Below, one piece after another: positions 1 to 64,000 of a stretch of DNA of 64,000 bases. The position numbers were made by a program, and so were the translations under genes. Origin of the DNA: a virus; IMG/VR virus record IMGVR_UViG_3300032047_002388, positions 1 through 64,000 of that record. One strand, written 5' to 3'. Within the stretch, counting starts at the first letter, position 1. Every line of letters starts with the position of its first letter. The notes under the pieces are model-generated. The model worked only from the letters and a program-made list of their open reading frames with translations, did no database searches and was not told where the DNA came from.

Positions 1-2
1 TG

Positions 3-1004
3 GAGAGTACAACACATAAAGCATTAATTGTATCCGATTACTCCTTAGATAGAAAGGGTAATTCAGTTGAAAAAGATGCCCAACATTTAGATGTTATTAT
101 TACTTATTGTAGAAGTGAAGGACATCAGGTTATGGGTATATTAAATGGTTTTGCAAGACTCGATGTATCGCATACAATTAAAGATATTTATTTTTTAGGT
201 AATTATACAAATTCTATCACCTTTAAACATCACAGTACTAGACCTAGATTTAATGTACATTTGATACCAATATATGGTGCACCATTTACTACGTTTTCTA
301 AATTTAATGGTGATGTGAATATGGATGATGTTGTTGAACCAACAAACATAAAAGAAAGTTTAATATCATTTATTTATTATGGACAAAGACCATTAAGAGA
401 TAAGATAGTTACGAAACTTTTTAATAATGATTTACTTCAGAATACTATATATCATTCCCATCATAAACAACCAGGTGAGAATATTATAGAAAAAACAGAT
501 TCTAACAAAGAAATTTATCACTTACTACCATTAATAAGTGATTTTCCATATGATGATGGTCACAATGATTATTATCCAAACACAATAGAACTTGCATCAA
601 AAAGTTTATTCTATATAATATCAGAAACTAATGCTGATTTACATGATAGTAAGTTTAATGTTCTAACAGAAAAATCAGCAGTACCATTTTTCTCTAAAAC
701 AATACCAGTTTTATTTACTTTAAATAGTTTAGAAACTTTAAAGTATTTACAAGATTTAGGGTTTGATTGTTTTACTGATATTATACCTGAAGAAGTTTAT
801 AAAATACCACAAGATGATAGGATAGATGAAGTGTTAAAAATTGTTAAAAACACAAGTTTAGATTTCTATACAAAAAATCAACAAAGATTTGATAAAAATT
901 ATGAAATTGCTAATTTATTATCTAAAAATAATCTAAATTATGTATTAGATGGTATAAATAAGATTGTAAAAGACAACAACCTATCAGTTCATAATATAGT
1001 ATAA
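3..1004 (+). CDS. 5'-truncated phage protein with TEKx...YLxxLGFxxF signature
   Basis: The reading frame is open from base 3, so the gene begins outside the window; the ATG at 132 is internal. About 334 residues remain. Near residue 220 it has LTEKSAVPF followed by a hydrophobic strand and KYLQDLGFDCF. The same signature occurs in the 24788 and 59512 proteins here and resembles the C-terminal nucleotide-sugar-binding half of exostosin- or fucosyltransferase-like glycosyltransferases. That family link is from memory of similar marine phage proteins. A glycosyltransferase role is plausible but unproven. Confidence 0.75.
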   Translation, partial: ESTTHKALIVSDYSLDRKGNSVEKDAQHLDVIITYCRSEGHQVMGILNGFARLDVSHTIKDIYFLGNYTNSITFKHHSTRPRFNVHLIPIYGAPFTTFSKFNGDVNMDDVVEPTNIKESLISFIYYGQRPLRDKIVTKLFNNDLLQNTIYHSHHKQPGENIIEKTDSNKEIYHLLPLISDFPYDDGHNDYYPNTIELASKSLFYIISETNADLHDSKFNVLTEKSAVPFFSKTIPVLFTLNSLETLKYLQDLGFDCFTDIIPEEVYKIPQDDRIDEVLKIVKNTSLDFYTKNQQRFDKNYEIANLLSKNNLNYVLDGINKIVKDNNLSVHNIV

Positions 1005-1016
1005 ACCTAAAAATTC

Positions 1017-1027
1017 CATATTTATAG
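1017..1027 (+). promoter_or_regulatory. TATTTATA motif, possible late promoter element
   Basis: CATATTTATAG ends 4 nt before the lipoprotein ATG. Related motifs precede many genes in this window, but the distance here is too short for a normal leader. It may mark a leaderless late transcript or have another role. Confidence 0.35.
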
Positions 1028-1031
1028 TTGT

Positions 1032-2060
1032 ATGAAGATTCCAAACTCATTTTTTAGATTATTAGGAGGATTACTTATCCTCTTTCTTTTTTCAAGTTGT
1101 TCATCAACTTTTTACATGGCAAAGAACAACTATAACAACGACCCAATCTATGGTATCGTAGAATCAACTGGTGATACAATCCAAATTGATGTAATCAGTA
1201 ATGATTTTCAGTTAGATAGAAAGTTCAGATTTGATAACAAATTCAGATGGAACTATTCTATGTATGCTATGAATCAAGATTATATCTGGCATCAAGATTT
1301 CTTTTGGAGAAATAGAATGTTCAGAAATGGATATGGATTCTCATCTTGGGATTTCTATTGGAACAGACATGATTTTTGGTGGAACTGGTCGGCAGGTTAT
1401 CCATTCAACTATGGTTTTAGTTATTGGAACAATTGGGGATGGCACAGAGACCCATTCTATCAAAGACCAGGTTCGAACTATGGAATGTATGGATATAATA
1501 ATTGGGGTTGGAGAAATAGAATGAACGATTATGCTTGGGAACATAGAGATAGAAGAAATGTTGCTTATGTAAATGGTAGGAGAGGTTCTAACATCGTTGT
1601 AACTCCAAATGGAAGTAGTAGAGGTGGAACAAATAATATCATCTCTAATCCTAATATACGAATCAACAGAGGTAGACCAAGCATTCCTGGCACACTAGAT
1701 AATGAAGATTTAGTAATAAAAGATAAACCAAATCTAATTGATAGATTTGTTAGAAAGATTGAAAACGCATCTGGTATAAGAGTTAGAACAATTGAAAACC
1801 CAAACAATATTCCTAACAATAATAACAGAATCAGAAACTATAATAGAGTTGAAAATGGTAATAATAATGTTAATAGAAATAATAACAATAATGTAAGAAA
1901 TTATAATAGACCACCAGTAAACAATAATCGTCCTTCAAGAAGTTATACCCCACCTTCAAGAAGTTCTTCCCCACCACCATCATCCTCCAATATTAGTAGA
2001 GGTTCTTCGAGTGGAGGTGCAGTAATCAGCAGAGGTTCAAGAGGTAATAATATTCAGTAA
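1032..2060 (+). CDS. Trp/Tyr/Asn-rich lipoprotein
   Basis: The 342-residue protein begins with a hydrophobic signal ending in LFLFSSC, a lipobox with Cys near residue 23, so it should be a membrane-anchored lipoprotein. Residues about 70-170 are extremely rich in Trp, Tyr, Phe, Asn and Arg (FYWNRHDFWWNW type). The C-terminal 90 residues are low-complexity Asn/Arg followed by Pro/Ser/Gly. This composition resembles flavobacterial surface lipoproteins more than known phage proteins. It could be a moron protein acting at the host envelope. Function unknown. Confidence 0.85.
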   Translation: MKIPNSFFRLLGGLLILFLFSSCSSTFYMAKNNYNNDPIYGIVESTGDTIQIDVISNDFQLDRKFRFDNKFRWNYSMYAMNQDYIWHQDFFWRNRMFRNGYGFSSWDFYWNRHDFWWNWSAGYPFNYGFSYWNNWGWHRDPFYQRPGSNYGMYGYNNWGWRNRMNDYAWEHRDRRNVAYVNGRRGSNIVVTPNGSSRGGTNNIISNPNIRINRGRPSIPGTLDNEDLVIKDKPNLIDRFVRKIENASGIRVRTIENPNNIPNNNNRIRNYNRVENGNNNVNRNNNNNVRNYNRPPVNNNRPSRSYTPPSRSSSPPPSSSNISRGSSSGGAVISRGSRGNNIQ

Positions 2061-2097
2061 TCTGTTTTTCTTTATACTTATAGTAAAGGAATAACTT

Positions 2098-2922
2098 ATG
2101 CCATCAAAATCTAAAGCTCAACAGAAATTTATGGGAGCAGTTTATGCATTAAAAAAGGGTGATGTAAAATCATCTGATGTAACTCCTGCAGTAAGAAAAG
2201 TTGCAAAGGATATGAAGAAATCTGATGCCAAGGATTTTGCCTCTACAAAACATAAGGGGTTACCCAAAAAAATCAAACAAGAAATAGCAAAAAGATTAAG
2301 AGATGAAGGTAAATTGGCTGGACCAATGGCTGGTAGTTATGCTATACCTTCACAACATAAGAAAAGAAAACATAGTGATAAGAATAATCTAGGTAAAAGA
2401 CAGAAGGATGGTAATTCTGGTCAACCAGATTTAGATGAAGGAATGTTTTCTACACTAGACCAAATCAGACAAGATTCAAAAAATGTAAGAGATTTTGTAA
2501 AGAACGTATTTGCAGATAGAGATTTTAAGAAAATGAAAAATGATAAAGAATTCATTAAGTATCTTAAATCTATATATGAAGGTGTATCCGAAGGTTCTTT
2601 TCAGAGAGGTACAAGAACAGTTCCACCAAAACGAGATGGTGGATTAAATCATCATATACTTAATAAATCCAAAGTAAGAAAACATGATGATGACGCAAAC
2701 TTTAAAAAAAAGTATAGTGGACAAGATGACGTAGATGAAATGAAATTAGATGAAATCGGATTATTTCCTATTCAGAATTATCTACAAGGAATAATCCCAT
2801 CAAACTTCATTGATACAACAACAAGACAGAAGAAAGAAAGATTAAGGTCTACTCTAAAAGATTTAAAGAGCACTTTAAATTACTTTTGGAAACAACACAA
2901 AATACCTTATAGAATTAAATAA
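2098..2922 (+). CDS. DUF3008-like basic phage protein
   Basis: The 274-residue protein opens with MPSKSKAQQKFMGAVYALKK and a Lys-rich segment ending KHKGLPKKI. This matches the DUF3008 type of small basic protein found in T4-like marine phages, here followed by about 200 extra residues. The rest is charged, with basic patches around residues 85-105 and 170-205. A TATACTTATAG motif lies just upstream. It may be a DNA- or head-associated protein; function is unknown. Confidence 0.8.
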   Translation: MPSKSKAQQKFMGAVYALKKGDVKSSDVTPAVRKVAKDMKKSDAKDFASTKHKGLPKKIKQEIAKRLRDEGKLAGPMAGSYAIPSQHKKRKHSDKNNLGKRQKDGNSGQPDLDEGMFSTLDQIRQDSKNVRDFVKNVFADRDFKKMKNDKEFIKYLKSIYEGVSEGSFQRGTRTVPPKRDGGLNHHILNKSKVRKHDDDANFKKKYSGQDDVDEMKLDEIGLFPIQNYLQGIIPSNFIDTTTRQKKERLRSTLKDLKSTLNYFWKQHKIPYRIK

Positions 2923-2933
2923 GAGAGGATATT

Positions 2934-3176
2934 ATGGCAACATATAATATATTAAATTCAGATAATACAGTTTCCCAATCGAGAGAATTTGCTTCGAATA
3001 GTGAAATAGATGAATATATCACTGGTTCAAGGGCAAGGGGAATAAATTGTTTTAAGTATGATATTTATAACGATGATAGAGATATATTTGAATGGTATGG
3101 AGATACTGGTGAATACCAAGTAATAAAATATGTATCAGGCGATGAACCTGATAGAGCTGCCCATTTTCCAACATAA
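2934..3176 (+). CDS. hypothetical 80-aa protein
   Basis: Small acidic soluble protein with no motif I recognise. A GAGAGGATATT leader 11 nt after the preceding stop provides a weak ribosome site. It sits between a DUF3008-like gene and the spanin-like pair, so it may belong to the late or lysis operon by position. Confidence 0.7.
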   Translation: MATYNILNSDNTVSQSREFASNSEIDEYITGSRARGINCFKYDIYNDDRDIFEWYGDTGEYQVIKYVSGDEPDRAAHFPT

Positions 3177-3189
3177 AAAGGAGTAATAA

Positions 3190-3441
3190 ATGTCAAAAGA
3201 AGAAACAGGTATAAACAAATTTTTATCAAATAACTGGTCAATAGTAGTTGGATTACTAGCTGCTATATTTACGGCTGGAACTTTATTTTCTGAGTTTACG
3301 GCTTTAAAAACAGAACTGAGTACAGTACACGAAAGGTTAGATAAAAAAATAAAAGTTATCAATGAACTTGAAGATAGAATTGTAGATATTGAAAAAGAAC
3401 TACAATATGAAAAAGGATTTTTAGAAGGAAAAGGAAATTGA
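3190..3441 (+). CDS. membrane-anchored coiled-coil protein, inner-membrane spanin candidate
   Basis: The 83-residue protein has one N-terminal membrane segment (residues about 17-37) followed by a charged coiled-coil tail rich in Glu, Lys and Leu. That is the architecture of an inner-membrane spanin. It has a good ribosome site (AAAAAGGAGTAATAA). A small lipoprotein gene follows at 3545 and a peptidoglycan-active enzyme at 3735, which supports a lysis role. The assignment rests on topology and context, not on recognised sequence similarity. Confidence 0.75.
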   Translation: MSKEETGINKFLSNNWSIVVGLLAAIFTAGTLFSEFTALKTELSTVHERLDKKIKVINELEDRIVDIEKELQYEKGFLEGKGN

Positions 3442-3544
3442 AAAAGATAAAAGAAATATTTTGGGAATATTGGATAAGACCATGGGGCCCAAATATGGGT
3501 TAGTTCCCAATCGATGAATAAAGAACGAATGAAAAGGAGTTACA

Positions 3545-3724
3545 ATGAAAAAGAAAGTTATATCAATACTTTTGGTTAGTGCGTTATTGGTTGGATGTGG
3601 TTCAACAAAATCAACAACTGAAAATAATACACAAACCGAGATAAGTGGAGAACATGACCCTATAATGAAACTATTATTATCGAGTTTGATAATATATTCA
3701 TTAAATTTAGTATTAACAAAATAG
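3545..3724 (+). CDS. small lipoprotein, outer-membrane spanin candidate
   Basis: A 59-residue protein with a signal peptide and lipobox LLVGCGS (Cys near residue 18), a short Thr/Asn/Glu linker and a hydrophobic C-terminal stretch. It is preceded by AAAAGGAGTTACA. With the coiled-coil membrane protein at 3190 it could form a two-component spanin linking the inner and outer membranes at lysis. The hydrophobic C-terminus is unusual for an outer spanin. Confidence 0.7.
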   Translation: MKKKVISILLVSALLVGCGSTKSTTENNTQTEISGEHDPIMKLLLSSLIIYSLNLVLTK

Positions 3725-3734
3725 AGATTAAAAT

Positions 3735-4346
3735 ATGGCACAATTTACGAGAGAACAAATCGAAGAAACGTTAAGAGGTAAAGGTTATAAATACTTCACA
3801 AGTGATAAAGGATATGATGTAAACATAGTTGGTATCAGAAACTCAGATACTCATGGTAAAGTAACAAACAGATTTGATGATACTCTTACAATCTCATACA
3901 AAGATTTAAATGGTGAATGGATTTATAATGAATACAAGGCAACAACAGACCCTGGTTCACATTGGGAAAAGAACTTGTTGAACAAAGATGGTGTTGCAAT
4001 CCTAAAACCAGGTCAGTACAGAGGTTCACACAAACTTGGATTACATCAAGGTAAGTATGAAGCACTAAGACAGAAATCACCAGTAAAAGTTTATAGAGAT
4101 GATAACAAAGATGGTGATTATGATTTGATTGAAGAAAATGTACAAGAAGGTATCTTTGGAATCAATATTCATAAGGCAGGTGGTAGAGTAGATGGTTCAA
4201 CTCAGATTGATAAATGGTCTGCTGGATGTCAAGTATTTTCAAAAGAATCTGATTTTAATGAGTTTATGGATGTGTGTAGAAAAGCAAGTGGTATATGGGG
4301 TAACTCATTTACTTACACTTTGATTGAATCTAAAGACATTTCATAA
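3735..4346 (+). CDS. L,D-transpeptidase/carboxypeptidase-like peptidoglycan enzyme (endolysin candidate)
   Basis: The 203-residue protein carries a C-terminal INIHKAG, then ST, then WSAGCQVF arrangement. This recalls the H...S-x-GC active site of YkuD-type L,D-transpeptidases, with Cys near residue 165 as the likely nucleophile. There is no signal peptide, so it would need a holin to reach the wall. It follows the spanin-like pair and precedes a small membrane protein at 4404, so the four genes look like a lysis cassette. Known phage proteins of this kind are usually annotated only as hypothetical. Medium confidence in the fold, lower in the lytic role. Confidence 0.75.
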   Translation: MAQFTREQIEETLRGKGYKYFTSDKGYDVNIVGIRNSDTHGKVTNRFDDTLTISYKDLNGEWIYNEYKATTDPGSHWEKNLLNKDGVAILKPGQYRGSHKLGLHQGKYEALRQKSPVKVYRDDNKDGDYDLIEENVQEGIFGINIHKAGGRVDGSTQIDKWSAGCQVFSKESDFNEFMDVCRKASGIWGNSFTYTLIESKDIS

Positions 4347-4403
4347 ATTTTTATATATATAATTAATAAAGGTTACAACTCACATTTAAGGAGGAGTAAT
4401 AAA

Positions 4404-4733
4404 ATGATTGATAAAGAATTAGAGAAAAAAGCTAATCACCCTGCAGATACAAATGGTGATGGTAAAGTATCTGATGAAGAGCATAAAATGTTCTTGGAAT
4501 TCAAGAGAAAAGAACTTGATGACCAAGATGCTATGAGAGATGCACAAAGAAAAATGGCATGGTTTGCATTATTTGGAATGTTACTATACCCATTTGCTGT
4601 TGTAATCGCCTCGGTTACTGGAGTAGAACAAGCTTCTACAATACTTGGTGACATGGCAGCAACATACTTTGTTTCAGTAGCAGCAATAGTTGCGGCTTTC
4701 TTCGGTACACAAGCTTATTCGAATAAAAGTTAA
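4404..4733 (+). CDS. EF-hand plus two-TM membrane protein, holin candidate
   Basis: Residues about 12-24 form an EF-hand-like calcium loop (DTNGDGKVSDEE). A charged helix and two hydrophobic segments (about 49-70 and 82-104) follow. The ATG has the strongest Shine-Dalgarno in the area (AAGGAGGAGTAATAAA). Small proteins with this EF-hand/membrane layout occur in marine T4-like phages. Next to the endolysin-like gene it is the best local holin candidate, though this is an inference from size and topology. Confidence 0.75.
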   Translation: MIDKELEKKANHPADTNGDGKVSDEEHKMFLEFKRKELDDQDAMRDAQRKMAWFALFGMLLYPFAVVIASVTGVEQASTILGDMAATYFVSVAAIVAAFFGTQAYSNKS

Positions 4734-4742
4734 AATAAAAAT

Positions 4743-5216
4743 ATGATATATTGGTTTACAGGACAACCAGGAGCAGGCAAAACAACTCTTGGTAAAAAGT
4801 TACATTCATTTCTTAAAACAGAAAAGCGAAATTGGAGGAGAGATGTTTTCCATTTAGATGGAGATGACCTCCGAGAACTCACAACCAACAAAGATTATTC
4901 AGAAGAGGGTAGAATCACAAACATTCGAAACGCTCATATGATTGCACAATACCTACATAATAATGGGTGTGATGTGGTAGTATCTCTTGTTGCACCATAT
5001 CGTTGGTTAAGAGAGGAGTTTAAAGAAAAGATAGGTGTACATGAATTCCAAGAGTTTTATGTACATACAACTGAAAAGAGAGAACGAGATAGGTATAAAT
5101 CAAAAGACTACGAACAACCAGAGGTTAATTTTATTGATGTAGATACTACAAAAGATTCACCAGATATATCTTTCTCAAGAATCATAAATAATCTCGGTAA
5201 AACTGTTGTAAAATGA
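4743..5216 (+). CDS. cysC: adenylylsulfate (APS) kinase-like
   Basis: The 157-residue protein has a Walker A loop GQPGAGKTT (residues 7-15), HLDGDDLR (37-44), a YSEEGR..N motif (52-60) and SLVAPYR (81-87). These line up in order with the APS-kinase signatures of CysC. The enzyme makes PAPS, the sulfate donor, from APS and ATP. It is shorter than the usual 200 residues but keeps the catalytic blocks and a C-terminal F-IDVDT segment. It overlaps the next gene by 4 nt. DUF2061 lies 1.2 kb downstream, and five sulfotransferase-like genes occur in the window, so sulfate activation is a coherent role. Confidence 0.85.
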   Translation: MIYWFTGQPGAGKTTLGKKLHSFLKTEKRNWRRDVFHLDGDDLRELTTNKDYSEEGRITNIRNAHMIAQYLHNNGCDVVVSLVAPYRWLREEFKEKIGVHEFQEFYVHTTEKRERDRYKSKDYEQPEVNFIDVDTTKDSPDISFSRIINNLGKTVVK

Positions 5217-6037
5217 TACAAGAAATCATCTGTATAGGTTCATCATTTACAGAGGGTGGGGGATTAAATCCAAATAGAGATTCTAAACAATCAAAGTGGT
5301 ACTCTAAAAAATACAACACTACTGTAACCGATAAAACACATTCTTTTCCAGCAATAATTGAAAATATTACAGGTATACCAACTCGTAACTTGGGTAAATG
5401 TGGTACAGGCTTAGAATGGATAATAAGAAATACAGAAGAAATATTAGAAGAAGGAAAACACGGTCAACTATTTGTATTTGATTGTAGTAATTGGGGAAGA
5501 GCAGAATTGTGGTCAAATGATTTTGAAAAATATGTTGTTGCAAATTGGGGACATAAAAATGGTGAGAATCCAAAAGATGGTTTCGCAACTCACATAACAG
5601 TTGATTATAATAACGAATACGATAATACACCATATCCAAATCCAGATTTTAAGAATATTCAAAGAAAATACGATATTTTTTTAAATCATTTTATGGATGA
5701 AGATAAATTGTTAATCAATCTTGAAAGACAGTTCTTAAATTTACTATATAAGTTGGATGCAAAAGGGATACCATTCAGAATATTAGAAAGTGAACCATTT
5801 TATTGGGAACAATTATTGAAAGAAAAACTGATAACAGATAATAGAATACAATTGAGAGCAGATAGAGATGGATTTGAAAATTGTTTAGTAACAACTTGGG
5901 ATTTTTTATCTACTCATCAACTATCTATTAGATGTGATAGTGATGGTTTATTTGATGATGGACATGCAGGTGTTGAAGGACATAAGGTTATTGCTGATTT
6001 AATTTTAAAAACAATAAAAGATTATGAAACAATATAG
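5213..6037 (+). CDS. SGNH-hydrolase-like protein
   Basis: A 274-residue protein with N-terminal IGSSFTEGGG (the GDS/Ser block, residues about 8-17), a central NLGKCGTG (Gly block) and a C-terminal DDGHAGVEGHKVIADLI that matches the D-x-x-H block. SGNH enzymes are esterases or acyl-transfer enzymes acting on carbohydrates and lipids. The family members in this window keep block order but differ strongly in sequence. It overlaps both neighbours by a few bases. The substrate is unknown. Confidence 0.75.
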   Translation: MIQEIICIGSSFTEGGGLNPNRDSKQSKWYSKKYNTTVTDKTHSFPAIIENITGIPTRNLGKCGTGLEWIIRNTEEILEEGKHGQLFVFDCSNWGRAELWSNDFEKYVVANWGHKNGENPKDGFATHITVDYNNEYDNTPYPNPDFKNIQRKYDIFLNHFMDEDKLLINLERQFLNLLYKLDAKGIPFRILESEPFYWEQLLKEKLITDNRIQLRADRDGFENCLVTTWDFLSTHQLSIRCDSDGLFDDGHAGVEGHKVIADLILKTIKDYETI

Positions 6038-6377
6038 TTTATTTATAGGTAGATGGCAACCTTGGCATGAGGGTCATCAATGGTTGATAGACCAAAGATT
6101 ACGAGAAGGTAAAAATGTTTGTATTGCAATCAGAGATGTAGAACCAAGTGAAAAACAGCCTTGGACATCACAAGAAGTATTAGAAAACATTGGATATGAA
6201 TTAAATGATTTGATTCAACAAGGAGTAGTAAAAGTAATAATTATACCTGATATAGAATCAGTAAATTATGGTAGAGGAGTTGGATATGATGTTATAGAAC
6301 ACGAACCTCCAAATCAAATTAAAAAAATATCTGCAACAAACATTCGCTCAGAAATGAGAAGAGATGGAAAATTATAA
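6024..6377 (+). CDS. NMN-adenylyltransferase-like nucleotidyltransferase
   Basis: At 117 residues this is a minimal HxGH nucleotidyltransferase: GRWQPWHEGH at 9-18 and SATNIRSEMRRDGKL at the C-terminus. These correspond to the GRFQPFHxGH and ISGTxIR blocks of NadM-type enzymes. It is shorter than NadM (about 170 residues), so part of the middle is missing. It lies between cysC, an SGNH gene and DUF2061. It could serve NAD synthesis or transfer AMP/CMP to another phosphorylated substrate. Confidence 0.75.
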   Translation: MKQYSLFIGRWQPWHEGHQWLIDQRLREGKNVCIAIRDVEPSEKQPWTSQEVLENIGYELNDLIQQGVVKVIIIPDIESVNYGRGVGYDVIEHEPPNQIKKISATNIRSEMRRDGKL

Positions 6378-6598
6378 TGGTAAGTAGAAAGAGACACATA
6401 CTGAAAACAATAAGTTGGAGAATTATAGGTACATTAGATACTATAATTCTTTCATGGTTTATTACAGGCAATTGGAAATGGGGTATTGCCATCGGTGGTG
6501 TTGAGTTAATAACAAAAATGGTTCTTTATTATTTTCATGAAAGGGCCTGGTATAAATTTAGTAAATATGGAATTGATAAACCCGTACGTCAGAAATGA
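6377..6598 (+). CDS. DUF2061 membrane protein
   Basis: This 73-residue protein has KTISWRIIGTLDT at the start, two hydrophobic stretches and a KMVLYYFHERAWYKF end, the hallmarks of DUF2061. In bacteria DUF2061 genes or domains often lie beside or fused to sulfate-activation genes (CysC/CysN). Finding it 1.2 kb from cysC supports a sulfation-linked operon. The start ATG overlaps the previous stop by one base. Biochemical role unknown. Confidence 0.85.
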   Translation: MVSRKRHILKTISWRIIGTLDTIILSWFITGNWKWGIAIGGVELITKMVLYYFHERAWYKFSKYGIDKPVRQK

Positions 6599-7598
6599 GT
6601 GGGATGATTTAAAAGAAATCATAGTAGGAACAACAAAGGGTGCACAAGTACCAACAGTAGGAGATAAATGTTTACATAGTATTGATTATGCACATTTATC
6701 CGATGAAGAGTTTAAAAATAGACCATCTGGTCCATACCCAAAACAAGTTATGGAAGAGATGGAAGAAGATTTAGAAGGAATAGTAAACACACTTACAGAT
6801 TTAGGTGTAAAAGTACACCGACCAATCGATAGAGATTTTTCACAACCAATCGTAACAGAAAATTGGACAGTTGATGGATATTATAATTATTGTCCAAGAG
6901 ATTCCATGTTAGTAATTAATGATAAGGTTATTGCAACACCAATGACACTTAGACATAGAAGTAATGAAGCAGAAACTTGTAAACCTTTATTCAATCCATC
7001 ATGTTGGGTTGATGCTCCTAAACCCAAATTATTGGATTCGATATATCAAAGAGAGGATTTATCTATCCCCACCTTGTTGGATGAAGAACCCGTTTTTGAT
7101 GCAGCAAATGTTATTAAACACAATAATGAGTTATTATATTTAGTATCTAATACTGGTAATAAAGCAGGGGCGATTTGGTTACAAGAGTTTTGTGATTCTC
7201 AGCCTTGGGGTGATTATCGTGTACATACTGCTGAAAATGTTTATGCATATATTCACATTGATACAACCTTTGTGTTTCTTAGAGAGGATACAGTACTAAT
7301 AAATCCACATAGAGTTAGTTGGAGAAACCTACCAGAGTTTTTAAGTAGAATGAATATTATATGGGCACCTGAACCATATCCAACACAAGTATTAGAAGAG
7401 TGGTGTTCTGCATCGCCATGGTTAGGTATGAATATTTTACCTATCAATGATAAACAAGTTATGGTAGAAGAGAATCAAATACTATTAATGACAGAACTTA
7501 AAAAACATAACTTCGAACCTATTCCAGTCAGAATGAGACATGCTAGAACATTTAGTGGAGGACCACATTGTGTTACGCTAGATGTAAGAAGAGGATAG
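6567..7598 (+). CDS. glycine amidinotransferase-like enzyme
   Basis: About 343 residues from ATG 6567; an in-frame ATG at 6537 would add ten residues and overlap DUF2061 more. NEWDDLKEIIVGT at the start, YCPRD, FDAANV, HIDTTF and SGGPHCVTLD near the end match the order of catalytic blocks in amidinotransferases such as arginine:glycine amidinotransferase, with Cys near the C-terminus as nucleophile and His in HIDT. The family moves an amidino group from arginine to an amine. Phage versions exist in marine T4-like phages. The acceptor here is unknown. Confidence 0.88.
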   Translation: MELINPYVRNEWDDLKEIIVGTTKGAQVPTVGDKCLHSIDYAHLSDEEFKNRPSGPYPKQVMEEMEEDLEGIVNTLTDLGVKVHRPIDRDFSQPIVTENWTVDGYYNYCPRDSMLVINDKVIATPMTLRHRSNEAETCKPLFNPSCWVDAPKPKLLDSIYQREDLSIPTLLDEEPVFDAANVIKHNNELLYLVSNTGNKAGAIWLQEFCDSQPWGDYRVHTAENVYAYIHIDTTFVFLREDTVLINPHRVSWRNLPEFLSRMNIIWAPEPYPTQVLEEWCSASPWLGMNILPINDKQVMVEENQILLMTELKKHNFEPIPVRMRHARTFSGGPHCVTLDVRRG

Positions 7599-7599
7599 T

Positions 7600-7645
7600 A
7601 TATCAAAAAATTTTGATATCCTATACTTATATACAAAGAGTATAG
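7600..7645 (+). promoter_or_regulatory. two consecutive inverted repeats before HNH-like gene
   Basis: A perfect 9-bp palindrome (ATATCAAAA, 2-nt spacer, TTTTGATAT) at 7600-7619 is followed by CTATACT (7621-7627) and its complement AGTATAG (7639-7645) ending one base before the ATG. The second could fold over the start or bind a regulator. A TATACTTATATA motif lies inside it. Confidence 0.5.
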
Positions 7646-7646
7646 T

Positions 7647-8210
7647 ATGGAAAATAACGAAAATATGGCGTTCCCCAACTTTGACCCAACGAATGATTTA
7701 TCTCAGGCTGGGAAACAAAGAAGGATGAAAAGAGGATTAGGAGCTAAACCACTTTTAGAATCAGAAATCAAAGAGGCACAAAAGAAGGCTCGTTCGGCTA
7801 TGGAGGCAGCGAGAGTATTAGGAGTATCTTACAACACTTACAAAAAATATGCTAGAAAGTATGGTATCTTTGAGGATTTAAAAAATCCTGATGGTATTGG
7901 TATCAAGAAAGGATATAATCTTAAAAGAGGTAAGTTTGCACTTGAAGAGATTCTTGCAGGTAAATATCCTAACTACCCTGTCTGGAAACTAAAACAAAGA
8001 TTACTTAATAATGGTTATATGTTAGAGAAGTGTAACTGTTGTGGGTTTGAAGAGAGAAGAGTTACAGACCACAAAGTTCCTCTTGTTTTAGATTTTATAG
8101 ATGGTGATAGAAAAAATCACAAGTACGAAAATCTTAGGATGTTATGTTTCAACTGTTCATTTCTTATAAATGGTAATCTAACTGGCCCTAAGAAAGAATA
8201 CGAATACTAA
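7647..8210 (+). CDS. HNH-like zinc protein with degenerate active site
   Basis: The 187-residue protein has a helix-turn-helix-like middle (EAARVLGVSYNTYKKYARKYG) and a C-terminal zinc-finger HNH frame: CNCCGF, LDFIDGDRKNHKYENLRMLCFNC. The layout is that of phage HNH endonucleases (LDHIDGD...NLRxLCPNCH), but the first catalytic His is Phe and the final His after FNC is Ser. It may therefore be a DNA-binding relic or regulator rather than a nuclease. The two inverted repeats just upstream could be its own operator. Confidence 0.8.
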   Translation: MENNENMAFPNFDPTNDLSQAGKQRRMKRGLGAKPLLESEIKEAQKKARSAMEAARVLGVSYNTYKKYARKYGIFEDLKNPDGIGIKKGYNLKRGKFALEEILAGKYPNYPVWKLKQRLLNNGYMLEKCNCCGFEERRVTDHKVPLVLDFIDGDRKNHKYENLRMLCFNCSFLINGNLTGPKKEYEY

Positions 8211-9065
8211 ATGATACTTTTTACGAATGGATGTTCTCACACTGCTGGGGTATGTGTTCTACCACCATTAACTTGGCCATGGATGTTAACTCGTAGTTTG
8301 ATTGATGAAGAATGGAAAACACCAATAAACGAAATTGAAAACAATCCACAAGATTATATAAGTAAAGATGAAAATCAACTGATAGATTATTCAGACCATG
8401 GAAAATCTAATGATTTAATTTACTATGAAACTCTACATTTTTTACTCAGTTTACAAAAGAAAGGTTTAAAACCAGATTTTGTTGTAATACAATGGAGTGG
8501 GGTGAACCGAAGAGTTCATTCAATACCAGGTGGTAGTGGTGTTAACTATGGATTAATTAATGTAAATCCACACGATAATGCTGAGTTTGGGCCGTGGTTT
8601 GAACCATATGCGAGTAAACATACTCTTCAGTTGATGTTACATTTACAGATGTATCTTAAATCAAATGATATTAAATATGCTTTCATACCATACATGGAAG
8701 TAGATAAACGAAATAAATTTTTAGTTGAACTAGATTTTTTAGATGAAACTAAATGTACTACTTCACCATTGATTGGTCATCGAAATGAGTTTAGAAGAAA
8801 AGGTTTGAGTGGTGATACACATGGTCATCCAAATCTTCTAGCAAACTACTTACTAACTAGTGAGGTAATGGAGATATTAGATTGTGGAGAAGTTAAAGGT
8901 TTAAGTTTTTTCACAAATGGTAAAACTTCATTGAAGAATGAAATTATCAAAAGACAATACGAAAGAAAGTTTATAAAAGATAAAATAGATGATATAAACG
9001 AGGGAGAAAATGAGGATAGTTACTTTTGGAGTAATGCACTAAAAAAGTACAAAAGTTTAATATGA
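8211..9065 (+). CDS. SGNH-hydrolase-like protein
   Basis: The 284-residue protein starts with FTNGCSHTAG (Ser block), has VVIQWSGVNRR in the middle and GDTHGHPNLLANYLL near residue 205 as the D/H block. It starts directly after the HNH-like stop codon and overlaps the ferredoxin gene by 4 nt. It is one of seven such proteins here. The C-terminal 60 residues are charged and possibly helical. Substrate unknown. Confidence 0.7.
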   Translation: MILFTNGCSHTAGVCVLPPLTWPWMLTRSLIDEEWKTPINEIENNPQDYISKDENQLIDYSDHGKSNDLIYYETLHFLLSLQKKGLKPDFVVIQWSGVNRRVHSIPGGSGVNYGLINVNPHDNAEFGPWFEPYASKHTLQLMLHLQMYLKSNDIKYAFIPYMEVDKRNKFLVELDFLDETKCTTSPLIGHRNEFRRKGLSGDTHGHPNLLANYLLTSEVMEILDCGEVKGLSFFTNGKTSLKNEIIKRQYERKFIKDKIDDINEGENEDSYFWSNALKKYKSLI

Positions 9066-9370
9066 GTTTTATAATAGGAAATAAATGTGTTGGAGTATGT
9101 GATACAGCATGTGTTGAAGTTTGTCCTGTCGATTGTATTAACGGTCCATTAAGTGTTACTGGTAGAGGTGAAGAAGTAGAAAAGATGAGTGAGGAAGAAA
9201 AGAAAGGATTACAACTTTATATTGACCCAACTGAATGTATTAATTGTGGAGCATGTGTACCAGAATGTCCAGTTGAAGCAATATACATGGATGAAGAAGA
9301 GGCCATTGCAGAGGGTGAAATAGAGGCAGTGCAAAAAAATTATAAATTTTATGGTCAAAAATTTGGATAA
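9062..9370 (+). CDS. dicluster-type ferredoxin
   Basis: A 102-residue protein with a canonical CINCGACVPECP cluster motif (Cys 59, 62, 65, 69) and an N-terminal Cys-rich motif (Cys 9, 13, 17, 21, 25) whose spacing fits a 3Fe-4S or variant 4Fe-4S site. Ferredoxins carry single electrons at low potential. Phage copies are thought to keep host redox reactions running or to feed viral oxygenases and reductases; no obvious partner reductase is encoded here. It overlaps the SGNH gene by 4 nt. Confidence 0.9.
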   Translation: MSFIIGNKCVGVCDTACVEVCPVDCINGPLSVTGRGEEVEKMSEEEKKGLQLYIDPTECINCGACVPECPVEAIYMDEEEAIAEGEIEAVQKNYKFYGQKFG

Positions 9371-9394
9371 TTCAAAAAAAAGTTGTATGTTAGC
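9362..9394 (+). promoter_or_regulatory. Bacteroidota-type promoter (TTGG class)
   Basis: TTTG at 9362-9365, a 20-nt spacer, then TATGTTAGC at 9386-9394. It overlaps the end of the ferredoxin gene and would drive the DUF4494-like gene at 9433. Confidence 0.6.
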
Positions 9395-9432
9395 TAGAAA
9401 TATACATATATATAAATAAATAAACTAAAGTT

Positions 9433-9645
9433 ATGAACAAATTTTTTGAAGTTACGGTATCAATCGTAGTGGCCACACTTAAAAATGGTAAGGATAAAAA
9501 GAACAAAGAAATCTACTTAGTAGATGCATTATCAGTAACAGAAGCTGAAGCCAAGGTTGTAAAAGATTTTGAGGATAGTGGAGTTCAGATTGACTACAAA
9601 GTTGTAGGTGCAAAAGAAAGTAGAATTATTAGGGTAATTAGCTAA
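9433..9645 (+). CDS. DUF4494-like small protein
   Basis: The 70-residue protein has FFEVTVSIV and YLVDALSVTEAEAKVVKDF, which resembles the DUF4494 family of Bacteroidota (YLVDALSFTEAEA core). This is one of the host hints in the window. It has its own promoter-like sequence upstream and abuts the next gene by one base. Function unknown. Confidence 0.8.
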   Translation: MNKFFEVTVSIVVATLKNGKDKKNKEIYLVDALSVTEAEAKVVKDFEDSGVQIDYKVVGAKESRIIRVIS

Positions 9646-9911
9646 TGGGAAAAGAACCTGAAGTAGTAAAAGAAGAGATAAAAGTAAAAGTTGCTAAGAG
9701 AGTACCACCAGGAGATAGGTGGTCTCCCTTAGATAACGAAACTGTTATATTAGATTCTCTTACAGATGTTTTAGAATATGTTTACCAAAAACAAGGTGTA
9801 ACACAATTTTTTATGGATGCTAAGGAAGGGTTCACCTATATTATCCAACAAGAAGAAAAAGTAATAGAACCAGAACCAACAAAAACATGGAGTTTATACG
9901 GTGAAGAGTAG
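9645..9911 (+). CDS. hypothetical 88-aa protein
   Basis: Acidic soluble protein, Lys/Glu/Val-rich at the start (EVVKEEIKVKVAKRVPPGDRWSPLDN), with a regular alpha/beta-looking middle. Its start overlaps the DUF4494-like stop by one base, so the two are probably cotranscribed and may work together. Confidence 0.7.
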   Translation: MGKEPEVVKEEIKVKVAKRVPPGDRWSPLDNETVILDSLTDVLEYVYQKQGVTQFFMDAKEGFTYIIQQEEKVIEPEPTKTWSLYGEE

Positions 9912-10044
9912 AATAAAAACAAAACTGAGAAACATTTTATTTTCATTATTATTAATAATTGGACACACATTTCCTAGTTCAGGAATAATCAAAGAATGTG
10001 ATAATGATTATGAAGATAGTGATGATATCCAGATGTTTATTTAA
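9901..10044 (+). CDS. possible 47-aa secreted or membrane peptide
   Basis: A GTG-started frame overlapping the previous gene by 11 nt encodes a basic N-terminus, a hydrophobic core (ILFSLLLIIG) and an acidic C-terminus, like an exported peptide. There is no ribosome site to confirm it. A TATATTTATAG motif follows. Confidence 0.4.
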   Translation: MKSRIKTKLRNILFSLLLIIGHTFPSSGIIKECDNDYEDSDDIQMFI

Positions 10045-10050
10045 TAACAC

Positions 10051-10061
10051 TATATTTATAG
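10051..10061 (+). promoter_or_regulatory. TATATTTATAG motif, possible late promoter element
   Basis: The motif lies 31 nt before the ATG at 10093, a distance that would fit a -10 element with a short leader. It is one of the cleanest copies of the recurring motif. Confidence 0.45.
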
Positions 10062-10092
10062 TAGATACTAACATTAACAAACAAAAAAAACT

Positions 10093-10407
10093 ATGCAAAC
10101 TGTTTTAATTATTTTAGGTCTCCTTGCAATAGGAGCCGGAGTTTACTTCTTTCTTATCAAGACTGGTAAGATTGAGGACAAAGATGGTGATTTAATTGCC
10201 GATGATGTAGAAGAAGTTATCGAAGATGTTAAAGACACTGTTAAGACTGTAAAGAGAAGAGCCAAAAGAGTAAAAGAAGAGCTTGGTGATGTTGCTGATG
10301 CAATCAAAGAGGTTGGTAAACAATCTAAAGATGTTGTAAAAGCTGCAAAAGGTGCTACTCGTAAAGGTAGACCATCAAGAAAGAAATCTTCAAGAGCTAA
10401 AAAATAA
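10093..10407 (+). CDS. membrane-anchored basic protein with Ca-binding-like loop
   Basis: Of 104 residues, the first 20 form a membrane segment. An acidic DKDGDLIADDVEE loop follows, then a long helical region and a strongly basic Lys/Arg tail (GRPSRKKSSRAKK). Similar anchor-plus-helix proteins are common in Bacteroidota phages. The tail could contact nucleic acid or lipid. Function unknown. Confidence 0.75.
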   Translation: MQTVLIILGLLAIGAGVYFFLIKTGKIEDKDGDLIADDVEEVIEDVKDTVKTVKRRAKRVKEELGDVADAIKEVGKQSKDVVKAAKGATRKGRPSRKKSSRAKK

Positions 10408-10416
10408 GGAGTAACA

Positions 10417-11238
10417 TTGAGTTTAAAGAAACTTATAACCGAGACAGTGGTCATTGATTCCATGTTCGATATGGAGCAGGAATTATTGAACCTCAAAGAA
10501 TCTATCTTAGAACAAATGATTGTTGAGGGAGTAGATGACCCTGGCATATTGAAATGTGTTTTCATGGCCGGTGGACCTGGAAGTGGAAAATCGTTCACTG
10601 CCATGGAAATCTTCGGTATAGATAAAAGACTCAAAGCATCATTTTCCTCAACTGGTCTTAAATCAGTTAATTCGGATTCGGCATTTGAAAAAGGATTAAA
10701 GGATAATGGTATTGACCCAAAAGATTTAGCAAGAATTGAAAAAGAAGAACCAGAGTTGTGGGATAAAATTACTGCAACACCTGGTGGTATCAGAGATAAG
10801 GCAAAACAACTAACTGCAAAACAAAAGAAGTTTTACGAAGCAGGTAGATTGGGAATGATTATCGATGGTACTGGTCATGTTTACAGTAAGATTCAGAAGA
10901 ATAAGAAATACGCTGAATCACTAGGTTACGATACTTACATGGTATTCGTTAATACTTCACTAGAAGTTGCCCAAGAAAGAAATAAACAAAGAGAAAGAGT
11001 ATTACCAGATGATTTGTTAGAGAAATCTTGGAAAGATGTTCAGAACAATTTAGGTAAATTCCAAAATCTATTTGGTGGTAATTTTAGAATTGTAGATAAT
11101 ACAGTTTATAAACCTATCGCAAGAGAAGTTCAAAAGGCAGTTAATTCTTTTGTAAGAAAGAAAATATATAATCCAATCGGTAAAAAATGGATTGAAACTG
11201 CAAGGGCCTTAAAAAAGAATAACCTTATTAAAAAGTAA
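10417..11238 (+). CDS. P-loop kinase, zeta-toxin/polynucleotide-kinase-like
   Basis: The 273-residue protein starts at a TTG preceded by AAGGAGTAACA. A P-loop AGGPGSGKS lies near residue 51. Later come GMIIDGTGH (Walker-B-like strand), VFVNTSLEVAQERNKQR and a basic helix, as in zeta-toxin-like and phage P-loop kinases. Such proteins phosphorylate small molecules or nucleic-acid ends. The substrate cannot be told. A predicted N-terminal helical extension of about 45 residues is extra. Confidence 0.8.
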   Translation: MSLKKLITETVVIDSMFDMEQELLNLKESILEQMIVEGVDDPGILKCVFMAGGPGSGKSFTAMEIFGIDKRLKASFSSTGLKSVNSDSAFEKGLKDNGIDPKDLARIEKEEPELWDKITATPGGIRDKAKQLTAKQKKFYEAGRLGMIIDGTGHVYSKIQKNKKYAESLGYDTYMVFVNTSLEVAQERNKQRERVLPDDLLEKSWKDVQNNLGKFQNLFGGNFRIVDNTVYKPIAREVQKAVNSFVRKKIYNPIGKKWIETARALKKNNLIKK

Positions 11239-11241
11239 AAA

Positions 11242-11940
11242 ATGAACCTTGAACAGGTTTACAAACAACATAATACTTTTCTCAAACAAAATCAAGAAAA
11301 CGTAACAGAGATAATGGTACGAAGTGATGGTGATAATAAATTTACAATCACTACCAAAAAAATTGCAAGTAGATTACTTGAAAGTAAGGGATTATATAGT
11401 TCAACTCATTTTTATCCTACCTTTGATACAAACTGTACTCTTTTTCCATACAAATCATCTGATTTTAAAAACCCACTTACTGAAAATTGTAAAAACCTTT
11501 TAGAAACTGTTGGTTATGAATCATATGAAGATTTATTAGTAAATGGTGATATTACTGCTTGGGTAAGAGACCCATTCGAAAGATTACTAACTGCAATAAT
11601 AGAGGAAACAAAAGATGATTATGATTTATTTACAGAATCAGAAGTTGCCTTAGATTATTGGTTAGATGAGGTAGTTAAGAAGGGATATTCAATAAATTCA
11701 TTCCATTGTAATGAATATCATCGATTGGTGTACTTAATATCAAAATCCAATACAAACTCGTTTAATAGTATAGATGTACCTAAACCAGTTAATCACATGG
11801 AAGAAAGTACAAAAAATCAGATTAGTAATAATAAATGGAAAGATGCCATGAGAGAATCTTTACTACAAGGTGAGCGTTTATTAAAAGTAGAGAATTACCT
11901 TACATCTGAATATATTTTTTACAAATTATTGAAAAAATAA
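11242..11940 (+). CDS. sulfotransferase-like protein
   Basis: A 232-residue protein with FTITTKKIASRLL near the N-terminus, in the place of the PAPS 5'-phosphosulfate loop, and DITAWVRDPFERLLTAIIEE near residue 105, matching the RDPxxR 3'-phosphate-binding block of carbohydrate sulfotransferases. The first loop is degenerate, so similarity is moderate. It follows the P-loop kinase by 3 nt. With cysC in the same genome it may use phage-boosted PAPS. Acceptor unknown. Confidence 0.65.
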   Translation: MNLEQVYKQHNTFLKQNQENVTEIMVRSDGDNKFTITTKKIASRLLESKGLYSSTHFYPTFDTNCTLFPYKSSDFKNPLTENCKNLLETVGYESYEDLLVNGDITAWVRDPFERLLTAIIEETKDDYDLFTESEVALDYWLDEVVKKGYSINSFHCNEYHRLVYLISKSNTNSFNSIDVPKPVNHMEESTKNQISNNKWKDAMRESLLQGERLLKVENYLTSEYIFYKLLKK

Positions 11941-11982
11941 AAAATGTATATTTAGTACTATACACAAAATATATATTACAAC

Positions 11983-12150
11983 ATGGGAATAACTGAATTA
12001 CTAGAAAAACTACAAAGCTTAAATTATCAGTTAGAAGAAGCAATTGAATCTCAAGATTGGGATGATGTTAGTACTGTCAAAGGTGAATTAGATGAATTAA
12101 TTCTTGAAGGAGACAGAGCTGGATTTGATTCTTATGATACTTACGAATAA
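11983..12150 (+). CDS. 55-aa helical acidic protein
   Basis: The frame encodes a Leu/Glu-rich, probably coiled-coil peptide (LLEKLQSLNYQLEEAIESQD) ending in an acidic tail. A TATATTTAG motif lies 27 nt upstream and the next gene starts 3 nt after its stop. No known family recognised. Confidence 0.65.
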   Translation: MGITELLEKLQSLNYQLEEAIESQDWDDVSTVKGELDELILEGDRAGFDSYDTYE

Positions 12151-12153
12151 AAT

Positions 12154-12540
12154 ATGATTATACCAATAGATGTAAAACCACCGAAAAGAGTAGAAAAAGT
12201 TTGGGGACACGAACTTTGGATACACAATGATGAAGAATATTGTGGTAAATTACTAGTGTTTGAAAAAGAGATGGCAAACTTCTCAATGCACTACCATCTG
12301 AAAAAGAAAGAAACTTGGTACATACAACAAGGTTCTTTTCAGTTCAATTGGATTGATGTTGAAGATGGACAACATGATAGCAGGATTCTAAAGGAGGGAG
12401 ATTCTGTTCTAATAGAAAGAGGACAACCACATCAATTAATATCGTTAGAAGAGAACTCAATCGTTTTTGAGGTATCTACACAACATTTTGATGAGGATTC
12501 ATATAGAATATACAGAAACACACCTAATGATTTATTATGA
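12154..12540 (+). CDS. cupin, mannose-6-phosphate-isomerase type II-like
   Basis: The 128-residue single cupin has VWGHELWI, MHYHLKKKETWYI (metal-binding HxH plus Glu), GDSVLIERGQPHQL and EVST. These are the conserved strands of the sugar-isomerase cupin of ManC/type II phosphomannose isomerases. It could isomerise or epimerise a sugar phosphate for the surface islands, or be a simple sugar-binding cupin. It overlaps the next small gene by 4 nt. Confidence 0.8.
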   Translation: MIIPIDVKPPKRVEKVWGHELWIHNDEEYCGKLLVFEKEMANFSMHYHLKKKETWYIQQGSFQFNWIDVEDGQHDSRILKEGDSVLIERGQPHQLISLEENSIVFEVSTQHFDEDSYRIYRNTPNDLL

Positions 12541-12686
12541 GTAAAGTAAAACAACCGATTAGATTCACAAAAGAATTTTCTCCAAAGTACAACTCTCCAG
12601 CAATGAAAGCATCACTTTTAGAACAAGGTTGGAAGTTTAAAGGTACAAATAAAGATAACCCCATCTTTGAATATTACCACGCATAA
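12537..12686 (+). CDS. hypothetical 49-aa protein
   Basis: It starts at the ATGA overlap with the cupin gene and encodes a basic, aromatic peptide (SPKYNSPAMKASLLEQGWKF). No family recognised; the overlap and good codon use support it as real. Confidence 0.65.
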   Translation: MSKVKQPIRFTKEFSPKYNSPAMKASLLEQGWKFKGTNKDNPIFEYYHA

Positions 12687-12715
12687 AATAATTGCAAAAT
12701 AATTAAGAAATGCCA

Positions 12716-12746
12716 TTGTAGTCTCGGCGGAAATACTTATATTAGC
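12716..12746 (+). promoter_or_regulatory. Bacteroidota-type promoter (ATTGTRGTCTC class)
   Basis: TTG at 12716-12718 inside GCCATTGTAGTCTC, a 19-nt spacer, then TATATTAGC at 12738-12746. An AAAATAATT A-tract lies upstream. It drives the VWA gene with a 30-nt leader. Confidence 0.8.
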
Positions 12747-12776
12747 TATGTAAGATTAAGATAAAACGCTAGAACT

Positions 12777-14876
12777 ATGAGTAAATACAATTCTTCTTTT
12801 TGGTACGATGATTTCGATACAGATGACTCGATTCTCGATAACCTAACAGATACAGAAAAGAAATCCTTAGATTTATACAAGTTGGCATCATCCAAGAGGG
12901 CGATATCTAACTTTGTTAATATCGTAACAAACGAATCAATACCAGTTCAATTCAAAGAAAGGGGTGATTCTTACACCGATGGTAAAACTGTTGTTATTGG
13001 TAGTAAGATAGAACAACCAAAAGATTTTGATGTGGCTGTTGGTTTGGCACTTCACGAGGGTTCTCACATAAAACTTTCCAATTTTAAATTACTAAACGAT
13101 TTATACAATTTGATTCCTACTCATGTTACTGATGGGGCAATCAAAAAAGGTATTTACAATACACAAGAAATTGTTAAGAACCTTTGGAACTATGTAGAGG
13201 ATAGAAGAATTGATAACTACGTTTTCAAATCAGCTCCTGGTTACAGAGATTATTACAGAAAGATGTACGATAAGTACTTCAATGATAAGTTGATTGATAA
13301 GGCATTACTTTCAGATGAACATACTAATGAGGATATTAATAGTTACTTGTTCAGAATTATTAACCTTCATAACAAAAATACAAATCTTTCGGCGTTGAAA
13401 GGTTTAAGAAAGATTTACAGATTAGTTGGTTTGAACAAAATCAGTAGATTAAAAACTTCACAAGATTCACTTGATGTGGCGTTAGAAATATTCAAAGTTA
13501 TTTTGAGTAACATGAATGATGTATCAGATGGTGGAGATGAAACTCCTCAACCACAGAAAGGTGGTGAAGGTGAAGGTTCTGATGGTAGTTCTGATGATGG
13601 ACAAGGTTCTTCTGATAACACAATGAGTGATGAAGATTTCAATGACCTGATGGACTCAGTTGGTAAATCACCAATAGATGGTGGTTCTGATGAAACTCCT
13701 ACTGGTGGTGGTGGAATGGATGTTGATAATCTACCTGATAATATGGATGGTACTAAATCTTCATCATCAGATTCTAAATCAAAATCTTCAATTCAACTTT
13801 CAGATAGACAAAAAGAACTTCTTAAAAAGAAGATTGAAAAACAAAAGAAATTCTTGGATGGTGATATCCAAAAGAAATCAATAACTAAATCAGATTCTAA
13901 GAATCTAAACTCTATTGAAGAGAGTGGTTCTGAAATCAAACAAGTTGGTAATGGAACCAGAACAGGTTATTGGAATAACCAAACTACTCCTTGTATTGTA
14001 GTTAAGAGAATGACCAAGAGTTTATATGAATCAGAATTATTCCCAATGACAAGGTTAAACTATTGGAACGAAAAAGAAGGACCAGTTAGAATGCACTACC
14101 AAGATTCAGTTGATAAAGGTATCAAACTTGGTTCTATCTTAGGTAAGAAACTTCAAGTGAGAGGTGAAGATAGAAGTACTGTTTTCAACAGACAGAAAAT
14201 CGGTAAGATTGATAAGAGAATGATTTCATCTCTTGGATTTGGTAACGAGAATGTATTCCAATTTACTGAGATTGATTCTTACAAGAAGGCCAACCTTCAC
14301 ATATCAGTAGATGCTAGTTCATCTATGGGTGGTAGTAAATGGGATAAAACAATGACCAATGTAGTTGCTATTTGTAAGGCAGTTGATATGATTCCTAACT
14401 TACAAATTCAAGTAACATTCAGATTGACTCAAGATAACAAACCATACATCGTTATGGCCTACGATTCAAGAGTAGATAAGTTTTCTAAAGTAAAGAATAT
14501 GTTCGGTGGATTAGGACCAAGTGGAACTACACCTGAGGGATTATGTTTCGAGGCTATTCAAAAAGAGTTTGTTCCAATCAATAATGATATGGATTCTTAC
14601 TTCTTGAATATCTCAGATGGACAACCTTACTTCCCTGGCAATGGGTTCTACTATGGTGGTGAAACTGCTGAAAAACACACCAACAAAATGGTGAAGATGA
14701 TTGAGAGTATGGGAATTCAAACTCTAGCCTACTTCGTAACAGATTGGGAAATGGATGTAGAATCCTCTGATGCAAGAAGTTTCAAAAGAATGTATGGTAA
14801 AGGTGCCAAGATGATTGATGTTAATAATGTTAATCAAATCACAAAAACAATGAACGAATTATTTTTGGCAAAATAA
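12777..14876 (+). CDS. VWA-domain protein, CobT-like partner of MoxR ATPase
   Basis: The 699-residue protein has an N-terminal zincin-like GLALHEGSHIKLSNF, a low-complexity acidic Gly/Ser/Asp linker (residues about 245-340), a charged helical zone and a C-terminal VWA domain whose MIDAS motif DASSSMG lies near residue 512. This is the layout of CobT-like chelatase partners carried by large phages. With the AAA+ protein encoded next it probably forms a machine that remodels or inserts metal into a target complex. It sits under its own strong promoter. Confidence 0.88.
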   Translation: MSKYNSSFWYDDFDTDDSILDNLTDTEKKSLDLYKLASSKRAISNFVNIVTNESIPVQFKERGDSYTDGKTVVIGSKIEQPKDFDVAVGLALHEGSHIKLSNFKLLNDLYNLIPTHVTDGAIKKGIYNTQEIVKNLWNYVEDRRIDNYVFKSAPGYRDYYRKMYDKYFNDKLIDKALLSDEHTNEDINSYLFRIINLHNKNTNLSALKGLRKIYRLVGLNKISRLKTSQDSLDVALEIFKVILSNMNDVSDGGDETPQPQKGGEGEGSDGSSDDGQGSSDNTMSDEDFNDLMDSVGKSPIDGGSDETPTGGGGMDVDNLPDNMDGTKSSSSDSKSKSSIQLSDRQKELLKKKIEKQKKFLDGDIQKKSITKSDSKNLNSIEESGSEIKQVGNGTRTGYWNNQTTPCIVVKRMTKSLYESELFPMTRLNYWNEKEGPVRMHYQDSVDKGIKLGSILGKKLQVRGEDRSTVFNRQKIGKIDKRMISSLGFGNENVFQFTEIDSYKKANLHISVDASSSMGGSKWDKTMTNVVAICKAVDMIPNLQIQVTFRLTQDNKPYIVMAYDSRVDKFSKVKNMFGGLGPSGTTPEGLCFEAIQKEFVPINNDMDSYFLNISDGQPYFPGNGFYYGGETAEKHTNKMVKMIESMGIQTLAYFVTDWEMDVESSDARSFKRMYGKGAKMIDVNNVNQITKTMNELFLAK

Positions 14877-14889
14877 TTAAGAAATGCCA

Positions 14890-14920
14890 TTGTGGTCTCG
14901 GATTTTTTTACTATATTAGC
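14890..14920 (+). promoter_or_regulatory. Bacteroidota-type promoter (ATTGTRGTCTC class)
   Basis: TTG at 14890-14892 in GCCATTGTGGTCTC, a 19-nt spacer, TATATTAGC at 14912-14920 followed by TATGTAAGATTGAGA. It drives the MoxR-like gene separately from the VWA gene. Confidence 0.8.
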
Positions 14921-14962
14921 TATGTAAGATTGAGATAAAGTTAAACCTATAAAACATAAAAT

Positions 14963-16180
14963 ATGACAGATTTAAAACAAGGTTACATTCCAAACGAAGT
15001 TTACAAAGTAGAACAGTTTGGTAATACGTTTAAGTTGATTGATACTCAAGGTGTCAAAGTTGGTACTATGGGTGCCACAACTACAAATAGGAAGAACGCT
15101 TTCAAACAAGGAAAGGCTCTTCAAGGATTTATCACTAAGAGTGGTAAAAAGATTTATAAAAAAGTTGATATGGATGTGTACAACGCACTAGTTATCCCAA
15201 TGAATACTCAAGATGGTAGTGTTCAGTTTGAGGATAAAGGTGACCACACGGCCATTAAAGATTTTATCCACAAAGGTTCGGTTGGGTTGAAACCTACTGA
15301 ATTAGTTATGGAAGAACTAAAGTGGAAATACCTCATCAGAAGTGCTGTGAGGGCTAAAAATATTATGATGACTGGTCCAAGTGGTTGTGGTAAAACCATG
15401 GCTGCCAAGGCGTTGGTAAACGCACTTGATAGACCAGATTTCTATTTCAACCTTGGGGCTACTCAAGACCCGAGAGCTACACTAATTGGTAATACTCACT
15501 TTGATAAACAGAGAGGAACTTACTTCTCTGAATCATCGTTTGTTCAAGCCATCAAAACACCCAACGCGGTTATTCTCTTGGATGAGTTATCTAGGGCTCA
15601 TCCAGACGCGTGGAACATCCTAATGACTGTTCTTGACCAAGGTCAAAGATACTTGAGATTGGATGAGGCTGATGGTTCACCGATTGTGAATGTGGCTGAA
15701 GGTGTTACGTTCATCGCAACGGCTAACATCGGTAATGAATATACATCAACAAGAGTGATGGATAGAGCGATTCTTGATAGATTTGTTACTATCGAAATGG
15801 ATGTTCTTGATGATGTGAAAGAATTTGGATTACTTAAGTTTATGTTTCCAGAAGTGAATGAAGATGATTTGAAAGCAATTTCAGAGATATCTCACCACAC
15901 TAGAACTCAATCAATGAGTGAGAATGGAAAACTAACTTCAATGGTTTCAACAAGAGCCTCTGTTGAGATGGCTGGATTAATCTACGATGGGTTCTCACTT
16001 CTTGAATCTGCTGAGATTTCAATCTTCCCATTCTTCTCACAAGATGGTGGTGTTGATTCCGAAAGAACATACATCAAACAATTGGTTCAGAAATACCAAA
16101 AAGATGAAAATGGTGAACCTCTATTCAAAGAAGTAGAGGACAACCAAGAAGAGAATGAGGATTCAGTTCCTCAGTTTTAG
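14963..16180 (+). CDS. MoxR-family AAA+ ATPase
   Basis: The 405-residue protein has Walker A GPSGCGKT near residue 136, Walker B VILLDELSR near 202, sensor-1-like FIATANIGNEYTSTR and arginine-finger region RAILDRF. These are typical of MoxR/CobS ATPases. The first 120 residues are an extra N-terminal domain. It follows the VWA gene under an almost identical promoter, so the two products are likely made in matched amounts and assemble together. Confidence 0.92.
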   Translation: MTDLKQGYIPNEVYKVEQFGNTFKLIDTQGVKVGTMGATTTNRKNAFKQGKALQGFITKSGKKIYKKVDMDVYNALVIPMNTQDGSVQFEDKGDHTAIKDFIHKGSVGLKPTELVMEELKWKYLIRSAVRAKNIMMTGPSGCGKTMAAKALVNALDRPDFYFNLGATQDPRATLIGNTHFDKQRGTYFSESSFVQAIKTPNAVILLDELSRAHPDAWNILMTVLDQGQRYLRLDEADGSPIVNVAEGVTFIATANIGNEYTSTRVMDRAILDRFVTIEMDVLDDVKEFGLLKFMFPEVNEDDLKAISEISHHTRTQSMSENGKLTSMVSTRASVEMAGLIYDGFSLLESAEISIFPFFSQDGGVDSERTYIKQLVQKYQKDENGEPLFKEVEDNQEENEDSVPQF

Positions 16181-16204
16181 GGTTATCACTTACAAATGAG
16201 ATAC

Positions 16205-16240
16205 GAGAGGTGGAAAGCGGTTTAACAAAGCTCACCTCTC
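16205..16240 (+). terminator. hairpin after MoxR-like gene
   Basis: GAGAGGTG (16205-16212) pairs perfectly with CACCTCTC (16233-16240); an inner AGC/GCT extends the stem. The following bases are only weakly T-rich, so it may be an mRNA-stabilising hairpin or a weak terminator. Confidence 0.55.
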
Positions 16241-16260
16241 TATTTCTAAATTAACAAATT

Positions 16261-16443
16261 ATGGATGGAATTATAGTTTACTTATTGATTGGAACGTTGT
16301 GGTGTTTTATCACAGACGTATTTATGACTGAGATGGAGAATAACAATACAAGATTAAGATATGTTATCTTCTGGCCAGTAACAGTTATAGCATTTATTTG
16401 GGGATTTATTGAAGCAATGAAGAATAGAGATGAGGAAATGTAA
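16261..16443 (+). CDS. small membrane protein, two hydrophobic segments
   Basis: A 60-residue protein with hydrophobic stretches at about 4-20 and 33-50, separated by charged residues. It overlaps the following gene by 14 nt. Function unknown. Confidence 0.7.
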   Translation: MDGIIVYLLIGTLWCFITDVFMTEMENNNTRLRYVIFWPVTVIAFIWGFIEAMKNRDEEM

Positions 16444-16783
16444 TGTTTGTAATCGTAGAAAACCTAATTGGTTTTTCAAAACACCTGAAAAGAAAACTTG
16501 CAGACAATGTGAGTTCAGTTGGTGGAGGTGGTTTCTACGTTCATTAATAAAACAAAGAAAATTAACAGCAGCAGAACGATTAGGTAACCGATTGGGTTAC
16601 ATGGGAACTGCATTCATTATGATGTCACCATATCTTTTACCTTATGATAATATCGGTGCATACACTTACTTGATTGGAGCAGTATTATCCTTACCACAAG
16701 TTTGGTTGGCAAAACAATGGAACTTAGTAATCGTAAATTTTAACTTACTGATTGGATATGGAATGTATCTATTCGGTTCATAA
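16430..16783 (+). CDS. zinc-ribbon plus three-TM membrane protein
   Basis: The 117-residue protein opens with a four-cysteine zinc ribbon (CNVCNRRKP ... CRQC), followed by an aromatic basic amphipathic segment and three membrane helices ending KQWNLVIVNFNLLIGYGMYLF. The last two helices resemble the 31682 membrane protein here (TKQRNLTLLNLVGICGYLY), suggesting distant paralogues. The ribbon is an addition. Role unknown. Confidence 0.75.
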   Translation: MRKCNVCNRRKPNWFFKTPEKKTCRQCEFSWWRWFLRSLIKQRKLTAAERLGNRLGYMGTAFIMMSPYLLPYDNIGAYTYLIGAVLSLPQVWLAKQWNLVIVNFNLLIGYGMYLFGS

Positions 16784-16815
16784 AAAATTTAATATTGAAA
16801 GAAAAAAATACATTT

Positions 16816-17007
16816 ATGTTAACATCTGCACACTATGAAACTATTAGAAAAATGATTCGATACTTTTCTAAAAATATCAAGGTAGAGAATGGTAATAAAA
16901 ATAAAGTAGAATTTTTAGATACGATGTTAAGACAACAATTCTATAATAGAAATGAAAGAGGATTGTTAAATAAAATGAGAACAGTTTACTTAGACCAATG
17001 GAGATAG
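16816..17007 (+). CDS. hypothetical 63-aa basic protein
   Basis: The ATG at 16816 is preferred; an in-frame TTG at 16795 would add seven residues. The product is basic and helical (YETIRKMIRYFSKNI, FLDTMLRQQFYNRNERG). It overlaps the Smr-like gene by 10 nt. No family recognised. Confidence 0.65.
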   Translation: MLTSAHYETIRKMIRYFSKNIKVENGNKNKVEFLDTMLRQQFYNRNERGLLNKMRTVYLDQWR

Positions 17008-17210
17008 ATTTACATGGAATGACTCACGAACAAGCAGTTTTAGAGACAGAGAATTTATTACTAATGGAATACAAATACGCAGATGAGTTCAAAGTAATCA
17101 CAGGCAACTCACCAAAACTTCAAGATAAAATTACAGAGATGTTAGACAAACATGGATTCAGATGGTACATACCCTCATGGAATCTTGGAGTTGTGATGGT
17201 AAGTTATTAA
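16998..17210 (+). CDS. stand-alone mini Smr domain protein
   Basis: The 70-residue protein starts EIDLHGMTHEQAV and has FKVITGNSPKLQDKI, the DLHGxx and TGxG-like (here TGNS) blocks of the small MutS-related (Smr) nuclease domain. Smr domains nick branched DNA or cleave RNA. It lacks any other domain and ends just before a promoter. Confidence 0.75.
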   Translation: MEIDLHGMTHEQAVLETENLLLMEYKYADEFKVITGNSPKLQDKITEMLDKHGFRWYIPSWNLGVVMVSY

Positions 17211-17219
17211 AAAATGCCA

Positions 17220-17250
17220 TTGTAGTCTAAAATATTTTTTGTATATTAGC
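17220..17250 (+). promoter_or_regulatory. Bacteroidota-type promoter (ATTGTRGTCTC class)
   Basis: TTG at 17220-17222 in GCCATTGTAGTCTA, a 19-nt spacer, TATATTAGC at 17242-17250. It decides the start of the next gene at 17269. Confidence 0.75.
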
Positions 17251-17268
17251 AAATATAAGATTAAAATT

Positions 17269-17478
17269 ATGAGTTTAAGAGATACAGTAAAAGATTGGTT
17301 AAGAGAGGGTAAGGAGATTAAACCAAAAAATCCTCTTTGTTCAAAAAGGTTGGTTATTAAAAACCTAAATCAAATCAAACAATTATTGGAAGAAGATTCC
17401 CCAATGATTGCAAAGGAAAGAATAAAGTTCTTAATATCAGATATTGAGAATGGAAAATTAAACGCAGGAAATTTATAA
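17269..17478 (+). CDS. hypothetical 69-aa protein
   Basis: The start at 17269 is chosen because the frame's earlier ATG at 17239 lies inside the promoter. Basic, helical product (SLRDTVKDWLREGKEIK). First gene of a run of small genes up to 18829. Function unknown. Confidence 0.7.
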   Translation: MSLRDTVKDWLREGKEIKPKNPLCSKRLVIKNLNQIKQLLEEDSPMIAKERIKFLISDIENGKLNAGNL

Positions 17479-17493
17479 TTAATAAATAATAAA

Positions 17494-17628
17494 ATGGCAA
17501 AACAAACAAGTGAATGGATGACTAGGTTGGTGGAGAAATACCGCATCCCCTCTGAGAAGAGTAAACCAATCAAAATTTTAACTGAAGAACAATTAAAAAG
17601 GATAAAAAAGAACGATGGGAAGAATTAA
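17494..17628 (+). CDS. hypothetical 44-aa basic protein
   Basis: Encodes SEWMTRLVEKYRIPSEKSKPIK-type sequence, Lys-rich, overlapping the next gene by 14 nt in another frame. No family recognised. Confidence 0.55.
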   Translation: MAKQTSEWMTRLVEKYRIPSEKSKPIKILTEEQLKRIKKNDGKN

Positions 17629-17896
17629 AAAACTATTAGATGAACAAACTTATATAATGAGTTTGGGTGAAGAACAAGAATTAAACAAAGAATTTGAAGA
17701 TTTCAAGAATTCACAAGAATATGTTGCAAAAGTAAATGAAGAGTTCAACTTACATAAATCAAAATATTCTGATGCTGAGGTTGATAACGCTATTAAATAC
17801 GCATTTGAATGTATCCAACTACCACCAGAAGAGATTGGAATCAATGTATATCAGAAGTTGTGGAGACAACATTTCTATGAAATTTTAAACAGTTAA
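17615..17896 (+). CDS. hypothetical 93-aa acidic protein
   Basis: Glu/Lys-rich and mostly helical, with a C-terminal LWRQHFYEIL. Its start lies in the end of the previous small gene and its stop is 1 nt before the next. Probably part of the promoter-17220 operon. Confidence 0.75.
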   Translation: MGRIKKLLDEQTYIMSLGEEQELNKEFEDFKNSQEYVAKVNEEFNLHKSKYSDAEVDNAIKYAFECIQLPPEEIGINVYQKLWRQHFYEILNS

Positions 17897-17897
17897 A

Positions 17898-18395
17898 ATG
17901 GCTTATAATCCCTTCAGATGGTACACACAAGGTAAGTACCGAAAGAAACCACTTAAGAAAGCATCACCACTTCTATCCAAGATTAGAAATGGAGATTTTG
18001 AATCATCACCTTTTTTCAGAGAGGCAAAAGATAATGAAAAGTTATACGATAAAATGTATAATGAATTCATGGAATCATCACATATTTCTGATGAGAATGA
18101 TAAAAAGGTAGAAGCCCATCAACACGCAAAGATGAAGAGAATCAAGGCACAAAAGTTAATGGAGAAGGGATTAGAAGAAGAGTTAACAAGATTGAAAGAA
18201 CTAAGAAGTGAATTAACTAGAGAGTTTGGTAAAGATTTATGGGAAGAATCATTGGAGAGACAGAGAGGAAAAGGAAGAACCGAAGATTTATATTTTTGGT
18301 ATAAAAAACAGATGAAGTTAGGTCAAACACCATCTGAAATCGCAATAGCATTAGGTAGGAAAACTACAAAAGGTCTATTACCTAATATTTATTAA
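17898..18395 (+). CDS. hypothetical 165-aa highly charged protein
   Basis: Lys/Glu-rich helical protein, with an N-terminal NPFRWYTQGKYRKKP and a long central helix (KRIKAQKLMEKGLEEEL). A C-terminal IAIALGRKTTKGLLPNIY resembles a small helix-turn-helix element. May bind nucleic acid; no family recognised. Confidence 0.75.
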   Translation: MAYNPFRWYTQGKYRKKPLKKASPLLSKIRNGDFESSPFFREAKDNEKLYDKMYNEFMESSHISDENDKKVEAHQHAKMKRIKAQKLMEKGLEEELTRLKELRSELTREFGKDLWEESLERQRGKGRTEDLYFWYKKQMKLGQTPSEIAIALGRKTTKGLLPNIY

Positions 18396-18396
18396 T

Positions 18397-18573
18397 ATGA
18401 AAGATACTCTACTAGAGAAGGCAATCAAAGTTATAGATTCATGTAAAAATGATATCCATTTTGATGGTGCAATCAGATATGTAGATAATTTCAAAAAGTT
18501 TAGTACTCAGAAAGAGTACGATTTTATATTAACCCATTTACATAAAAAATTAAATAGTTATAATGGAAATTAA
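18397..18573 (+). CDS. hypothetical 58-aa protein
   Basis: Starts one base after the previous stop and overlaps the next gene by 11 nt. Sequence KAIKVIDSCKNDIHFDGA suggests a small helical fold. Unknown function. Confidence 0.6.
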   Translation: MKDTLLEKAIKVIDSCKNDIHFDGAIRYVDNFKKFSTQKEYDFILTHLHKKLNSYNGN

Positions 18574-18829
18574 GAAGAGTAGATATGGACAAGACCGTTC
18601 ATATGAGAAGATTGATGAGAAGAGAATCCGAGTAACGGGTCAATCTAAATTTGTAAGAGCATCTGAATCAGAAGATGGAACAGTTATTATGTATGATATG
18701 GAAGGTGGTCCATGTTTCAATGTTAACGCAAAGATTAGATATAGACACAAAGATTATGTAATCGAAAAAATTCAACCTCTAAAAAGTGTTCATGAAGATT
18801 TATGTGAGGTTGTACTTCACTTAAAATAA
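18563..18829 (+). CDS. hypothetical 88-aa beta-rich protein
   Basis: Alternating hydrophobic pattern (KRIRVTGQSKFVRAS, VIMYDMEGGPCF, YVIEKIQPL) suggests a small beta barrel. It is followed by a sulfotransferase-like gene after 2 nt. No family recognised. Confidence 0.65.
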   Translation: MEIKKSRYGQDRSYEKIDEKRIRVTGQSKFVRASESEDGTVIMYDMEGGPCFNVNAKIRYRHKDYVIEKIQPLKSVHEDLCEVVLHLK

Positions 18830-18831
18830 AA

Positions 18832-19587
18832 ATGTTTCAGAATCAGTATTTTAGTAATTACTTTATTCTATGTTATGATTCAGTAAGAGATATTGTATTT
18901 GTAACAACTCAAAAATGTGGACAAACATTTATTGGTACACATTTAGATGGAGTTCATTTTGAAGTAATGGACCATACAAACATGAGCAGACCTACTTATA
19001 AGTTAGGTGATGCGATTCTACATGAATTTACTGAGGCAGGTTCATCTTTCAAGGAATTATTTAATTGTGAAACAGTTGAAGAAGTACTGAATACAAAACA
19101 ATGTTACTTTGTAATTAGAAATCCAAAGAAGAGATTTTTCTCAGGTATAGCACAAATACTAACACAAAGATTCAAAGAAACTGAAGATGCATCTGATATT
19201 TGGGATTTTAAAAAATATGATGAACCAGAGATAGAAGTTATAAAATACATGAAATCTGATAAAGGACAGGATTGGTTAAGAAAAGAACTATCCAAGTTAT
19301 CATTATCAGATTTGGATGATGAACATATCTATCCTATTTTTGATTTCTATACAAAATATCTATGGAGACCACACCACAAGACAATCAATTTAAACGATTT
19401 ATCTTCGTGGTTTGAAGGAGTAGAACCTAAACGATGGAATCCATATTTAGTAAACGATAAAAGTGAGATATATAAAAAATGGATTTTGGATTCAAAACAT
19501 CCGATTCATAAATTGCTTTTAGAGTATGGTGATATTTATAATAAAGAAGTAATTGCATGGGAAAATCTAAAAAGGGAAGAGTGTTAA
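18832..19587 (+). CDS. sulfotransferase-like protein
   Basis: A 251-residue protein with IVFVTTQKCGQTFIGTHL near residue 25 (5'-phosphosulfate loop position) and CYFVIRNPKKRFFSGIAQIL near residue 95 (3'-phosphate block). Both are in the order of the Sulfotransfer_2 type. The P-loop-like QKCGQT is a variant of xKxGxT. It opens the first sugar/surface island and overlaps the next gene by 31 nt. The sulfated substrate is unknown. Confidence 0.75.
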   Translation: MFQNQYFSNYFILCYDSVRDIVFVTTQKCGQTFIGTHLDGVHFEVMDHTNMSRPTYKLGDAILHEFTEAGSSFKELFNCETVEEVLNTKQCYFVIRNPKKRFFSGIAQILTQRFKETEDASDIWDFKKYDEPEIEVIKYMKSDKGQDWLRKELSKLSLSDLDDEHIYPIFDFYTKYLWRPHHKTINLNDLSSWFEGVEPKRWNPYLVNDKSEIYKKWILDSKHPIHKLLLEYGDIYNKEVIAWENLKREEC

Positions 19588-19892
19588 CTGCGTTTATTGG
19601 TGCTCAAGATATCTACGAGTGGGTAACTAGTGAAGATGGTAGAGCAACAATGTTTCCTATTTTGATGAGTGGTGTTGAAAAGACAATAGAAGAGGATTTA
19701 GAAGAACATCATGTTCTTAGAGTAGAATCTTTGGTAAATTACAATATGCAGAAGTTCAACTTCTATGTCAAGAGAGATGATTTATCCGATACATTAGATA
19801 AAATAATGGAGTGGGCATTAGAAGAAGAAGAATATGAAATCTGTGCAAGAGTTAAAAAAGTAGAAGAGAAACTTGTAAAAGAAGAATTTTGA
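19557..19892 (+). CDS. hypothetical protein with UVR-like C-terminal motif
   Basis: The 111-residue protein ends WALEEEEYEICARVKKVEEKL, close to the UVR-type motif (EEEDYExAAxxRD) used by UvrB/UvrC and Clp adaptors for protein contacts. The 39784 protein here ends with a similar segment. The N-terminal half is unfamiliar. It overlaps the next gene by 4 nt. Confidence 0.65.
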   Translation: MGKSKKGRVLTAFIGAQDIYEWVTSEDGRATMFPILMSGVEKTIEEDLEEHHVLRVESLVNYNMQKFNFYVKRDDLSDTLDKIMEWALEEEEYEICARVKKVEEKLVKEEF

Positions 19893-20632
19893 AAATATTA
19901 GTTATAGGAGATAGTTGTACCGATATATTCGTATATGGTAGTTGTACAAGGTTATGTCCAGAAGCACCCATACCAGTATTCCAACCATCCAAAACCATAA
20001 CAAATCAAGGTATGGCTGGAAACGTTGTTGAAAACCTCAGAGCATTAGGAGTTAGAAAAACTGAACTAATAACAAACAACGAACAAATCCAAAAGACAAG
20101 ATATGTAGAAACCAAATCAAACCAAATGCTACTCAGAGTAGATGGTAATGATAAGGTCTCTAATTCATTTGATTATCGTAAAGTTGATTTTGATTCATAC
20201 GATGCAGTGATTGTTGCAGATTATGATAAAGGATATCTAACTTATCAAGATATAGGTAAAATCGGTGAAAATTCTAAACTATCTTTTATTGATACAAAAA
20301 AGACAATAGGTAGTGGAGATTATTTCAAAGATTATACATTTGTAAAAATGAATGAAGTTGAGTGGGAAAATTGTGTTGAAAAAGGTGCAGTTTATTCTGA
20401 GTGGAAAAAATCATTGATTGTAACTATGTCTGAGAGAGGATGTATGTACGATGAAAAAAGATATCCAGTCGATACTTCAGTTGAGGTTAGAGATTTGAGT
20501 GGTGCAGGAGATACTTGGATGGCATCATTCGTAATGAAATATGTAGAAACAAAAAGTATAGATGAATCAATACAGTTTGCAAATGAAAATGCAACAATAG
20601 TAGTACAAAAAAGAGGTGTTACAACAATATGA
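19889..20632 (+). CDS. PfkB-family sugar kinase, HldE N-domain-like
   Basis: The 247-residue protein starts with a TTG (MKILVIGDSCTDIFVYG) and has IPVFQPSKTITNQGMAGNVVENLRALG, close to the heptose-7-phosphate kinase domain of HldE/RfaE. Near the end LSGAGDTWMASF is the PfkB catalytic motif with Asp as base. It is shorter than the 310-residue HldE kinase. The HldE-like nucleotidyltransferase at 61625 would be the matching second step, 41 kb away. Sugar identity uncertain. Confidence 0.85.
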   Translation: MKILVIGDSCTDIFVYGSCTRLCPEAPIPVFQPSKTITNQGMAGNVVENLRALGVRKTELITNNEQIQKTRYVETKSNQMLLRVDGNDKVSNSFDYRKVDFDSYDAVIVADYDKGYLTYQDIGKIGENSKLSFIDTKKTIGSGDYFKDYTFVKMNEVEWENCVEKGAVYSEWKKSLIVTMSERGCMYDEKRYPVDTSVEVRDLSGAGDTWMASFVMKYVETKSIDESIQFANENATIVVQKRGVTTI

Positions 20633-21039
20633 GAAAATACTTACCAACATTAGGAGAACTTATAGATAGATTAACTATCGTTCAGTTAAAAGAAGTTAAG
20701 ATTCCACAACACAAAGAGGAATATCAAAAAGAAATCAAAGATATCGTACATGATATTAATGAAATATTATTAGATGAAAAACTTCCAAGAGATATCGTTG
20801 ATGGGGATATGATTAGGGCAATAGTGGTGTTATCACAAATGAATACTCATATTTGGGTGAATGAAGATAAAGCAAGAAGTGGTGAAAATAAAGGAAATGA
20901 TTTACTGCTCACTCATGGTTTAAATGGAATCAGAAACACAGCCAAAAATAAAATACAAGAGAAAGTTGGTGGTAGAAAAGATTACAAAATAGATTGTATC
21001 GCATCTGATTTTAAAGATTGGGAAGTATCGTGGGAGTAA
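20629..21039 (+). CDS. GELIDRLTI-family protein of surface-sugar clusters
   Basis: The 136-residue protein has TLGELIDRLTIVQLKE near its start. That motif is seen in uncharacterised helical proteins beside sugar kinases and glycosyltransferases in phages and bacteria. It is mostly helical with no catalytic motif. It overlaps the kinase stop by 4 nt, so it belongs to the same operon. Function unknown. Confidence 0.7.
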   Translation: MRKYLPTLGELIDRLTIVQLKEVKIPQHKEEYQKEIKDIVHDINEILLDEKLPRDIVDGDMIRAIVVLSQMNTHIWVNEDKARSGENKGNDLLLTHGLNGIRNTAKNKIQEKVGGRKDYKIDCIASDFKDWEVSWE

Positions 21040-21554
21040 CTGAAATAAATACCATATTTTCTGAAGTAGAGTTTTCTTATATAAAAAAAGAATTTGAATC
21101 TAGTAAATTTATAGAAAACAATACTTGGGAAGAAGGAATTATACATTTCAGTAAACCAGTAGAGATATCTCAAATAGAAAATAAAGATATTATCAAATTA
21201 ATTAATAATGCAATTAAAAGAACAGGTATATCACCACTAGATAAAAATGTAATCAAGGGTGCTCTATTTTATAAATGGGGACCTGGTTCTTACATTCCAT
21301 GGCATCATGATTCAAATTATTCAGCTGGATTAACAGTATATTTGAACGATGATTGGAATTATAAAAATGGTGGATTATTTGTGTACAAAGATGATGAGGA
21401 TATCAAAACAATAGTACCTCAAAAAAATAAAGGAGTTTTACAAATCGGAGGAGTTGCACATTCAACTACGATAATATCAAAGAGGTCTGAACCGAGAAAA
21501 ACTTTACAGATATTTTTTGATAAGTTTAACGATTTAAATAATTATATTATATGA
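21018..21554 (+). CDS. 2-oxoglutarate/Fe(II) oxygenase
   Basis: A 178-residue protein with IPWHHDSNYSAGLTVYLN (HxD metal ligands), GGLFVY, GVAHST (second His) and PRKTLQIFF (Arg for 2-oxoglutarate), matching the double-stranded beta-helix dioxygenases. The TTG at 21018 is used here; a GTG at 21030 would overlap the previous gene only by 10 nt. Typically hydroxylates prolyl or sugar-type substrates. One of five such enzymes here. Confidence 0.82.
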   Translation: MGSIVGVTEINTIFSEVEFSYIKKEFESSKFIENNTWEEGIIHFSKPVEISQIENKDIIKLINNAIKRTGISPLDKNVIKGALFYKWGPGSYIPWHHDSNYSAGLTVYLNDDWNYKNGGLFVYKDDEDIKTIVPQKNKGVLQIGGVAHSTTIISKRSEPRKTLQIFFDKFNDLNNYII

Positions 21555-22405
21555 CAAGACAAGTATTAGTTACAGGTGGTGCAGGATTTATAGGTTCTAA
21601 CCTAGTGAAACGATTAGTTAAAGAAGGGTATAGAGTTGTATCATTGGATGATTACTCAACAGGCAATAAAGATAATCATATCGAAGGTGTAAAATATATC
21701 ACTGGTGATATTGAATTAATAGAATACATAAAAGGTGATTTTGAAACTTGTTATCATATTGCTGCACAATCAAGAGTACAACCTTCGTTTGATGACCCAA
21801 CAGAATGTTTTAGGGTTAATGTGAAAGGAACTCAAGCAGTGATGGAATGGGCAAGAGCAAACAATATAAAAGTTGTATATGCTGGTTCATCATCCAAACA
21901 CCACAACCCATCAGATTCCCCATATGCTATGTACAAATATCTAGGAGAAGAGGTTTGTAAGTTATATAAGAAAACTTATGATGTTGATGTTAGAATATGT
22001 AGATTTTATAATGTTTATGGACCAGGTGAATCTTTGGATGTAAAATTTGGAAATGTTATAGGTATATGGAGAACCTTAATTGAAGAAGGTAAAGCCCTAC
22101 CAATAGTGGGCGATGGAGAACAGAGAAGAGATTTCACTTATGTGGATGATATTATCGATGGGTTATTTAAGGCATGTAATTCTAATTTTAATCATGCAGA
22201 TGCATGGGAGTTAGGATGTGGTAAAAATTACTCAATAAATGAATTGTTTGGGATGTTTAAAGAAAAGTATCCAAATATAGAAACTAAAACATTACCAGAC
22301 CAAAAAGGAAATTATAGAGAAACATTAAATAGAAATAAAGAGGCAAGAGACCTATTAGGTTGGGAGCCTAGGGATATGTTATACGATTACATAAAATCAT
22401 TATGA
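21551..22405 (+). CDS. NAD-dependent sugar epimerase/dehydratase (extended SDR)
   Basis: The 284-residue protein begins VLVTGGAGFIGSNLVKRL (GxxGxxG NAD site), has YSTGNKDNH, AAQSRVQPS, and YAMYKYLGE (YxxxK active site), and QRRDFTYVDD. This is typical of UDP-glucose 4-epimerase-like enzymes acting on nucleotide sugars. Slightly shorter than 310-330 residues but complete in motifs. Overlaps both neighbours by 4 nt. Confidence 0.92.
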   Translation: MTRQVLVTGGAGFIGSNLVKRLVKEGYRVVSLDDYSTGNKDNHIEGVKYITGDIELIEYIKGDFETCYHIAAQSRVQPSFDDPTECFRVNVKGTQAVMEWARANNIKVVYAGSSSKHHNPSDSPYAMYKYLGEEVCKLYKKTYDVDVRICRFYNVYGPGESLDVKFGNVIGIWRTLIEEGKALPIVGDGEQRRDFTYVDDIIDGLFKACNSNFNHADAWELGCGKNYSINELFGMFKEKYPNIETKTLPDQKGNYRETLNRNKEARDLLGWEPRDMLYDYIKSL

Positions 22406-23181
22406 TAAACAAAAAGAACGAGTGGAATCAAAGTAAATCTAAATGGGGTTTTGGTAGAACCAAAATTGATAACTTTTTAGATGAAGAAACTGCATACCAA
22501 TTATATGAAGAGTGTATGAACGCTCCAAAAGGTGGATGGACAGTATTTACTCGTGCTGGTTCAAGAATGGAAGAGTTCAACGATTTGATTTCATTACCAA
22601 CTGCACATAGGGTAACTTATGATATAATGCATAGTGGTGAGTTTCTATACGAGTTAGAACAAATGACTGGGATTGTAGGATTATTACCAGACCCACATTT
22701 GGTTGGAGCAGGATACTCAATAATCAGAAATAGTAAAGATTTGGGTTGTCATTATGATTTCAATTGGAATGATAGAATCAGATTACATAGAAAACTAACT
22801 TCACTTTTATATATCACACCAGATTGGAATGATGAATGGGGAGGTCATATTCAGTATTGGGATGATAATATAGATGTTAATCCAAACTCACCATTAATTG
22901 AATCAGTATCACCAAAATTTAATCGATTGGTAATCAATGAGAATGTAAAACAAGCACCATACCACAGAGTGAGTGAAGTAAAATCACCAGAGGATAAACC
23001 AAGATGTGCAATAAGATTTTTCTATTATATTTCTACATCAGAATACGATAAAGATAATCCACCACATCGAAGTACATATAAATCAAATGAATATTCACAC
23101 CATAAATTACATGAAGAAGAAAATTGGGATGGACACTTTGTAGGACAAGGTGGTGAAGATTATGGTTATAAACCCAAGTAA
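22402..23181 (+). CDS. 2-oxoglutarate/Fe(II) oxygenase, prolyl-hydroxylase-like
   Basis: The 259-residue protein has CHYDFNWNDR (HxD near residue 114), LTSLLYITPDWNDEWGG, APYHRV (distal His) and RCAIRFFYY (Arg). The C-terminus after residue 220 is polar and unstructured-looking. Such enzymes hydroxylate proteins or small molecules using 2-oxoglutarate. Part of the same overlapping operon as the epimerase. Confidence 0.82.
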   Translation: MINKKNEWNQSKSKWGFGRTKIDNFLDEETAYQLYEECMNAPKGGWTVFTRAGSRMEEFNDLISLPTAHRVTYDIMHSGEFLYELEQMTGIVGLLPDPHLVGAGYSIIRNSKDLGCHYDFNWNDRIRLHRKLTSLLYITPDWNDEWGGHIQYWDDNIDVNPNSPLIESVSPKFNRLVINENVKQAPYHRVSEVKSPEDKPRCAIRFFYYISTSEYDKDNPPHRSTYKSNEYSHHKLHEEENWDGHFVGQGGEDYGYKPK

Positions 23182-24137
23182 TGAAATACATTTTAACATC
23201 AGGTTGTTCATTTACTAATAATACTAGATATAATCCTAATAATAAACTAGCAAGTGAGAACTATCCAAACGAGGATTACAAATCTTGGCCTTACTATTTA
23301 CAGAAAGAAGTAGGAGAGGATTATGAAGTTTGGAATCTTGGTGGTGCAACTAATGATAATATAAGTATTATTAGGGTTTTGTTCTATAATATTAAAGAAT
23401 TGATAAATAAAGGAGTAGATTCTGATGATATTACAATTGTAGGACAGTTCTCAGATATTCATAGAAAAGCAATATATCTACCATCAGAGTGGAATTGGGA
23501 TGAACAATTACAATGGAAAGAACACACCTTAAAATATCACGAACATAATGTATGGAAAAAAGATAAGAATGGATTCTTTTTCCTAACTGGTGGATTTGGA
23601 CCACCTGATAATGAAGATGGAACGATGAATATTTTAGGGTTAAATAAATTCATGGAAGAGTATGATATGAAGGTATTAGGAGAATCCTATATAAACGAAA
23701 CTCTTCAATGGTTAGAAACTTGGGCATTCTTTGAAACATTTTGTATTGATAATGATATCGAAACTTATTGGTTTTGGATGAGAAACAATTTATCACAAGA
23801 GGCTTTTGATTGTCACTTCGGTGCACCTGATATGGATAGTGATAAAACATCAAAAAATATATGGTTGAATGAATATGATATCTTAAAACCATATTTGGAT
23901 GAGGTATCTTTCAATGGTAAAAAGATTTGGTCATATAAAAATTACAATGGATTATTGGAGTGGTGTTACGATAATTATGGTGATTTAAATCCATATCAAG
24001 AAACAGTAGGAATGGATGTAAATCATTATCTAACGAAAGTACAACCAAATAAATGGGGTCACCCATCAAAAGAAATGAATGAAAAATTTGTTAAAGAAGA
24101 ACTATTAAAATTTATTGAATATGGAATCAATGGATAG
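23181..24137 (+). CDS. SGNH-like protein
   Basis: The 318-residue protein begins YILTSGCSFTNN (Ser block) with WNLGGATNDNI (Gly/Asn block) and DITIVGQFSDIHRKAI. The C-terminal D/H block is weak (VQPNKWGHPSKEMNEKF). The middle holds a large insertion with many Trp. Its start overlaps the oxygenase stop by one base. Function unknown; possible esterase or acetyltransferase of glycans. Confidence 0.68.
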   Translation: MKYILTSGCSFTNNTRYNPNNKLASENYPNEDYKSWPYYLQKEVGEDYEVWNLGGATNDNISIIRVLFYNIKELINKGVDSDDITIVGQFSDIHRKAIYLPSEWNWDEQLQWKEHTLKYHEHNVWKKDKNGFFFLTGGFGPPDNEDGTMNILGLNKFMEEYDMKVLGESYINETLQWLETWAFFETFCIDNDIETYWFWMRNNLSQEAFDCHFGAPDMDSDKTSKNIWLNEYDILKPYLDEVSFNGKKIWSYKNYNGLLEWCYDNYGDLNPYQETVGMDVNHYLTKVQPNKWGHPSKEMNEKFVKEELLKFIEYGING

Positions 24138-24804
24138 AGAAGAACTTGAGTGGTATCACAACATTCAAGACCCATGGGATTGGGTTACAGTTTTTGAGAA
24201 TACAGTATCAGAGTATTGTGGTTACAAATATGGAATTGCATGTGATTCAAACTCAAATGCAATCAGATTAATGTTAAATTATTTTGGGATTAACCATACA
24301 CATATTGTTATACCAGCAAGAACCTATGTTTCAGTACCAAATCAAATCATATTGAGTGGCAACTACCCAGTCTTTGAAGATTACAAATGGGATGGATTTT
24401 ATCAATTTGGTAGTGATATTCCAATCATAGATGCTGCAACGGCATTCTATGAAGGTATGGGAAAAGACCACCAAGATAAACATATGATACTTTCATTTCA
24501 TAAGAAAAAGATACTTAATATAGGACAGGGTGGAATGATTCTAACAAATGATGAAAAACTTGTAGAATGGGCAAGACCTATGATTTACGATGGTAGACAC
24601 AAAGATAGAATGTATAAAGATGATGAATTTGAGTGTATTGGATGGCATATGTATATGAGTCCAGAATCTGCGATGAGAGGATTACAAATATTCCATTCAC
24701 CTAGAATCCAAAGTTGGAATGAACATTGTGGTTCATCCAAAGTATATGGTGATTTGAGAAAACAAGAAATATTCAAACCTTATGTAAATGATAACAGTAA
24801 ATAA
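24121..24804 (+). CDS. DegT/DnrJ/EryC1-type sugar aminotransferase, short
   Basis: About 228 residues from the ATG at 24121 (a TTG lies 6 nt upstream). It has EYCGYKYGIACDSNSNAIRL, VIPARTYVSVPNQI, IPIIDAAT and ILSFHKKKILNIGQGGMI. The Lys in this last block is the expected PLP-binding residue, as in DegT-family sugar aminotransferases. The family is usually 370 residues, so the C-terminal third is missing or replaced. It may add an amino group to a nucleotide-linked keto sugar. Confidence 0.82.
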   Translation: MESMDREELEWYHNIQDPWDWVTVFENTVSEYCGYKYGIACDSNSNAIRLMLNYFGINHTHIVIPARTYVSVPNQIILSGNYPVFEDYKWDGFYQFGSDIPIIDAATAFYEGMGKDHQDKHMILSFHKKKILNIGQGGMILTNDEKLVEWARPMIYDGRHKDRMYKDDEFECIGWHMYMSPESAMRGLQIFHSPRIQSWNEHCGSSKVYGDLRKQEIFKPYVNDNSK

Positions 24805-25867
24805 GGAATTAGAGTACGATGTATATTTGGGTGATTGGGGTATTGACCTCACTTCATGTTTTTATGAATACAACAACCAATATCAGAAAGTAATGAGTTG
24901 GAACGAGGAGTGTGATGGATACAACGAAGAACACTTCATTGAATCGGTAAAGGAATTTATTAACAAACACCCAAACAAAACAATTTATGTGATTGATAAA
25001 TATGAAGCACATAGTATGAAAGAACATTCAGGCAAAACAATTCAATCACTTATCAAATTTACAGAACAAAATAAACTAGATATAACCTTTGCAGGTGGTG
25101 GATATGATAAACCAGGATTTCCATTTAGAAAAATAACCTATTGGTTAGGGAATAACGCATTCAAAAACAAAGAGATAAAACCAAGAAAGTTTGATAAACA
25201 CTTTCTGTATATGAATCGAATTCGTAAAAAACAAAGAGAAGAACTACTCTTCAGTATGTATAGAGGAAGATATTTAGATAAATGTTATTGGAGTTGGGCA
25301 TCTAATAATCCAGGTGATGGATTACACAAAACAATTGAAGGTGTTGTGATTGATGGTCAGAATTCACATTTAGAAAATGAAATACTACCTGAATTTTTTA
25401 AATCATTCATATCAATCGTACCAGAAACAAATGTTTGGGTAAATGAACACACAAGAGGAGTAGCATTTCCAACAGAAAAAACAGAGAAATGTTTCACTGC
25501 AGGACAACCATTTATTGCAGTATCTACACCAGGATATCTTAGACAATTGAGAAGTTTAGGATTTAGAACATTTGATGGATTTATAAATGAAGATTATGAT
25601 TCATATTATAATGATAAAGAAAGACACGAAAGAATTATGATGTTGATACATGATATTTCAACTTGGTCACTAGAAAAGTGTGAGAGGATATATAAGGAGA
25701 TGATACCTATATTAAAACACAATCAAGAACTAAACGAGAAATATTTAAAACTTCAGAACGATGCAGGATTCTCATTCATAGATGATATCATTGAAGATGA
25801 GGTGTATGAAGATATGTTAATGAAATCAGAAGATAAACAAAGATATAATCCAGACAGATTAATATGA
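24788..25867 (+). CDS. possible glycosyltransferase with FPTEKT...LRSLGFRTF signature
   Basis: The 359-residue protein overlaps the aminotransferase. Near residue 225 SIVPETNVWVNEHTRGVAF precedes FPTEKTEKCFTAGQPF and TPGYLRQLRSLGFRTF. This block recalls the sugar-nucleotide-binding part of exostosin/fucosyltransferase-like enzymes. It recurs in the 3-1004 and 59512 proteins. The N-terminal half is unfamiliar. Assigned as a sugar-related enzyme by pattern and by the neighbouring sugar genes. Confidence 0.6.
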   Translation: MITVNKELEYDVYLGDWGIDLTSCFYEYNNQYQKVMSWNEECDGYNEEHFIESVKEFINKHPNKTIYVIDKYEAHSMKEHSGKTIQSLIKFTEQNKLDITFAGGGYDKPGFPFRKITYWLGNNAFKNKEIKPRKFDKHFLYMNRIRKKQREELLFSMYRGRYLDKCYWSWASNNPGDGLHKTIEGVVIDGQNSHLENEILPEFFKSFISIVPETNVWVNEHTRGVAFPTEKTEKCFTAGQPFIAVSTPGYLRQLRSLGFRTFDGFINEDYDSYYNDKERHERIMMLIHDISTWSLEKCERIYKEMIPILKHNQELNEKYLKLQNDAGFSFIDDIIEDEVYEDMLMKSEDKQRYNPDRLI

Positions 25868-26610
25868 GAACAGTATATTCAATAGGAGATAGTGTGGTTT
25901 GGGGTGCAGAGTTAGAGAACAAGCAGTATGAACGATTTTCTTACGATTTCGCGAGAAGGTTAGGAGCAACAGATTGTAACAACGCATCCGCAGGTGTATC
26001 TAATGATTACATATTTAGAAACACAATACGAGATATCTACCATTGGAAGAAAACTGGTCAAGTTTGGAGTGAAGAGACGGGTTGGATTGATAGTGATGAA
26101 TTTATCCTATGTATGGGAGTTACTTCACCAACAAGATTTGAGTGGTGGGATGGTAAAAGATACGAACAAGAAAGGTTGTGGAAAGGATACGATAAATGGG
26201 GTAAGAACGATGAAGAGAGAACCACATTAGATTTCCATGTACTGAATCAAACCGAACTCATCCCATCCTTTATCAGAACCCTGCAAGGGGTATTATCTGT
26301 CAAGACTATATGTGAGAGTGAATCAATACCATATATTATATTCAACACATTTTTTAAATATAATTTCGATGAAATAAAACAACCCAAAAATAATATTGAT
26401 AGATGGGGTAGAAAGGATAATCAATTAAGTTTAGACTCACTATGGAATGAGATACCAATTGAGTTCAAATTAGATACGATGTACGATTACTTTAAAAAAC
26501 AAGGTGGTGGATTATTACCAAGAAATCACCCAACAAAAGAATCACACCAATTGTGGAGTGATAGGTTATATAATATGTTTATGAATAAAGAGAAAGATGA
26601 TGAATTTTAG
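25864..26610 (+). CDS. SGNH-hydrolase-like protein
   Basis: The 248-residue protein has YSIGDSVVWGAEL (GDS block), NNASAGVSNDY (Gly/Asn block) and RNHPTKESHQLWSDRLY near the end (His block). It is the best match to the classical GDSL pattern in this window. Overlaps the previous gene by 4 nt and the next small gene by 11 nt. Likely a glycan or lipid esterase-type enzyme. Confidence 0.78.
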   Translation: MRTVYSIGDSVVWGAELENKQYERFSYDFARRLGATDCNNASAGVSNDYIFRNTIRDIYHWKKTGQVWSEETGWIDSDEFILCMGVTSPTRFEWWDGKRYEQERLWKGYDKWGKNDEERTTLDFHVLNQTELIPSFIRTLQGVLSVKTICESESIPYIIFNTFFKYNFDEIKQPKNNIDRWGRKDNQLSLDSLWNEIPIEFKLDTMYDYFKKQGGGLLPRNHPTKESHQLWSDRLYNMFMNKEKDDEF

Positions 26611-26758
26611 ATTTTTTAATGAAGAATGGAACGAGGGCACGAAACCCCCATCCGATGATGATTGGGGAGACGAGTTAGAGGACGGAGTACACGATTTTAT
26701 AATAAAGAAAAAGAAACCTACTCACATAGAAGATGAGTACGAAGAATATGGCAACTAA
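26600..26758 (+). CDS. hypothetical 52-aa acidic protein
   Basis: Starts inside the end of the SGNH gene. Acidic with DDDWGDELED and a lysine cluster IIKKKKP. Probably the last gene of the operon; no family recognised. Confidence 0.6.
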   Translation: MNFRFFNEEWNEGTKPPSDDDWGDELEDGVHDFIIKKKKPTHIEDEYEEYGN

Positions 26759-26831
26759 CCCCTTTACATCCTATCGGTGGGGGTGGAGTCGATGACTAAA
26801 TTTTTTTTGATAGTGATATATATTTATTGAT

Positions 26832-27143
26832 ATGGGATTCGGAATAATATATACATTTTTACAAAAGAACTTTGGTACTAATAATAACAAAAGATTAGAA
26901 CAAATGAGAAACAATAAGTATGTAACTCTTAATATCAGAGAACAGAGATTAAAAGAGAATTGTAAGTGTGGGAAGTATAACCCACAAAGTAGTAACTGCA
27001 AGTGTAATGAAACCAAGACCAAAAGGAATGCTCATAGAGATTTCTTATTTGGGAACATCACAAGTAGAGAGTACGATACGCAGTTAGAGATAACCGAAGA
27101 AGAGATTAACGAAGAGTTATTTAAAAGGAACGACAACCATTAG
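26832..27143 (+). CDS. Cys-rich 103-aa protein, possible zinc binding
   Basis: Contains NCKCGKYNPQSSNCKC, a CxC...CxC metal-site pattern, in an otherwise basic helical protein with an N-terminal hydrophobic segment. A TATATTTAT motif lies at 26818. A terminator follows at 27170. Unknown role. Confidence 0.7.
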   Translation: MGFGIIYTFLQKNFGTNNNKRLEQMRNNKYVTLNIREQRLKENCKCGKYNPQSSNCKCNETKTKRNAHRDFLFGNITSREYDTQLEITEEEINEELFKRNDNH

Positions 27144-27169
27144 TATAAGTTCCCTACACATGCACTAAC

Positions 27170-27209
27170 AACCCCTACGACTCAATACCGAGTTATAGGG
27201 GTTTTTTTA
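27170..27209 (+). terminator. rho-independent terminator
   Basis: AACCCCTA stem pairs with TAGGGGTT, and a run of T follows at 27202-27208. It ends the operon finishing at 27143. Confidence 0.75.
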
Positions 27210-27407
27210 TGCCCAAATGGGAGTTAACGACAGTACCCCAAGTACCCCTACTGAGAGGAAGAGAATACACCACGCTGAGGTTGTTTTTGATTCTTTCGTG
27301 TGAAATTATACTACACCATAATAGTTAACCCCTCTAACCCCTTGTAAATGAGGTGCTTGGAGGTTTCCACTACCCCCAAATGAGTAGTTAGTTGCACAAT
27401 AGAGTGG

Positions 27408-27428
27408 TATCATAATGATTTTATGATA
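27408..27428 (+). repeat. perfect inverted repeat with CATAATGAT direct repeat
   Basis: TATCATAA (27408-27415) and TTATGATA (27421-27428) are exact complements around a 5-nt loop. CATAATGAT recurs at 27437-27445. Possible protein-binding site or origin-like element; no other evidence. Confidence 0.5.
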
Positions 27429-27502
27429 TACTTTCCCATAATGATAGAGGAGGACTAGGTATAGCATTATTATTAGGAGCCTCAAGCGTATGTGTCCAGA
27501 GG

Positions 27503-27515
27503 TGACATGCTGTCA
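27503..27515 (+). promoter_or_regulatory. TGACA-N3-TGTCA palindrome
   Basis: TGACATGCTGTCA, one of five such sites in the window. Confidence 0.5.
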
Positions 27516-27602
27516 TGTGCTTGGTTGTGATATATTACCCCCCATTTGCATATGTCCAGTAATAGGGGATTTCCTTACAAAGATGACAATTCCACGCTTT
27601 TC

Positions 27603-27615
27603 AGACATATTGTCA
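27603..27615 (+). promoter_or_regulatory. TGACA-N3-TGTCA palindrome (one mismatch)
   Basis: AGACATATTGTCA sits 9 nt before the promoter at 27625, placed like an operator. Confidence 0.5.
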
Positions 27616-27624
27616 TGTTTTTTA

Positions 27625-27657
27625 TTTGGATATATGAGCTTTTTTTCGTATCTTAGC
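27625..27657 (+). promoter_or_regulatory. Bacteroidota-type promoter (TTGG class)
   Basis: TTTG at 27625-27628, 20-nt spacer, TATCTTAGC at 27649-27657. No gene follows closely, so its transcript may be noncoding or reach past the next promoter. Confidence 0.6.
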
Positions 27658-27732
27658 TCGGAGGCGTGTGTCTTTGCCTGCTTAATAATAATGACTGTTA
27701 CAATTGTGTCATATGTTACATTTGTAAACAGG

Positions 27733-27745
27733 TGACATATTGTCA
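27733..27745 (+). promoter_or_regulatory. TGACA-N3-TGTCA palindrome
   Basis: TGACATATTGTCA, perfect, lying about 100 nt before the promoter at 27845. Confidence 0.55.
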
Positions 27746-27844
27746 TAGTTCTATCTCTAGGGGGGTATAGTCTAATAAGCATCACGCTATTCTGTGATTT
27801 ATTACTTGTATCCGCAAAATAATTGCAAAAAAAGTGTAAAAAAG

Positions 27845-27877
27845 TTTGGAAGTCTCAGGAATTATTCGTATATTAGC
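27845..27877 (+). promoter_or_regulatory. Bacteroidota-type promoter (TTGG class)
   Basis: TTTG at 27845-27848, 20-nt spacer, TATATTAGC at 27869-27877. It stands before the candidate small RNA. Confidence 0.7.
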
Positions 27878-27883
27878 TATGTA

Positions 27884-28069
27884 TTGTGATTGAGACGTTA
27901 CTCTAACAATACTGTTCTTTGAAAATATAGCGGTATAAGTCCTTATAGGAAATGAAAGATACTCGGGCAATCGCACTCTGAATGAGACCATTCTCTCCTA
28001 TTCCCACACGGGAAGACAACAAAGTAAAACCAATTTCACCAGCAGTTCCTCATTCCTGCTGGTTTTTTT
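27884..28069 (+). ncRNA. candidate small RNA
   Basis: The stretch runs from just after a full promoter to a strong terminator, about 185 nt, with no gene between. It contains GTTCTTTGAAAA, which resembles the boxA antitermination leader of Bacteroidota rRNA operons. It also has short self-complementary segments (TAAGTCCTTATA, GAGACCATTCTCTC). The 5' end is estimated from the promoter. Function unknown; it could be a regulatory RNA or a leader for the next promoter region. Confidence 0.5.
28038..28069 (+). terminator. rho-independent terminator
   Basis: ACCAGCAG pairs with CTGCTGGT, followed by seven T. Ends the candidate small RNA. Confidence 0.85.
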
Positions 28070-28090
28070 ATGCAGAAAAGCGTGCAATTG

Positions 28091-28123
28091 TTTGGATTTG
28101 TCATTTATTATTTGTATATTAGC
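28091..28123 (+). promoter_or_regulatory. Bacteroidota-type promoter (TTGG class)
   Basis: TTTG at 28091-28094, 20-nt spacer, TATATTAGC at 28115-28123. The next ATG lies only 6-9 nt downstream, so the transcript may be leaderless. Confidence 0.65.
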
Positions 28124-28128
28124 CCTGT

Positions 28129-28335
28129 ATGATGAGAGTTAAAAAAACAATTTCGGTAACATTAATCTTATTAGGTGTAGTACTAGTAGTATCAGCCCTA
28201 CCCCTAGCGATTAAGTTTTTCTTTAGAATTTTCCAACTATTCCTACTATATCCCCTTGAAGGATTATGCATGACAGGACTACTTCTAGTATTCCAATTCT
28301 TGTATATTAAGATAGTAGAGGGAGAAGAGGGGTAA
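28129..28335 (+). CDS. small two-TM membrane protein
   Basis: A 68-residue protein, MMRVKKTISVTLILLG, with two hydrophobic helices (about 8-30 and 34-60) and an acidic C-terminal tail. The second ATG at 28132 may be the real start given the promoter position. Unknown role; perhaps an early host-membrane factor. Confidence 0.65.
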   Translation: MMRVKKTISVTLILLGVVLVVSALPLAIKFFFRIFQLFLLYPLEGLCMTGLLLVFQFLYIKIVEGEEG

Positions 28336-28497
28336 GCCACCCTTCGAGGTTTCTTGCTACTGCAGGCAATTGACATTGGACAGAGGGGCCCGGATACGTT
28401 TTTGGGCAGAGGTTAGCTTTTCTCCCTATGGAAAAAACACCTTAATCACCCCTATGGGGTTGCAGTATCTGTCAAAGTGGTTTGGTATCGAGTTGTG

Positions 28498-28538
28498 AGT
28501 CAAGGAGTTAAGAACTTCACGCTCTACTCTCTTTTTTT
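28498..28538 (+). terminator. possible weak terminator
   Basis: Imperfect pairing between GAGTCAAGGAGTT and AACTTC...ACTC, followed by a T-run at 28532-28538. Weak support. Confidence 0.3.
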
Positions 28539-28546
28539 AATTGTCT

Positions 28547-28639
28547 ATGAATTATAAATTTATTAGGTTTATACTGTGTGTATGTATAGTATGGACTTTT
28601 GTATTTTGGTTTTCTTTGTATGTATTACTAGTAGGGTAA
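28547..28639 (+). CDS. possible 30-aa membrane peptide
   Basis: ATG-started frame encoding a single hydrophobic helix (FILCVCIVWTFVFWFSLYVLL). No clear ribosome site, so only possible. Confidence 0.3.
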   Translation: MNYKFIRFILCVCIVWTFVFWFSLYVLLVG

Positions 28640-28703
28640 TTAGTATCTGAAGTAGTATTAGTATTGGTGCCCGTCTCCAAAGGGTTTTAAATTTTTTTTA
28701 TAA

Positions 28704-28901
28704 ATGGAAGGTAAACACACAACAGTAGCTTATAAGCTTAAAAGAAGTAGAAAGGTAAAAGTAGAGGTTTTCCCATATCATGTGGATAGAATCAACAATT
28801 CCAGGTCTACCAAACCTATAATCCCCCACGATGCAGAGATTCTCTCTATGGGAGTAGGTGAGGGTTTCCTTGAAGTCTACAAAAAAAAGTATAAAGTTTA
28901 G
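28704..28901 (+). CDS. hypothetical 65-aa basic protein
   Basis: Basic protein with beta-like KVKVEVFPYHVDRI and GVGEGFLEVYKKK. It lies before the promoter at 28922. No recognised family. Confidence 0.6.
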   Translation: MEGKHTTVAYKLKRSRKVKVEVFPYHVDRINNSRSTKPIIPHDAEILSMGVGEGFLEVYKKKYKV

Positions 28902-28921
28902 GTAAAATAATTGGGTTTTTA

Positions 28922-28954
28922 TTTGGAGCTTTGAGCTATTTTTCGTATATTAGC
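28922..28954 (+). promoter_or_regulatory. Bacteroidota-type promoter (TTGG class)
   Basis: TTTGGAGCTTTGAGC from 28922, 20-nt spacer, TATATTAGC at 28946-28954. Drives the gene at 28990. Confidence 0.8.
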
Positions 28955-28989
28955 TATGTAAGATTGAGAGATATAAAAAACCTAAAATT

Positions 28990-29217
28990 ATGAGTAAATT
29001 TAAAAACCTATTTGAACGATTAAAACCTGAGATTCGAGAAAAGATACTTTCTGAACAATCAGAGTTTCCAACTCACATCGGTCTTTTGATAAAAGAGATG
29101 GAGAAAAACGTAGCTATAACTGAGATGAAGTTAGGTGATTTAACATCAATATCAAATTTCTGTAAAGGGTATTGTAACGAAATAAATGATTTGTACAATA
29201 TGTTCGAAGATATTTAA
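28990..29217 (+). CDS. hypothetical 75-aa acidic helical protein
   Basis: Soluble protein (FKNLFERLKPEIREKILSEQ) bounded by two strong promoters, so probably a separately expressed early gene. No family recognised. Confidence 0.7.
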   Translation: MSKFKNLFERLKPEIREKILSEQSEFPTHIGLLIKEMEKNVAITEMKLGDLTSISNFCKGYCNEINDLYNMFEDI

Positions 29218-29226
29218 AAAAAGCCA

Positions 29227-29257
29227 TTGTGGTCTCGATTTTATTTCGTATATTAGC
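29227..29257 (+). promoter_or_regulatory. Bacteroidota-type promoter (ATTGTRGTCTC class)
   Basis: TTG at 29227-29229 in GCCATTGTGGTCTC, 19-nt spacer, TATATTAGC at 29249-29257. Drives the two small genes and possibly the tRNA that follow. Confidence 0.8.
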
Positions 29258-29296
29258 TATGTAAGATTGAGAAAGTTAAACCTTAAAAATTAAAAT

Positions 29297-29446
29297 ATGT
29301 ATTCACTTCCAAACATTTCAGAAGAATTCGATTCAATTTCAGAACTAGTAAACTTTGTACTCCAAGAAGGAGTTGACCCAAACTATGAGGTTACCAAGAA
29401 TGGTAATGGTATGGGTGAAGATTTAACTGATTTCATAGTTCACTAA
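29297..29446 (+). CDS. hypothetical 49-aa acidic protein
   Basis: First gene behind the promoter at 29227; sequence SISELVNFVLQEGVDPNYEV. It ends one base before the SWIM gene, suggesting joint function. Confidence 0.65.
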   Translation: MYSLPNISEEFDSISELVNFVLQEGVDPNYEVTKNGNGMGEDLTDFIVH

Positions 29447-29447
29447 G

Positions 29448-29639
29448 ATGGAAAGTTGGTATTACCGAGAAATGGGTTCTCGTAACAAGAAAACTGGTAA
29501 GTTAAATTACTACAATGTTCGAGTTACGAATTATGTTATCGATGATTGTGAATGTCCCGCACGAGGATTCCGAAGATATACCCCATGTAAACACATGAAG
29601 AGGTTACACGAAAAATTATCACACCTACAAATTTCATAA
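29448..29639 (+). CDS. mini SWIM zinc-finger protein
   Basis: The 63-residue protein has CECPARGFRRYTPCKHMKRL, the CxC-(n)-CxH arrangement of SWIM fingers, with beta strands before it (KLNYYNVRVTNYVI). SWIM domains bind DNA or protein. As it consists of little else, it may be a transcription or recombination modulator of the phage. Confidence 0.75.
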   Translation: MESWYYREMGSRNKKTGKLNYYNVRVTNYVIDDCECPARGFRRYTPCKHMKRLHEKLSHLQIS

Positions 29640-29644
29640 AATCT

Positions 29645-29718
29645 GGCCGAGTAGCTCAATTGGATAGAGCAATAGCCTTCTAAGCTATCGGTTGAAGGTT
29701 CGAGTCCTTCCTCGGTCA
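29645..29718 (+). tRNA. tRNA-Arg (TCT anticodon)
   Basis: A 74-nt cloverleaf: acceptor GGCCGAG/CTCGGTC with one G-T pair, D-arm GCTC..GAGC, anticodon stem ATAGC/GCTAT around CTTCTAA, T-arm GAAGG/CCTTC. CCA is not encoded. It reads AGA, the main arginine codon of these genes. Confidence 0.95.
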
Positions 29719-29744
29719 CAAAATTACTATAAAAATCATTATGG

Positions 29745-29755
29745 TATATTTATAG
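29745..29755 (+). promoter_or_regulatory. TATATTTATAG motif, possible late promoter element
   Basis: 28 nt before the MetK start, a distance that would suit a -10 element. Confidence 0.45.
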
Positions 29756-29783
29756 ATAGTACGTTAATATTAAAAAAAGTTAC

Positions 29784-30740
29784 ATGATTAGAACCGCAGA
29801 ATTCGTATCACCCTCACATCCAGATAAAATGTGTGATAGAATTTCGGATGCTCTACTAGATTTGTGTTTGGAACAAGACCCAAACTCAAGATGTGCAATC
29901 GAAACTATGGGTGGCAACCAAAAAATCTTCATTACAGGCGAGGTAACAACTGAAGCAAAACTTACAGATGGAGATATCAAACGAGTAGTTAAACAAATTA
30001 CTAACATAGATGATGTAATTATTCATCTAAACACACAATCACCAGAGATTGCTCAAGGAGTTGATACTGGTGGTGCAGGAGACCAAGGAATAATGATTGG
30101 CTATGCTTGTGATGAGAATCAGGAGTATGTTCCCCAAGAGTATTTTTTGGCTAGAAATCTTAATAGATACCTATATGCCAACTACAGGTCAGATGGAAAA
30201 ACCCAAGTTACTATGAATGGTAACTCATTAAGGGTTGTTGCTTCGTTCTGTGGAGCACCGACTGAACAGTTAGAGAAGAAAACAACTAAATTTTTCTCTC
30301 AATTTCCCCAATATCACATTGAAGCATTACATTGTAATCCCGCAGGTGATTGGGATATCGGTGGATTTACTGCCGATGCAGGGTTGACTGGTAGAAAACT
30401 GGCCGTAGATAACTATGGACCAAGAGTTCCACTAGGTGGTGGAGCCTTTAGTGGGAAGGATGCTACCAAAGTTGACAGGTCAGCAGCCTATATGGCGAGG
30501 AGAATCGCAGTAGATATCCTAAAAGAGAAGGGTGCAAAGGAGGTATATGTACAACTTGCATACGCAATTGGGTACGACCAACCTCTTCAAGCCACTGCTA
30601 TCGTAGATGGTGAACACCAATTCGTAAAAGGATATGATTTATCACCAAAAGGAATTATAGATTTCCTTAAATTACAAGAACCAATTTATGAAAGAACAGC
30701 AAATTTCGGACACTTCGGAAATGGATTCGAGTGGAGATAA
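29784..30740 (+). CDS. metK: S-adenosylmethionine synthetase, shortened
   Basis: The 318-residue protein starts EFVSPSHPDKMCDRISDALLD and has GGAGDQGIMIGYA, GGGAFSGKDATKVDRSAAYMAR and QLAYAIG, the MetK signature sequences. Bacterial enzymes are near 390 residues, so about 70 are missing, mostly in the middle and C-terminus. It makes SAM from methionine and ATP and could supply the two SAM-dependent methyltransferases just downstream. Confidence 0.93.
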   Translation: MIRTAEFVSPSHPDKMCDRISDALLDLCLEQDPNSRCAIETMGGNQKIFITGEVTTEAKLTDGDIKRVVKQITNIDDVIIHLNTQSPEIAQGVDTGGAGDQGIMIGYACDENQEYVPQEYFLARNLNRYLYANYRSDGKTQVTMNGNSLRVVASFCGAPTEQLEKKTTKFFSQFPQYHIEALHCNPAGDWDIGGFTADAGLTGRKLAVDNYGPRVPLGGGAFSGKDATKVDRSAAYMARRIAVDILKEKGAKEVYVQLAYAIGYDQPLQATAIVDGEHQFVKGYDLSPKGIIDFLKLQEPIYERTANFGHFGNGFEWR

Positions 30741-31575
30741 CTTTGGAACACCCAAAGAACAGAATCCAACAGTATATGGTAAGTACTACCATGACTTTTT
30801 TAACGATAAATTCGTAAGAGAGATTATTCACCCTAACAAAGATAAGGGATATTTCGTAGATTGTGGTGCAACAGATGGAATTTTACAATCTCAAACACTT
30901 AGATTCGAAGAAGATGGTTGGGATGGTATCTGTATTGAACCGAATTGGGCATTCCACGATGAGTTAGAAAAGAACAGAAAGTGTATTATTGAGAAATCAG
31001 CGATAGTACCGAAGGGTTATGAAGGAATGCATGCGTTCAAACAGAAGGAAGCCCACACATTATCTCATGTTATATTCAACGCAAACGAGATGAGTCAGAA
31101 AACTTACGATGTACCAGGTATAAGTATCACCTCAATATTACAGAAACACGATGCTCCAATAGAGATTGATTTCATGGGTATCGATATTGAAGGTAAGTTT
31201 GGAGATGCGTTTTGTATTGAAGAACAGATGTTAGAGGAACTGATTAAATCGAAGTACAAAGTTAACTTCTTTTCAATAGAACATTATTGGCCACCATCAT
31301 TAGAGAAGGTATTTAACGAATCGAATTACGTTAAAGTATTTAATCCATTCTTAAAAGGGATATGGTTGAATAGAAAAGATGGGTTAACCTACACCTTATC
31401 ACCTTGGGGTCATTTTATTTGTCAACAATTTGGTAACGAAGTAGAGATTGACATGAAAGATTTATCACCCATTACTTGGGAATGTTATTATGTTCATATC
31501 GATGTGGTGAAAAAGAATAGTTACTTGAAAAGGTTTTTAAACCCTTTGTTCGATTCGAAGTTACTTTATCAGTAG
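30721..31575 (+). CDS. FkbM-family methyltransferase
   Basis: About 284 residues from the ATG at 30721 (an earlier ATG at 30688 would overlap metK by 53 nt). KGYFVDCGATDGILQSQTL is the SAM-binding motif I of FkbM enzymes and WDGICIEPN motif II; FMGIDIEGKFGDAF is the later conserved block. FkbM enzymes O-methylate sugars or polyketide-type products. Likely methylates a surface glycan using SAM from MetK. Confidence 0.82.
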   Translation: MDSSGDNFGTPKEQNPTVYGKYYHDFFNDKFVREIIHPNKDKGYFVDCGATDGILQSQTLRFEEDGWDGICIEPNWAFHDELEKNRKCIIEKSAIVPKGYEGMHAFKQKEAHTLSHVIFNANEMSQKTYDVPGISITSILQKHDAPIEIDFMGIDIEGKFGDAFCIEEQMLEELIKSKYKVNFFSIEHYWPPSLEKVFNESNYVKVFNPFLKGIWLNRKDGLTYTLSPWGHFICQQFGNEVEIDMKDLSPITWECYYVHIDVVKKNSYLKRFLNPLFDSKLLYQ

Positions 31576-31681
31576 CTTAGTAGCTATAGTAGGGCCACTT
31601 CCTAGTAGCAGGTTGTCCCCCCTACCCCCCAATTATTACTTATTAGCTAGCTTACATATAGCAAAAAAACAAAAACGTAAA

Positions 31682-31924
31682 ATGAAAAAACAAAAAGTAG
31701 TACAAGAACAGTTATGGTACAAGTATTTAGTACTGTATTTTGGAACGGCGATGATGATGTTCTCACCTTTTGTAATCGATTCAGTATATGGAAAGATTGG
31801 GATGTTAATTGGATTAACTCTCATCACCATTCAAACTGAGGTTACAAAACAGAGAAACTTAACACTGCTTAACTTAGTAGGAATTTGTGGATATTTATAT
31901 TCACTACTAACATCACATTATTAA
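31682..31924 (+). CDS. three-TM small membrane protein
   Basis: From ATG 31682 (a TTG frame extends upstream to 31613). The 80-residue product has three hydrophobic helices and TKQRNLTLLNLVGICGYLYSLL near the end, similar to the C-terminus of the 16430 protein. Function unknown. Confidence 0.7.
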   Translation: MKKQKVVQEQLWYKYLVLYFGTAMMMFSPFVIDSVYGKIGMLIGLTLITIQTEVTKQRNLTLLNLVGICGYLYSLLTSHY

Positions 31925-32476
31925 ATGAGTAAACTAATAAATCTATTTGGTGGACCAGGTATCGGTAAATCATCCATCTCCGCAGGAATTACTTATAAAT
32001 TAAAAAAGAAACATATCAGTTGTAACAATCCATACGAATTTCCCAAAAGGTTAGCTTGGGATAATAACATACCAGCAATCAAAGACCAGTTGTATGTATT
32101 CGCAAATCAACATCGAGGAATTGCAGAATGTTATGGTAAGGTTGATTACATAATCATTGATTCACCTATTTTATTCTCTACAATCTATCACAGATACTAT
32201 ACTGAAGGATATCCCGCAGAGTTCTATGGTGAACCCTTCCACAATCTAGTTATTGATTTACATAAGAAATATGATAATATCAACATTCTACTAGAACGTA
32301 CACAAGGTGACCACAATGATGATGAGAGATTTCAGAACTTAGAAGAATCAATTGCAATCGATAACCTATGTAAAAAAGTATTGGAAGATAATAATATTCC
32401 ATATCATGTAGTTAAGGTTGGACCGAAATCGGTAAAGGATATACTTAAAATTATAAATGAAAACTCAAAGGTTTAA
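31925..32476 (+). CDS. P-loop NTPase/kinase
   Basis: A 183-residue protein with Walker A FGGPGIGKSSIS at the start and YIIIDSPILFS (Walker B-like), followed by ILLERTQGDHNDDERFQ. It resembles the NadR/AAA_28-type small-molecule kinases often found in phages. Substrate unknown, possibly a nucleoside or ribosylnicotinamide. Confidence 0.75.
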   Translation: MSKLINLFGGPGIGKSSISAGITYKLKKKHISCNNPYEFPKRLAWDNNIPAIKDQLYVFANQHRGIAECYGKVDYIIIDSPILFSTIYHRYYTEGYPAEFYGEPFHNLVIDLHKKYDNINILLERTQGDHNDDERFQNLEESIAIDNLCKKVLEDNNIPYHVVKVGPKSVKDILKIINENSKV

Positions 32477-33077
32477 TCCAGATTGGATACACGATGAACC
32501 AAACAGTAGTACTCTAGGACTCGGTAAACTTCTATGGGAGTTAGAGTTTCATAGAAAAAGAGAACTACAAATGTATCCACCACCTAAAATGAGGATGTTG
32601 GAAATCGGTTCTTATATGGGAGAATCTACTATGATGTTCGCATCAACTAACCTATTCTATGAAATACATTGTGTTGAGCCATTTCAAGGTGAAGAGAAAT
32701 ATAATCACTGGCAAGGATATGATTGGGAGTTTATAGAAAACGAGTTTAAAACAAATACTAGATTCTTTGATAACATAGTTCTACACAAAGATTATAGTTA
32801 CAATATAATAAATGATTTAGAAGATAAATCTTTTGATTTCATTTATATCGATGGTAACCACGAACAACATGAAGTAGAACGAGATATTACATTGTGTTTA
32901 CCTAAACTAAAAAAAGATGGAGTTATCGCAGGACACGATTATCACAAAAACTGGCCAGGGGTTATGGAGGCTGTTGATACGTTAGTTGGTAAACCAGATT
33001 GGATATACAGAGATACAAGTTGGATAAAATATGAAATACAAACTGCTGAAGAACGTAGTACCAAACCACTATTGTGA
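32457..33077 (+). CDS. class I SAM-dependent methyltransferase
   Basis: The 206-residue protein has RMLEIGSYMGESTMMFA (SAM motif I), EIHCVEPFQGEE, FDFIYIDGNHEQHEVERD and GVIAGHDYHKNWPGVMEAV, characteristic of the Methyltransf_24 group linked to cell-surface sugar clusters. It overlaps both neighbours by 20-47 nt. Acceptor unknown. Confidence 0.85.
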   Translation: MKTQRFNPDWIHDEPNSSTLGLGKLLWELEFHRKRELQMYPPPKMRMLEIGSYMGESTMMFASTNLFYEIHCVEPFQGEEKYNHWQGYDWEFIENEFKTNTRFFDNIVLHKDYSYNIINDLEDKSFDFIYIDGNHEQHEVERDITLCLPKLKKDGVIAGHDYHKNWPGVMEAVDTLVGKPDWIYRDTSWIKYEIQTAEERSTKPLL

Positions 33078-33657
33078 ATACCTACAAGAATACACATTAG
33101 AACTTAAGAAAAGAACTAGTGAGGTATTAGGTAAACAGAAATCAAATGGAGGAGGGATATATTGGAGAGGATTAGATATGGCATCTAGTTGTGATTTATC
33201 ATCGGATGAAGAGAATCAGAAACTATATGATATCTACACCTCTAAGTTTATGTATGATATAATAACACCATATATCCCCAACCCATACCTATTCAATGAC
33301 CAGGTAGTTGTCAAAGAACCTAACGAGGACTTTGTATTTGAATCACATTATGATAATCAACATGGACCAACCCCTGGCGATAAAAGTTTAGTAACTATTA
33401 ACTGTATGATAGTACTAGATGATTTCACCGATGAGAATGGTGCGATAGAAGTAATGGATACTAATTGGATAAGGTTATATCCGAAGGTTGGGGATATCTT
33501 AATGATAGAAGGATTCACTTCACATAGAAGTTTCAAGAATAATTCGGATGATGTTAGAAGGGCGTATCTTTGTGTGTACTCTAATAAACCAATAGGTAAA
33601 GGATTCAAAAGTGGTTTCTATTATAACAATTTTGTTATATCAAAACAAATTCGATGA
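33031..33657 (+). CDS. phytanoyl-CoA-dioxygenase-like oxygenase
   Basis: A 208-residue protein with FVFESHYDNQHG (HxD), CMIVLDDFTDENGAIEVM, MIEGFTSHRSFKN (distal His) and RRAYLCVYSNKP (Arg). This is the PhyH branch of 2-oxoglutarate/Fe(II) oxygenases. Its start overlaps the methyltransferase by 47 nt. It may hydroxylate a modified sugar or an amino acid. Confidence 0.8.
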   Translation: MKYKLLKNVVPNHYCEYLQEYTLELKKRTSEVLGKQKSNGGGIYWRGLDMASSCDLSSDEENQKLYDIYTSKFMYDIITPYIPNPYLFNDQVVVKEPNEDFVFESHYDNQHGPTPGDKSLVTINCMIVLDDFTDENGAIEVMDTNWIRLYPKVGDILMIEGFTSHRSFKNNSDDVRRAYLCVYSNKPIGKGFKSGFYYNNFVISKQIR

Positions 33658-34442
33658 AGAAGGTAATAGTTTCAATAGCAAGTCCTGATTATATACAATA
33701 CTTTCTTCCTATGATTCAAAGTTCAATTGATGAAGGAAAGTGGGATGGTGATTTCTGTTTAATCGTAAATGAAGATATTGAATGGGAGTTAGCTAATAAA
33801 CTAATACAAAAAAGAGTTCATATATTTAAAACACCTCAACTACCAGAAAACCCAACAATCCATTGGCATAAAATGTATTTGTTTGATAGGTACTTTAAAA
33901 AATGGGATTGGATATTATATTGTGATTTAGATGTTTTATTTTTAAATCCAATAGAACTTAATTTATCAGAAAAAGATAAGAACTTCATTTATACCAAAAA
34001 AGATGATTTATCATTTATGGAACATTTCTCAGATAATGAATCCAAAGAGAAAGATTTGATATATGAGAAGTATGGTGATGGAGATGCATTACAAAGTTGT
34101 TTCTTATTATATCATAGTGATATGATTGATTCTAATTACTTTAAAAAATTATACGATGCATACTTGTATTACTATTGTGAACATAAACTAAACAAAAAAC
34201 CATATTGGGACCAAACGATATTTAATATTGTGTTTTATAAAAAGTGGTTAGATATTGGTGATGAGTTTATAGCAATAAATCCTATGATGCATGATATTGA
34301 TTGGAATTGGGATAAATTGAATAATCCCTATACAGATACTAATGATTATAGTAATACAACAGCACTACACTTTTTTCATTTTGTAGCACCTTGGGATAAG
34401 AATAATTTAAGATTTTACCCTATTTGGAAAAAATATAATTAG
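33654..34442 (+). CDS. GT8-like glycosyltransferase
   Basis: A 262-residue protein with VIVSIASPDYIQYFLPM at the start, LYCDLDVLFLNPI (the DxD metal/nucleotide-sugar motif near residue 92) and ALHFFHFVAPWDKNN near the end. This matches the layout of GT-A fold family-8-type transferases. It overlaps the oxygenase by 4 nt. Sugar donor unknown. Confidence 0.75.
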   Translation: MKKVIVSIASPDYIQYFLPMIQSSIDEGKWDGDFCLIVNEDIEWELANKLIQKRVHIFKTPQLPENPTIHWHKMYLFDRYFKKWDWILYCDLDVLFLNPIELNLSEKDKNFIYTKKDDLSFMEHFSDNESKEKDLIYEKYGDGDALQSCFLLYHSDMIDSNYFKKLYDAYLYYYCEHKLNKKPYWDQTIFNIVFYKKWLDIGDEFIAINPMMHDIDWNWDKLNNPYTDTNDYSNTTALHFFHFVAPWDKNNLRFYPIWKKYN

Positions 34443-35282
34443 ATGAGCGAAATAAAAGTTAACATCAATCCTAATAGTAATCGTAAACTATGGGTATATG
34501 GTTGTTCTTATTCTGATAATTGGAACGATAGAGTAATACCTTATGAAGAAACATGGTGGGGAATCATAGCGAAAGAACTAAACCTCAACGTAGTAAGAAA
34601 CCATCATGAAGATGAGGATGATGTAATAAGAACACAATTCGGATTAGGTGGACAAGGATGGAATAGTGTAGAGAGACAAATCCTTATGACTATGAATGAA
34701 TGGAGTAAGGACGATGTAATCATAATAGAAGAACCCCCAAGAATACGAAGTCAATGGCACAACCTTAAACTAGAAGGATGGGAAAATATGGACCACAAAA
34801 TTCTGTCAACCATATTACCTGAGCAATACAATAACAAACCCTTATTCAAGGATTTACAATTAAATGATTATAACCGAGTGATGAGACACGAGGCGGTAAA
34901 CTTAGATTCTCTCAGCGGACTACAAGATATCTACCTTATACAAGGATACCTTAACTTCTCTATGTATAGGGGAACAATCGAGTCGTTAACTCAGCATTTC
35001 CCCAACATCCACACATGGAACTTTGAAGGAGGATACTTAGATTGGTATTGGGGAGAAGAAAATAAACTCACAACCGGTGCGATACTTCCCCTATGGGATG
35101 AGTTTAAAGAGAAACCCTACCGATTAAAGTTTGGATTATGGGATACTTATATAGAATGGATGTGGAGAACTCCTCTTGCGTGGGCGAATTGGAAGAAGGT
35201 TGACGACCATCAAAACGCGTATGGACACAAGGTAATGGGGAAAATGTTTGTTAAGCAATTAAGAACTAAGTATGGTTTATAA
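34443..35282 (+). CDS. SGNH-like protein
   Basis: The 279-residue protein begins LWVYGCSYSDNWNDRV, has GLGGQGWNSV (Gly block) and DVIIIEEPPRIR, and ends HQNAYGHKVMGKMFVKQL as the His block. Sequence diverges from classical GDSL enzymes. Last gene before the promoter at 35347. Confidence 0.68.
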   Translation: MSEIKVNINPNSNRKLWVYGCSYSDNWNDRVIPYEETWWGIIAKELNLNVVRNHHEDEDDVIRTQFGLGGQGWNSVERQILMTMNEWSKDDVIIIEEPPRIRSQWHNLKLEGWENMDHKILSTILPEQYNNKPLFKDLQLNDYNRVMRHEAVNLDSLSGLQDIYLIQGYLNFSMYRGTIESLTQHFPNIHTWNFEGGYLDWYWGEENKLTTGAILPLWDEFKEKPYRLKFGLWDTYIEWMWRTPLAWANWKKVDDHQNAYGHKVMGKMFVKQLRTKYGL

Positions 35283-35346
35283 TACTATCAATATATATCA
35301 AGATAAAAAGTCCGAAGCGAAAACGACGAAAAAAGTTGTAAAAAGA

Positions 35347-35379
35347 TTTGGAGCTTTGGATTTTATTTCGTATATTAGC
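35347..35379 (+). promoter_or_regulatory. Bacteroidota-type promoter (TTGG class)
   Basis: TTTGGAGCTTTGG from 35347, 20-nt spacer, TATATTAGC at 35371-35379. It decides the start of the next gene. Confidence 0.8.
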
Positions 35380-35404
35380 TATGAATTTAAAAATTATTAG
35401 AGAT

Positions 35405-35635
35405 ATGGTACACAAAAATGGCAACAAAGATTTTAAATCTTTTAAATCGAATGGAACTCAATATCACACATATGATAACAAGTTTCACAATTGGGATGGT
35501 CCGGCCATCATTAAAGAGAATGGCGATAAACAATGGTTCATATATGGTATAGAATATACCAAACAAGAATTTCAAAACCAAGTTGGAGAAATGAATAGGA
35601 GAAACGATGCAACCTCGATTCCAAAAAACATATAA
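35405..35635 (+). CDS. MORN-like repeat protein
   Basis: 76 residues from ATG 35405; upstream ATGs (35348, 35381) lie in or before the promoter's start point. FHNWDGPAIIKENGDKQWFI fits the phage repeat of type H-x-x-DGPA-...-G-x-x-x-W seen in MORN-like proteins. Only one repeat is complete. Function unknown. Confidence 0.65.
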   Translation: MVHKNGNKDFKSFKSNGTQYHTYDNKFHNWDGPAIIKENGDKQWFIYGIEYTKQEFQNQVGEMNRRNDATSIPKNI

Positions 35636-35853
35636 TGAAGTACGACCCAAAGAACCCCTTATCTGAACAAGAACTCGATAAACTCGGTAAAGAGGATTTT
35701 GATGGTTTCATTGAATACCTTGATGGTATGAGTGAACACAAGAAACGAAAAAAGAATCCTAGAGTGAAAGAGATGAAAGAAAAGAAAAGGCAAGTATTGA
35801 GAAATACTGGTATATATAAAATCAAAACAAACCGAGACCAGTGGTTTGATTAA
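35635..35853 (+). CDS. hypothetical 72-aa charged protein
   Basis: Lys/Glu-rich helical product (LSEQELDKLGKEDFDGFIEYL) starting at the previous stop. No known family. Confidence 0.65.
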   Translation: MKYDPKNPLSEQELDKLGKEDFDGFIEYLDGMSEHKKRKKNPRVKEMKEKKRQVLRNTGIYKIKTNRDQWFD

Positions 35854-35855
35854 CT

Positions 35856-36047
35856 ATGAGAAAATTAATTTATTTAATAGTACCTAACGAAGGAAACTAC
35901 TACCATGTAGAGTTTATTACCGATAGAGAACCCAAGTGGACAGAAGAACAATTTCTACGTCATAGACGTGGATACAAGATGGAGATGATAAGTAATGAAG
36001 AAGCAGAGGAGAAAATCCCAACATCAAGAGAAGTTAAGTTGGGATGA
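35856..36047 (+). CDS. hypothetical 63-aa protein
   Basis: Beta/alpha-looking small protein (KLIYLIVPNEGNYYHVEFI). Its end overlaps the following small gene by 53 nt. No family recognised. Confidence 0.6.
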   Translation: MRKLIYLIVPNEGNYYHVEFITDREPKWTEEQFLRHRRGYKMEMISNEEAEEKIPTSREVKLG

Positions 36048-36174
36048 TATGACTTATGGTGAGGCATCTCACCACATCGGTAAGAAAACAACTGAGAAGG
36101 TACACAAATCTCAGAAGGATTATAATCGTAAAAAGAAACACAAGAACAGAGGTTTCGATGATAACGATTGGTAG
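35995..36174 (+). CDS. hypothetical 59-aa strongly basic protein
   Basis: Lys/Arg/His-rich (KKQRRKSQHQEKLSWDDM, YNRKKKHKNRG) and ending 3 nt before the tRNA-Glu. May bind nucleic acid. Confidence 0.5.
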   Translation: MKKQRRKSQHQEKLSWDDMTYGEASHHIGKKTTEKVHKSQKDYNRKKKHKNRGFDDNDW

Positions 36175-36177
36175 AAT

Positions 36178-36249
36178 GGCCCGTTCGTCTATCGGTTAGG
36201 ACGTTAGGTTTTCATCCTAGAAAGAGGAGTTCGATTCTCCTACGGGCTA
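36178..36249 (+). tRNA. tRNA-Glu (TTC anticodon)
   Basis: A 72-nt cloverleaf: acceptor GGCCCGT/ACGGGCT, anticodon stem TTAGG/CCTAG (one mismatch) around TTTTCAT, T-arm AGGAG/CTCCT. CCA not encoded. Reads GAA, the major Glu codon here. Confidence 0.93.
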
Positions 36250-36271
36250 CTAATTTTTTTAAAAGACAATA

Positions 36272-36445
36272 ATGAATGAAAGAGAAGATTTCTTAAAGGG
36301 TGTTATTGTATTTGTATTAGCAGCAATAGCAATTTCATATATAACACGATTAATCGGACACCCTCTAAACGCACTAGAGGGTTTCGGTGTTGTTATGCTA
36401 TTGGTATTAATAAAGAATTACTTTGATATGAATAGTGAAACATGA
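36272..36445 (+). CDS. small membrane protein, two hydrophobic segments
   Basis: A 57-residue protein, ATG at 36272, with hydrophobic helices at about 8-26 and 36-48. Overlaps the next gene by 4 nt. Unknown function. Confidence 0.6.
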   Translation: MNEREDFLKGVIVFVLAAIAISYITRLIGHPLNALEGFGVVMLLVLIKNYFDMNSET

Positions 36446-36645
36446 GATATCCTTCATATAAGAGACCGATTGAAAGAGTTAATAATAAACTATATGTTAT
36501 ACACGCAGAGTACGAACAACATAAGATAAAGAACGTATCAATGGTAAAAGAATGGTTGGGAGTAGATACTGTATTTAGACAACATTCAAAAGGTACTTAT
36601 ATTTTTTGTGAGGAAATTCAAGATGTAGATTGGGAAAATGTATAA
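36442..36645 (+). CDS. hypothetical 67-aa protein
   Basis: Begins with the ATGA overlap. Basic N-terminus and a mixed alpha/beta pattern (NKLYVIHAEYEQHKIK). Overlaps the oxygenase gene by 8 nt. No family recognised. Confidence 0.65.
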   Translation: MRYPSYKRPIERVNNKLYVIHAEYEQHKIKNVSMVKEWLGVDTVFRQHSKGTYIFCEEIQDVDWENV

Positions 36646-37168
36646 TCAAGAAGTAATATTTACCAAAGAAGAATGTAAACGTATCATTGATATGAATAGT
36701 GGATTTACACAAAGTAAATTAGCTTCTGCAGATGATGGATATAAATCATCGGAAAGGTCAAGTTATGATTCTGTAACTAAGACAACTGATGAGATACGAA
36801 ACCTACTTCTACCAAAATTATCTAAATATGGAGTGATTGAATTATCTAATTACTTTAATATTCTAAGATATGAAAAAGGTCAAGAGTTTAAAAAACATAG
36901 AGATATTGGTCTTAACAAACATACAAACAAACGATACAGAACATTAATTATACAACTATCTAACTTTGATGATTATGAAGGTGGTGATTTGATTGTATGG
37001 GATAACAACGAACAAATAGAAACTGTATGTAATAAAGAGATTGGAAATATGATTTTATTCCCATCTAAACTATTACATCAAGCAAAACCAGTTATAAGTG
37101 GAACACGATATGTAATGACATTTTTTCTTACAAACGAACACTTTAACATAAAAAACACTCTAATTTAA
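36638..37168 (+). CDS. 2-oxoglutarate/Fe(II) oxygenase
   Basis: The 176-residue protein has EFKKHRDIGLN (HxD), TLIIQLSNFDDYEGGDLIVW, LHQAKPVISGTRYVMTFFL (distal His and Arg). It is the compact phage-type dioxygenase. One of five in the window. Confidence 0.82.
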   Translation: MYNQEVIFTKEECKRIIDMNSGFTQSKLASADDGYKSSERSSYDSVTKTTDEIRNLLLPKLSKYGVIELSNYFNILRYEKGQEFKKHRDIGLNKHTNKRYRTLIIQLSNFDDYEGGDLIVWDNNEQIETVCNKEIGNMILFPSKLLHQAKPVISGTRYVMTFFLTNEHFNIKNTLI

Positions 37169-37180
37169 TATGTATATAAT

Positions 37181-37639
37181 ATGAGATGGGTAGAATACTT
37201 TAGAACTTTGGCTCACACGGTCAAACTAAAATCCAAAGATGAGAACACACAAATTGGTGCAATCATAGTTGGTAAGGATAAAGAAATTGTATCTACTGGT
37301 TATAACTCATTTCCACGAGGATTAAAAGATAACATTAGAGAAAGACAACAAAGACCAGAAAAGTATTTTTGGTTTGAACACGCAGAAAGAAATGCGATAT
37401 ATAACGCTGCAAGAATAGGAGTATCAACTAAGGGTTGTACTATGTATCTATCTTGTGGAATCCCTTGTTCAGATTGTGCAAGGGGAATTATAAATGCTGG
37501 TATCACACGAATCTTTTGTGAAAGAGGTGATGTTACCAAAGGAAAACATTGGGAGGAGAACTACGAAAGAAGTTGGGCGATGTTGGAAGAGGCTGGAATC
37601 AATGTTCAATTTTATGACGATGAATTTTTAAGCTTATGA
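37181..37639 (+). CDS. deoxycytidylate (dCMP) deaminase
   Basis: The 152-residue protein has the zinc motif HAE (67-69) and PCSDC (95-99), with TQIGAIIV and STGYNSFPRGL upstream as in dCMP deaminases. It converts dCMP to dUMP, feeding the thymidylate synthase encoded at 58607. It overlaps the next small gene by 4 nt. Confidence 0.92.
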   Translation: MRWVEYFRTLAHTVKLKSKDENTQIGAIIVGKDKEIVSTGYNSFPRGLKDNIRERQQRPEKYFWFEHAERNAIYNAARIGVSTKGCTMYLSCGIPCSDCARGIINAGITRIFCERGDVTKGKHWEENYERSWAMLEEAGINVQFYDDEFLSL

Positions 37640-37767
37640 ACATAGATAAATTTATAGAAACAAGTACAAAGAGTGAAATTTTAAATAAACTCTTAGAACT
37701 TAAAACACAACCTCAAACAGAGGATGTGAAATTATTAATACAAAAATTACAACAAACACTAAGATGA
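37636..37767 (+). CDS. hypothetical 43-aa helical protein
   Basis: Leu/Lys-rich (EILNKLLELKTQPQTEDV), overlapping both neighbours by 4 nt. The tight packing supports it as real; no family recognised. Confidence 0.6.
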   Translation: MNIDKFIETSTKSEILNKLLELKTQPQTEDVKLLIQKLQQTLR

Positions 37768-37946
37768 CAGAAGAAAAGATGATTGAGGAGATTCTATATG
37801 AATCCCATTCGGTTGGTATGAGAAGTGAGGTAATGAGCAGAGCAAACGATATCATGGGTTCTGAGGATTTCAAGTCAGATTGGAGAAATAGAAGAGTTGA
37901 CGCATATCAACAAGCTTACAAAGAACTAGTTGGTAGTAAATTCTAA
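37764..37946 (+). CDS. hypothetical 60-aa protein
   Basis: Acidic N-terminus then a helix (DAYQQAYKELV). It closes the run before the probable virion gene at 37965. Unknown. Confidence 0.65.
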   Translation: MTEEKMIEEILYESHSVGMRSEVMSRANDIMGSEDFKSDWRNRRVDAYQQAYKELVGSKF

Positions 37947-37952
37947 TAAGTC

Positions 37953-37963
37953 ATATTTATATA
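37953..37963 (+). promoter_or_regulatory. ATATTTATATA motif, possible late element
   Basis: Ends 1 nt before the ATG of the probable virion protein, so it cannot act as an ordinary -10 box for a leadered mRNA. Confidence 0.35.
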
Positions 37964-37964
37964 C

Positions 37965-39404
37965 ATGGCACAGATATTTCCAACACCGAACAATGTAAAC
38001 ACTCAACCTATATCAAGAAGGGTTAGTGATAAGTTTAAGAAAATAAAAACTACAACTAACTTAGAAAAGATAAGCATTGTTAACGATTACCCAGTCATTA
38101 GAGGTAGAGAAGAGGATGGAAGTCCAGAAAACATTATATCCTACGCTAAAAGGATTAGAGACCACTACAATATTAAAACATCTGATGAAACAAAACACAA
38201 AGGTGTTCTTACTCCTCCTCATACTCAAGGTGTTGATTACTTTACAAACACAATAAATAGATTATCTCAATTTTATATTGCACCTGATAACTATAATGTA
38301 CCCCTACCAGAACCATTTGGTTATAGAGGATTTGAAGAATGGAAACAAGGTGCTACATTAGTAGAACGTAATTTTGCTGGTAATGCAACTTCATTTAGAT
38401 TTGTTATAGAATTCTTCGAAACTGGTAACAGATATTATAGTAGAAGATTAAGAGATGATTTAAATGAAGCAGACCAAAATGGTAATCCATATTTTACAAA
38501 ACATCTTATACCAACTATTATGATTCAATTGAATCAATTACAAAATTACCAAAAGGCATTCTGGCCACTAGAGGCTGTATGGGATGTACAAGTTCTTGAT
38601 TCACTAGGAAGTGGTTCAACTACTGAGTCTAACGAAATAGAAGTAGTTCAATATATAGATGCGTTGTTAAAAGGTCAACCAGTAACTAGAGATAACAAAT
38701 TAAAATCACCATACAAGAAAGGTACTGTTATATCTACCCATTGGTTTTCTCAAAATCCAAGAGGACTTGGAGATGATGAAACTGCATCATTCCTCGATGT
38801 AGATTTAAGTGGTGGAACAGATGCCGTAGATTCAGCAGGAGATACTGGAGTTGCAGAACCAACGCCAGGTGGAGGAGGAAGTACTCGAACAGTACAAGCA
38901 GATGATGGAACAGATGTTAACATTAGAGGAAATACTGGTAACCTAACAGACCAAGAAGTAGCAAATATATCAGCTGATTTAGGATTCGGACCTGGTACAG
39001 ACGAAACAACTACTGGTACAACATTTGCAGTAGATACTGATGGTGATGGTGAAATTGAATCTATTCTTAATCTAAACGATGACCCTAACTTCGAAACAAC
39101 ATTTGACCCATTTGGAAACGCTATTGGTAACAATGATACTTTTGGTGCAGCTGCAATATTAGGTAACAATTTATCTAATCTACAATCAGACGTACAAAAC
39201 TATAACAACACACAACCTTTAGGTGTTGGTGGTGCTCAAGGAAATTATGCTCCATTTGGTACACCAGGTGAATTCTCATATCAAACGAAATATTTTCAAG
39301 GAACAGAATATATTTGGAATAGAATGAATTCAGGTAAATGGGAGCCAACTTTCACTGCAAGTGGATTTGGTGGATTTGGCTTTAGTGGTGGACTCACCTT
39401 TTAA
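37965..39404 (+). CDS. probable virion structural protein
   Basis: A 479-residue protein with a folded N-terminal part (about 1-270, rich in Tyr/Phe/Asn) and a low-complexity Gly/Thr/Asp C-terminal part. It includes a DTDGDGEIES calcium-type loop and ends GFGGFGFSGGLTF, typical of phage tail or baseplate proteins. It sits before the Hint protein gene at 40195. I recognise no named family; the role is inferred from composition and size. Confidence 0.65.
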   Translation: MAQIFPTPNNVNTQPISRRVSDKFKKIKTTTNLEKISIVNDYPVIRGREEDGSPENIISYAKRIRDHYNIKTSDETKHKGVLTPPHTQGVDYFTNTINRLSQFYIAPDNYNVPLPEPFGYRGFEEWKQGATLVERNFAGNATSFRFVIEFFETGNRYYSRRLRDDLNEADQNGNPYFTKHLIPTIMIQLNQLQNYQKAFWPLEAVWDVQVLDSLGSGSTTESNEIEVVQYIDALLKGQPVTRDNKLKSPYKKGTVISTHWFSQNPRGLGDDETASFLDVDLSGGTDAVDSAGDTGVAEPTPGGGGSTRTVQADDGTDVNIRGNTGNLTDQEVANISADLGFGPGTDETTTGTTFAVDTDGDGEIESILNLNDDPNFETTFDPFGNAIGNNDTFGAAAILGNNLSNLQSDVQNYNNTQPLGVGGAQGNYAPFGTPGEFSYQTKYFQGTEYIWNRMNSGKWEPTFTASGFGGFGFSGGLTF

Positions 39405-39414
39405 ATAATAAGTT

Positions 39415-39768
39415 ATGAAATATAATTGGTATTACATAGGACTGGCAATCGTCCTTTATATGATTGGCCAAACTGCAGTATGGTTTCAACACAACTGGCA
39501 GTTCAAAGACCCAAGTAAATCTCCATCATGGTGGGGATGGTATCTAATGGCAATCCCACTAACATGGGTATTCCTACAAGCAACAAAAGTTGGTGTAGAA
39601 GGATTCGGAGGTAATCTCTGGCCAAATAGATTTATTGGGTTTGTAGTTGGTATGGTATCTTATATACTATTAACAAATCACTTTTTCAATGAACCAGTTA
39701 CACCAAAGATTGCAGTACAGTTGGGACTAGCATTTTCTATATTATTAGTACAGTTATTTTGGAAGTAA
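39415..39768 (+). CDS. four-TM small membrane protein
   Basis: The 117-residue protein has about four hydrophobic helices with Trp-rich ends (SPSWWGWYLMAIPLTWVFLQ). No charged active site. Located between structural genes, possibly an envelope-modifying factor. Confidence 0.7.
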   Translation: MKYNWYYIGLAIVLYMIGQTAVWFQHNWQFKDPSKSPSWWGWYLMAIPLTWVFLQATKVGVEGFGGNLWPNRFIGFVVGMVSYILLTNHFFNEPVTPKIAVQLGLAFSILLVQLFWK

Positions 39769-39771
39769 ATA

Positions 39772-39781
39772 ATATTTATAG
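39772..39781 (+). promoter_or_regulatory. ATATTTATAG motif, possible late element
   Basis: Lies 2 nt before the ATG at 39784. Confidence 0.35.
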
Positions 39782-39783
39782 AT

Positions 39784-40143
39784 ATGAAGAATGTTTACAA
39801 GAAGGTGGGATGGAGAAAACATTTAGTACCAAACCAAAGGGAATGGATTACTGAATATATGAACACGCATGGTGTTGATTTTTACACTAGAGCAATAGAC
39901 CTTATCAACATGGCATGGAAATACAATAGAAAAGAAATTGTATTAGCAAAGTTTATAAAAACAAATATATGTGTTGTTGTTCAACGTAAAGATTATGAAA
40001 TAGCAATGAAATATTGCATGATGTGGTTAGAACATAAAGAAGAATATGAATACTGTGCTATCGTTAGGGATTATCTAAGTGAAAGAAAAACTAAATCTAA
40101 AAAATTATCTTTTGAAGAACAAATTCACAGTTTAATATCATAA
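39784..40143 (+). CDS. hypothetical protein with UVR-like C-terminal motif
   Basis: The 119-residue protein contains HGVDFYTRAIDLINMAW in the middle and YEIAMKYCMMWLEHKEEYEYCAIVRDYL near the end, similar to the 19557 protein and to UVR motifs (E-x-Y-E-x-A-x-x-R-D). Probably an adaptor or interaction module. Function unknown. Confidence 0.65.
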   Translation: MKNVYKKVGWRKHLVPNQREWITEYMNTHGVDFYTRAIDLINMAWKYNRKEIVLAKFIKTNICVVVQRKDYEIAMKYCMMWLEHKEEYEYCAIVRDYLSERKTKSKKLSFEEQIHSLIS

Positions 40144-40194
40144 AATACATTTATCAGATACTTATATAAAGAACAGCAATAAGAAAGAAATTAA

Positions 40195-42549
40195 ATGAAA
40201 GGTACACTATTTTCTAGTGATTTTATCATCGATGAATCTAATAATCTAAGATTACTAGAGTTTAATACAGACTCTGGTTTTATATCAGATACATTAGCTT
40301 CTCGTTTTGATTTTACTGATTTCATATCAGTACTATCTAGTAACAACATCACTAAACTATCGATTTTATATAAGAGTTGGCACAGAGAATTTGTTGACCA
40401 CTTAAACCAAGCAATTGAAAATGATGCAACTTTCATAACAGAATTTTCAAAGATAGAAGAAGCAGAACATACTGTATATCCAACAAACGTAACCGATGAA
40501 TCAGATAGATTTATTCTAAGAATATGTTACGATGAAAATGCAATATTCGATAGTACCTATTGTAAACAAAGAGTTGAAGTTTTAAAATTATTCCACGATA
40601 ATGATGCAACTGGTTCAATACCAGAGTTTAGAGCTAGTGGTAGTAATTGGGAAGGTACTTCAATGTCATCATCATTAAATCTAACAGCAAATTATCCTGA
40701 TTTAGCAGTAAAAGATTTAAGTGAGAATCACAATCCATTGCAGTTTGCTAAGTTCAACTCTACGTTATCATCAGAATCATCTTCGGCTGATTTACTTGAA
40801 GATTATTGGTGGAACTACTTAGATAGAAGTGACCAATACATGGAAAAGTATCACACCAATCCAACTCAAGTATCGAATGGTAAACAACAAACAGTACGAG
40901 AGTATGGTATCTTATATGGTAGTACTATTGAGTATGTAAGAATTGGTAGTTATACAATCGATTCTTTACTGCCAGTTGTTGATATATCTGGTTATGATGA
41001 TGCCAATAAAGCAGCAGATAATATACCAAACAAACATTACTTTGAATATACAACTAACTTTATCAGAACTAAGAATTGGAAAGATTCATTATTAGATTCA
41101 GAGGTTATAGTTAAATCAGATGGTTCATTTGTTTCGGTTGATGAAGCAATCATAGGTGATAATATAAAATCATATATTGTAAGTGGTTCACCTGATACTG
41201 ATGATGTAGATGTATTTGGTTCTTGGTCTTATGATGGTTCAACACTTCCATCGGGTTCTGAAGTAACATCATCTAATATCACATCTTTCAGTTCTGAATC
41301 ATTAGTATATGGAACTGGTATAGAACTTGTATTACCAACTGAAGAAACTATATATTTTGCACCATATAAAAACATATTAACATATAACTCATCATCCGAT
41401 GAATTTAAGTTTAAATCAGCACATACACTTCTACCAGGAGATGGTGGGGATTATCTTATAGATGGAACAGGTGGATTAATACCAATATCACAATCTAATA
41501 CATTTATATTAAACGATTCAAATCAAAATGAATATTATCAAGTTGACGTTGAGACAACCGATACATTCTTTATTTCTGCTTCAACTCCATTTGTAGTACA
41601 CAACGCACCATGTTTTATCGCAGGTACTAAAGTTCATATAGAAGAAAAAGGAATAACAAACATAGAAGATGTAGAAGTTGGTGATAAAGTAATTTCATAT
41701 AATCACGATACTGATACTGTTGAGTATAGAGAAGTTTTAAAAGTTAGAGAACAAGAAGGTAAGAATGTTGTAACTTATATATTTGAAAATGGTACAACAC
41801 TTAGTGCTACACCCGACCACCCATTGTTTGTAAATGGTAAAGGATATTCATCTTACTATCCTAAACAAACAAAAGAAGATAGTGGATTTGATGTAGAACA
41901 AATATTATTAGGAGATGAGGTTTTACACATGGACGGGTATGGTGTTGTTATAGATGATATAATAGAAGAACCAGTTACTCATACTGTATATAACCTAGAA
42001 GAAGTAGATGGTAATAATAATTTCTTTGTAGAAAATCTTCTTGCACATAATAGATATCTAACACCTCAAACTTGTTTTGCAGCAGGTACTCAAATCTCAT
42101 TATCAAATGGTGATGTTAAAGATATAGAAGATATAGTTGTAGGTGATGAAGTATTAGGATGGGATGGAGATACGATAGATTCAGCTGAAGTAATAGCAAT
42201 AGACCACAGACATACAGTTGGTTCTCACGCAGATGCTTGTGAATCAATAGGAGATGTACCTTCACTATATACAATAAATGATACTGAAATAGAATTCACA
42301 CCAGAACATCCATTCTTAACTAAAGAAGGTTGGAAATCACTAGTACCAGACCCTAAACAAGAACCATACCTATCAAGTGGAGAATTAAAAATATTAAAAA
42401 TAGGTGATTATATAAACAAAGATGGTGAATGGATAGAGATAGAAGATATAAGAATCATTCGTTCAGATGCAGAAGAACCAGTTTATAATATTACAGTTGA
42501 TAAGTTACATTCTTATATAGCAAATGGAATAATCGTACACAATAAATAA
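40195..42549 (+). CDS. virion-type protein with three tandem Hint (intein-like) domains
   Basis: The 784-residue protein has an N-terminal region (about 1-300) resembling marine phage structural proteins (GTLFSSDFIIDESNN). Three Hint units follow. Unit 1, about 302-470, has DSEVIVKSDG in place of the catalytic Cys start, then GDNIKSY, and ends FVVHN (469-470 HN). Unit 2 starts CFIAGTKV (Cys473), has ATPDHPLF and ends LLAHN (618-619). Unit 3 starts CFAAGTQI (Cys627), has FTPEHPF and ends IIVHNK (782-784). Hint domains drive self-cleavage or splicing. With no real extein between them and one residue after the last, autoprocessing or cross-linking is likelier than splicing. Unit 1 looks inactive. 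Confidence 0.8.
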   Translation: MKGTLFSSDFIIDESNNLRLLEFNTDSGFISDTLASRFDFTDFISVLSSNNITKLSILYKSWHREFVDHLNQAIENDATFITEFSKIEEAEHTVYPTNVTDESDRFILRICYDENAIFDSTYCKQRVEVLKLFHDNDATGSIPEFRASGSNWEGTSMSSSLNLTANYPDLAVKDLSENHNPLQFAKFNSTLSSESSSADLLEDYWWNYLDRSDQYMEKYHTNPTQVSNGKQQTVREYGILYGSTIEYVRIGSYTIDSLLPVVDISGYDDANKAADNIPNKHYFEYTTNFIRTKNWKDSLLDSEVIVKSDGSFVSVDEAIIGDNIKSYIVSGSPDTDDVDVFGSWSYDGSTLPSGSEVTSSNITSFSSESLVYGTGIELVLPTEETIYFAPYKNILTYNSSSDEFKFKSAHTLLPGDGGDYLIDGTGGLIPISQSNTFILNDSNQNEYYQVDVETTDTFFISASTPFVVHNAPCFIAGTKVHIEEKGITNIEDVEVGDKVISYNHDTDTVEYREVLKVREQEGKNVVTYIFENGTTLSATPDHPLFVNGKGYSSYYPKQTKEDSGFDVEQILLGDEVLHMDGYGVVIDDIIEEPVTHTVYNLEEVDGNNNFFVENLLAHNRYLTPQTCFAAGTQISLSNGDVKDIEDIVVGDEVLGWDGDTIDSAEVIAIDHRHTVGSHADACESIGDVPSLYTINDTEIEFTPEHPFLTKEGWKSLVPDPKQEPYLSSGELKILKIGDYINKDGEWIEIEDIRIIRSDAEEPVYNITVDKLHSYIANGIIVHNK

Positions 42550-42551
42550 TC

Positions 42552-42692
42552 ATGGCAGATAAACCAATCATATATAAAAAAGTAAGTAATCCTTACACAA
42601 GAACTAACAATAGTTTGACAAGTGACCAACAAACAAAGGCCACAAACATCATCGGTCAATTTATAACTTACTTTAAAGCAAAACACTTATAG
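42552..42692 (+). CDS. hypothetical 46-aa protein
   Basis: Starts 2 nt after the Hint gene stop; basic, polar product (MADKPIIYKKVSNPYTRT). It may be a small virion or assembly factor. No family recognised. Confidence 0.6.
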   Translation: MADKPIIYKKVSNPYTRTNNSLTSDQQTKATNIIGQFITYFKAKHL

Positions 42693-42711
42693 TTAAACTT
42701 AAATTTCCATT

Positions 42712-43485
42712 ATGAGTAAATTATGGAATTTTAATTTACCCTTCTTTCATGGGAAATCCACAACAATAGATTGGATTCCAAACGATTCAAAAAAAGAGTT
42801 TGAGAAACACATCAGTATGTATCCTGATTCTGAGCATTTGAATAACTACAAAAACAATCCAATTAAATACAAACTAAATAACTATGGATTCAGAACAGAT
42901 GATGATTTCTTTGATGGGGATATAGGTACAGTTTACTTAGGATGTTCTCATACTTTTGGACTTGGACATTATTTAGAAAATACGTGGTCTTATAAACTCC
43001 ACCAAAAAGTTGGTGAGGGTAAATTTTTTAATCTTTCTTGCGGAGGGATAGGACTCACATCTCAATATTATTTTCTAAAATACTTTTCAGATATGTTAAA
43101 TATAAAAAAAGTATATCACTATTATCCACCAGAAGTTCGTTACAGATATGGGTTTATGAATGGTGATGGAAAGATAGATGTTTTTGCAAAGTATTTTGAT
43201 GAAGAAACATCTTCTGTTGATACAGAACTATGGAAAAAATATTTAGTACATGAAACTCATAATGAATTCCATAACAAGTTACATTTAGATGCAATAACTG
43301 GTCTTTGTTCTTTGATTGAATGTGATTATATACGAGTAGAAAATTCCTATATGAATGATAAATTTTGTGACGCGTATCATAAAGAACTTACACCCTCCAG
43401 AGATTTGTTACATCCATATGTAGAAAGACATGATAAGATAGTTGATAATTTTTTAAAATTAAATCGTAATAACTCTGTAATATGA
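42712..43485 (+). CDS. SGNH-like protein
   Basis: The 257-residue protein has VYLGCSHTFGLGHYL (Ser block), FFNLSCGGIGLTSQY (Gly block) and RDLLHPYVERHDKIVDNFL (His block). It overlaps the GT8-like gene by 4 nt. It opens the second surface island. Confidence 0.7.
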   Translation: MSKLWNFNLPFFHGKSTTIDWIPNDSKKEFEKHISMYPDSEHLNNYKNNPIKYKLNNYGFRTDDDFFDGDIGTVYLGCSHTFGLGHYLENTWSYKLHQKVGEGKFFNLSCGGIGLTSQYYFLKYFSDMLNIKKVYHYYPPEVRYRYGFMNGDGKIDVFAKYFDEETSSVDTELWKKYLVHETHNEFHNKLHLDAITGLCSLIECDYIRVENSYMNDKFCDAYHKELTPSRDLLHPYVERHDKIVDNFLKLNRNNSVI

Positions 43486-44156
43486 TTTTTTGTACTTTAT
43501 GTGTTGGTATTGATTGGTGTGAAAAACATTCTCAAGCTATTAATGATATAGGAGAGAATCATACAATATATGTTTATACAGATTGTCCACATTACTTTCC
43601 AAACTGTAATATAATTCAATACACACGAAGTGATTTTAGTTACTTTGAAAAGTTGGTTTTGTTATTTAATGTAATGGATGAGTGTAATGAAAGAGTTACA
43701 TACTTTGATTGTGATTCTACAAAAAGAAACCAAGTTCAACTAATGTTAAATGGATTAAATCAGCCATTCGATAACAAATCAATATACACATATAAAGTAT
43801 TTAAGAATGTAGAATATTCAATGGAACATTTATCAACAGACCCATCTTTATATACTTTAATGAATGTTTACAGAGAACTAGGATTTAAAGATGTTAGATG
43901 TAACTATCCTCACGAAAGAATATTATCATTACCTTTCATACCTAAGAAATATAAAAAACTAAAAGAAAAGGTTTTAAACGTACAACCAATTTGGGAAAAG
44001 AATTGGTCTATGGGAAAATCTTGGATAGGAACTCATCCATGTAATAAATGGTCACAATGTGGTTGTGGATATGCCGAGGGAGGTGCACTATCCATATATG
44101 CTAAAGAACTAAAAATAAATTTAGAACCTATTCTTCCAATAACCACATTATTCTAA
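43482..44156 (+). CDS. GT8-like glycosyltransferase, paralogue A
   Basis: A 224-residue protein with FCTLCVGIDWC at the start and TYFDCDSTKR (DxD near residue 74), ending CGCGYAEGGALSIYAKEL. It is clearly related to the 45189 protein (same ATLCVGxxWC start and GYGEGSAL end). DxD suggests a nucleotide-sugar-using transferase. Sugar unknown. Confidence 0.7.
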   Translation: MIFCTLCVGIDWCEKHSQAINDIGENHTIYVYTDCPHYFPNCNIIQYTRSDFSYFEKLVLLFNVMDECNERVTYFDCDSTKRNQVQLMLNGLNQPFDNKSIYTYKVFKNVEYSMEHLSTDPSLYTLMNVYRELGFKDVRCNYPHERILSLPFIPKKYKKLKEKVLNVQPIWEKNWSMGKSWIGTHPCNKWSQCGCGYAEGGALSIYAKELKINLEPILPITTLF

Positions 44157-44165
44157 TATTTATAC
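44155..44165 (+). promoter_or_regulatory. AATATTTATAC motif, possible late promoter element
   Basis: 20 nt before the ATG at 44186; a usable distance. Confidence 0.4.
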
Positions 44166-44185
44166 TTAGAACTAATACTGTTACT

Positions 44186-44701
44186 ATGAATAAAGCAGAC
44201 TATGTTCAGATGCGAATATATGCACCTGATTTTAAAATGCCATGTGAACTTGATGATAGATACTCCTATATTGAGATTTCAGAATATTCCCACGAAAAAG
44301 ATTTACTGAAAATAATCGATAGTATTAACGAAACACTATCTGATTGGAAAACCAGACCTGATGTTGATAATCTTAAAAAAAGATTTGAAGCAGGGAGTTC
44401 TTGTTTTATACAATATTTTAAAGGAGAAGTAACTGGTTGGTTTTGGACTTGTAATTTCTTAACACACGATTGGGTTGAAAAGGTAAAAGATTTACCAACA
44501 CCAAACTCAAACTATTCAGGTGGAACATATGTAATTAAAAAAGTTGCACCTAGAAATGCGGGATATCAACTATATGCATACTGTATTGAGAAAGTAATGA
44601 GTAGAACTGATTATGGATATGCGTATGTAGATAAATGGAACAAAGCACCAATCAGATTAAACTTTAATTGTGGAGCTACTTATATAGATAACTTACTATG
44701 A
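44186..44701 (+). CDS. GNAT-like acetyltransferase
   Basis: The 171-residue protein has CFIQYFKGEVTGWFW, a central YVIKKVAPRNAGYQLYAYCIEK that aligns with the acyl-CoA loop of GNAT folds, and NKAPIRLNFNCGATY typical of the last strand. The R-x-x-G-x-G/A loop is degenerate (RNAGYQ). It might acetylate an amino sugar. Confidence 0.6.
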   Translation: MNKADYVQMRIYAPDFKMPCELDDRYSYIEISEYSHEKDLLKIIDSINETLSDWKTRPDVDNLKKRFEAGSSCFIQYFKGEVTGWFWTCNFLTHDWVEKVKDLPTPNSNYSGGTYVIKKVAPRNAGYQLYAYCIEKVMSRTDYGYAYVDKWNKAPIRLNFNCGATYIDNLL

Positions 44702-45189
44702 TTTACAAAATATCAGAAGAAGAAGTTTCTACATTGGAAAATCTAATTAGTACTACGAGTAAAAGTAAGGATAACCAAGAAGAACAATTAACAGAGACAC
44801 AAGATTATATCAACAATCGTAGGTATGTATTGCCAGATATTGATATAGAATATTATTCTACTGATAATAAAGAACTAAACAAAAAACTTTCAGAGATTTT
44901 AAAGGTAGATGATGTAGTACCAATTACAATACATAAGTTCAAATATGAAAATGGTGCACATTCAAAAAGACACAATGATGTTAACTCTAATCAAACATTT
45001 GTAATAATATTAGAAGATGATTATGAGGGAGGTGATTTTTATTTAAATGATGAGTTAACTGATTTTAGAAATAGAGGAGATGTTGCAACTTATGTGGGTA
45101 AAGAAAGTCCTCACTATGTAACTCCAATAACAAAAGGAACCCGAACTGTATTAGTAGTTTGGTATCCTAAAAAAGATACACTAATATAA
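44698..45189 (+). CDS. 2-oxoglutarate/Fe(II) oxygenase
   Basis: The 163-residue protein has SKRHNDVNSNQTFVIILEDDYEGG (HxD), SPHYVTPITKGTRTVLVVW (distal His, Arg), the compact phage oxygenase type. It overlaps neighbours by 4 and 1 nt. Confidence 0.8.
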   Translation: MIYKISEEEVSTLENLISTTSKSKDNQEEQLTETQDYINNRRYVLPDIDIEYYSTDNKELNKKLSEILKVDDVVPITIHKFKYENGAHSKRHNDVNSNQTFVIILEDDYEGGDFYLNDELTDFRNRGDVATYVGKESPHYVTPITKGTRTVLVVWYPKKDTLI

Positions 45190-45821
45190 TGATAGAATTT
45201 GCAACATTATGTGTGGGTAAGGAATGGTGTTATGAATGGAAGGATGATATAAATAATTTTTCTGAATCACATAAACTACATTTACTTACAGATTGTAGAA
45301 GTTGGTTTGATTTCCAAACATACAGCTACAAGAGTAAACAATTTAGTTATTATGATAAACTTATATTTTTATTGGATTTAATGCAATTAAAAAAACAAAG
45401 AATTACTTATCTTGATGTAGATAAGTTACAACTTTATAATAACATTGATTACGATAATAAATCTTGTTATGTTTATAATACAATACAAACACCAATAATA
45501 TCAGAAGTGTTTGAATCAACAAGAAAAGAAATACATGATTACTTAGATATAGAAAATGAATCTGATGTATATACTCAAGAGGCATTAATATCTTTACCAT
45601 ATACATCTCAATTTAAAAATATAAAAAAAGATATATTAGAATTAAGAGGTATAGTAGAGAGAAATTTTGGTAATAGAGAATGGGATAATCCAAAATTAAA
45701 CAGATACAGTAAACATGGAATAGGTTATGGTGAAGGAAGTGCATTAACAGCAGTGTTATTAAAATACAACATAGATATAGTTAATGTGTATTCTAGTTTT
45801 AGGAGAGAAGTAATAATTTAA
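45189..45821 (+). CDS. GT8-like glycosyltransferase, paralogue B
   Basis: A 210-residue paralogue of the 43482 protein: EFATLCVGKEWCYEW start, ITYLDVDKLQL (DxD) near residue 76, and HGIGYGEGSALTAVL near the end. Divergent elsewhere, so donor or acceptor may differ. Confidence 0.68.
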   Translation: MIEFATLCVGKEWCYEWKDDINNFSESHKLHLLTDCRSWFDFQTYSYKSKQFSYYDKLIFLLDLMQLKKQRITYLDVDKLQLYNNIDYDNKSCYVYNTIQTPIISEVFESTRKEIHDYLDIENESDVYTQEALISLPYTSQFKNIKKDILELRGIVERNFGNREWDNPKLNRYSKHGIGYGEGSALTAVLLKYNIDIVNVYSSFRREVII

Positions 45822-45833
45822 AGAAAGGCTATA

Positions 45834-46499
45834 ATGGCAACACAAAATGTTAACAAACAACCCCCAAAGGGTAAAGTACGATTTTCAATATCATTATCAG
45901 AAGAACAAAAGATGGCTAAGACAAATATCTTATATCATCCTTATAACTTTGTTCTCGGAAAAGCTGGTAGTGGTAAAACGTTACTTGCAGTACAAATTGG
46001 ATTAGATATGTACTTTCAACGAAAGATAAACCAAATCATTATAACAAGACCAACAGTATCAAATGAAGATAATGGATACCTACCAGGTTCACTTGATGAA
46101 AAGATGGAGCCTTGGTTAGTTCCAATTCGTTCTAATATGAGAAAGGTGTATAACAAACCAACTATATTACAGAAGATGGAATCTGATGAGAAGATTGAGT
46201 TAGTATCCCTATCTCACTTTAGAGGAAGAACATTTGATAATGCTTGTGTAATAGTAGATGAGTTTCAAAACTTAACTAAACAACAACTTAGTATGGTGTT
46301 GGGTAGATTAGGTAAAGGTTCTACTATGATACTTTGTGGAGACCCTCAACAAATTGATTTAAAGTTTGCTAATGATTCAGCAATACACGAAGTACCAAAG
46401 GTTAAAGAATCTAAATATGTTTATTCAGTTAACTTATTAGATAATCATAGACATGAATCATTAGATGAGATATTAAGATTACTACAAGAATACGCATAA
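45834..46499 (+). CDS. phoH: PhoH-family ATPase
   Basis: The 221-residue protein has LGKAGSGKT (42-49), QIIITRPTVSNEDNGYLPGSL, ACVIVDEFQNLTKQQL (Walker B) and STMILCGDPQQIDL. These are all PhoH signatures. It follows a AAAGGCT leader. PhoH is a common marine phage gene of unsettled role (RNA helicase/nuclease-like activity). Confidence 0.95.
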   Translation: MATQNVNKQPPKGKVRFSISLSEEQKMAKTNILYHPYNFVLGKAGSGKTLLAVQIGLDMYFQRKINQIIITRPTVSNEDNGYLPGSLDEKMEPWLVPIRSNMRKVYNKPTILQKMESDEKIELVSLSHFRGRTFDNACVIVDEFQNLTKQQLSMVLGRLGKGSTMILCGDPQQIDLKFANDSAIHEVPKVKESKYVYSVNLLDNHRHESLDEILRLLQEYA

Positions 46500-47285
46500 A
46501 TGTATAGTTACACTTTGTACAATAACGATTGTGTTTTAGATAAAACAACTAACACTATAATTTATAAAGAAGATAGTGAGTGGAAGTTATATGAAAAATG
46601 GAAGAAGGATAATGCTGAAGCTGCTGAGCATGCATGGGCAAGTAAACACAATTTACTATTATGGAACAAAGGTGAACCTATATTAAAAGATGGTGTAAAA
46701 TCATATTATGATAAAGATGGGTTTCTAATAAAAAAAGAAACTACAAATAAAATAGATTATTACAATGCAGATGTTATTTACAAAACTGAACACATTGAAA
46801 ATGACAGAATTGTTTTAATAAAAAAATATTCAGAAAACAAAATATTGTATGAAGAAAAAAACTTTAAATTAAAAACACATAAGGAGTTTGATATAGGAAC
46901 AGGTTCAATTGTTTATTACAAAAAAACCAAAGGAGATTTAGAATATGAAGTTTGGTATGATAATAAAATTGTAATCAAATCTTTCTTGAGAAAATTAGAT
47001 AAAATATTAAAGTTTACAGAATACTTTACTGGTATGAATTCTGTTAGTAAAAAATTACATTATTCAAATAACAATATGTATAAGTGTACCACATACTATA
47101 CATCTGGTCAAGTTAGGGGATGTGGTTTAATATCCAACGATGATAAGATGCAAGGTGAGTGGATATTCTATCATCACAACAATGAGGTTGAATCTAAACA
47201 CAACTTTAGTGATGGTAAGTTAATTGGTAAATCATTTTTGTTTTACGAAAATGGAAAGTTATATAAAGAAGTAAATCATGATTAG
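46500..47285 (+). CDS. MORN-repeat (YwqK-like) protein
   Basis: The 261-residue protein contains repeated G-x-x-x-x-F-Y-x-x-G/N elements: YYTSGQVRGCGLI, GEWIFYHHNNEVESKH, GKSFLFYENGKLYKEV. Proteins of this kind are annotated as YwqK toxin-antitoxin-like but their function is unknown. The N-terminal half lacks repeats. It starts immediately after PhoH. Confidence 0.7.
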   Translation: MYSYTLYNNDCVLDKTTNTIIYKEDSEWKLYEKWKKDNAEAAEHAWASKHNLLLWNKGEPILKDGVKSYYDKDGFLIKKETTNKIDYYNADVIYKTEHIENDRIVLIKKYSENKILYEEKNFKLKTHKEFDIGTGSIVYYKKTKGDLEYEVWYDNKIVIKSFLRKLDKILKFTEYFTGMNSVSKKLHYSNNNMYKCTTYYTSGQVRGCGLISNDDKMQGEWIFYHHNNEVESKHNFSDGKLIGKSFLFYENGKLYKEVNHD

Positions 47286-48141
47286 TTTTATTATAGCATT
47301 TGCTAGTAAAGGTGATAATTTATATCGATGGAAAGATACTGATGAGGGGATGATAATATTATCCACAATACTCTGTATTAAAAACATAAATAAGATATTT
47401 GATGTACCTAAAGAAATTATATTAGTTGACAACACTAATAGCTTTCCCAATATAGAAATCCCAAATCTTAAGATAGTAAAAGGATTACAATACAAAAAAG
47501 AATTTACAGAAGAAGAAATTTCAAAGTACAAGATAGATGATGTAACTAATCATAGTATGTGGGCATCAATTGCTTACAATATAGGTATCGAACATTCTAT
47601 CGGAGATTACATTGTACTACAACATAACGATATATTTTATCACGAGAATCTTTTACCAACTCTACGCGATATATTGGAGTATAATGAGTATGTTTCGGTA
47701 GATTCTAAACACCTTAGTTTGACAGGATATTTAGGGAATAAAGATATTATTGATTCACTAGATATTGATTTTGAAATTGGATATGAAAATGGGGGATATG
47801 TAAAACAAAAGCTATTTGGATTAGCAGATGCATATTTCTTTATGTGTAAAAAAGAATTCTTTGATGATTATTCTGTTGATTGGGGATATGGGGATACAAA
47901 TCATGGAGCAACAATAAAATGTTTAACTAATGGAGATTCTTTCTTACATATAGAACCATTCTTTGGAAACAGTAATTATATTACTGATGATTCAAACTCA
48001 TATATTCTTTTTGGTAAAAAATTTATCACACATCTAAAAGGCGGGTTTTCAGAAAATAAACTATCGTTTAAAAAAGAAAACAACGAATATAATATGGATG
48101 AAACAAACAACTATATAGAACAACTTAAACAACTATCATGA
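47278..48141 (+). CDS. GT2-like glycosyltransferase
   Basis: The 287-residue protein begins SFIIAFASKGD, has EIILVDNTN, GIEHSIGDYIVLQHNDIFYHENLLP (a DxD-like block HND) and GYGDTNHGATIK near the end. Fold pattern of GT-A family 2, with the DxD replaced by HND. It may have different metal use. Overlaps both neighbours. Confidence 0.65.
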   Translation: MISFIIAFASKGDNLYRWKDTDEGMIILSTILCIKNINKIFDVPKEIILVDNTNSFPNIEIPNLKIVKGLQYKKEFTEEEISKYKIDDVTNHSMWASIAYNIGIEHSIGDYIVLQHNDIFYHENLLPTLRDILEYNEYVSVDSKHLSLTGYLGNKDIIDSLDIDFEIGYENGGYVKQKLFGLADAYFFMCKKEFFDDYSVDWGYGDTNHGATIKCLTNGDSFLHIEPFFGNSNYITDDSNSYILFGKKFITHLKGGFSENKLSFKKENNEYNMDETNNYIEQLKQLS

Positions 48142-48863
48142 AAACATTTATAATTAGAATAAGTAGTAATAAAGATTCAGTTAGGTCTGCACAACAAACA
48201 ATAGATTCAGCAAGAAGTGTAGGGTATAATGAACCAATTGAAATATTCGAAGCAATAAAACCAACTGAGTGGAAATCCATTTTACCATATCCAAACACCT
48301 TTAATGACTATGCAAGACCAGATAATGTTGCTGCATGTTTTGCCTCTCATTATTTATTATGGGAAAAGTGTGTAGAACTAAATGAACCTATATTAATTTT
48401 AGAACATGATGCAATATTCAAAACTAATATACCTGATATAGATTTCGATATGTGTGTTAACTTTGGTAGACCAAGTTATATCAGACCTAATAAAATTGTT
48501 TACGATGAACCAAAAGAGGGATTAGATATTGTTAACCAAGTTAACTTTTTAGGTCATCATGCATATGCTATGAAACCAAAAGCAGCTAAAATATTTTGTG
48601 ATGATGTAAAGAAAAAAGTATTAACACCAAACGATGTGTGGATTGAAAGAAACTCATATCCATGGCTAGAAGAATACAGACCATTTCCAATTCATGCAGA
48701 TACTGATTTCTCTACTATACAAACTATACTACCAGATGACCATCCAATTATGGAATCATATTATAAAGTTACAAGTAAGGAGAATCCTAATTACGAATAC
48801 TTAGAAAAATATTTTCCTCATGTTCTAACAGGTCCACAATCAGAAAGACATATAAATGTATAA
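48138..48863 (+). CDS. GT25-like glycosyltransferase (LPS family), paralogue A
   Basis: The 241-residue protein has RSVGYNEPIEIFEAIKP, ASHYLLWEKCVELNEPILIL and EHDAIF near residue 96, as in GT25 LPS galactosyltransferases (EDDA motif, here EHDA), and FLGHHAYAMKP. A very similar copy lies at 51154. Confidence 0.75.
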   Translation: MKTFIIRISSNKDSVRSAQQTIDSARSVGYNEPIEIFEAIKPTEWKSILPYPNTFNDYARPDNVAACFASHYLLWEKCVELNEPILILEHDAIFKTNIPDIDFDMCVNFGRPSYIRPNKIVYDEPKEGLDIVNQVNFLGHHAYAMKPKAAKIFCDDVKKKVLTPNDVWIERNSYPWLEEYRPFPIHADTDFSTIQTILPDDHPIMESYYKVTSKENPNYEYLEKYFPHVLTGPQSERHINV

Positions 48864-49692
48864 TAAAGTAAATTTACCAATTGGATGGACTGAAGAAATT
48901 CCAAAATATTGGACAGACCCAAGTAAGATAAACGCATGGGTTGGTGAACCTATTGAATCTAATAAGTTTCTTTTAGTTAGTTGGAGAATGGCAGGTTCAG
49001 AATTTTGTAAAGAGTTAATACGAGAGAATTATCCAGAAACAGTAAATATAAACCATTGGTCAAAGAGTCATATTATCATAGGAAAGAAACTTACTCAACA
49101 GTTAATTGATAATGCAAACACCAAAGTGTTCATGATAATATCAGACCCGAGAGATGTTGCAAGTAACTTAGTTAGTTTTGAGAATGGATTTGGGTTACAC
49201 TACCATGGTCATCATGATTATACACATGGTACGTCTGATTCAAATAGTGTAACATTTTTAAATGAAGTTGCCGATAAACAAATTGAGTTAGTAAATCATT
49301 ATACAAAAAGATTTGGTGATAACTGTATTGTACTGCGATATGAAGATGCATTTCAAAACCAAGATAAATTTCACAATCAAGTATCTAAGTTTATCGGATA
49401 CGAACCATTAGGTATTGATGATGTTAGAAAATATAAATGGTCAATCTATAAAAATGTAGGGTTGTTTAGAAACCACTTTGACTCAGATGTTTTAACCAAA
49501 CACTACAATGAGTACAAATGGTTTTATGATAAATGGGAATATCCAATTGAAGGAATGAATGATTTAAGATATGGATGGCATAGATTTAATGATAAGGTAA
49601 ATGGGAGACAACTTACCGAAGATTATAAACAGATGTTAAAAAGAAATGGAGTTTCCGAATCCGATAGAACAAACAATATAGATGAATTCTAA
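48856..49692 (+). CDS. sulfotransferase-like protein
   Basis: The 278-residue protein has FLLVSWRMAGSEFCKELI (phosphosulfate loop region), VFMIISDPRDVASNLVSFENG (3'-phosphate site with Asp-Pro-Arg-Asp) and IVLRYEDAF, all in the correct order for PAPS sulfotransferases. It lies in a run with GT25-like and other sulfotransferase genes, fitting sulfation of glycans. Confidence 0.78.
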   Translation: MYNKVNLPIGWTEEIPKYWTDPSKINAWVGEPIESNKFLLVSWRMAGSEFCKELIRENYPETVNINHWSKSHIIIGKKLTQQLIDNANTKVFMIISDPRDVASNLVSFENGFGLHYHGHHDYTHGTSDSNSVTFLNEVADKQIELVNHYTKRFGDNCIVLRYEDAFQNQDKFHNQVSKFIGYEPLGIDDVRKYKWSIYKNVGLFRNHFDSDVLTKHYNEYKWFYDKWEYPIEGMNDLRYGWHRFNDKVNGRQLTEDYKQMLKRNGVSESDRTNNIDEF

Positions 49693-51157
49693 GAAAAATG
49701 TTATAGTAGTTTCGGCAAGAAGAAGTGGTACGCATCTTCTTCATGATTTAATAGTTAATAATTTTGGATATGAAAGTACTAATTACAACTATATAGATTA
49801 CTATAAATTTACAGATGAAATGGAAGGGTTTGAATCATCTATGAATGAAGGCGGTAAAATAACTTGGACTCATTCTCATGATTATAAGGATTACCACAAA
49901 TACAATCATAGTATTGATAACCAAAATAAATTAGATAGATTCTTTTCCGAATCTAAAATTATATTAGTTTACAGAGATGTTAGAGATATAATAACATCAT
50001 GTTATCACAGACCAAGATATAAATCTAAATATAAAACATTTGATAACTTTTACAAGAACTTCGATTTCGATGGATGTGAATTGATTGACCAGAAATACGA
50101 TAATATGTTTGAATTATTACTTCAGTATTATAAGAATTGGTTTTCTGTTTACATGGCAAAAGAACTTCTTGATATCGATATGGAAGTAATATCGTTTGAA
50201 GAAATAATAAAAGATTACGATTTTTCAGTATCTAAGATAGGAAAGTTTTTAGAACAAACACCAACGGGAGTTGATGTTAGGTTACCAAATAAAAATAATG
50301 AAAACATTATTTACACAACCAATGATTTTAGAAATGGAAAGATTAATGATTGGCTTTCGACTATGGAACAGCAATTTGGTACAGAGTTGGGTGAAAGGTT
50401 TTACCATGACTTAGGTGCAGGTTTAGATTGTTTTTTAAACGATATAAAGATACATAAATATCATAATCCTCAGCGAAATAAGTTTTACAAACCCATTCCA
50501 CTAAATGTTGAAAAAGATTTAACATCTGAATTAGAACAATATAAAAATAAATTTAGGTTCTTCGGTGAAAGAGGTGCAATAGAATTAATAGAGAATAGAT
50601 ACAAAGATTCAATACAGAAATCAACAGATTTCAGATACTATCACAAAGTTTTTTATTACGATAAATATGTATTGAAATTTCACTATCCATGTAAAGCAAG
50701 TTTAGATAAAAAAACATTTGATTCTACAATACCTACTGCATCAAAAGAACAACTCTTAACGATTCTTAAAACAAATGATTTTCTATATGAAAATGGTATT
50801 GTTCCTAAACTATATCATGCAGGAATCTACAAAGGAATTTTGTATGTTATACAAGAAAGATATTCTGAAGAAAGTATAATTTATAACAAATACAATTTTC
50901 ATCCTAAGTGGGATAATTTTTTCCAATGGGCAGTTGATTTGGGTTTAGACAGACAATTAAAAGAATATTTTTTCAAAGCATTAGAGAACAATATTTTACT
51001 AACTGATTTAATCAATGTATATAATAATGCAATTGATAAGAATGGTAATATAAAATACTTTGATTTAGATGGTATAAAATATTTCGAAACAAAAGAAGAA
51101 ATGATTAACTCAGAAGATTATAAAAACTCAATAGGTATTATAAAAGACATAACATGA
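49682..51157 (+). CDS. sulfotransferase fused to kinase-like domain
   Basis: The 491-residue protein has VVSARRSGTHLLHDLI (PAPS loop, residues 9-20 area), ILVYRDVRDIITS (3'-phosphate site) and EVISFEEIIKDY, a complete sulfotransferase domain (about 1-255). The C-terminal part has YYHKVFYYDKYVLKFHY, NGIVPKLYHAG, DLINVYNNAIDKNGNI and FDLDG, resembling the lobes of protein- or aminoglycoside-kinase folds with an altered catalytic loop. I know no described fusion of this kind. It could sulfate one substrate and phosphorylate or bind another. Confidence 0.7.
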   Translation: MNSKKNVIVVSARRSGTHLLHDLIVNNFGYESTNYNYIDYYKFTDEMEGFESSMNEGGKITWTHSHDYKDYHKYNHSIDNQNKLDRFFSESKIILVYRDVRDIITSCYHRPRYKSKYKTFDNFYKNFDFDGCELIDQKYDNMFELLLQYYKNWFSVYMAKELLDIDMEVISFEEIIKDYDFSVSKIGKFLEQTPTGVDVRLPNKNNENIIYTTNDFRNGKINDWLSTMEQQFGTELGERFYHDLGAGLDCFLNDIKIHKYHNPQRNKFYKPIPLNVEKDLTSELEQYKNKFRFFGERGAIELIENRYKDSIQKSTDFRYYHKVFYYDKYVLKFHYPCKASLDKKTFDSTIPTASKEQLLTILKTNDFLYENGIVPKLYHAGIYKGILYVIQERYSEESIIYNKYNFHPKWDNFFQWAVDLGLDRQLKEYFFKALENNILLTDLINVYNNAIDKNGNIKYFDLDGIKYFETKEEMINSEDYKNSIGIIKDIT

Positions 51158-51846
51158 AAGGATTTGTAATATATGTAGATACTTCTTCTAAGAGTAAGGA
51201 AAGTGCAAAACATACTCAAAGTATGTTTGGTGATATTGATATTACTTTATTCAAAGGGGTAGATAAAACAAATGTTTGGCAAACTTTTATTGATTCTGAG
51301 TTAAGTATGTTAGATATAAAACACTTTGGAGGAGGAAAAGTTGATTCAGAAATAGCTACATTTTTTTCTCATTATAACGTCTGGTTAAAATGTATAGAAT
51401 TGAATGAACCTATATTAGTATTAGAACACGATGCTATTATTATTGGTGAAATTGATTTTAGTATTTTAAATAAATTTGAAGGTGATTTATTAAACTTAGG
51501 TGAACCAAATTGGGGAAGTATCACTTTAGATTCACATCCATCTCCATGGCTAGATAAACCAAAAGGAATTTTTTTACGAGATGTATGTAATAACAAACAC
51601 GATATCTATAAAATGTGGAACAACGAAAAGGGGTTGTGTCATTGTGATACTATGTGGTTATTTGGGGCTCATGCATATTTATTAAACCCAAGTGGTGCAA
51701 TAAAATTAGTTGAAGGTACTAAGAAAGGAATCCTTCCAGCAGATATTTATATAAGACAAGAACTCATAGATATCTATGATTACTTACCTCACCCAATAAA
51801 ACAAAATGGAGATTTTTCATTAATACAAAGATGGATGGATGAATAA
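51154..51846 (+). CDS. GT25-like glycosyltransferase, paralogue B
   Basis: The 230-residue protein has ATFFSHYNVWLKCIELNEPI and VLEHDAII, matching the 48138 protein closely, then FGAHAYLLNPSGAIKLVEG. It probably arose by duplication; the spacing suggests insertion of the two sulfotransferase genes between the copies. Confidence 0.75.
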   Translation: MKGFVIYVDTSSKSKESAKHTQSMFGDIDITLFKGVDKTNVWQTFIDSELSMLDIKHFGGGKVDSEIATFFSHYNVWLKCIELNEPILVLEHDAIIIGEIDFSILNKFEGDLLNLGEPNWGSITLDSHPSPWLDKPKGIFLRDVCNNKHDIYKMWNNEKGLCHCDTMWLFGAHAYLLNPSGAIKLVEGTKKGILPADIYIRQELIDIYDYLPHPIKQNGDFSLIQRWMDE

Positions 51847-52297
51847 TATTTTTGAAACATATACGAGTGGTTTAAAAGATAATTTATTTATAGTTACAAA
51901 AGTTATTGTAAAAGATAACAAAGGTAAGTTTCATATAAACACGTCTATACCTCAAGAAATCTTTTTAAGTATAATCGATTTTTCTCTTAATTTTGATAAT
52001 CTAAAATTTGTTTGTAGAGCAAATCATGATGATAACGCAGGTACACCAAATAGTAATCAAATAACTCTATTACGAAAATATGGTAAGATATTTTTTCAAG
52101 ACCCTTGGCCAACACCTGTACCAAATTTTAAATCTGATTCTGTTGTATTTAGATTTGGATATGATGAAGGATGTGAATATGATAAAATGTGTGCACACAA
52201 TCCAATTCACAATGTAGAAGAAAATGATGGAACGTATTACTATTTAATAAGTAAAAATAATATAGTGAAATTGGAATCAAAAAAAATATTAATATGA
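51839..52297 (+). CDS. hypothetical 152-aa protein
   Basis: Beta-rich soluble protein (NLFIVTKVIVKDNKGKFHINT, SVVFRFGYDEGCEYDKMC) with two Cys-containing loops. It overlaps the neighbouring GT25 and sulfotransferase genes by a few bases. No known family recognised. Confidence 0.65.
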   Translation: MNNIFETYTSGLKDNLFIVTKVIVKDNKGKFHINTSIPQEIFLSIIDFSLNFDNLKFVCRANHDDNAGTPNSNQITLLRKYGKIFFQDPWPTPVPNFKSDSVVFRFGYDEGCEYDKMCAHNPIHNVEENDGTYYYLISKNNIVKLESKKILI

Positions 52298-52920
52298 AAC
52301 AAAAAATATTAATAATAGGTCAACCAAGAAGTGGTACATCATCATTACTAAATAATATATGTAAACAAGATTATGTACGAATATCAGAACCATATAATTA
52401 TAGTTTCGGTGAAAGATATGAATGGCCATTAAAGGAATTAGAATCCGATAGAGTGGCAATAAAATCTTTGGTTGTACAAATACCATCCAAAGAAAAATCA
52501 AAAGGATGTATGCACTTCGTTGAGTTTTCTAAGTTAGTTGATAGAGTTATATTATTAAAAAGAAATAACCAACAAGAACATTTTGAAAGTTTATTAAACT
52601 TACATTATAGATTACTTCAAGATAATAAAATAAATTCACATAAGAAATATGTATTTGATGGATTACTTTTTAGTAAAATTCCAAAAGGTCTTATTACTAA
52701 AATAGAAGAACTACAGCAAAACTCACTAGAGGATATAACTGAAGTATCTGAAAAATTAAATATTCAACCCACTTCCTATGAAGATTTATATGGGGAAGAT
52801 AGAATGAAATCATTTGAAATAATAAACAAATGGGATTTAGATTTAGACCCATTTGAACTAAACGAAGCTTTACATCCCCAACATAGATACAGACAGTTCA
52901 CAGATAAGAATCTTTTATAG
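52294..52920 (+). CDS. sulfotransferase-like protein, short
   Basis: The 208-residue protein starts ILIIGQPRSGTSSLLNNI (PAPS loop) and has VDRVILLKRNNQQEHFESLL (3'-phosphate site, RNN instead of RDP) and TSYEDLYG. These match the Stf0/Sulfotransfer_3 style with shifts. The last gene of the second surface island before a promoter. Confidence 0.75.
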   Translation: MKQKILIIGQPRSGTSSLLNNICKQDYVRISEPYNYSFGERYEWPLKELESDRVAIKSLVVQIPSKEKSKGCMHFVEFSKLVDRVILLKRNNQQEHFESLLNLHYRLLQDNKINSHKKYVFDGLLFSKIPKGLITKIEELQQNSLEDITEVSEKLNIQPTSYEDLYGEDRMKSFEIINKWDLDLDPFELNEALHPQHRYRQFTDKNLL

Positions 52921-52940
52921 CAAAATAATTCAAAAATGCC

Positions 52941-52972
52941 TTGGAGCTTTGAGCTATTTTTTGTATATTAGC
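52941..52972 (+). promoter_or_regulatory. Bacteroidota-type promoter (TTGG class)
   Basis: CTTGGAGCTTTGAGC from 52941, 20-nt spacer, TATATTAGC at 52964-52972, then TATGTAAGATTAAG. Drives 52991. Confidence 0.8.
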
Positions 52973-52990
52973 TATGTAAGATTAAGTGAT

Positions 52991-53218
52991 ATGATAAAAA
53001 GTAAAGAAAGTTTAAAGAGAGGAATCGAAATCGATTTGACAGGACCCGATGGTAACGCGTTTGTTCTTATGGGATACGCTAAAAGATTCGGTAAACAAGT
53101 TGGTATGGGTGATTCTTATATCAATGAAATGTTAGAAAAAATGATGAGTTCGGATTACGAAAACTTAGTTAAAGTATTCGATGATGAGTTCGGTTCAGTA
53201 GTAACTTTATTAAGATAA
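52991..53218 (+). CDS. hypothetical 75-aa protein
   Basis: The ATG at 52991 is chosen because the frame's ATG at 52949 is inside the promoter. Soluble, mixed charge (IDLTGPDGNAFVLMGYAKRF). Sits under a strong early-type promoter. Confidence 0.75.
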   Translation: MIKSKESLKRGIEIDLTGPDGNAFVLMGYAKRFGKQVGMGDSYINEMLEKMMSSDYENLVKVFDDEFGSVVTLLR

Positions 53219-53229
53219 ACCCTAAACCT

Positions 53230-53415
53230 ATGATAAATAAAATAAAATCTAAAATGTTAACCTATCTGTTTAAAGATTGGGTAGCAAATGAATATGATTT
53301 AGAAACCCTAGAACTTACTAAGGGTATGATTAATAATAGAGAAATAATGTTAAAAACCATTATTGATAAAGTAAATCATAAACCAATATTAGGATATAGA
53401 AGTCATTGTAAGTAA
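53230..53415 (+). CDS. hypothetical 61-aa protein
   Basis: Basic helical product (KIKSKMLTYLFKDWVANEYDL) in the same transcription unit; no family recognised. Confidence 0.65.
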   Translation: MINKIKSKMLTYLFKDWVANEYDLETLELTKGMINNREIMLKTIIDKVNHKPILGYRSHCK

Positions 53416-53433
53416 AATAATTGAAAAATGCCA

Positions 53434-53464
53434 TTGTAGTCTCAATTATTTTTCTTATATTAGC
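53434..53464 (+). promoter_or_regulatory. Bacteroidota-type promoter (ATTGTRGTCTC class)
   Basis: TTG at 53434-53436 in GCCATTGTAGTCTC, 19-nt spacer, TATATTAGC at 53456-53464. Drives the deoxynucleotidase gene. Confidence 0.8.
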
Positions 53465-53481
53465 TTTGTAATAAGAGAGAT

Positions 53482-53964
53482 ATGAATAAAAAACCAATAT
53501 TATATATAGACATGGATGGTGTGTTAGTTGATTTATCTAAACACTATAAACAATTTTTTGTTGATAATCCACATCTAGTAAAAAAATTCGAACATTGTCC
53601 AGACCACATACCTGGTATATTCAGAGACCCACCCCCATACGAAGATTGTATTGAGGCTGTAAAGAAACTTTACGATTCTGATAAATATGATATGTTCATC
53701 GCAACATCAGCCCCTTGGGGTAATCCAGATTCATTAACTGATAAAAGGTTTTGGATTGAGAAATACTTTGGAAGAATGTTTCACAAAAAGTTAGTAACAA
53801 CTCACAGAAAAGATTTGTTAGTTGGTGATTACCTAATTGATGATAGAGTTAAAAATGGTGCTGGAGATTTTCCAGGTGAACACATCCACTTTGGTTGGTG
53901 TTACGAGAATGAGAAGTGGAACAAATACCACTCTTGGGATACTGTATTAGATTACTTACTATGA
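53482..53964 (+). CDS. 5'(3')-deoxyribonucleotidase-like HAD phosphatase
   Basis: The 160-residue protein begins PILYIDMDGVLVDL (HAD motif I), has MFIATSAPW (motif II) and DLLVGDYLIDDR (motif III/IV), as in NT5C-type deoxynucleotidases. It would dephosphorylate dNMPs, balancing the pool beside ThyA and dCMP deaminase. Confidence 0.85.
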   Translation: MNKKPILYIDMDGVLVDLSKHYKQFFVDNPHLVKKFEHCPDHIPGIFRDPPPYEDCIEAVKKLYDSDKYDMFIATSAPWGNPDSLTDKRFWIEKYFGRMFHKKLVTTHRKDLLVGDYLIDDRVKNGAGDFPGEHIHFGWCYENEKWNKYHSWDTVLDYLL

Positions 53965-54062
53965 TAAACAAATTAAAAAAACTTTGGAACTATCTAACTT
54001 GGTTAGAAGAACAACGAATGAAAGCCGCAATCAAATGTGGTAGTGCAGGACCTTTACTATGA
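53961..54062 (+). CDS. possible 33-aa protein
   Basis: Starts at the ATGA overlap and encodes a basic amphipathic helix (NKLKKLWNYLTWLEEQRM). It ends in an ATGA overlap with the next gene, supporting translation by coupling. Small, so uncertain. Confidence 0.5.
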   Translation: MINKLKKLWNYLTWLEEQRMKAAIKCGSAGPLL

Positions 54063-54508
54063 TAAACAAACTATTAGATTATGTAGTTCTAGTTTTTATT
54101 ATTGGATTATTGATGATATTATCATCTTGTTCAATACCAGATGATGAACTACTACAACCAATACCACCTACATTAGAATTAGATGGTAGATTAGATATGG
54201 ATTCAAATGGATATTACCATTTAGAACTACGCCAAGATGTACATCAAACAATACATACTATATCTGGTACAGTTGGTAATACACTTGAATGGGATGAACC
54301 TATGAAAGTAGAATGGGATAGTAACCTAGTTTGGTACTTACAAGATGAGGTACAAGTAACCACGTCTAATGGAGCATCTTATGTTGTTGATGGTAAAGTT
54401 AATAATGTAATTGGACCAGTTAAAACAATGGTAGGAGATACTCTAATATTAACTGGTACTATACGAGAACATTTAGTATCTGATACCATAAAAATAGTTT
54501 TAGAATGA
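54059..54508 (+). CDS. lipoprotein
   Basis: The 149-residue protein has a signal peptide with lipobox ILSSCS (Cys near residue 24) followed by a beta-rich acidic domain. It should be membrane-anchored at the outer or inner membrane. Its role may be superinfection exclusion or envelope modification; unproven. Confidence 0.7.
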   Translation: MINKLLDYVVLVFIIGLLMILSSCSIPDDELLQPIPPTLELDGRLDMDSNGYYHLELRQDVHQTIHTISGTVGNTLEWDEPMKVEWDSNLVWYLQDEVQVTTSNGASYVVDGKVNNVIGPVKTMVGDTLILTGTIREHLVSDTIKIVLE

Positions 54509-54816
54509 TACCAATAAAAATACATAGTACACCTATTACCGAAGAAACGTTTAAGAAACAAGGGTGGACACGAGAAGAAGAAGAGGATATAAAAGGCAAT
54601 ACTTTTACATATTGGATTCTATCATTACCAAAAGGAAGTAAAGACCCATATGCACCATGTTTTATTTCTAATACATCAAACCAAAAACTAAAAGGATTAG
54701 AAGAAGGAGAATATGTAGTAGAGTTAAATGATTTCGGTGGATTAGGATTTTGTAGTAGTGAAGAAGAGATAGAAGTATTATATGAAATGTTAACAAAAAA
54801 ATCAATATATCAATGA
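54505..54816 (+). CDS. hypothetical 103-aa acidic protein
   Basis: Acidic soluble protein (TREEEEDIKGNTFTYWILSL, LEEGEYVVELNDFGGLGF). Overlaps both neighbours by 4 nt. No known family. Confidence 0.7.
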   Translation: MIPIKIHSTPITEETFKKQGWTREEEEDIKGNTFTYWILSLPKGSKDPYAPCFISNTSNQKLKGLEEGEYVVELNDFGGLGFCSSEEEIEVLYEMLTKKSIYQ

Positions 54817-55472
54817 AAAATTATACAGCAGAACAATTATCAGCAAACTATGATAAGTTCATAGAAGCATTAAAGAAAGTATTCAAAGGTGAGAGGTTAG
54901 AAAAACTCTTACATATGTACTCAGAAAAAGAATTGGGTACAGAACTAACTCTTGCACCTGCAAGTGGTAGATTACAATTTCATTCAGCATACGCTGGTGG
55001 TTATATAGACCATGTATTGAATGTTGCAAGAAACTCATATAAACTGAAAAAAGTTTATGAAGAGACTGGAATAAAAGTAGATTTTACAGCTGAGGAATTA
55101 TTATTTGCTGCATTTCATCACGATTTGGGTAAACTTGGAAACTCTGAAGGCCCATTGTATGTAGAAGAAACATCAGATTGGCATAGAAAGAATCTAGGAA
55201 GAGTTTATAAACACAATGATGAGATTAACTATATGGATGTTACCCATCGTGCACTTAACCTATTGAATAACTATGGTATCAAGTATAACGAAAAAGAACA
55301 ACTAGGAATTATGTTGGCGGATGGGTTATATAATGAAGCAACAAAACCATATTTTATGGCAAGAAGTCCTGAGTATGGATTGAAAACTGATTTACCATAC
55401 ATTTTACATTGGGCAGACCACATGAGTTGTAGACAAGAAAGAAAGGAATGGGAAGATTCAAAACCATTCTAA
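54813..55472 (+). CDS. HD-domain phosphohydrolase
   Basis: The 219-residue protein has YIDHVLNVARN (H), FAAFHHDLGKLGN (HD) near residue 108, WHRKNLGRVYKHND and GIMLADGLYN, a complete HD metal-binding layout. HD enzymes hydrolyse phosphoesters such as dNTPs or cyclic nucleotides. Phages use such proteins for nucleotide metabolism or to counter host signals. Substrate unknown. Confidence 0.78.
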   Translation: MKNYTAEQLSANYDKFIEALKKVFKGERLEKLLHMYSEKELGTELTLAPASGRLQFHSAYAGGYIDHVLNVARNSYKLKKVYEETGIKVDFTAEELLFAAFHHDLGKLGNSEGPLYVEETSDWHRKNLGRVYKHNDEINYMDVTHRALNLLNNYGIKYNEKEQLGIMLADGLYNEATKPYFMARSPEYGLKTDLPYILHWADHMSCRQERKEWEDSKPF

Positions 55473-55473
55473 C

Positions 55474-55486
55474 TGACATATTGTCA
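55474..55486 (+). promoter_or_regulatory. TGACA-N3-TGTCA palindrome before hsp20
   Basis: Perfect TGACATATTGTCA; centre is 32 bp from the next copy, about three helical turns. Confidence 0.6.
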
Positions 55487-55505
55487 TAACCAAAAGTGAT
55501 TATAC

Positions 55506-55518
55506 TGACATATTGTCA
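55506..55518 (+). promoter_or_regulatory. TGACA-N3-TGTCA palindrome before hsp20
   Basis: Second perfect copy; a possible promoter element follows at 55530. Confidence 0.6.
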
Positions 55519-55529
55519 TGTTTTATGTG

Positions 55530-55546
55530 TTGGTATGAATTTGGTA
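55530..55546 (+). promoter_or_regulatory. possible sigma-54-like element
   Basis: TTGGTATGAATTTGGTA has GG and G at the -24/-12 spacing, with T where the consensus C should be. Weak match; the palindromes upstream would fit an activator site. Confidence 0.3.
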
Positions 55547-55587
55547 CTATAAAGAGTAAATGTTTAAATTAAAAAAAGGAATAAATT

Positions 55588-55956
55588 ATGCTTTACACAA
55601 TTAATAATACATTCGTTGATGATTTTCTCAATGATGTACTAACAACAAAACCAAAAACTAATTACTCATCTTTTGATGCTGAAGTACTAGAAGATGGAAA
55701 ACAAAAAGTTACAGTTAACACTATTGGACATAATCCAAAAGATATTACAGTAGAAGTTACTGAAGAAGAAGTTACAATCAAATCTAAGAAAGTAGAGAAC
55801 TCATCTCGATTTGTTAAAGATATTGATTTAACACTAACAGTTGGTGCCGATTATGATGGTACAAAATCAACTGCAAAATTCGACAATGGGTTACTCACTC
55901 TCCTCATTGATAAGAAGGTAAATAAAAAGGCTAAGACCTTAAAAATTTCTTATTAA
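55588..55956 (+). CDS. Hsp20/alpha-crystallin small heat-shock protein
   Basis: A 122-residue protein with DITVEVTEEEVTIKSKK, RFVKDIDLTLTVGADYDGTKSTAKFDNGLLTLLI and a short C-terminal tail. This is a complete alpha-crystallin domain, and T4-like marine phages often carry one. It probably chaperones phage or host proteins during assembly. Its own upstream region carries two palindromes and it ends in a strong terminator, so it is a monocistronic unit. Confidence 0.9.
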   Translation: MLYTINNTFVDDFLNDVLTTKPKTNYSSFDAEVLEDGKQKVTVNTIGHNPKDITVEVTEEEVTIKSKKVENSSRFVKDIDLTLTVGADYDGTKSTAKFDNGLLTLLIDKKVNKKAKTLKISY

Positions 55957-55976
55957 ACTCACTATCGAAATAATTG

Positions 55977-56003
55977 AAGGGGAAAGAAATTTCCCCTTTT
56001 TTT
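55977..56003 (+). terminator. rho-independent terminator with GAAA tetraloop
   Basis: AAGGGGAAA pairs perfectly with TTTCCCCTT around a GAAA loop and is followed by T7. Confidence 0.92.
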
Positions 56004-56043
56004 ATATATACAATATTTATTATTACAAGAAAACTATATTATT

Positions 56044-56223
56044 ATGAAAGATGCTTACAAACAAAAAGTTTATAATCTAATCGAAGGTGTACTATCTAGG
56101 TCTAAAATATTAGATGATGGTATTACTGGAGTTAAAAAAGTTTCTCCTCAAGACGCAAGAAGGCTTGTATCCGAAGTTACTAAGTTAACACAAAACATAA
56201 GAGAAATGATAGATATCTCTTAG
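56044..56223 (+). CDS. hypothetical 59-aa helical protein
   Basis: Product MKDAYKQKVYNLIEGVLSRSKI, mostly helical and charged. A TATTTAT motif precedes it. Similar short proteins exist near structural genes of T4-like phages, but I cannot name the family. Confidence 0.65.
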   Translation: MKDAYKQKVYNLIEGVLSRSKILDDGITGVKKVSPQDARRLVSEVTKLTQNIREMIDIS

Positions 56224-56236
56224 AAAGGGAAATCAA

Positions 56237-57337
56237 ATGAAATTCAGAACCCTATTACTAGGATTATCCGCATTGTTTGTAGCATTTAATGCTGCGTTCT
56301 TTTCGGTAAGTGGTTTAAGTAAATTATTTGCAGGAGCAGCATTATCTGTTATTGTAATGGCTAGTTCATTAGAATTAGCAAAACTAATTACCGCTGGATA
56401 TCTGTACAATTATTGGGAAAAAATAAATAAATCATTTAGATTATATCTAAGTGGTGCAGTAGTTATCTTAATCCTTATAACATCATTAGGTATCTATGGA
56501 TTTTTAACATCTGCATTTCAAGATACATTTAACCAATACAGTATCAAAGAGAAACAATTAGCATTCCTACAACAGAAAGAACAGTTTTGGGGTGATGATG
56601 TAAAACGATATGATGAAGAACTTAAAAGAATTTCTACTAACATTGGTACTCTTTCCAATGCTAAATCTCAACAAATCCAAGTACGAGACACCGCGGTGGT
56701 TGGGGGCGTTAGAACCACAATCTCCACTGCAGAACTTAGATTGGCACAATCTCGTATTGAAGTGGAAGAGAGAAACAAGAGCTCGGTACAAGAGAAAAGA
56801 GAAGTAGCTGCAGATTCACTACAATCTATTCAGTTAAAAATTTTAGATTTAGAATCTATGGAGGGTGTATCCTCAGAACTAGGGCCACTAGAATATCTTA
56901 GTGGATTACTTAACAAACCAATGGACCAGATTATCAATTGGTTTATCTTAATCATTATCTTTGTTTTCGACCCGTTGGCTGTTGCACTTGTAATTGCATT
57001 TAACAACGCTTTAAAAGTTGATAGGGGTATTATAGATAAACAGAAAATAATTCGTAAGAGAGAGTTATATGATGAAGTACCCGAAGAAGAGATAGTAGAG
57101 GAGTTGAATGAAGAAGAAGATGTAAAGGAAGAACTTCCACCAGAGGCAAGAGGATTTACTCCACCAAAAAAAGAAGTTCCTCAATTTACAAAAGCAGAAG
57201 TAAGATTATATACACATCCTCACTTTGATTGGAATAAGAAAGAGACCTGGCAAAATGACCCCAAGGCAGTACAATATTGGTTAAGATATGTTAAACCAAA
57301 AGATGAGGATGACGAGTTTACAAAAAAAACTTATTAA
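56237..57337 (+). CDS. large membrane protein with coiled coil
   Basis: The 366-residue protein has three N-terminal membrane helices (about 5-25, 29-55, 71-92), a long charged coiled coil (95-215), a fourth helix region (230-258) and a charged C-terminal tail. This architecture occurs in uncharacterised marine T4-like phage proteins. It could anchor in the host inner membrane or participate in injection. Function unknown. Confidence 0.72.
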   Translation: MKFRTLLLGLSALFVAFNAAFFSVSGLSKLFAGAALSVIVMASSLELAKLITAGYLYNYWEKINKSFRLYLSGAVVILILITSLGIYGFLTSAFQDTFNQYSIKEKQLAFLQQKEQFWGDDVKRYDEELKRISTNIGTLSNAKSQQIQVRDTAVVGGVRTTISTAELRLAQSRIEVEERNKSSVQEKREVAADSLQSIQLKILDLESMEGVSSELGPLEYLSGLLNKPMDQIINWFILIIIFVFDPLAVALVIAFNNALKVDRGIIDKQKIIRKRELYDEVPEEEIVEELNEEEDVKEELPPEARGFTPPKKEVPQFTKAEVRLYTHPHFDWNKKETWQNDPKAVQYWLRYVKPKDEDDEFTKKTY

Positions 57338-57342
57338 ATGCC

Positions 57343-57374
57343 TTGGAGCTTTAAATTATTTTTATTATATTAGC
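57343..57374 (+). promoter_or_regulatory. Bacteroidota-type promoter (TTGG class)
   Basis: CTTGGAGCTTTAAA from 57341, TTG at 57343-57345, 20-nt spacer, TATATTAGC at 57366-57374. Drives the UvdE gene. Confidence 0.75.
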
Positions 57375-57391
57375 TGTATAAAATAAACTAT

Positions 57392-58288
57392 ATGAATTTA
57401 GGATACGCTTGTATTAATATGACATTGGGTAAACAAAAACCCAAAATCACAACAAATAGAAGTATGATTAAACGTACCTTCTTAGAGAAGGGTGTTGATT
57501 ATGCTGGTGAACTATCTTTACAAAATGTTAGAGATTTACATTCCATCTTAGAATGGAACAACAACAATGGAATCAAATGTTTCAGAATATCATCTGATAT
57601 ATTTCCATGGGCTTCAGAGTATGGTATTGAAAACTCACCATACTACAAACGAATTCAAACAATACTTCAGGCATGTGGTAACTACGCAACCAAACATGGT
57701 ATTCGTATTACAGCACATCCTGGTCCTTTCAATGTACTTGTATCTCCAAGAGAGAATGTTGTACAGAATACAATTACTGATTTAGAGATACATGGTAAAG
57801 TATTCGATATGTTAGGATTATCTCGTACACCTTACAACAAACTAAACATACATTGTAATGGTGTCTATGGTGATAAGATTTCTGCTATGGATAGATTCTG
57901 TAAGAACTTTGAGAAACTATCACCAGCAGTACAAGGAAGGTTAACAGTAGAGAATGATGATAAAGCATCTATGTACTCAGTAAAAGATTTGATGTACATA
58001 CATGAACGTATTGGTATTCCTATTGTATTTGATTATCATCACCACAAGTTCAACACAGGTGGTTTATCAGAACAAGAGGCACTTGAATTGGCAATCTCTA
58101 CATGGCCAAAAGATATCAAACCAATTGTTCACTACTCAGAATCAAAAGCATTACACGAAAGTAATGATAAAGTAAAACCACAGGCTCATTCTGATTACAT
58201 CAATGAGTTACCTAACTTATATGGTAACGATGTAGATGTTATGGTAGAAGCCAAGGCAAAAGAATTATCTATATTACCATTTATATAA
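57392..58288 (+). CDS. uvsE: UV damage endonuclease (UvdE/UvsE)
   Basis: The 298-residue protein starts NLGYACINMTL and has FRISSDIFPWAS, RITAHPGPFNVLVSP, NIHCNGVYGDK, RLTVENDDKASMYS, IPIVFDYHHHKFN and PIVHYSESKA. These are the metal-binding TIM-barrel motifs of UvdE. It incises DNA 5' to UV photoproducts. Helps a phage repair sunlight damage, common in surface waters. Confidence 0.93.
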   Translation: MNLGYACINMTLGKQKPKITTNRSMIKRTFLEKGVDYAGELSLQNVRDLHSILEWNNNNGIKCFRISSDIFPWASEYGIENSPYYKRIQTILQACGNYATKHGIRITAHPGPFNVLVSPRENVVQNTITDLEIHGKVFDMLGLSRTPYNKLNIHCNGVYGDKISAMDRFCKNFEKLSPAVQGRLTVENDDKASMYSVKDLMYIHERIGIPIVFDYHHHKFNTGGLSEQEALELAISTWPKDIKPIVHYSESKALHESNDKVKPQAHSDYINELPNLYGNDVDVMVEAKAKELSILPFI

Positions 58289-58294
58289 CAACAT

Positions 58295-58459
58295 ATGGAA
58301 CGAGAAGAAAGAATGTACAAATCTCATTTGGCAAGAAAGAAAAGAAAAGAAACCAAAGAGGTTGTAGATAAAGTAGAAAAGAGAAAAAACGCTGATGCTA
58401 AAAATCTAAAAAAGAAATATAAGAAGATTAAAGATAGACATCACGATAATAAACTATAA
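58295..58459 (+). CDS. hypothetical 54-aa very basic protein
   Basis: Lys/Arg/Glu-rich single helix (SHLARKKRKETKEVVDKVEK). It may bind nucleic acid. Located between UvdE and a membrane peptide; stop 1 nt before the next ATG. Confidence 0.55.
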   Translation: MEREERMYKSHLARKKRKETKEVVDKVEKRKNADAKNLKKKYKKIKDRHHDNKL

Positions 58460-58460
58460 A

Positions 58461-58610
58461 ATGAAAGAAAAAAAAGTTAGACAGTACAGAAGTAGACAAG
58501 GTAGGAGTGATAAACAATATGAATCTAATCTGAAAGCCATGACATATGGTTGTATAGGTCTCTTGGCCATACTAACTAGTATAATCATTTATGGAGTAGT
58601 AACAACATGA
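58461..58610 (+). CDS. 49-aa single-TM membrane protein
   Basis: Basic N-terminus and a C-terminal hydrophobic helix (YGCIGLLAILTSIIIYGVV). Overlaps thyA by 4 nt. Function unknown. Confidence 0.6.
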   Translation: MKEKKVRQYRSRQGRSDKQYESNLKAMTYGCIGLLAILTSIIIYGVVTT

Positions 58611-59515
58611 ATACATTAGATAAACAATATCAAGGGATTCTCAGAAAACTAATAATGTATGGTCAAGAGAAACCCGATAGGACTGGAACTGGTACTCTAT
58701 CCTATTTCGGAGAACAAATAAGACATGATATGAGTAAAGGGTTTCCACTTCTTACAACAAAGAAAATGGCAGTCAAAACAATGATGACTGAATTGAAGTG
58801 GTTCTTGAAAGGAGATACTAATATCAAATATTTGGTTGATAATGGATGTAATATCTGGAATGGTGATGCTTATAAACGATATGCAGATATTGAATGCAAT
58901 CCACCTCATGACCATTCGTTATCACAAAAAGAGTTTGTTGATAAAATTAAAACCGATGATGAGTTTGCAAAAGTATGGGGAGAACTAGGTCCTATCTATG
59001 GTAAACAATGGAGAAATTGGTTTGGTTATGATGAAAATATTAACCATATTAGAGTTGACCAAATAGAACAACTGATTAAAAATATAAAAGAAAATCCAAA
59101 TAGTAGAAGATTAATGGTAAGTGCATGGAACGTTGGGGAATTAGATAAGATGGTATTACCTCCTTGTCATTATGGATTCCAATGTTATGTAAACGATGGT
59201 AAACTTTCACTTATGTGGAATCAAAGAAGTGTTGATACTTTCTTAGGATTACCATTTAACATTGCATCTTATGGAATGTTATTACTTTTACTATGTGAAG
59301 AGACTGGATTAAAACCAGGCGAACTAATCGGTTCATTAGGTGATGTACATTTATATAAAAATCACTTAGAACAAGCACACGAACAAATTAAAAGAGATTC
59401 TTTTAAATTACCAACTATTGATTTAAGTAATGTAAATATATTAGAAGGTGAATTTGATTATTCTATTATTGATTACGAATCACATCCAACAATTAAAGCA
59501 CCACTATCGAATTGA
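58607..59515 (+). CDS. thyA: thymidylate synthase ThyA
   Basis: The 302-residue protein has RTGTGTLSYFG, LLTTKKM, PPCHYGFQCY with catalytic Cys187, LPFNIASYGML and GDVHLY. The Asn in LPFNIASY is the residue kept in true thymidylate synthases (Asp in dCMP hydroxymethylases), so it should methylate dUMP. Works after dCMP deaminase. Overlaps the next gene by 4 nt. Confidence 0.95.
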   Translation: MNTLDKQYQGILRKLIMYGQEKPDRTGTGTLSYFGEQIRHDMSKGFPLLTTKKMAVKTMMTELKWFLKGDTNIKYLVDNGCNIWNGDAYKRYADIECNPPHDHSLSQKEFVDKIKTDDEFAKVWGELGPIYGKQWRNWFGYDENINHIRVDQIEQLIKNIKENPNSRRLMVSAWNVGELDKMVLPPCHYGFQCYVNDGKLSLMWNQRSVDTFLGLPFNIASYGMLLLLLCEETGLKPGELIGSLGDVHLYKNHLEQAHEQIKRDSFKLPTIDLSNVNILEGEFDYSIIDYESHPTIKAPLSN

Positions 59516-61638
59516 TACAACCAAGTAGAAAAGAAGAAAAGAACGATAAACACAGATATCATACTCACTTATATGTAGGGGGAACTTCTGTCACTAAAGG
59601 TGGTGGATTTGAAAACAACCGAACAGATATAAGACCACTATATAAAGAAAAGTATAATATCGATTTACCTGATATAGAATTTTGTAGTTACGCATCTGTA
59701 CTTGCATCTAATCTTGGTGTTAGTGGACTTACAAATGATGCAAAATGTGGTAGTGGTACAAAAAGAATAATAAGAAAGGCAACTGAGTTTATAGTAAATA
59801 CTGAATACGATAATCGAGTAGACCTTGATAAACATTATACATATCATTTTGAGTTTCAACCTGGTATAAGAGATGATGTTTGGTTTTCTAAAGAAAATGA
59901 ATATGGTATTTGTAACGCAAGTTGGAATGATAGAGATAAACGTTATCAGTTTTCACTTGTTAAAGAATGGTTTACTGAAGAAGAAACAAACCAACGATAT
60001 GATGAAACATATGGTGAGGACTATCAAAAGTATATTGATAATCATTTTGATGAAGTAGAGTATCACAAAAATGAATCAAGGATGATAATGAACTTTATTG
60101 GGTGGTTGGATTCATTACCATTAAGAAAGTATTATACATTTTCAATTGGACACTTTGACAATTGTTACTACATAACTGAAGAAGGTGAAAGAAAAGATAT
60201 GAGAGAACATCCTAGATGTATAAACAGATATTTGGATGGTAAGGATTTGTGGAACTATGCACACGATATGAAATGGTTAATATCAGATGAAGTAGATAAC
60301 GATGATAATCATATAGGATATTTTGGTTCAAGAAAAATAGGAAACAAACTTACTAGTATATTCGCAGAATTAACTAAATTGGGCCCATTGTTTGGTGAAT
60401 ATAAAATTCAACCAAAAACTGAAATACAATTTTGCTCACCATTTGAGGATTATTGTCCTGCAATTGCTGATGTAGTACCTCATTTAAAAAATATAAACTT
60501 TAAACAAGTACCTGCAGATAATTGTAAACTATTATGTATAGAACACGATAACTTACATCAAGGAACTGAATTTTATGAATTTAAACATTACTATGAAGAT
60601 ATACAAAAGATAGTAAAAAATAATGGAGGTAAAATGTTTTTATCTATTAGACAAGAATCATTCCAAGATATTGTAGAAGAATCAATTTATAAAGTTTGTT
60701 GTGATGAATGGGGATGGGATAAGAGTGATATCATAATACTAGATTGTAATATAAACAGAGCAGATTTAAGTTTACTAATGAAAACATATCAAGATGACCC
60801 AATAGTAATTCCAGAATCTCCAGTTCCTTTAAGTGCATATTTTCATGACGCGTGGACATTAAAACAACCTCAACCAAGAAGATTTAACTTTAGTATGTTA
60901 ATAAACAAAGAAACATCTTTTAGAATTGGTGCACTAGATAAATTATTTAAACATGGAATACCTAGTGATTCTTTATTTACGTTGAGGGCAATACCACAAG
61001 ATTTTGAAGATATACAATCGTTATCAAATTATGAATTAGAAAATATCGATAACATAAAATTAATCAGAGGGAAATCAGTAGAAGATTATTATCCATTAAG
61101 TGAATCAGAAAAGTTTGACGAGTATTTAAGAACAAATCAAACCATATACAACTCTGTTATAAAAACATACAAAGATTCCCATTTTAATATTATATTGGAA
61201 ACTTCTATGATGGCACATGAAAGTAAAAAAGATATATTTAATCATGTATCAGAAAAAACATTAATTCCAATATTATGTGGTTGTTTGGTATTTTCAGTAG
61301 TACCTGGTATTAACTATCAGATAATGGAAGATAAATGGGGATTGAATTTTTCTTACTTGAAAGAGTTTGGTATTTCTGATTATAGAACAAATACACTAGA
61401 AGAACAAATGTCCGAGTTATCAAAAATAGGTATATGGGCAAACGAAAATGGTGGAGATTCTTTATTTAGATTACATAAAAAATATCATGATATCATAACT
61501 GATAATTATCGAGTTTTAGAAAATGCACTATTTACTGATAAAACCGAAGAAACTCTTATACAGATTTTAAACCATCATAAAGAGTATTCAACACAAGAGA
61601 GACCAAAACAAAAATTTTACGCCAATGAAGAAGTATAA
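59512..61638 (+). CDS. large SGNH-like plus TEKT-signature fusion protein
   Basis: A 708-residue protein from a TTG overlapping the thyA stop. The N-terminal part (about 20-310) begins LYVGGTSVTKGGGFENNR and has DAKCGSGTKRII, an SGNH-type arrangement like the 5213 protein. The C-terminal part (about 470-700) has NIILETSMMAHES, VSEKTLIPILCGCLVF, NYQIMEDKWGLNFSYLKEFGI, the signature found also at 3-1004 and 24788 and resembling glycosyltransferase cores. A single polypeptide could transfer a sugar and modify it. Linked to the islands by this pattern. Confidence 0.7.
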   Translation: MIQPSRKEEKNDKHRYHTHLYVGGTSVTKGGGFENNRTDIRPLYKEKYNIDLPDIEFCSYASVLASNLGVSGLTNDAKCGSGTKRIIRKATEFIVNTEYDNRVDLDKHYTYHFEFQPGIRDDVWFSKENEYGICNASWNDRDKRYQFSLVKEWFTEEETNQRYDETYGEDYQKYIDNHFDEVEYHKNESRMIMNFIGWLDSLPLRKYYTFSIGHFDNCYYITEEGERKDMREHPRCINRYLDGKDLWNYAHDMKWLISDEVDNDDNHIGYFGSRKIGNKLTSIFAELTKLGPLFGEYKIQPKTEIQFCSPFEDYCPAIADVVPHLKNINFKQVPADNCKLLCIEHDNLHQGTEFYEFKHYYEDIQKIVKNNGGKMFLSIRQESFQDIVEESIYKVCCDEWGWDKSDIIILDCNINRADLSLLMKTYQDDPIVIPESPVPLSAYFHDAWTLKQPQPRRFNFSMLINKETSFRIGALDKLFKHGIPSDSLFTLRAIPQDFEDIQSLSNYELENIDNIKLIRGKSVEDYYPLSESEKFDEYLRTNQTIYNSVIKTYKDSHFNIILETSMMAHESKKDIFNHVSEKTLIPILCGCLVFSVVPGINYQIMEDKWGLNFSYLKEFGISDYRTNTLEEQMSELSKIGIWANENGGDSLFRLHKKYHDIITDNYRVLENALFTDKTEETLIQILNHHKEYSTQERPKQKFYANEEV

Positions 61639-62095
61639 AGTAATTTTAATTAGTGGTGGGTTTGACCCAGTCCACAAAGGACATATAGAATGTATCCAAA
61701 ATGCTAAGAAGTTAGCAGATGAAGTTTGGATAGGATTAAACAACGATAGTTGGTTAAGGAGAAAGAAAGGTAAATCTTTTATGAAAGAAGGTGAACGAAA
61801 GTTTATCATGGAATCATTAAGAGATGTGGATTATGTTTATGTAATGAATCCACTCATACATGGAGATGATACAGCAATTGATTTCATTGACCATGCAAAA
61901 CACAAATGGCATTTTGAAAAGAGAGGTGAGTTAGAAGGTAATGTAGCATTTGGTAATGGGGGAGATAGAACAGAAACAACTACACCAGAGAATGATGTAT
62001 GTAATTCATATGGAATAGAATCAGTATGGGGATTGGGAGATAAAGTACAATCTTCATCATGGTTATTAGAAAAATATTTAAATATAGCAGAATGA
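61625..62095 (+). CDS. HldE C-domain-like nucleotidyltransferase
   Basis: The 156-residue protein starts VILISGGFDPVHKGHIECI (HxGH) and has NDSWLRRKKGKSFMKEGER, GNGGDRTETTTPENDVC and DKVQSSSWLL. These are typical of the cytidylyl/adenylyltransferases that include the HldE second domain. It activates a sugar or alditol phosphate with NTP. Starts inside the end of the preceding gene. Probable partner of the PfkB kinase at 19889. Confidence 0.82.
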   Translation: MKKYKVILISGGFDPVHKGHIECIQNAKKLADEVWIGLNNDSWLRRKKGKSFMKEGERKFIMESLRDVDYVYVMNPLIHGDDTAIDFIDHAKHKWHFEKRGELEGNVAFGNGGDRTETTTPENDVCNSYGIESVWGLGDKVQSSSWLLEKYLNIAE

Positions 62096-62712
62096 CAAAA
62101 ATAGTACAAGATGTAAGTAAGTTAAAAACTCCACTTACAAAATTACCAAAAAACAAACAAGAACAAGATGTGTTATCAGCAGCATTGATGACATCACTAA
62201 CAAAACATAAAGGGTTCGGATTATCAGCAAATCAAATCGGAGTTGATAAACGAATTTGTGTTGTAAATGTAAAAGACCCGTTAGTACTTGTAAACCCTCG
62301 TATAACGAATAGAAGTGAAGATGGTATAGTTTATATCGAATCATGTCTATCGTTACCTAAAACAATGACTAAACCAAGATATACTGTACGTTCGCAAACA
62401 ATTACAGTAGAAACAGATAACTTGGGAACAATTGAGTTTGGACCAGATGAACCAAAGAAGATTGGAACTAAAGACCATAATTATTTTGGAGATGAGGGAT
62501 TATTAGAATGTGTTGTTGCTCAACACGAAATCGACCACCTAGATGGTATTTTGATAACAGATGACGTTAGAAAATACGATAGAACTATACGAAGTGAAAA
62601 GAAGTATGGTAGAAACGACAGAGTAATGGTTAAGTTATCAGATGGTACAACTGAGTTTATGAAATACAAAAAAGCAGAACCATTACTAGCCAAAGGTGCA
62701 GAAATTCTGTAA
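62092..62712 (+). CDS. def: peptide deformylase
   Basis: 206 residues from the ATGA overlap at 62092 (an earlier ATG at 62059 lies in the previous gene). GFGLSANQIG (41-50), ESCLSLP (83-89) and QHEIDH (144-149) are the three deformylase motifs; Cys85, His145 and His149 bind the metal. It removes the formyl group from new proteins; phage copies are frequent in marine myoviruses. Confidence 0.93.
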   Translation: MTKIVQDVSKLKTPLTKLPKNKQEQDVLSAALMTSLTKHKGFGLSANQIGVDKRICVVNVKDPLVLVNPRITNRSEDGIVYIESCLSLPKTMTKPRYTVRSQTITVETDNLGTIEFGPDEPKKIGTKDHNYFGDEGLLECVVAQHEIDHLDGILITDDVRKYDRTIRSEKKYGRNDRVMVKLSDGTTEFMKYKKAEPLLAKGAEIL

Positions 62713-62775
62713 TTGTAGAGAAATCTATATTTAGAGATACGCGTTAGTTATTTGCAAAAATAATTGAAAAAAGCC

Positions 62776-62807
62776 TTGGAGCTTTGTAAAATTATTGTTA
62801 TATTAGC
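62776..62807 (+). promoter_or_regulatory. Bacteroidota-type promoter (TTGG class)
   Basis: CTTGGAGCTTTGT from 62775, TTG at 62776-62778, 20-nt spacer, TATATTAGC at 62799-62807. Drives the secreted muramidase-like gene. Confidence 0.8.
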
Positions 62808-62833
62808 TAATATAATCAAAAGGAGTAATCCCT

Positions 62834-63433
62834 ATGAGAAAACAAATAATATTTACGTTAGTAGTTTCACTACTATCGTTTGGAATGATAGATTCCGCAG
62901 TAACACAATCTGATAACAATCAACCAACAATTGAACAGTTAGAAGAAGAAAAAAAGATTCAAGAGTTAGAATTAAAAAGACTCGAAGAAGAAAGAATCAA
63001 AAAATATCACGAGGATGAACTTAATAGATTCCTAAATGATATAGGATTCAGAGAAAGTGGTAACAGATATGATATCACAAACAAATGGGGATACATGGGT
63101 AAGTATCAATTTGGAAAATCAACTCTGAAAGGATTAGGATTCAAAGTAAGTAAAAACGAATTCCTAAATAACCCAAAACTACAAGAAGAAGCAATGATGG
63201 CTTTATTACTACACAACAAAGAAAAACTTCAAAAGTATATCGATGTATTTGATGGACAAACTGTTAATGGTATGTACATCTCAGAGAGTGGAATATTGGC
63301 AGCAGCACATCTTGGAGGACAAGGGTCTGTTAAAAGATACTTCAGAAATGGTAAAGTATTCAAAGATGGATTCGGAACAAAAATCACTTCTTACATGGAT
63401 AAGTTTAGTGGTTATGATATAAAATTAAATTAA
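62834..63433 (+). CDS. secreted lytic-transglycosylase-like protein
   Basis: The 199-residue protein has a signal peptide (about 1-24), a short coiled coil of Glu/Lys/Leu and then GFRESGNRYDITNKWGYMGK. This carries the likely catalytic Glu of lysozyme-like transglycosylases, followed by KYQFGKSTLKGLGF and ILAAAHLGGQGS. It has AAAAGGAGTAA and a strong promoter, so it is made early or strongly. It probably acts on peptidoglycan in the periplasm, separate from the 3735 enzyme. Confidence 0.78.
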   Translation: MRKQIIFTLVVSLLSFGMIDSAVTQSDNNQPTIEQLEEEKKIQELELKRLEEERIKKYHEDELNRFLNDIGFRESGNRYDITNKWGYMGKYQFGKSTLKGLGFKVSKNEFLNNPKLQEEAMMALLLHNKEKLQKYIDVFDGQTVNGMYISESGILAAAHLGGQGSVKRYFRNGKVFKDGFGTKITSYMDKFSGYDIKLN

Positions 63434-63437
63434 AGTT

Positions 63438-63722
63438 ATGTTAGAATTATTTACAACCTATAACATTGTTATAGCAGTTTTGAGTATCCTTATAATTGGT
63501 TTAGTAATCGGTATAAGGAATTTAAATATACAAAACGAACAGTATCAAGATTACATCGAAGAGGAATTAGTAAAAACAGAACAACTCAGAATCAAAGTTG
63601 AAAAGGCCTATGATAGAATGCAAGATGCAGATATTAGGGGTTCATTTGAATCTGATGATGAAGTTGGTTCAGCCTTTTCGGAATTAAAAGAAATAATTGA
63701 AGAATTAAATAAAACCATATAA
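63438..63722 (+). CDS. membrane-anchored coiled-coil protein
   Basis: The 94-residue protein has a hydrophobic N-terminal helix (about 5-29), then a charged helical tail. It resembles an inner-membrane anchor of a small complex. Function unknown. Confidence 0.65.
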   Translation: MLELFTTYNIVIAVLSILIIGLVIGIRNLNIQNEQYQDYIEEELVKTEQLRIKVEKAYDRMQDADIRGSFESDDEVGSAFSELKEIIEELNKTI

Positions 63723-63723
63723 T

Positions 63724-64000
63724 ATGCCAATAAAAAAGAAGAGAAGAAAAAAATCCAAAATGTATTTTGGTACTCCTGCACAAGAAGCAATCATAGAGTA
63801 CAATAAATCTAAAGACCCTAAGGAGAGGAACGAGATTTACAAAACAAGAATTAAGTATCCATTTGAGAAACTTGCAGAGAATGTTTTAAATACATTTAAG
63901 TTTACTTACTTTGATGTACCAAAAAGAGATATACAAACAGAAGTGGTATCTACTATGGTAGAAAAAATTCATATGTTCAAAGAAGGCAAGGGTAAGGCAT
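63724..64000 (+). CDS. gp55-like late-transcription sigma factor, 3' part missing
   Basis: The frame starts at ATG 63724 and runs to the window edge, about 92 residues. After a basic MPIKKKRRKKSK start it reads YFGTPAQEAIIEYNKSKDPK, IKYPFEKLAENVLNTFKFTYFDV and VVSTMVEKIHMFKEGKGKA. This matches the start of T4-like late sigma factors of marine phages. It would direct host RNA polymerase to late promoters. Family call from memory; the DNA-binding part lies outside. Confidence 0.8.
   Translation, partial: MPIKKKRRKKSKMYFGTPAQEAIIEYNKSKDPKERNEIYKTRIKYPFEKLAENVLNTFKFTYFDVPKRDIQTEVVSTMVEKIHMFKEGKGKA

What the first reader, a model, noticed from the sequence alone, without database searches (positions are those of the whole stretch)
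40195..42549. Three tandem Hint domains in one probable virion protein
Units end in HN (470, 619, 783) and units 2 and 3 begin with CF.AGT. Unit 1 lacks the nucleophilic Cys. There is almost no extein between them, so the protein cannot work as a classical intein. It may self-cleave in steps, link to another molecule, or serve as a timed assembly switch. A triple arrangement with one decayed unit is not something I know as described.
Basis: partly seen in the sequence, partly recalled or inferred. Interest (0 to 1): 0.9.

Follow-up and report, generated by a model that had tools for sequence, protein, structure and literature searches.

The report
Tandem self-cleaving Hint array in phage
A protein of uncultured, mostly marine T4-like phages carries a row of intein-like self-cutting domains at its tail end; their number varies from one to four among relatives and the last one is swapped between phages like a cassette, an arrangement I could not find described.

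Summary
The 784-residue ORF (40195-42549) has two full Hint domains (473-619, 627-783; Pfam, NCBIfam and PDB matches) and, before them, a third divergent one (about 297-470). Unit 1 was the doubtful part; three sequence or structure tests support a Hint fold. It is not decay: in 60 family members from IMG/VR the Cys1 column is Gly/Ala/Ser/Asp, never Cys, but the terminal Asn is 60/60 and the domain is under purifying selection.

The family is an uncharacterised N-domain plus this N-dead, C-competent Hint plus 0 to 3 further units. All 98 further units keep Cys1, 88 end His-Asn, and none of those 88 has Cys/Ser/Thr at +1, so splicing is not expected. All 44 His-Asn-ended last units have Lys at +1, 39 of them as HNK-stop. 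Copy number changed at least 9 times. The last unit is exchanged alone between divergent proteins (99% identical where the N-domains are 43%), with DNA similarity beginning near its Cys codon and ending at the stop codon.

Most likely the array cuts itself off at the unit 1/unit 2 junction, giving one mature core of about 470 residues. Lys+1 isopeptide ligation is an open, more novel reading. Nothing supports a virion role.

The parts
40195..42549 (+). Whole ORF, 784 aa (MKGTLFSSDF... to ...GIIVHNK-stop)
   Evidence: start conserved in the family as M-K/Q/N-G-T
40195..41082 (+). N-domain (residues 1-296), phage-specific, no known family; invariant E22, T25, D26 and nearly invariant N24 in RLLEFNTD look like an ATP-grasp motif (lead only)
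   Evidence: no Pfam or PDB match; model too poor to use
41083..41604 (+). Unit 1: divergent Hint domain (about residues 297-470) lacking Cys1, with Ser298 in the Cys1 column (Gly in 55 of 60 relatives)
41599..41604 (+). H469-N470, unit 1 terminal His-Asn; Asn in 60/60, His-Asn in 57/60
41605..41610 (+). A471-P472, two-residue link between unit 1 and unit 2 (0 to 12 residues in the family, 2 in 29 of 54)
41611..42051 (+). Unit 2: Hint domain, C473 to H618-N619, block B TPDHP (539-543)
42052..42072 (+). RYLTPQT, seven-residue link; Arg is the commonest residue after an internal Asn (26 of 44)
42073..42543 (+). Unit 3: Hint domain, C627 to H782-N783, block B TPEHP (702-706); the exchangeable terminal cassette
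42544..42549 (+). K784 and stop: single residue after the last Asn; Lys in 44/44 family members whose last unit ends in His-Asn

Best explanation
The protein is a self-processing precursor. An N-domain is permanently fused to a Hint unit that has lost the N-terminal reaction but kept the residues for the C-terminal one (Asn cyclisation), followed by a removable array of A-type BIL-like Hint units. Unit 2's Cys473 activates the bond before it as a thioester, and unit 1's Asn470 cyclises and cuts two residues upstream, so both conserved activities act on the same junction (HN-AP-C; in 11 relatives one and the same Asn-Cys bond). The product is one mature core of about 470 residues whatever the array length; the Hint units cut themselves apart and are by-products. 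The terminal unit is an exchangeable cassette, swapped and duplicated by recombination between phages and tolerated because it removes itself. Shown: unit identities, conservation of catalytic residues, lack of a +1 nucleophile, copy-number change, cassette exchange. Inferred: that cleavage happens, its order, and that the core is the functional product.
For: All 54 family members with further units have Asn at the end of unit 1 and Cys at the start of unit 2. All 98 further units keep Cys1, 89 show T..H of block B, 88 end in His-Asn, and none of those 88 has C/S/T at +1. BIL domains without a +1 nucleophile give mainly cleaved products (PMC7664689; PMC7765530). Six relatives consist of N-domain plus unit 1 plus a 5-10 residue tail, that is, the core alone. 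N470 is one of 3 invariant columns in unit 1 at 39% mean identity. Unit copy number changes at least 9 times and terminal type at least 6 times on the N-domain tree. Cassette exchange: N-domain versus last-unit identity 43/99 (L134/L150), 32/75 (this protein/L177), 49/86, 45/82, and the reverse 74/33; correlation of N-domain identity with unit 1 is 0.83, with the last unit 0.29. DNA similarity begins near the unit's Cys codon and ends at or within a few bases of the stop. After exchange the cassette is under strong purifying selection (dS 0.19, dN 0.003).
Against: No cleavage has been observed; all is sequence. Nine last units lack the terminal Asn (eight of the SGLGDN/S type and L178) and could cut only on their N side. 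Strong selection on the cassette fits a useful role better than a tolerated passenger. Invariant Lys+1 is not needed for plain cleavage. Three relatives have lost the His before unit 1's Asn.
Confidence: 0.5

Rival explanations
1. Ligation, not just removal: the last unit's Cys1 thioester is attacked by the side chain of Lys+1 (or by an outside amine), joining the upstream segment to lysine or to another molecule by an isopeptide bond, as BIL2 of the Tetrahymena BUBL1 protein does.
For: Lys at +1 in 44/44 His-Asn-ended last units, 39 as HNK-stop; 18 of about 41 unrelated phage Hint proteins also have Lys+1 (counted by eye). BIL2, the best PDB sequence match of the unit 1 profile and second only to 2LWY for the whole protein, makes a Lys eps-NH2 isopeptide bond and works as a ubiquitin-dispensing platform (PMC8616854).
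Against: In BIL2 the lysine sits in a folded downstream domain; here it is the last residue, so self-ligation would merely add a lysine. No partner is known. Several cassettes lack Asn and Lys+1 altogether.
Confidence: 0.2
2. Hedgehog-like tethering: Cys473 passes the whole N-domain-unit 1 segment to an outside nucleophile (lipid, sugar or protein).
For: Cys1 is the one residue kept in all 98 further units, also in the types without Asn; neighbours include sulfotransferase-like and 2OG-Fe(II) oxygenase modification genes.
Against: No sterol-recognition-like or other downstream region; the 2-residue spacing to Asn470 suggests cutting; such neighbours are common in this genome anyway.
Confidence: 0.13
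3. The Hint units are structural modules (receptor-binding or assembly parts) and do not cut.
For: Related Hint units sit near the end of long fibre-like phage proteins; terminal exchange resembles exchange of tail-fibre tips.
Against: Catalytic residues are among the best-conserved positions; Cys1 98/98 and Asn 60/60 in unit 1 are hard to explain without chemistry.
Confidence: 0.12
4. Ordinary inteins that splice out.
For: Hint fold, Cys1 and His-Asn present.
Against: No C/S/T at +1 in units 2 or 3, no C-extein after unit 3, no endonuclease domain, unit 1 lacks Cys1.
Confidence: 0.02

Closest known systems
[quoted passage not shown]
   Same: Cys1, block B T..H, terminal His-Asn, no nucleophile at +1, found in variable protein regions (units 2 and 3)
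   Different: Here in head-to-tail arrays with 0-12 residue links, Lys fixed after the last Asn, and a permanent N-dead unit in front; in a phage protein
Tetrahymena BUBL1 polyubiquitin-BIL protein (BIL2, PDB 6TMM/6Y75)
   Same: Intein-like processing domain in a multidomain chain; best PDB sequence match to unit 1; uses a lysine as acceptor
   Different: BIL2 is flanked by ubiquitin-like cargo domains; here the units are head to tail with no cargo between them
Class 2 inteins
   Same: No Cys1, terminal Asn kept; 11 relatives even have Cys directly after unit 1's Asn
   Different: In the window protein +1 is Ala and unit 1 shows no block B T..H motif, so splicing is unlikely
Neisseria MafB and other polymorphic toxins with BIL/PT-HINT domains and exchangeable C-terminal cassettes (PMC4287609)
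   Same: Hint domain plus recombination of C-terminal cassettes
   Different: There the cassette is a toxin with an immunity gene; here the exchanged piece is the Hint unit itself, ending at the stop codon, with no toxin and no co-transferred gene seen
Hedgehog Hog-Hint and B-type BIL
   Same: Last units of SGLGDN type keep Cys1 but lack the terminal Asn
   Different: No sterol-recognition region; only 8 of 54 last units are of this type

Membership tests
Hint superfamily (unit 1) | Hint fold | tested here: met
   Profile hits to 6TMM/6Y75 and 2LWY, hhalign to unit 3, Foldseek; the model itself is of modest confidence
Hint superfamily (unit 1) | Nucleophilic Cys/Ser at position 1 | tested here: not met
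   Gly 55, Ala 3, Asp 1, Ser 1 (the window protein) of 60; Ser is not conserved
A-type BIL (units 2 and 3) | Cys1 and block B T..H | tested here: met
   C473/T539-H542 and C627/T702-H705
A-type BIL (units 2 and 3) | C-terminal His-Asn | tested here: met
   H618-N619, H782-N783; invariant in the 12 closest sequences
A-type BIL (units 2 and 3) | No Cys/Ser/Thr at +1 | tested here: met
   R620 and K784; 0 of 88 in the family
A-type BIL (units 2 and 3) | Auto-cleavage activity | not testable with these tools
   needs expression and mass spectrometry
Intein (splicing) | +1 nucleophile and a C-extein to ligate | tested here: not met
   the protein ends one residue after N783
Class 2 intein (unit 1) | No Cys1, terminal Asn, +1 Cys/Ser | tested here: not met
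   +1 is Ala471 here; 11 relatives have +1 Cys and 6 have Ser
Virion structural protein | Homology to or synteny with head/tail genes | tested here: not met
   no proteomics available, so a virion role is not excluded
Polymorphic toxin with PT-HINT | Toxin domain after the Hint domain and an immunity gene | tested here: not met
   single Lys after the last unit; DNA similarity ends at the stop codon

The most novel reading that the evidence does not exclude
A family of mobile Hint cassettes exchanged at the 3' ends of phage genes, whose terminal unit uses its fixed +1 lysine for isopeptide ligation of the upstream protein (a phage-encoded, ATP-free conjugation platform), while a preceding N-dead Hint unit releases the finished core by Asn cyclisation.
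Probability: 0.15. Interest if true: 0.85.

Novelty: new variant of a known kind. Interest (0 to 1): 0.62.

Why it matters
It shows Hint domains used as a tandem, variable-number, recombining tail rather than as single inteins or single BIL domains. It gives a natural series (0, 1, 2 or 3 further units, with and without terminal Asn, Lys+1 fixed) for asking what BIL domains are for, which is still open. If the Lys+1 reading holds, it is a small ATP-independent protein-ligation system of use in protein engineering. The exchanged cassette is also a clean example of recombination bounded at a single protein domain.

Tried and rejected
Intein splicing (no +1 nucleophile, no C-extein). Unit 1 as unrelated filler (rejected). 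Unit 1 as a decaying pseudo-domain (rejected and by Asn 60/60). AXH (Ataxin-1/HBP1) as the domain identity: it is the top Pfam hit, but the full-length catalytic motifs and the BIL/intein matches decide for Hint. Toxin cassette with immunity gene (nothing is co-transferred). Homing endonuclease inside the units (nearly all units are about 135-175 aa, too short to hold one). Assembly chimera as the cause of the exchanged cassette (the copies differ at synonymous sites and come from several independent contigs). Identity of the N-domain: Pfam, PDB profile, Foldseek on a poor model, and tblastn in phage isolates gave nothing usable; a weak ATP-grasp flavour (E-x-N motif, GSP_synth E 0.05 in one member, ATP-grasp enzymes among weak Foldseek hits) is only a lead. 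Bacterial genomes: no relative of the N-domain confirmed in GTDB species genomes. The first single-protein scan found nothing because it needs near-identical peptides; profiles solved that.

Full report
What was checked. The window lies in a 128,139-base virus record of a T4-like phage: terminase, portal, prohead protease and baseplate wedge genes match T4-type families; the nearest isolates by terminase are Microcystis phage Mel-JY01 and Flavobacterium immuto phages at 55-56%. Units 2 and 3 are Hint domains by Pfam, NCBIfam and PDB comparison, with Cys1, T..H and His-Asn.

Unit 1. Alone it has no Pfam Hint match. I collected relatives, built a 51-sequence profile and asked again. The profile matches solved BIL domains at both ends, with the Cys1 column falling on a glycine of the family and the C-terminus exactly on His-Asn. 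It aligns with unit 3 over its whole length (the 11-sequence profile aligned only the C-terminal half, and did not align meaningfully with unit 2). An AlphaFold model made from unit 1 only returns Hedgehog, BIL and intein structures as its best Foldseek hits; pLDDT is 64 and TM about 0.3, so this supports but does not prove the fold. Across 60 members Cys1 is never present (Gly 55, Ala 3, Asp 1, Ser 1, the Ser being the window's own protein), while the terminal Asn is 60/60 and His-Asn 57/60. dN/dS for unit 1 in close pairs is about 0.08 to 0.23. So unit 1 is a maintained Hint unit, dead at its N side and with the residues for the C-side reaction kept.

The family. 80 loci, 62 distinct proteins, 60 complete enough to analyse. 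All have N-domain plus unit 1; 6 have nothing more than a 5-10 residue tail, 14 have one further unit, 36 two, 4 three (the first automatic count missed the second further unit of L116 and L135). Links are 0-12 residues. Of 98 further units all have Cys1, 88 end in His-Asn and none of those has C/S/T at +1. After internal Asn the commonest residue is Arg (26 of 44); after the last Asn it is always Lys (44/44), usually the very last residue (39/44). Of the ten other last units, eight end VSGLGDN(S)... instead of His-Asn, one (L178) ends differently and one (L120) is cut short.

Exchange. On the N-domain tree unit number changes at least nine times and terminal type at least six times (the root is drawn at the midpoint only, and several branches are weak; L178 was counted there with the SGLGDN type). 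Pairwise identities of N-domain and unit 1 go together (r 0.83), N-domain and first further unit less (0.67), N-domain and last unit hardly (0.29). L134 and L150 have 43% identical N-domains, 32% unit 1, 38% unit 2 and 99% last units. At DNA level the block runs from near the Cys codon to the stop codon and both flanks are unlike. The same holds for the window's own unit 3 against L177 (75% protein, 76% DNA, from about residue 625 to K784). Conversely L121 and L122 share 74% of the N-domain but have different last units. After exchange the L134/L150 cassette has dN/dS 0.016, so it is kept by selection. How the exchange happens is not known; homologous recombination between Hint-coding sequences is my guess.

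Mechanism. The conserved Asn of unit 1 and the conserved Cys of unit 2 flank the same junction in all 54 proteins that have further units; in 11 they share one peptide bond. With no +1 nucleophile, BIL domains mainly cleave (PMC7664689, PMC7765530). I therefore propose that the array removes itself to leave one core. The fixed Lys+1 is not explained by that and points to the BIL2/BUBL1 precedent, where a lysine side chain accepts the N-extein (PMC8616854). Both are inference; no activity has been measured.

Context. The nearest genes are not head or tail genes: dCMP deaminase upstream, PhoH downstream, 2OG-Fe(II) oxygenase-like genes in the neighbourhood of 44 of 52 loci and sulfotransferase-like genes in 25. 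A virion role is neither supported nor excluded. Hint units of the same kind do sit near the end of long fibre-like proteins in other phages, which keeps the question open. No relative of the N-domain was found in 50,697 phage records or confirmed in the GTDB species genomes, so the family is known only from uncultured viruses here.

Limits. Relatives were found by short conserved peptides plus tblastn, so counts are lower bounds and biased to near kin; all relatives are metagenome contigs. The Lys+1 count covers related sequences, not independent events. The literature search covers open-access papers only and found no tandem Hint array.

Noticed in passing
window 4743-5216, 49682-51157, 52294-52920: APS kinase (PF01583, E 5e-20) together with a sulfotransferase (PF00685, E 2e-10, at 49682): the phage may make its own sulfate donor for sulfation. 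The gene at 52294 looks sulfotransferase-like by eye but had no Pfam match.
   Followed up: partly
window 19889-25867 and 29784-30740: Sugar-biosynthesis cluster (PfkB-type kinase, NAD-dependent epimerase, DegT-type aminotransferase) and an S-adenosylmethionine synthetase.
   Followed up: partly
window 36638-37168, 44698-45189: 2OG-Fe(II) oxygenase-like genes lie near the Hint-array gene in 44 of 52 loci.
   Followed up: partly
L194, L196, L200, L202, L203, L207, L215, L217, L222, L232: Single Hint units, mostly toward the C-terminal end of long fibre-like or Gly-rich phage proteins, with Lys directly after His-Asn; some preceded by poly-Gly runs.
   Followed up: partly
L087, L088: Kin phages carry further Hint proteins: one behind a poly-Gly stretch, one in the middle of a 438-aa protein before an Ig-like region.
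   Followed up: no
window 41611-42072, unit 2: Pfam AXH (Ataxin-1/HBP1) scores higher than any Hint model (E 1.5e-21), and solved AXH domains match the family profile at about 1e-5: AXH and Hint may be related, or the Pfam model is mixed.
   Followed up: no
L116, L122, L127, L135, L138, L144, L149, L181: A second type of terminal Hint unit with Cys1 but SGLGDN/S in place of His-Asn, exchanged with the HNK type.
   Followed up: partly
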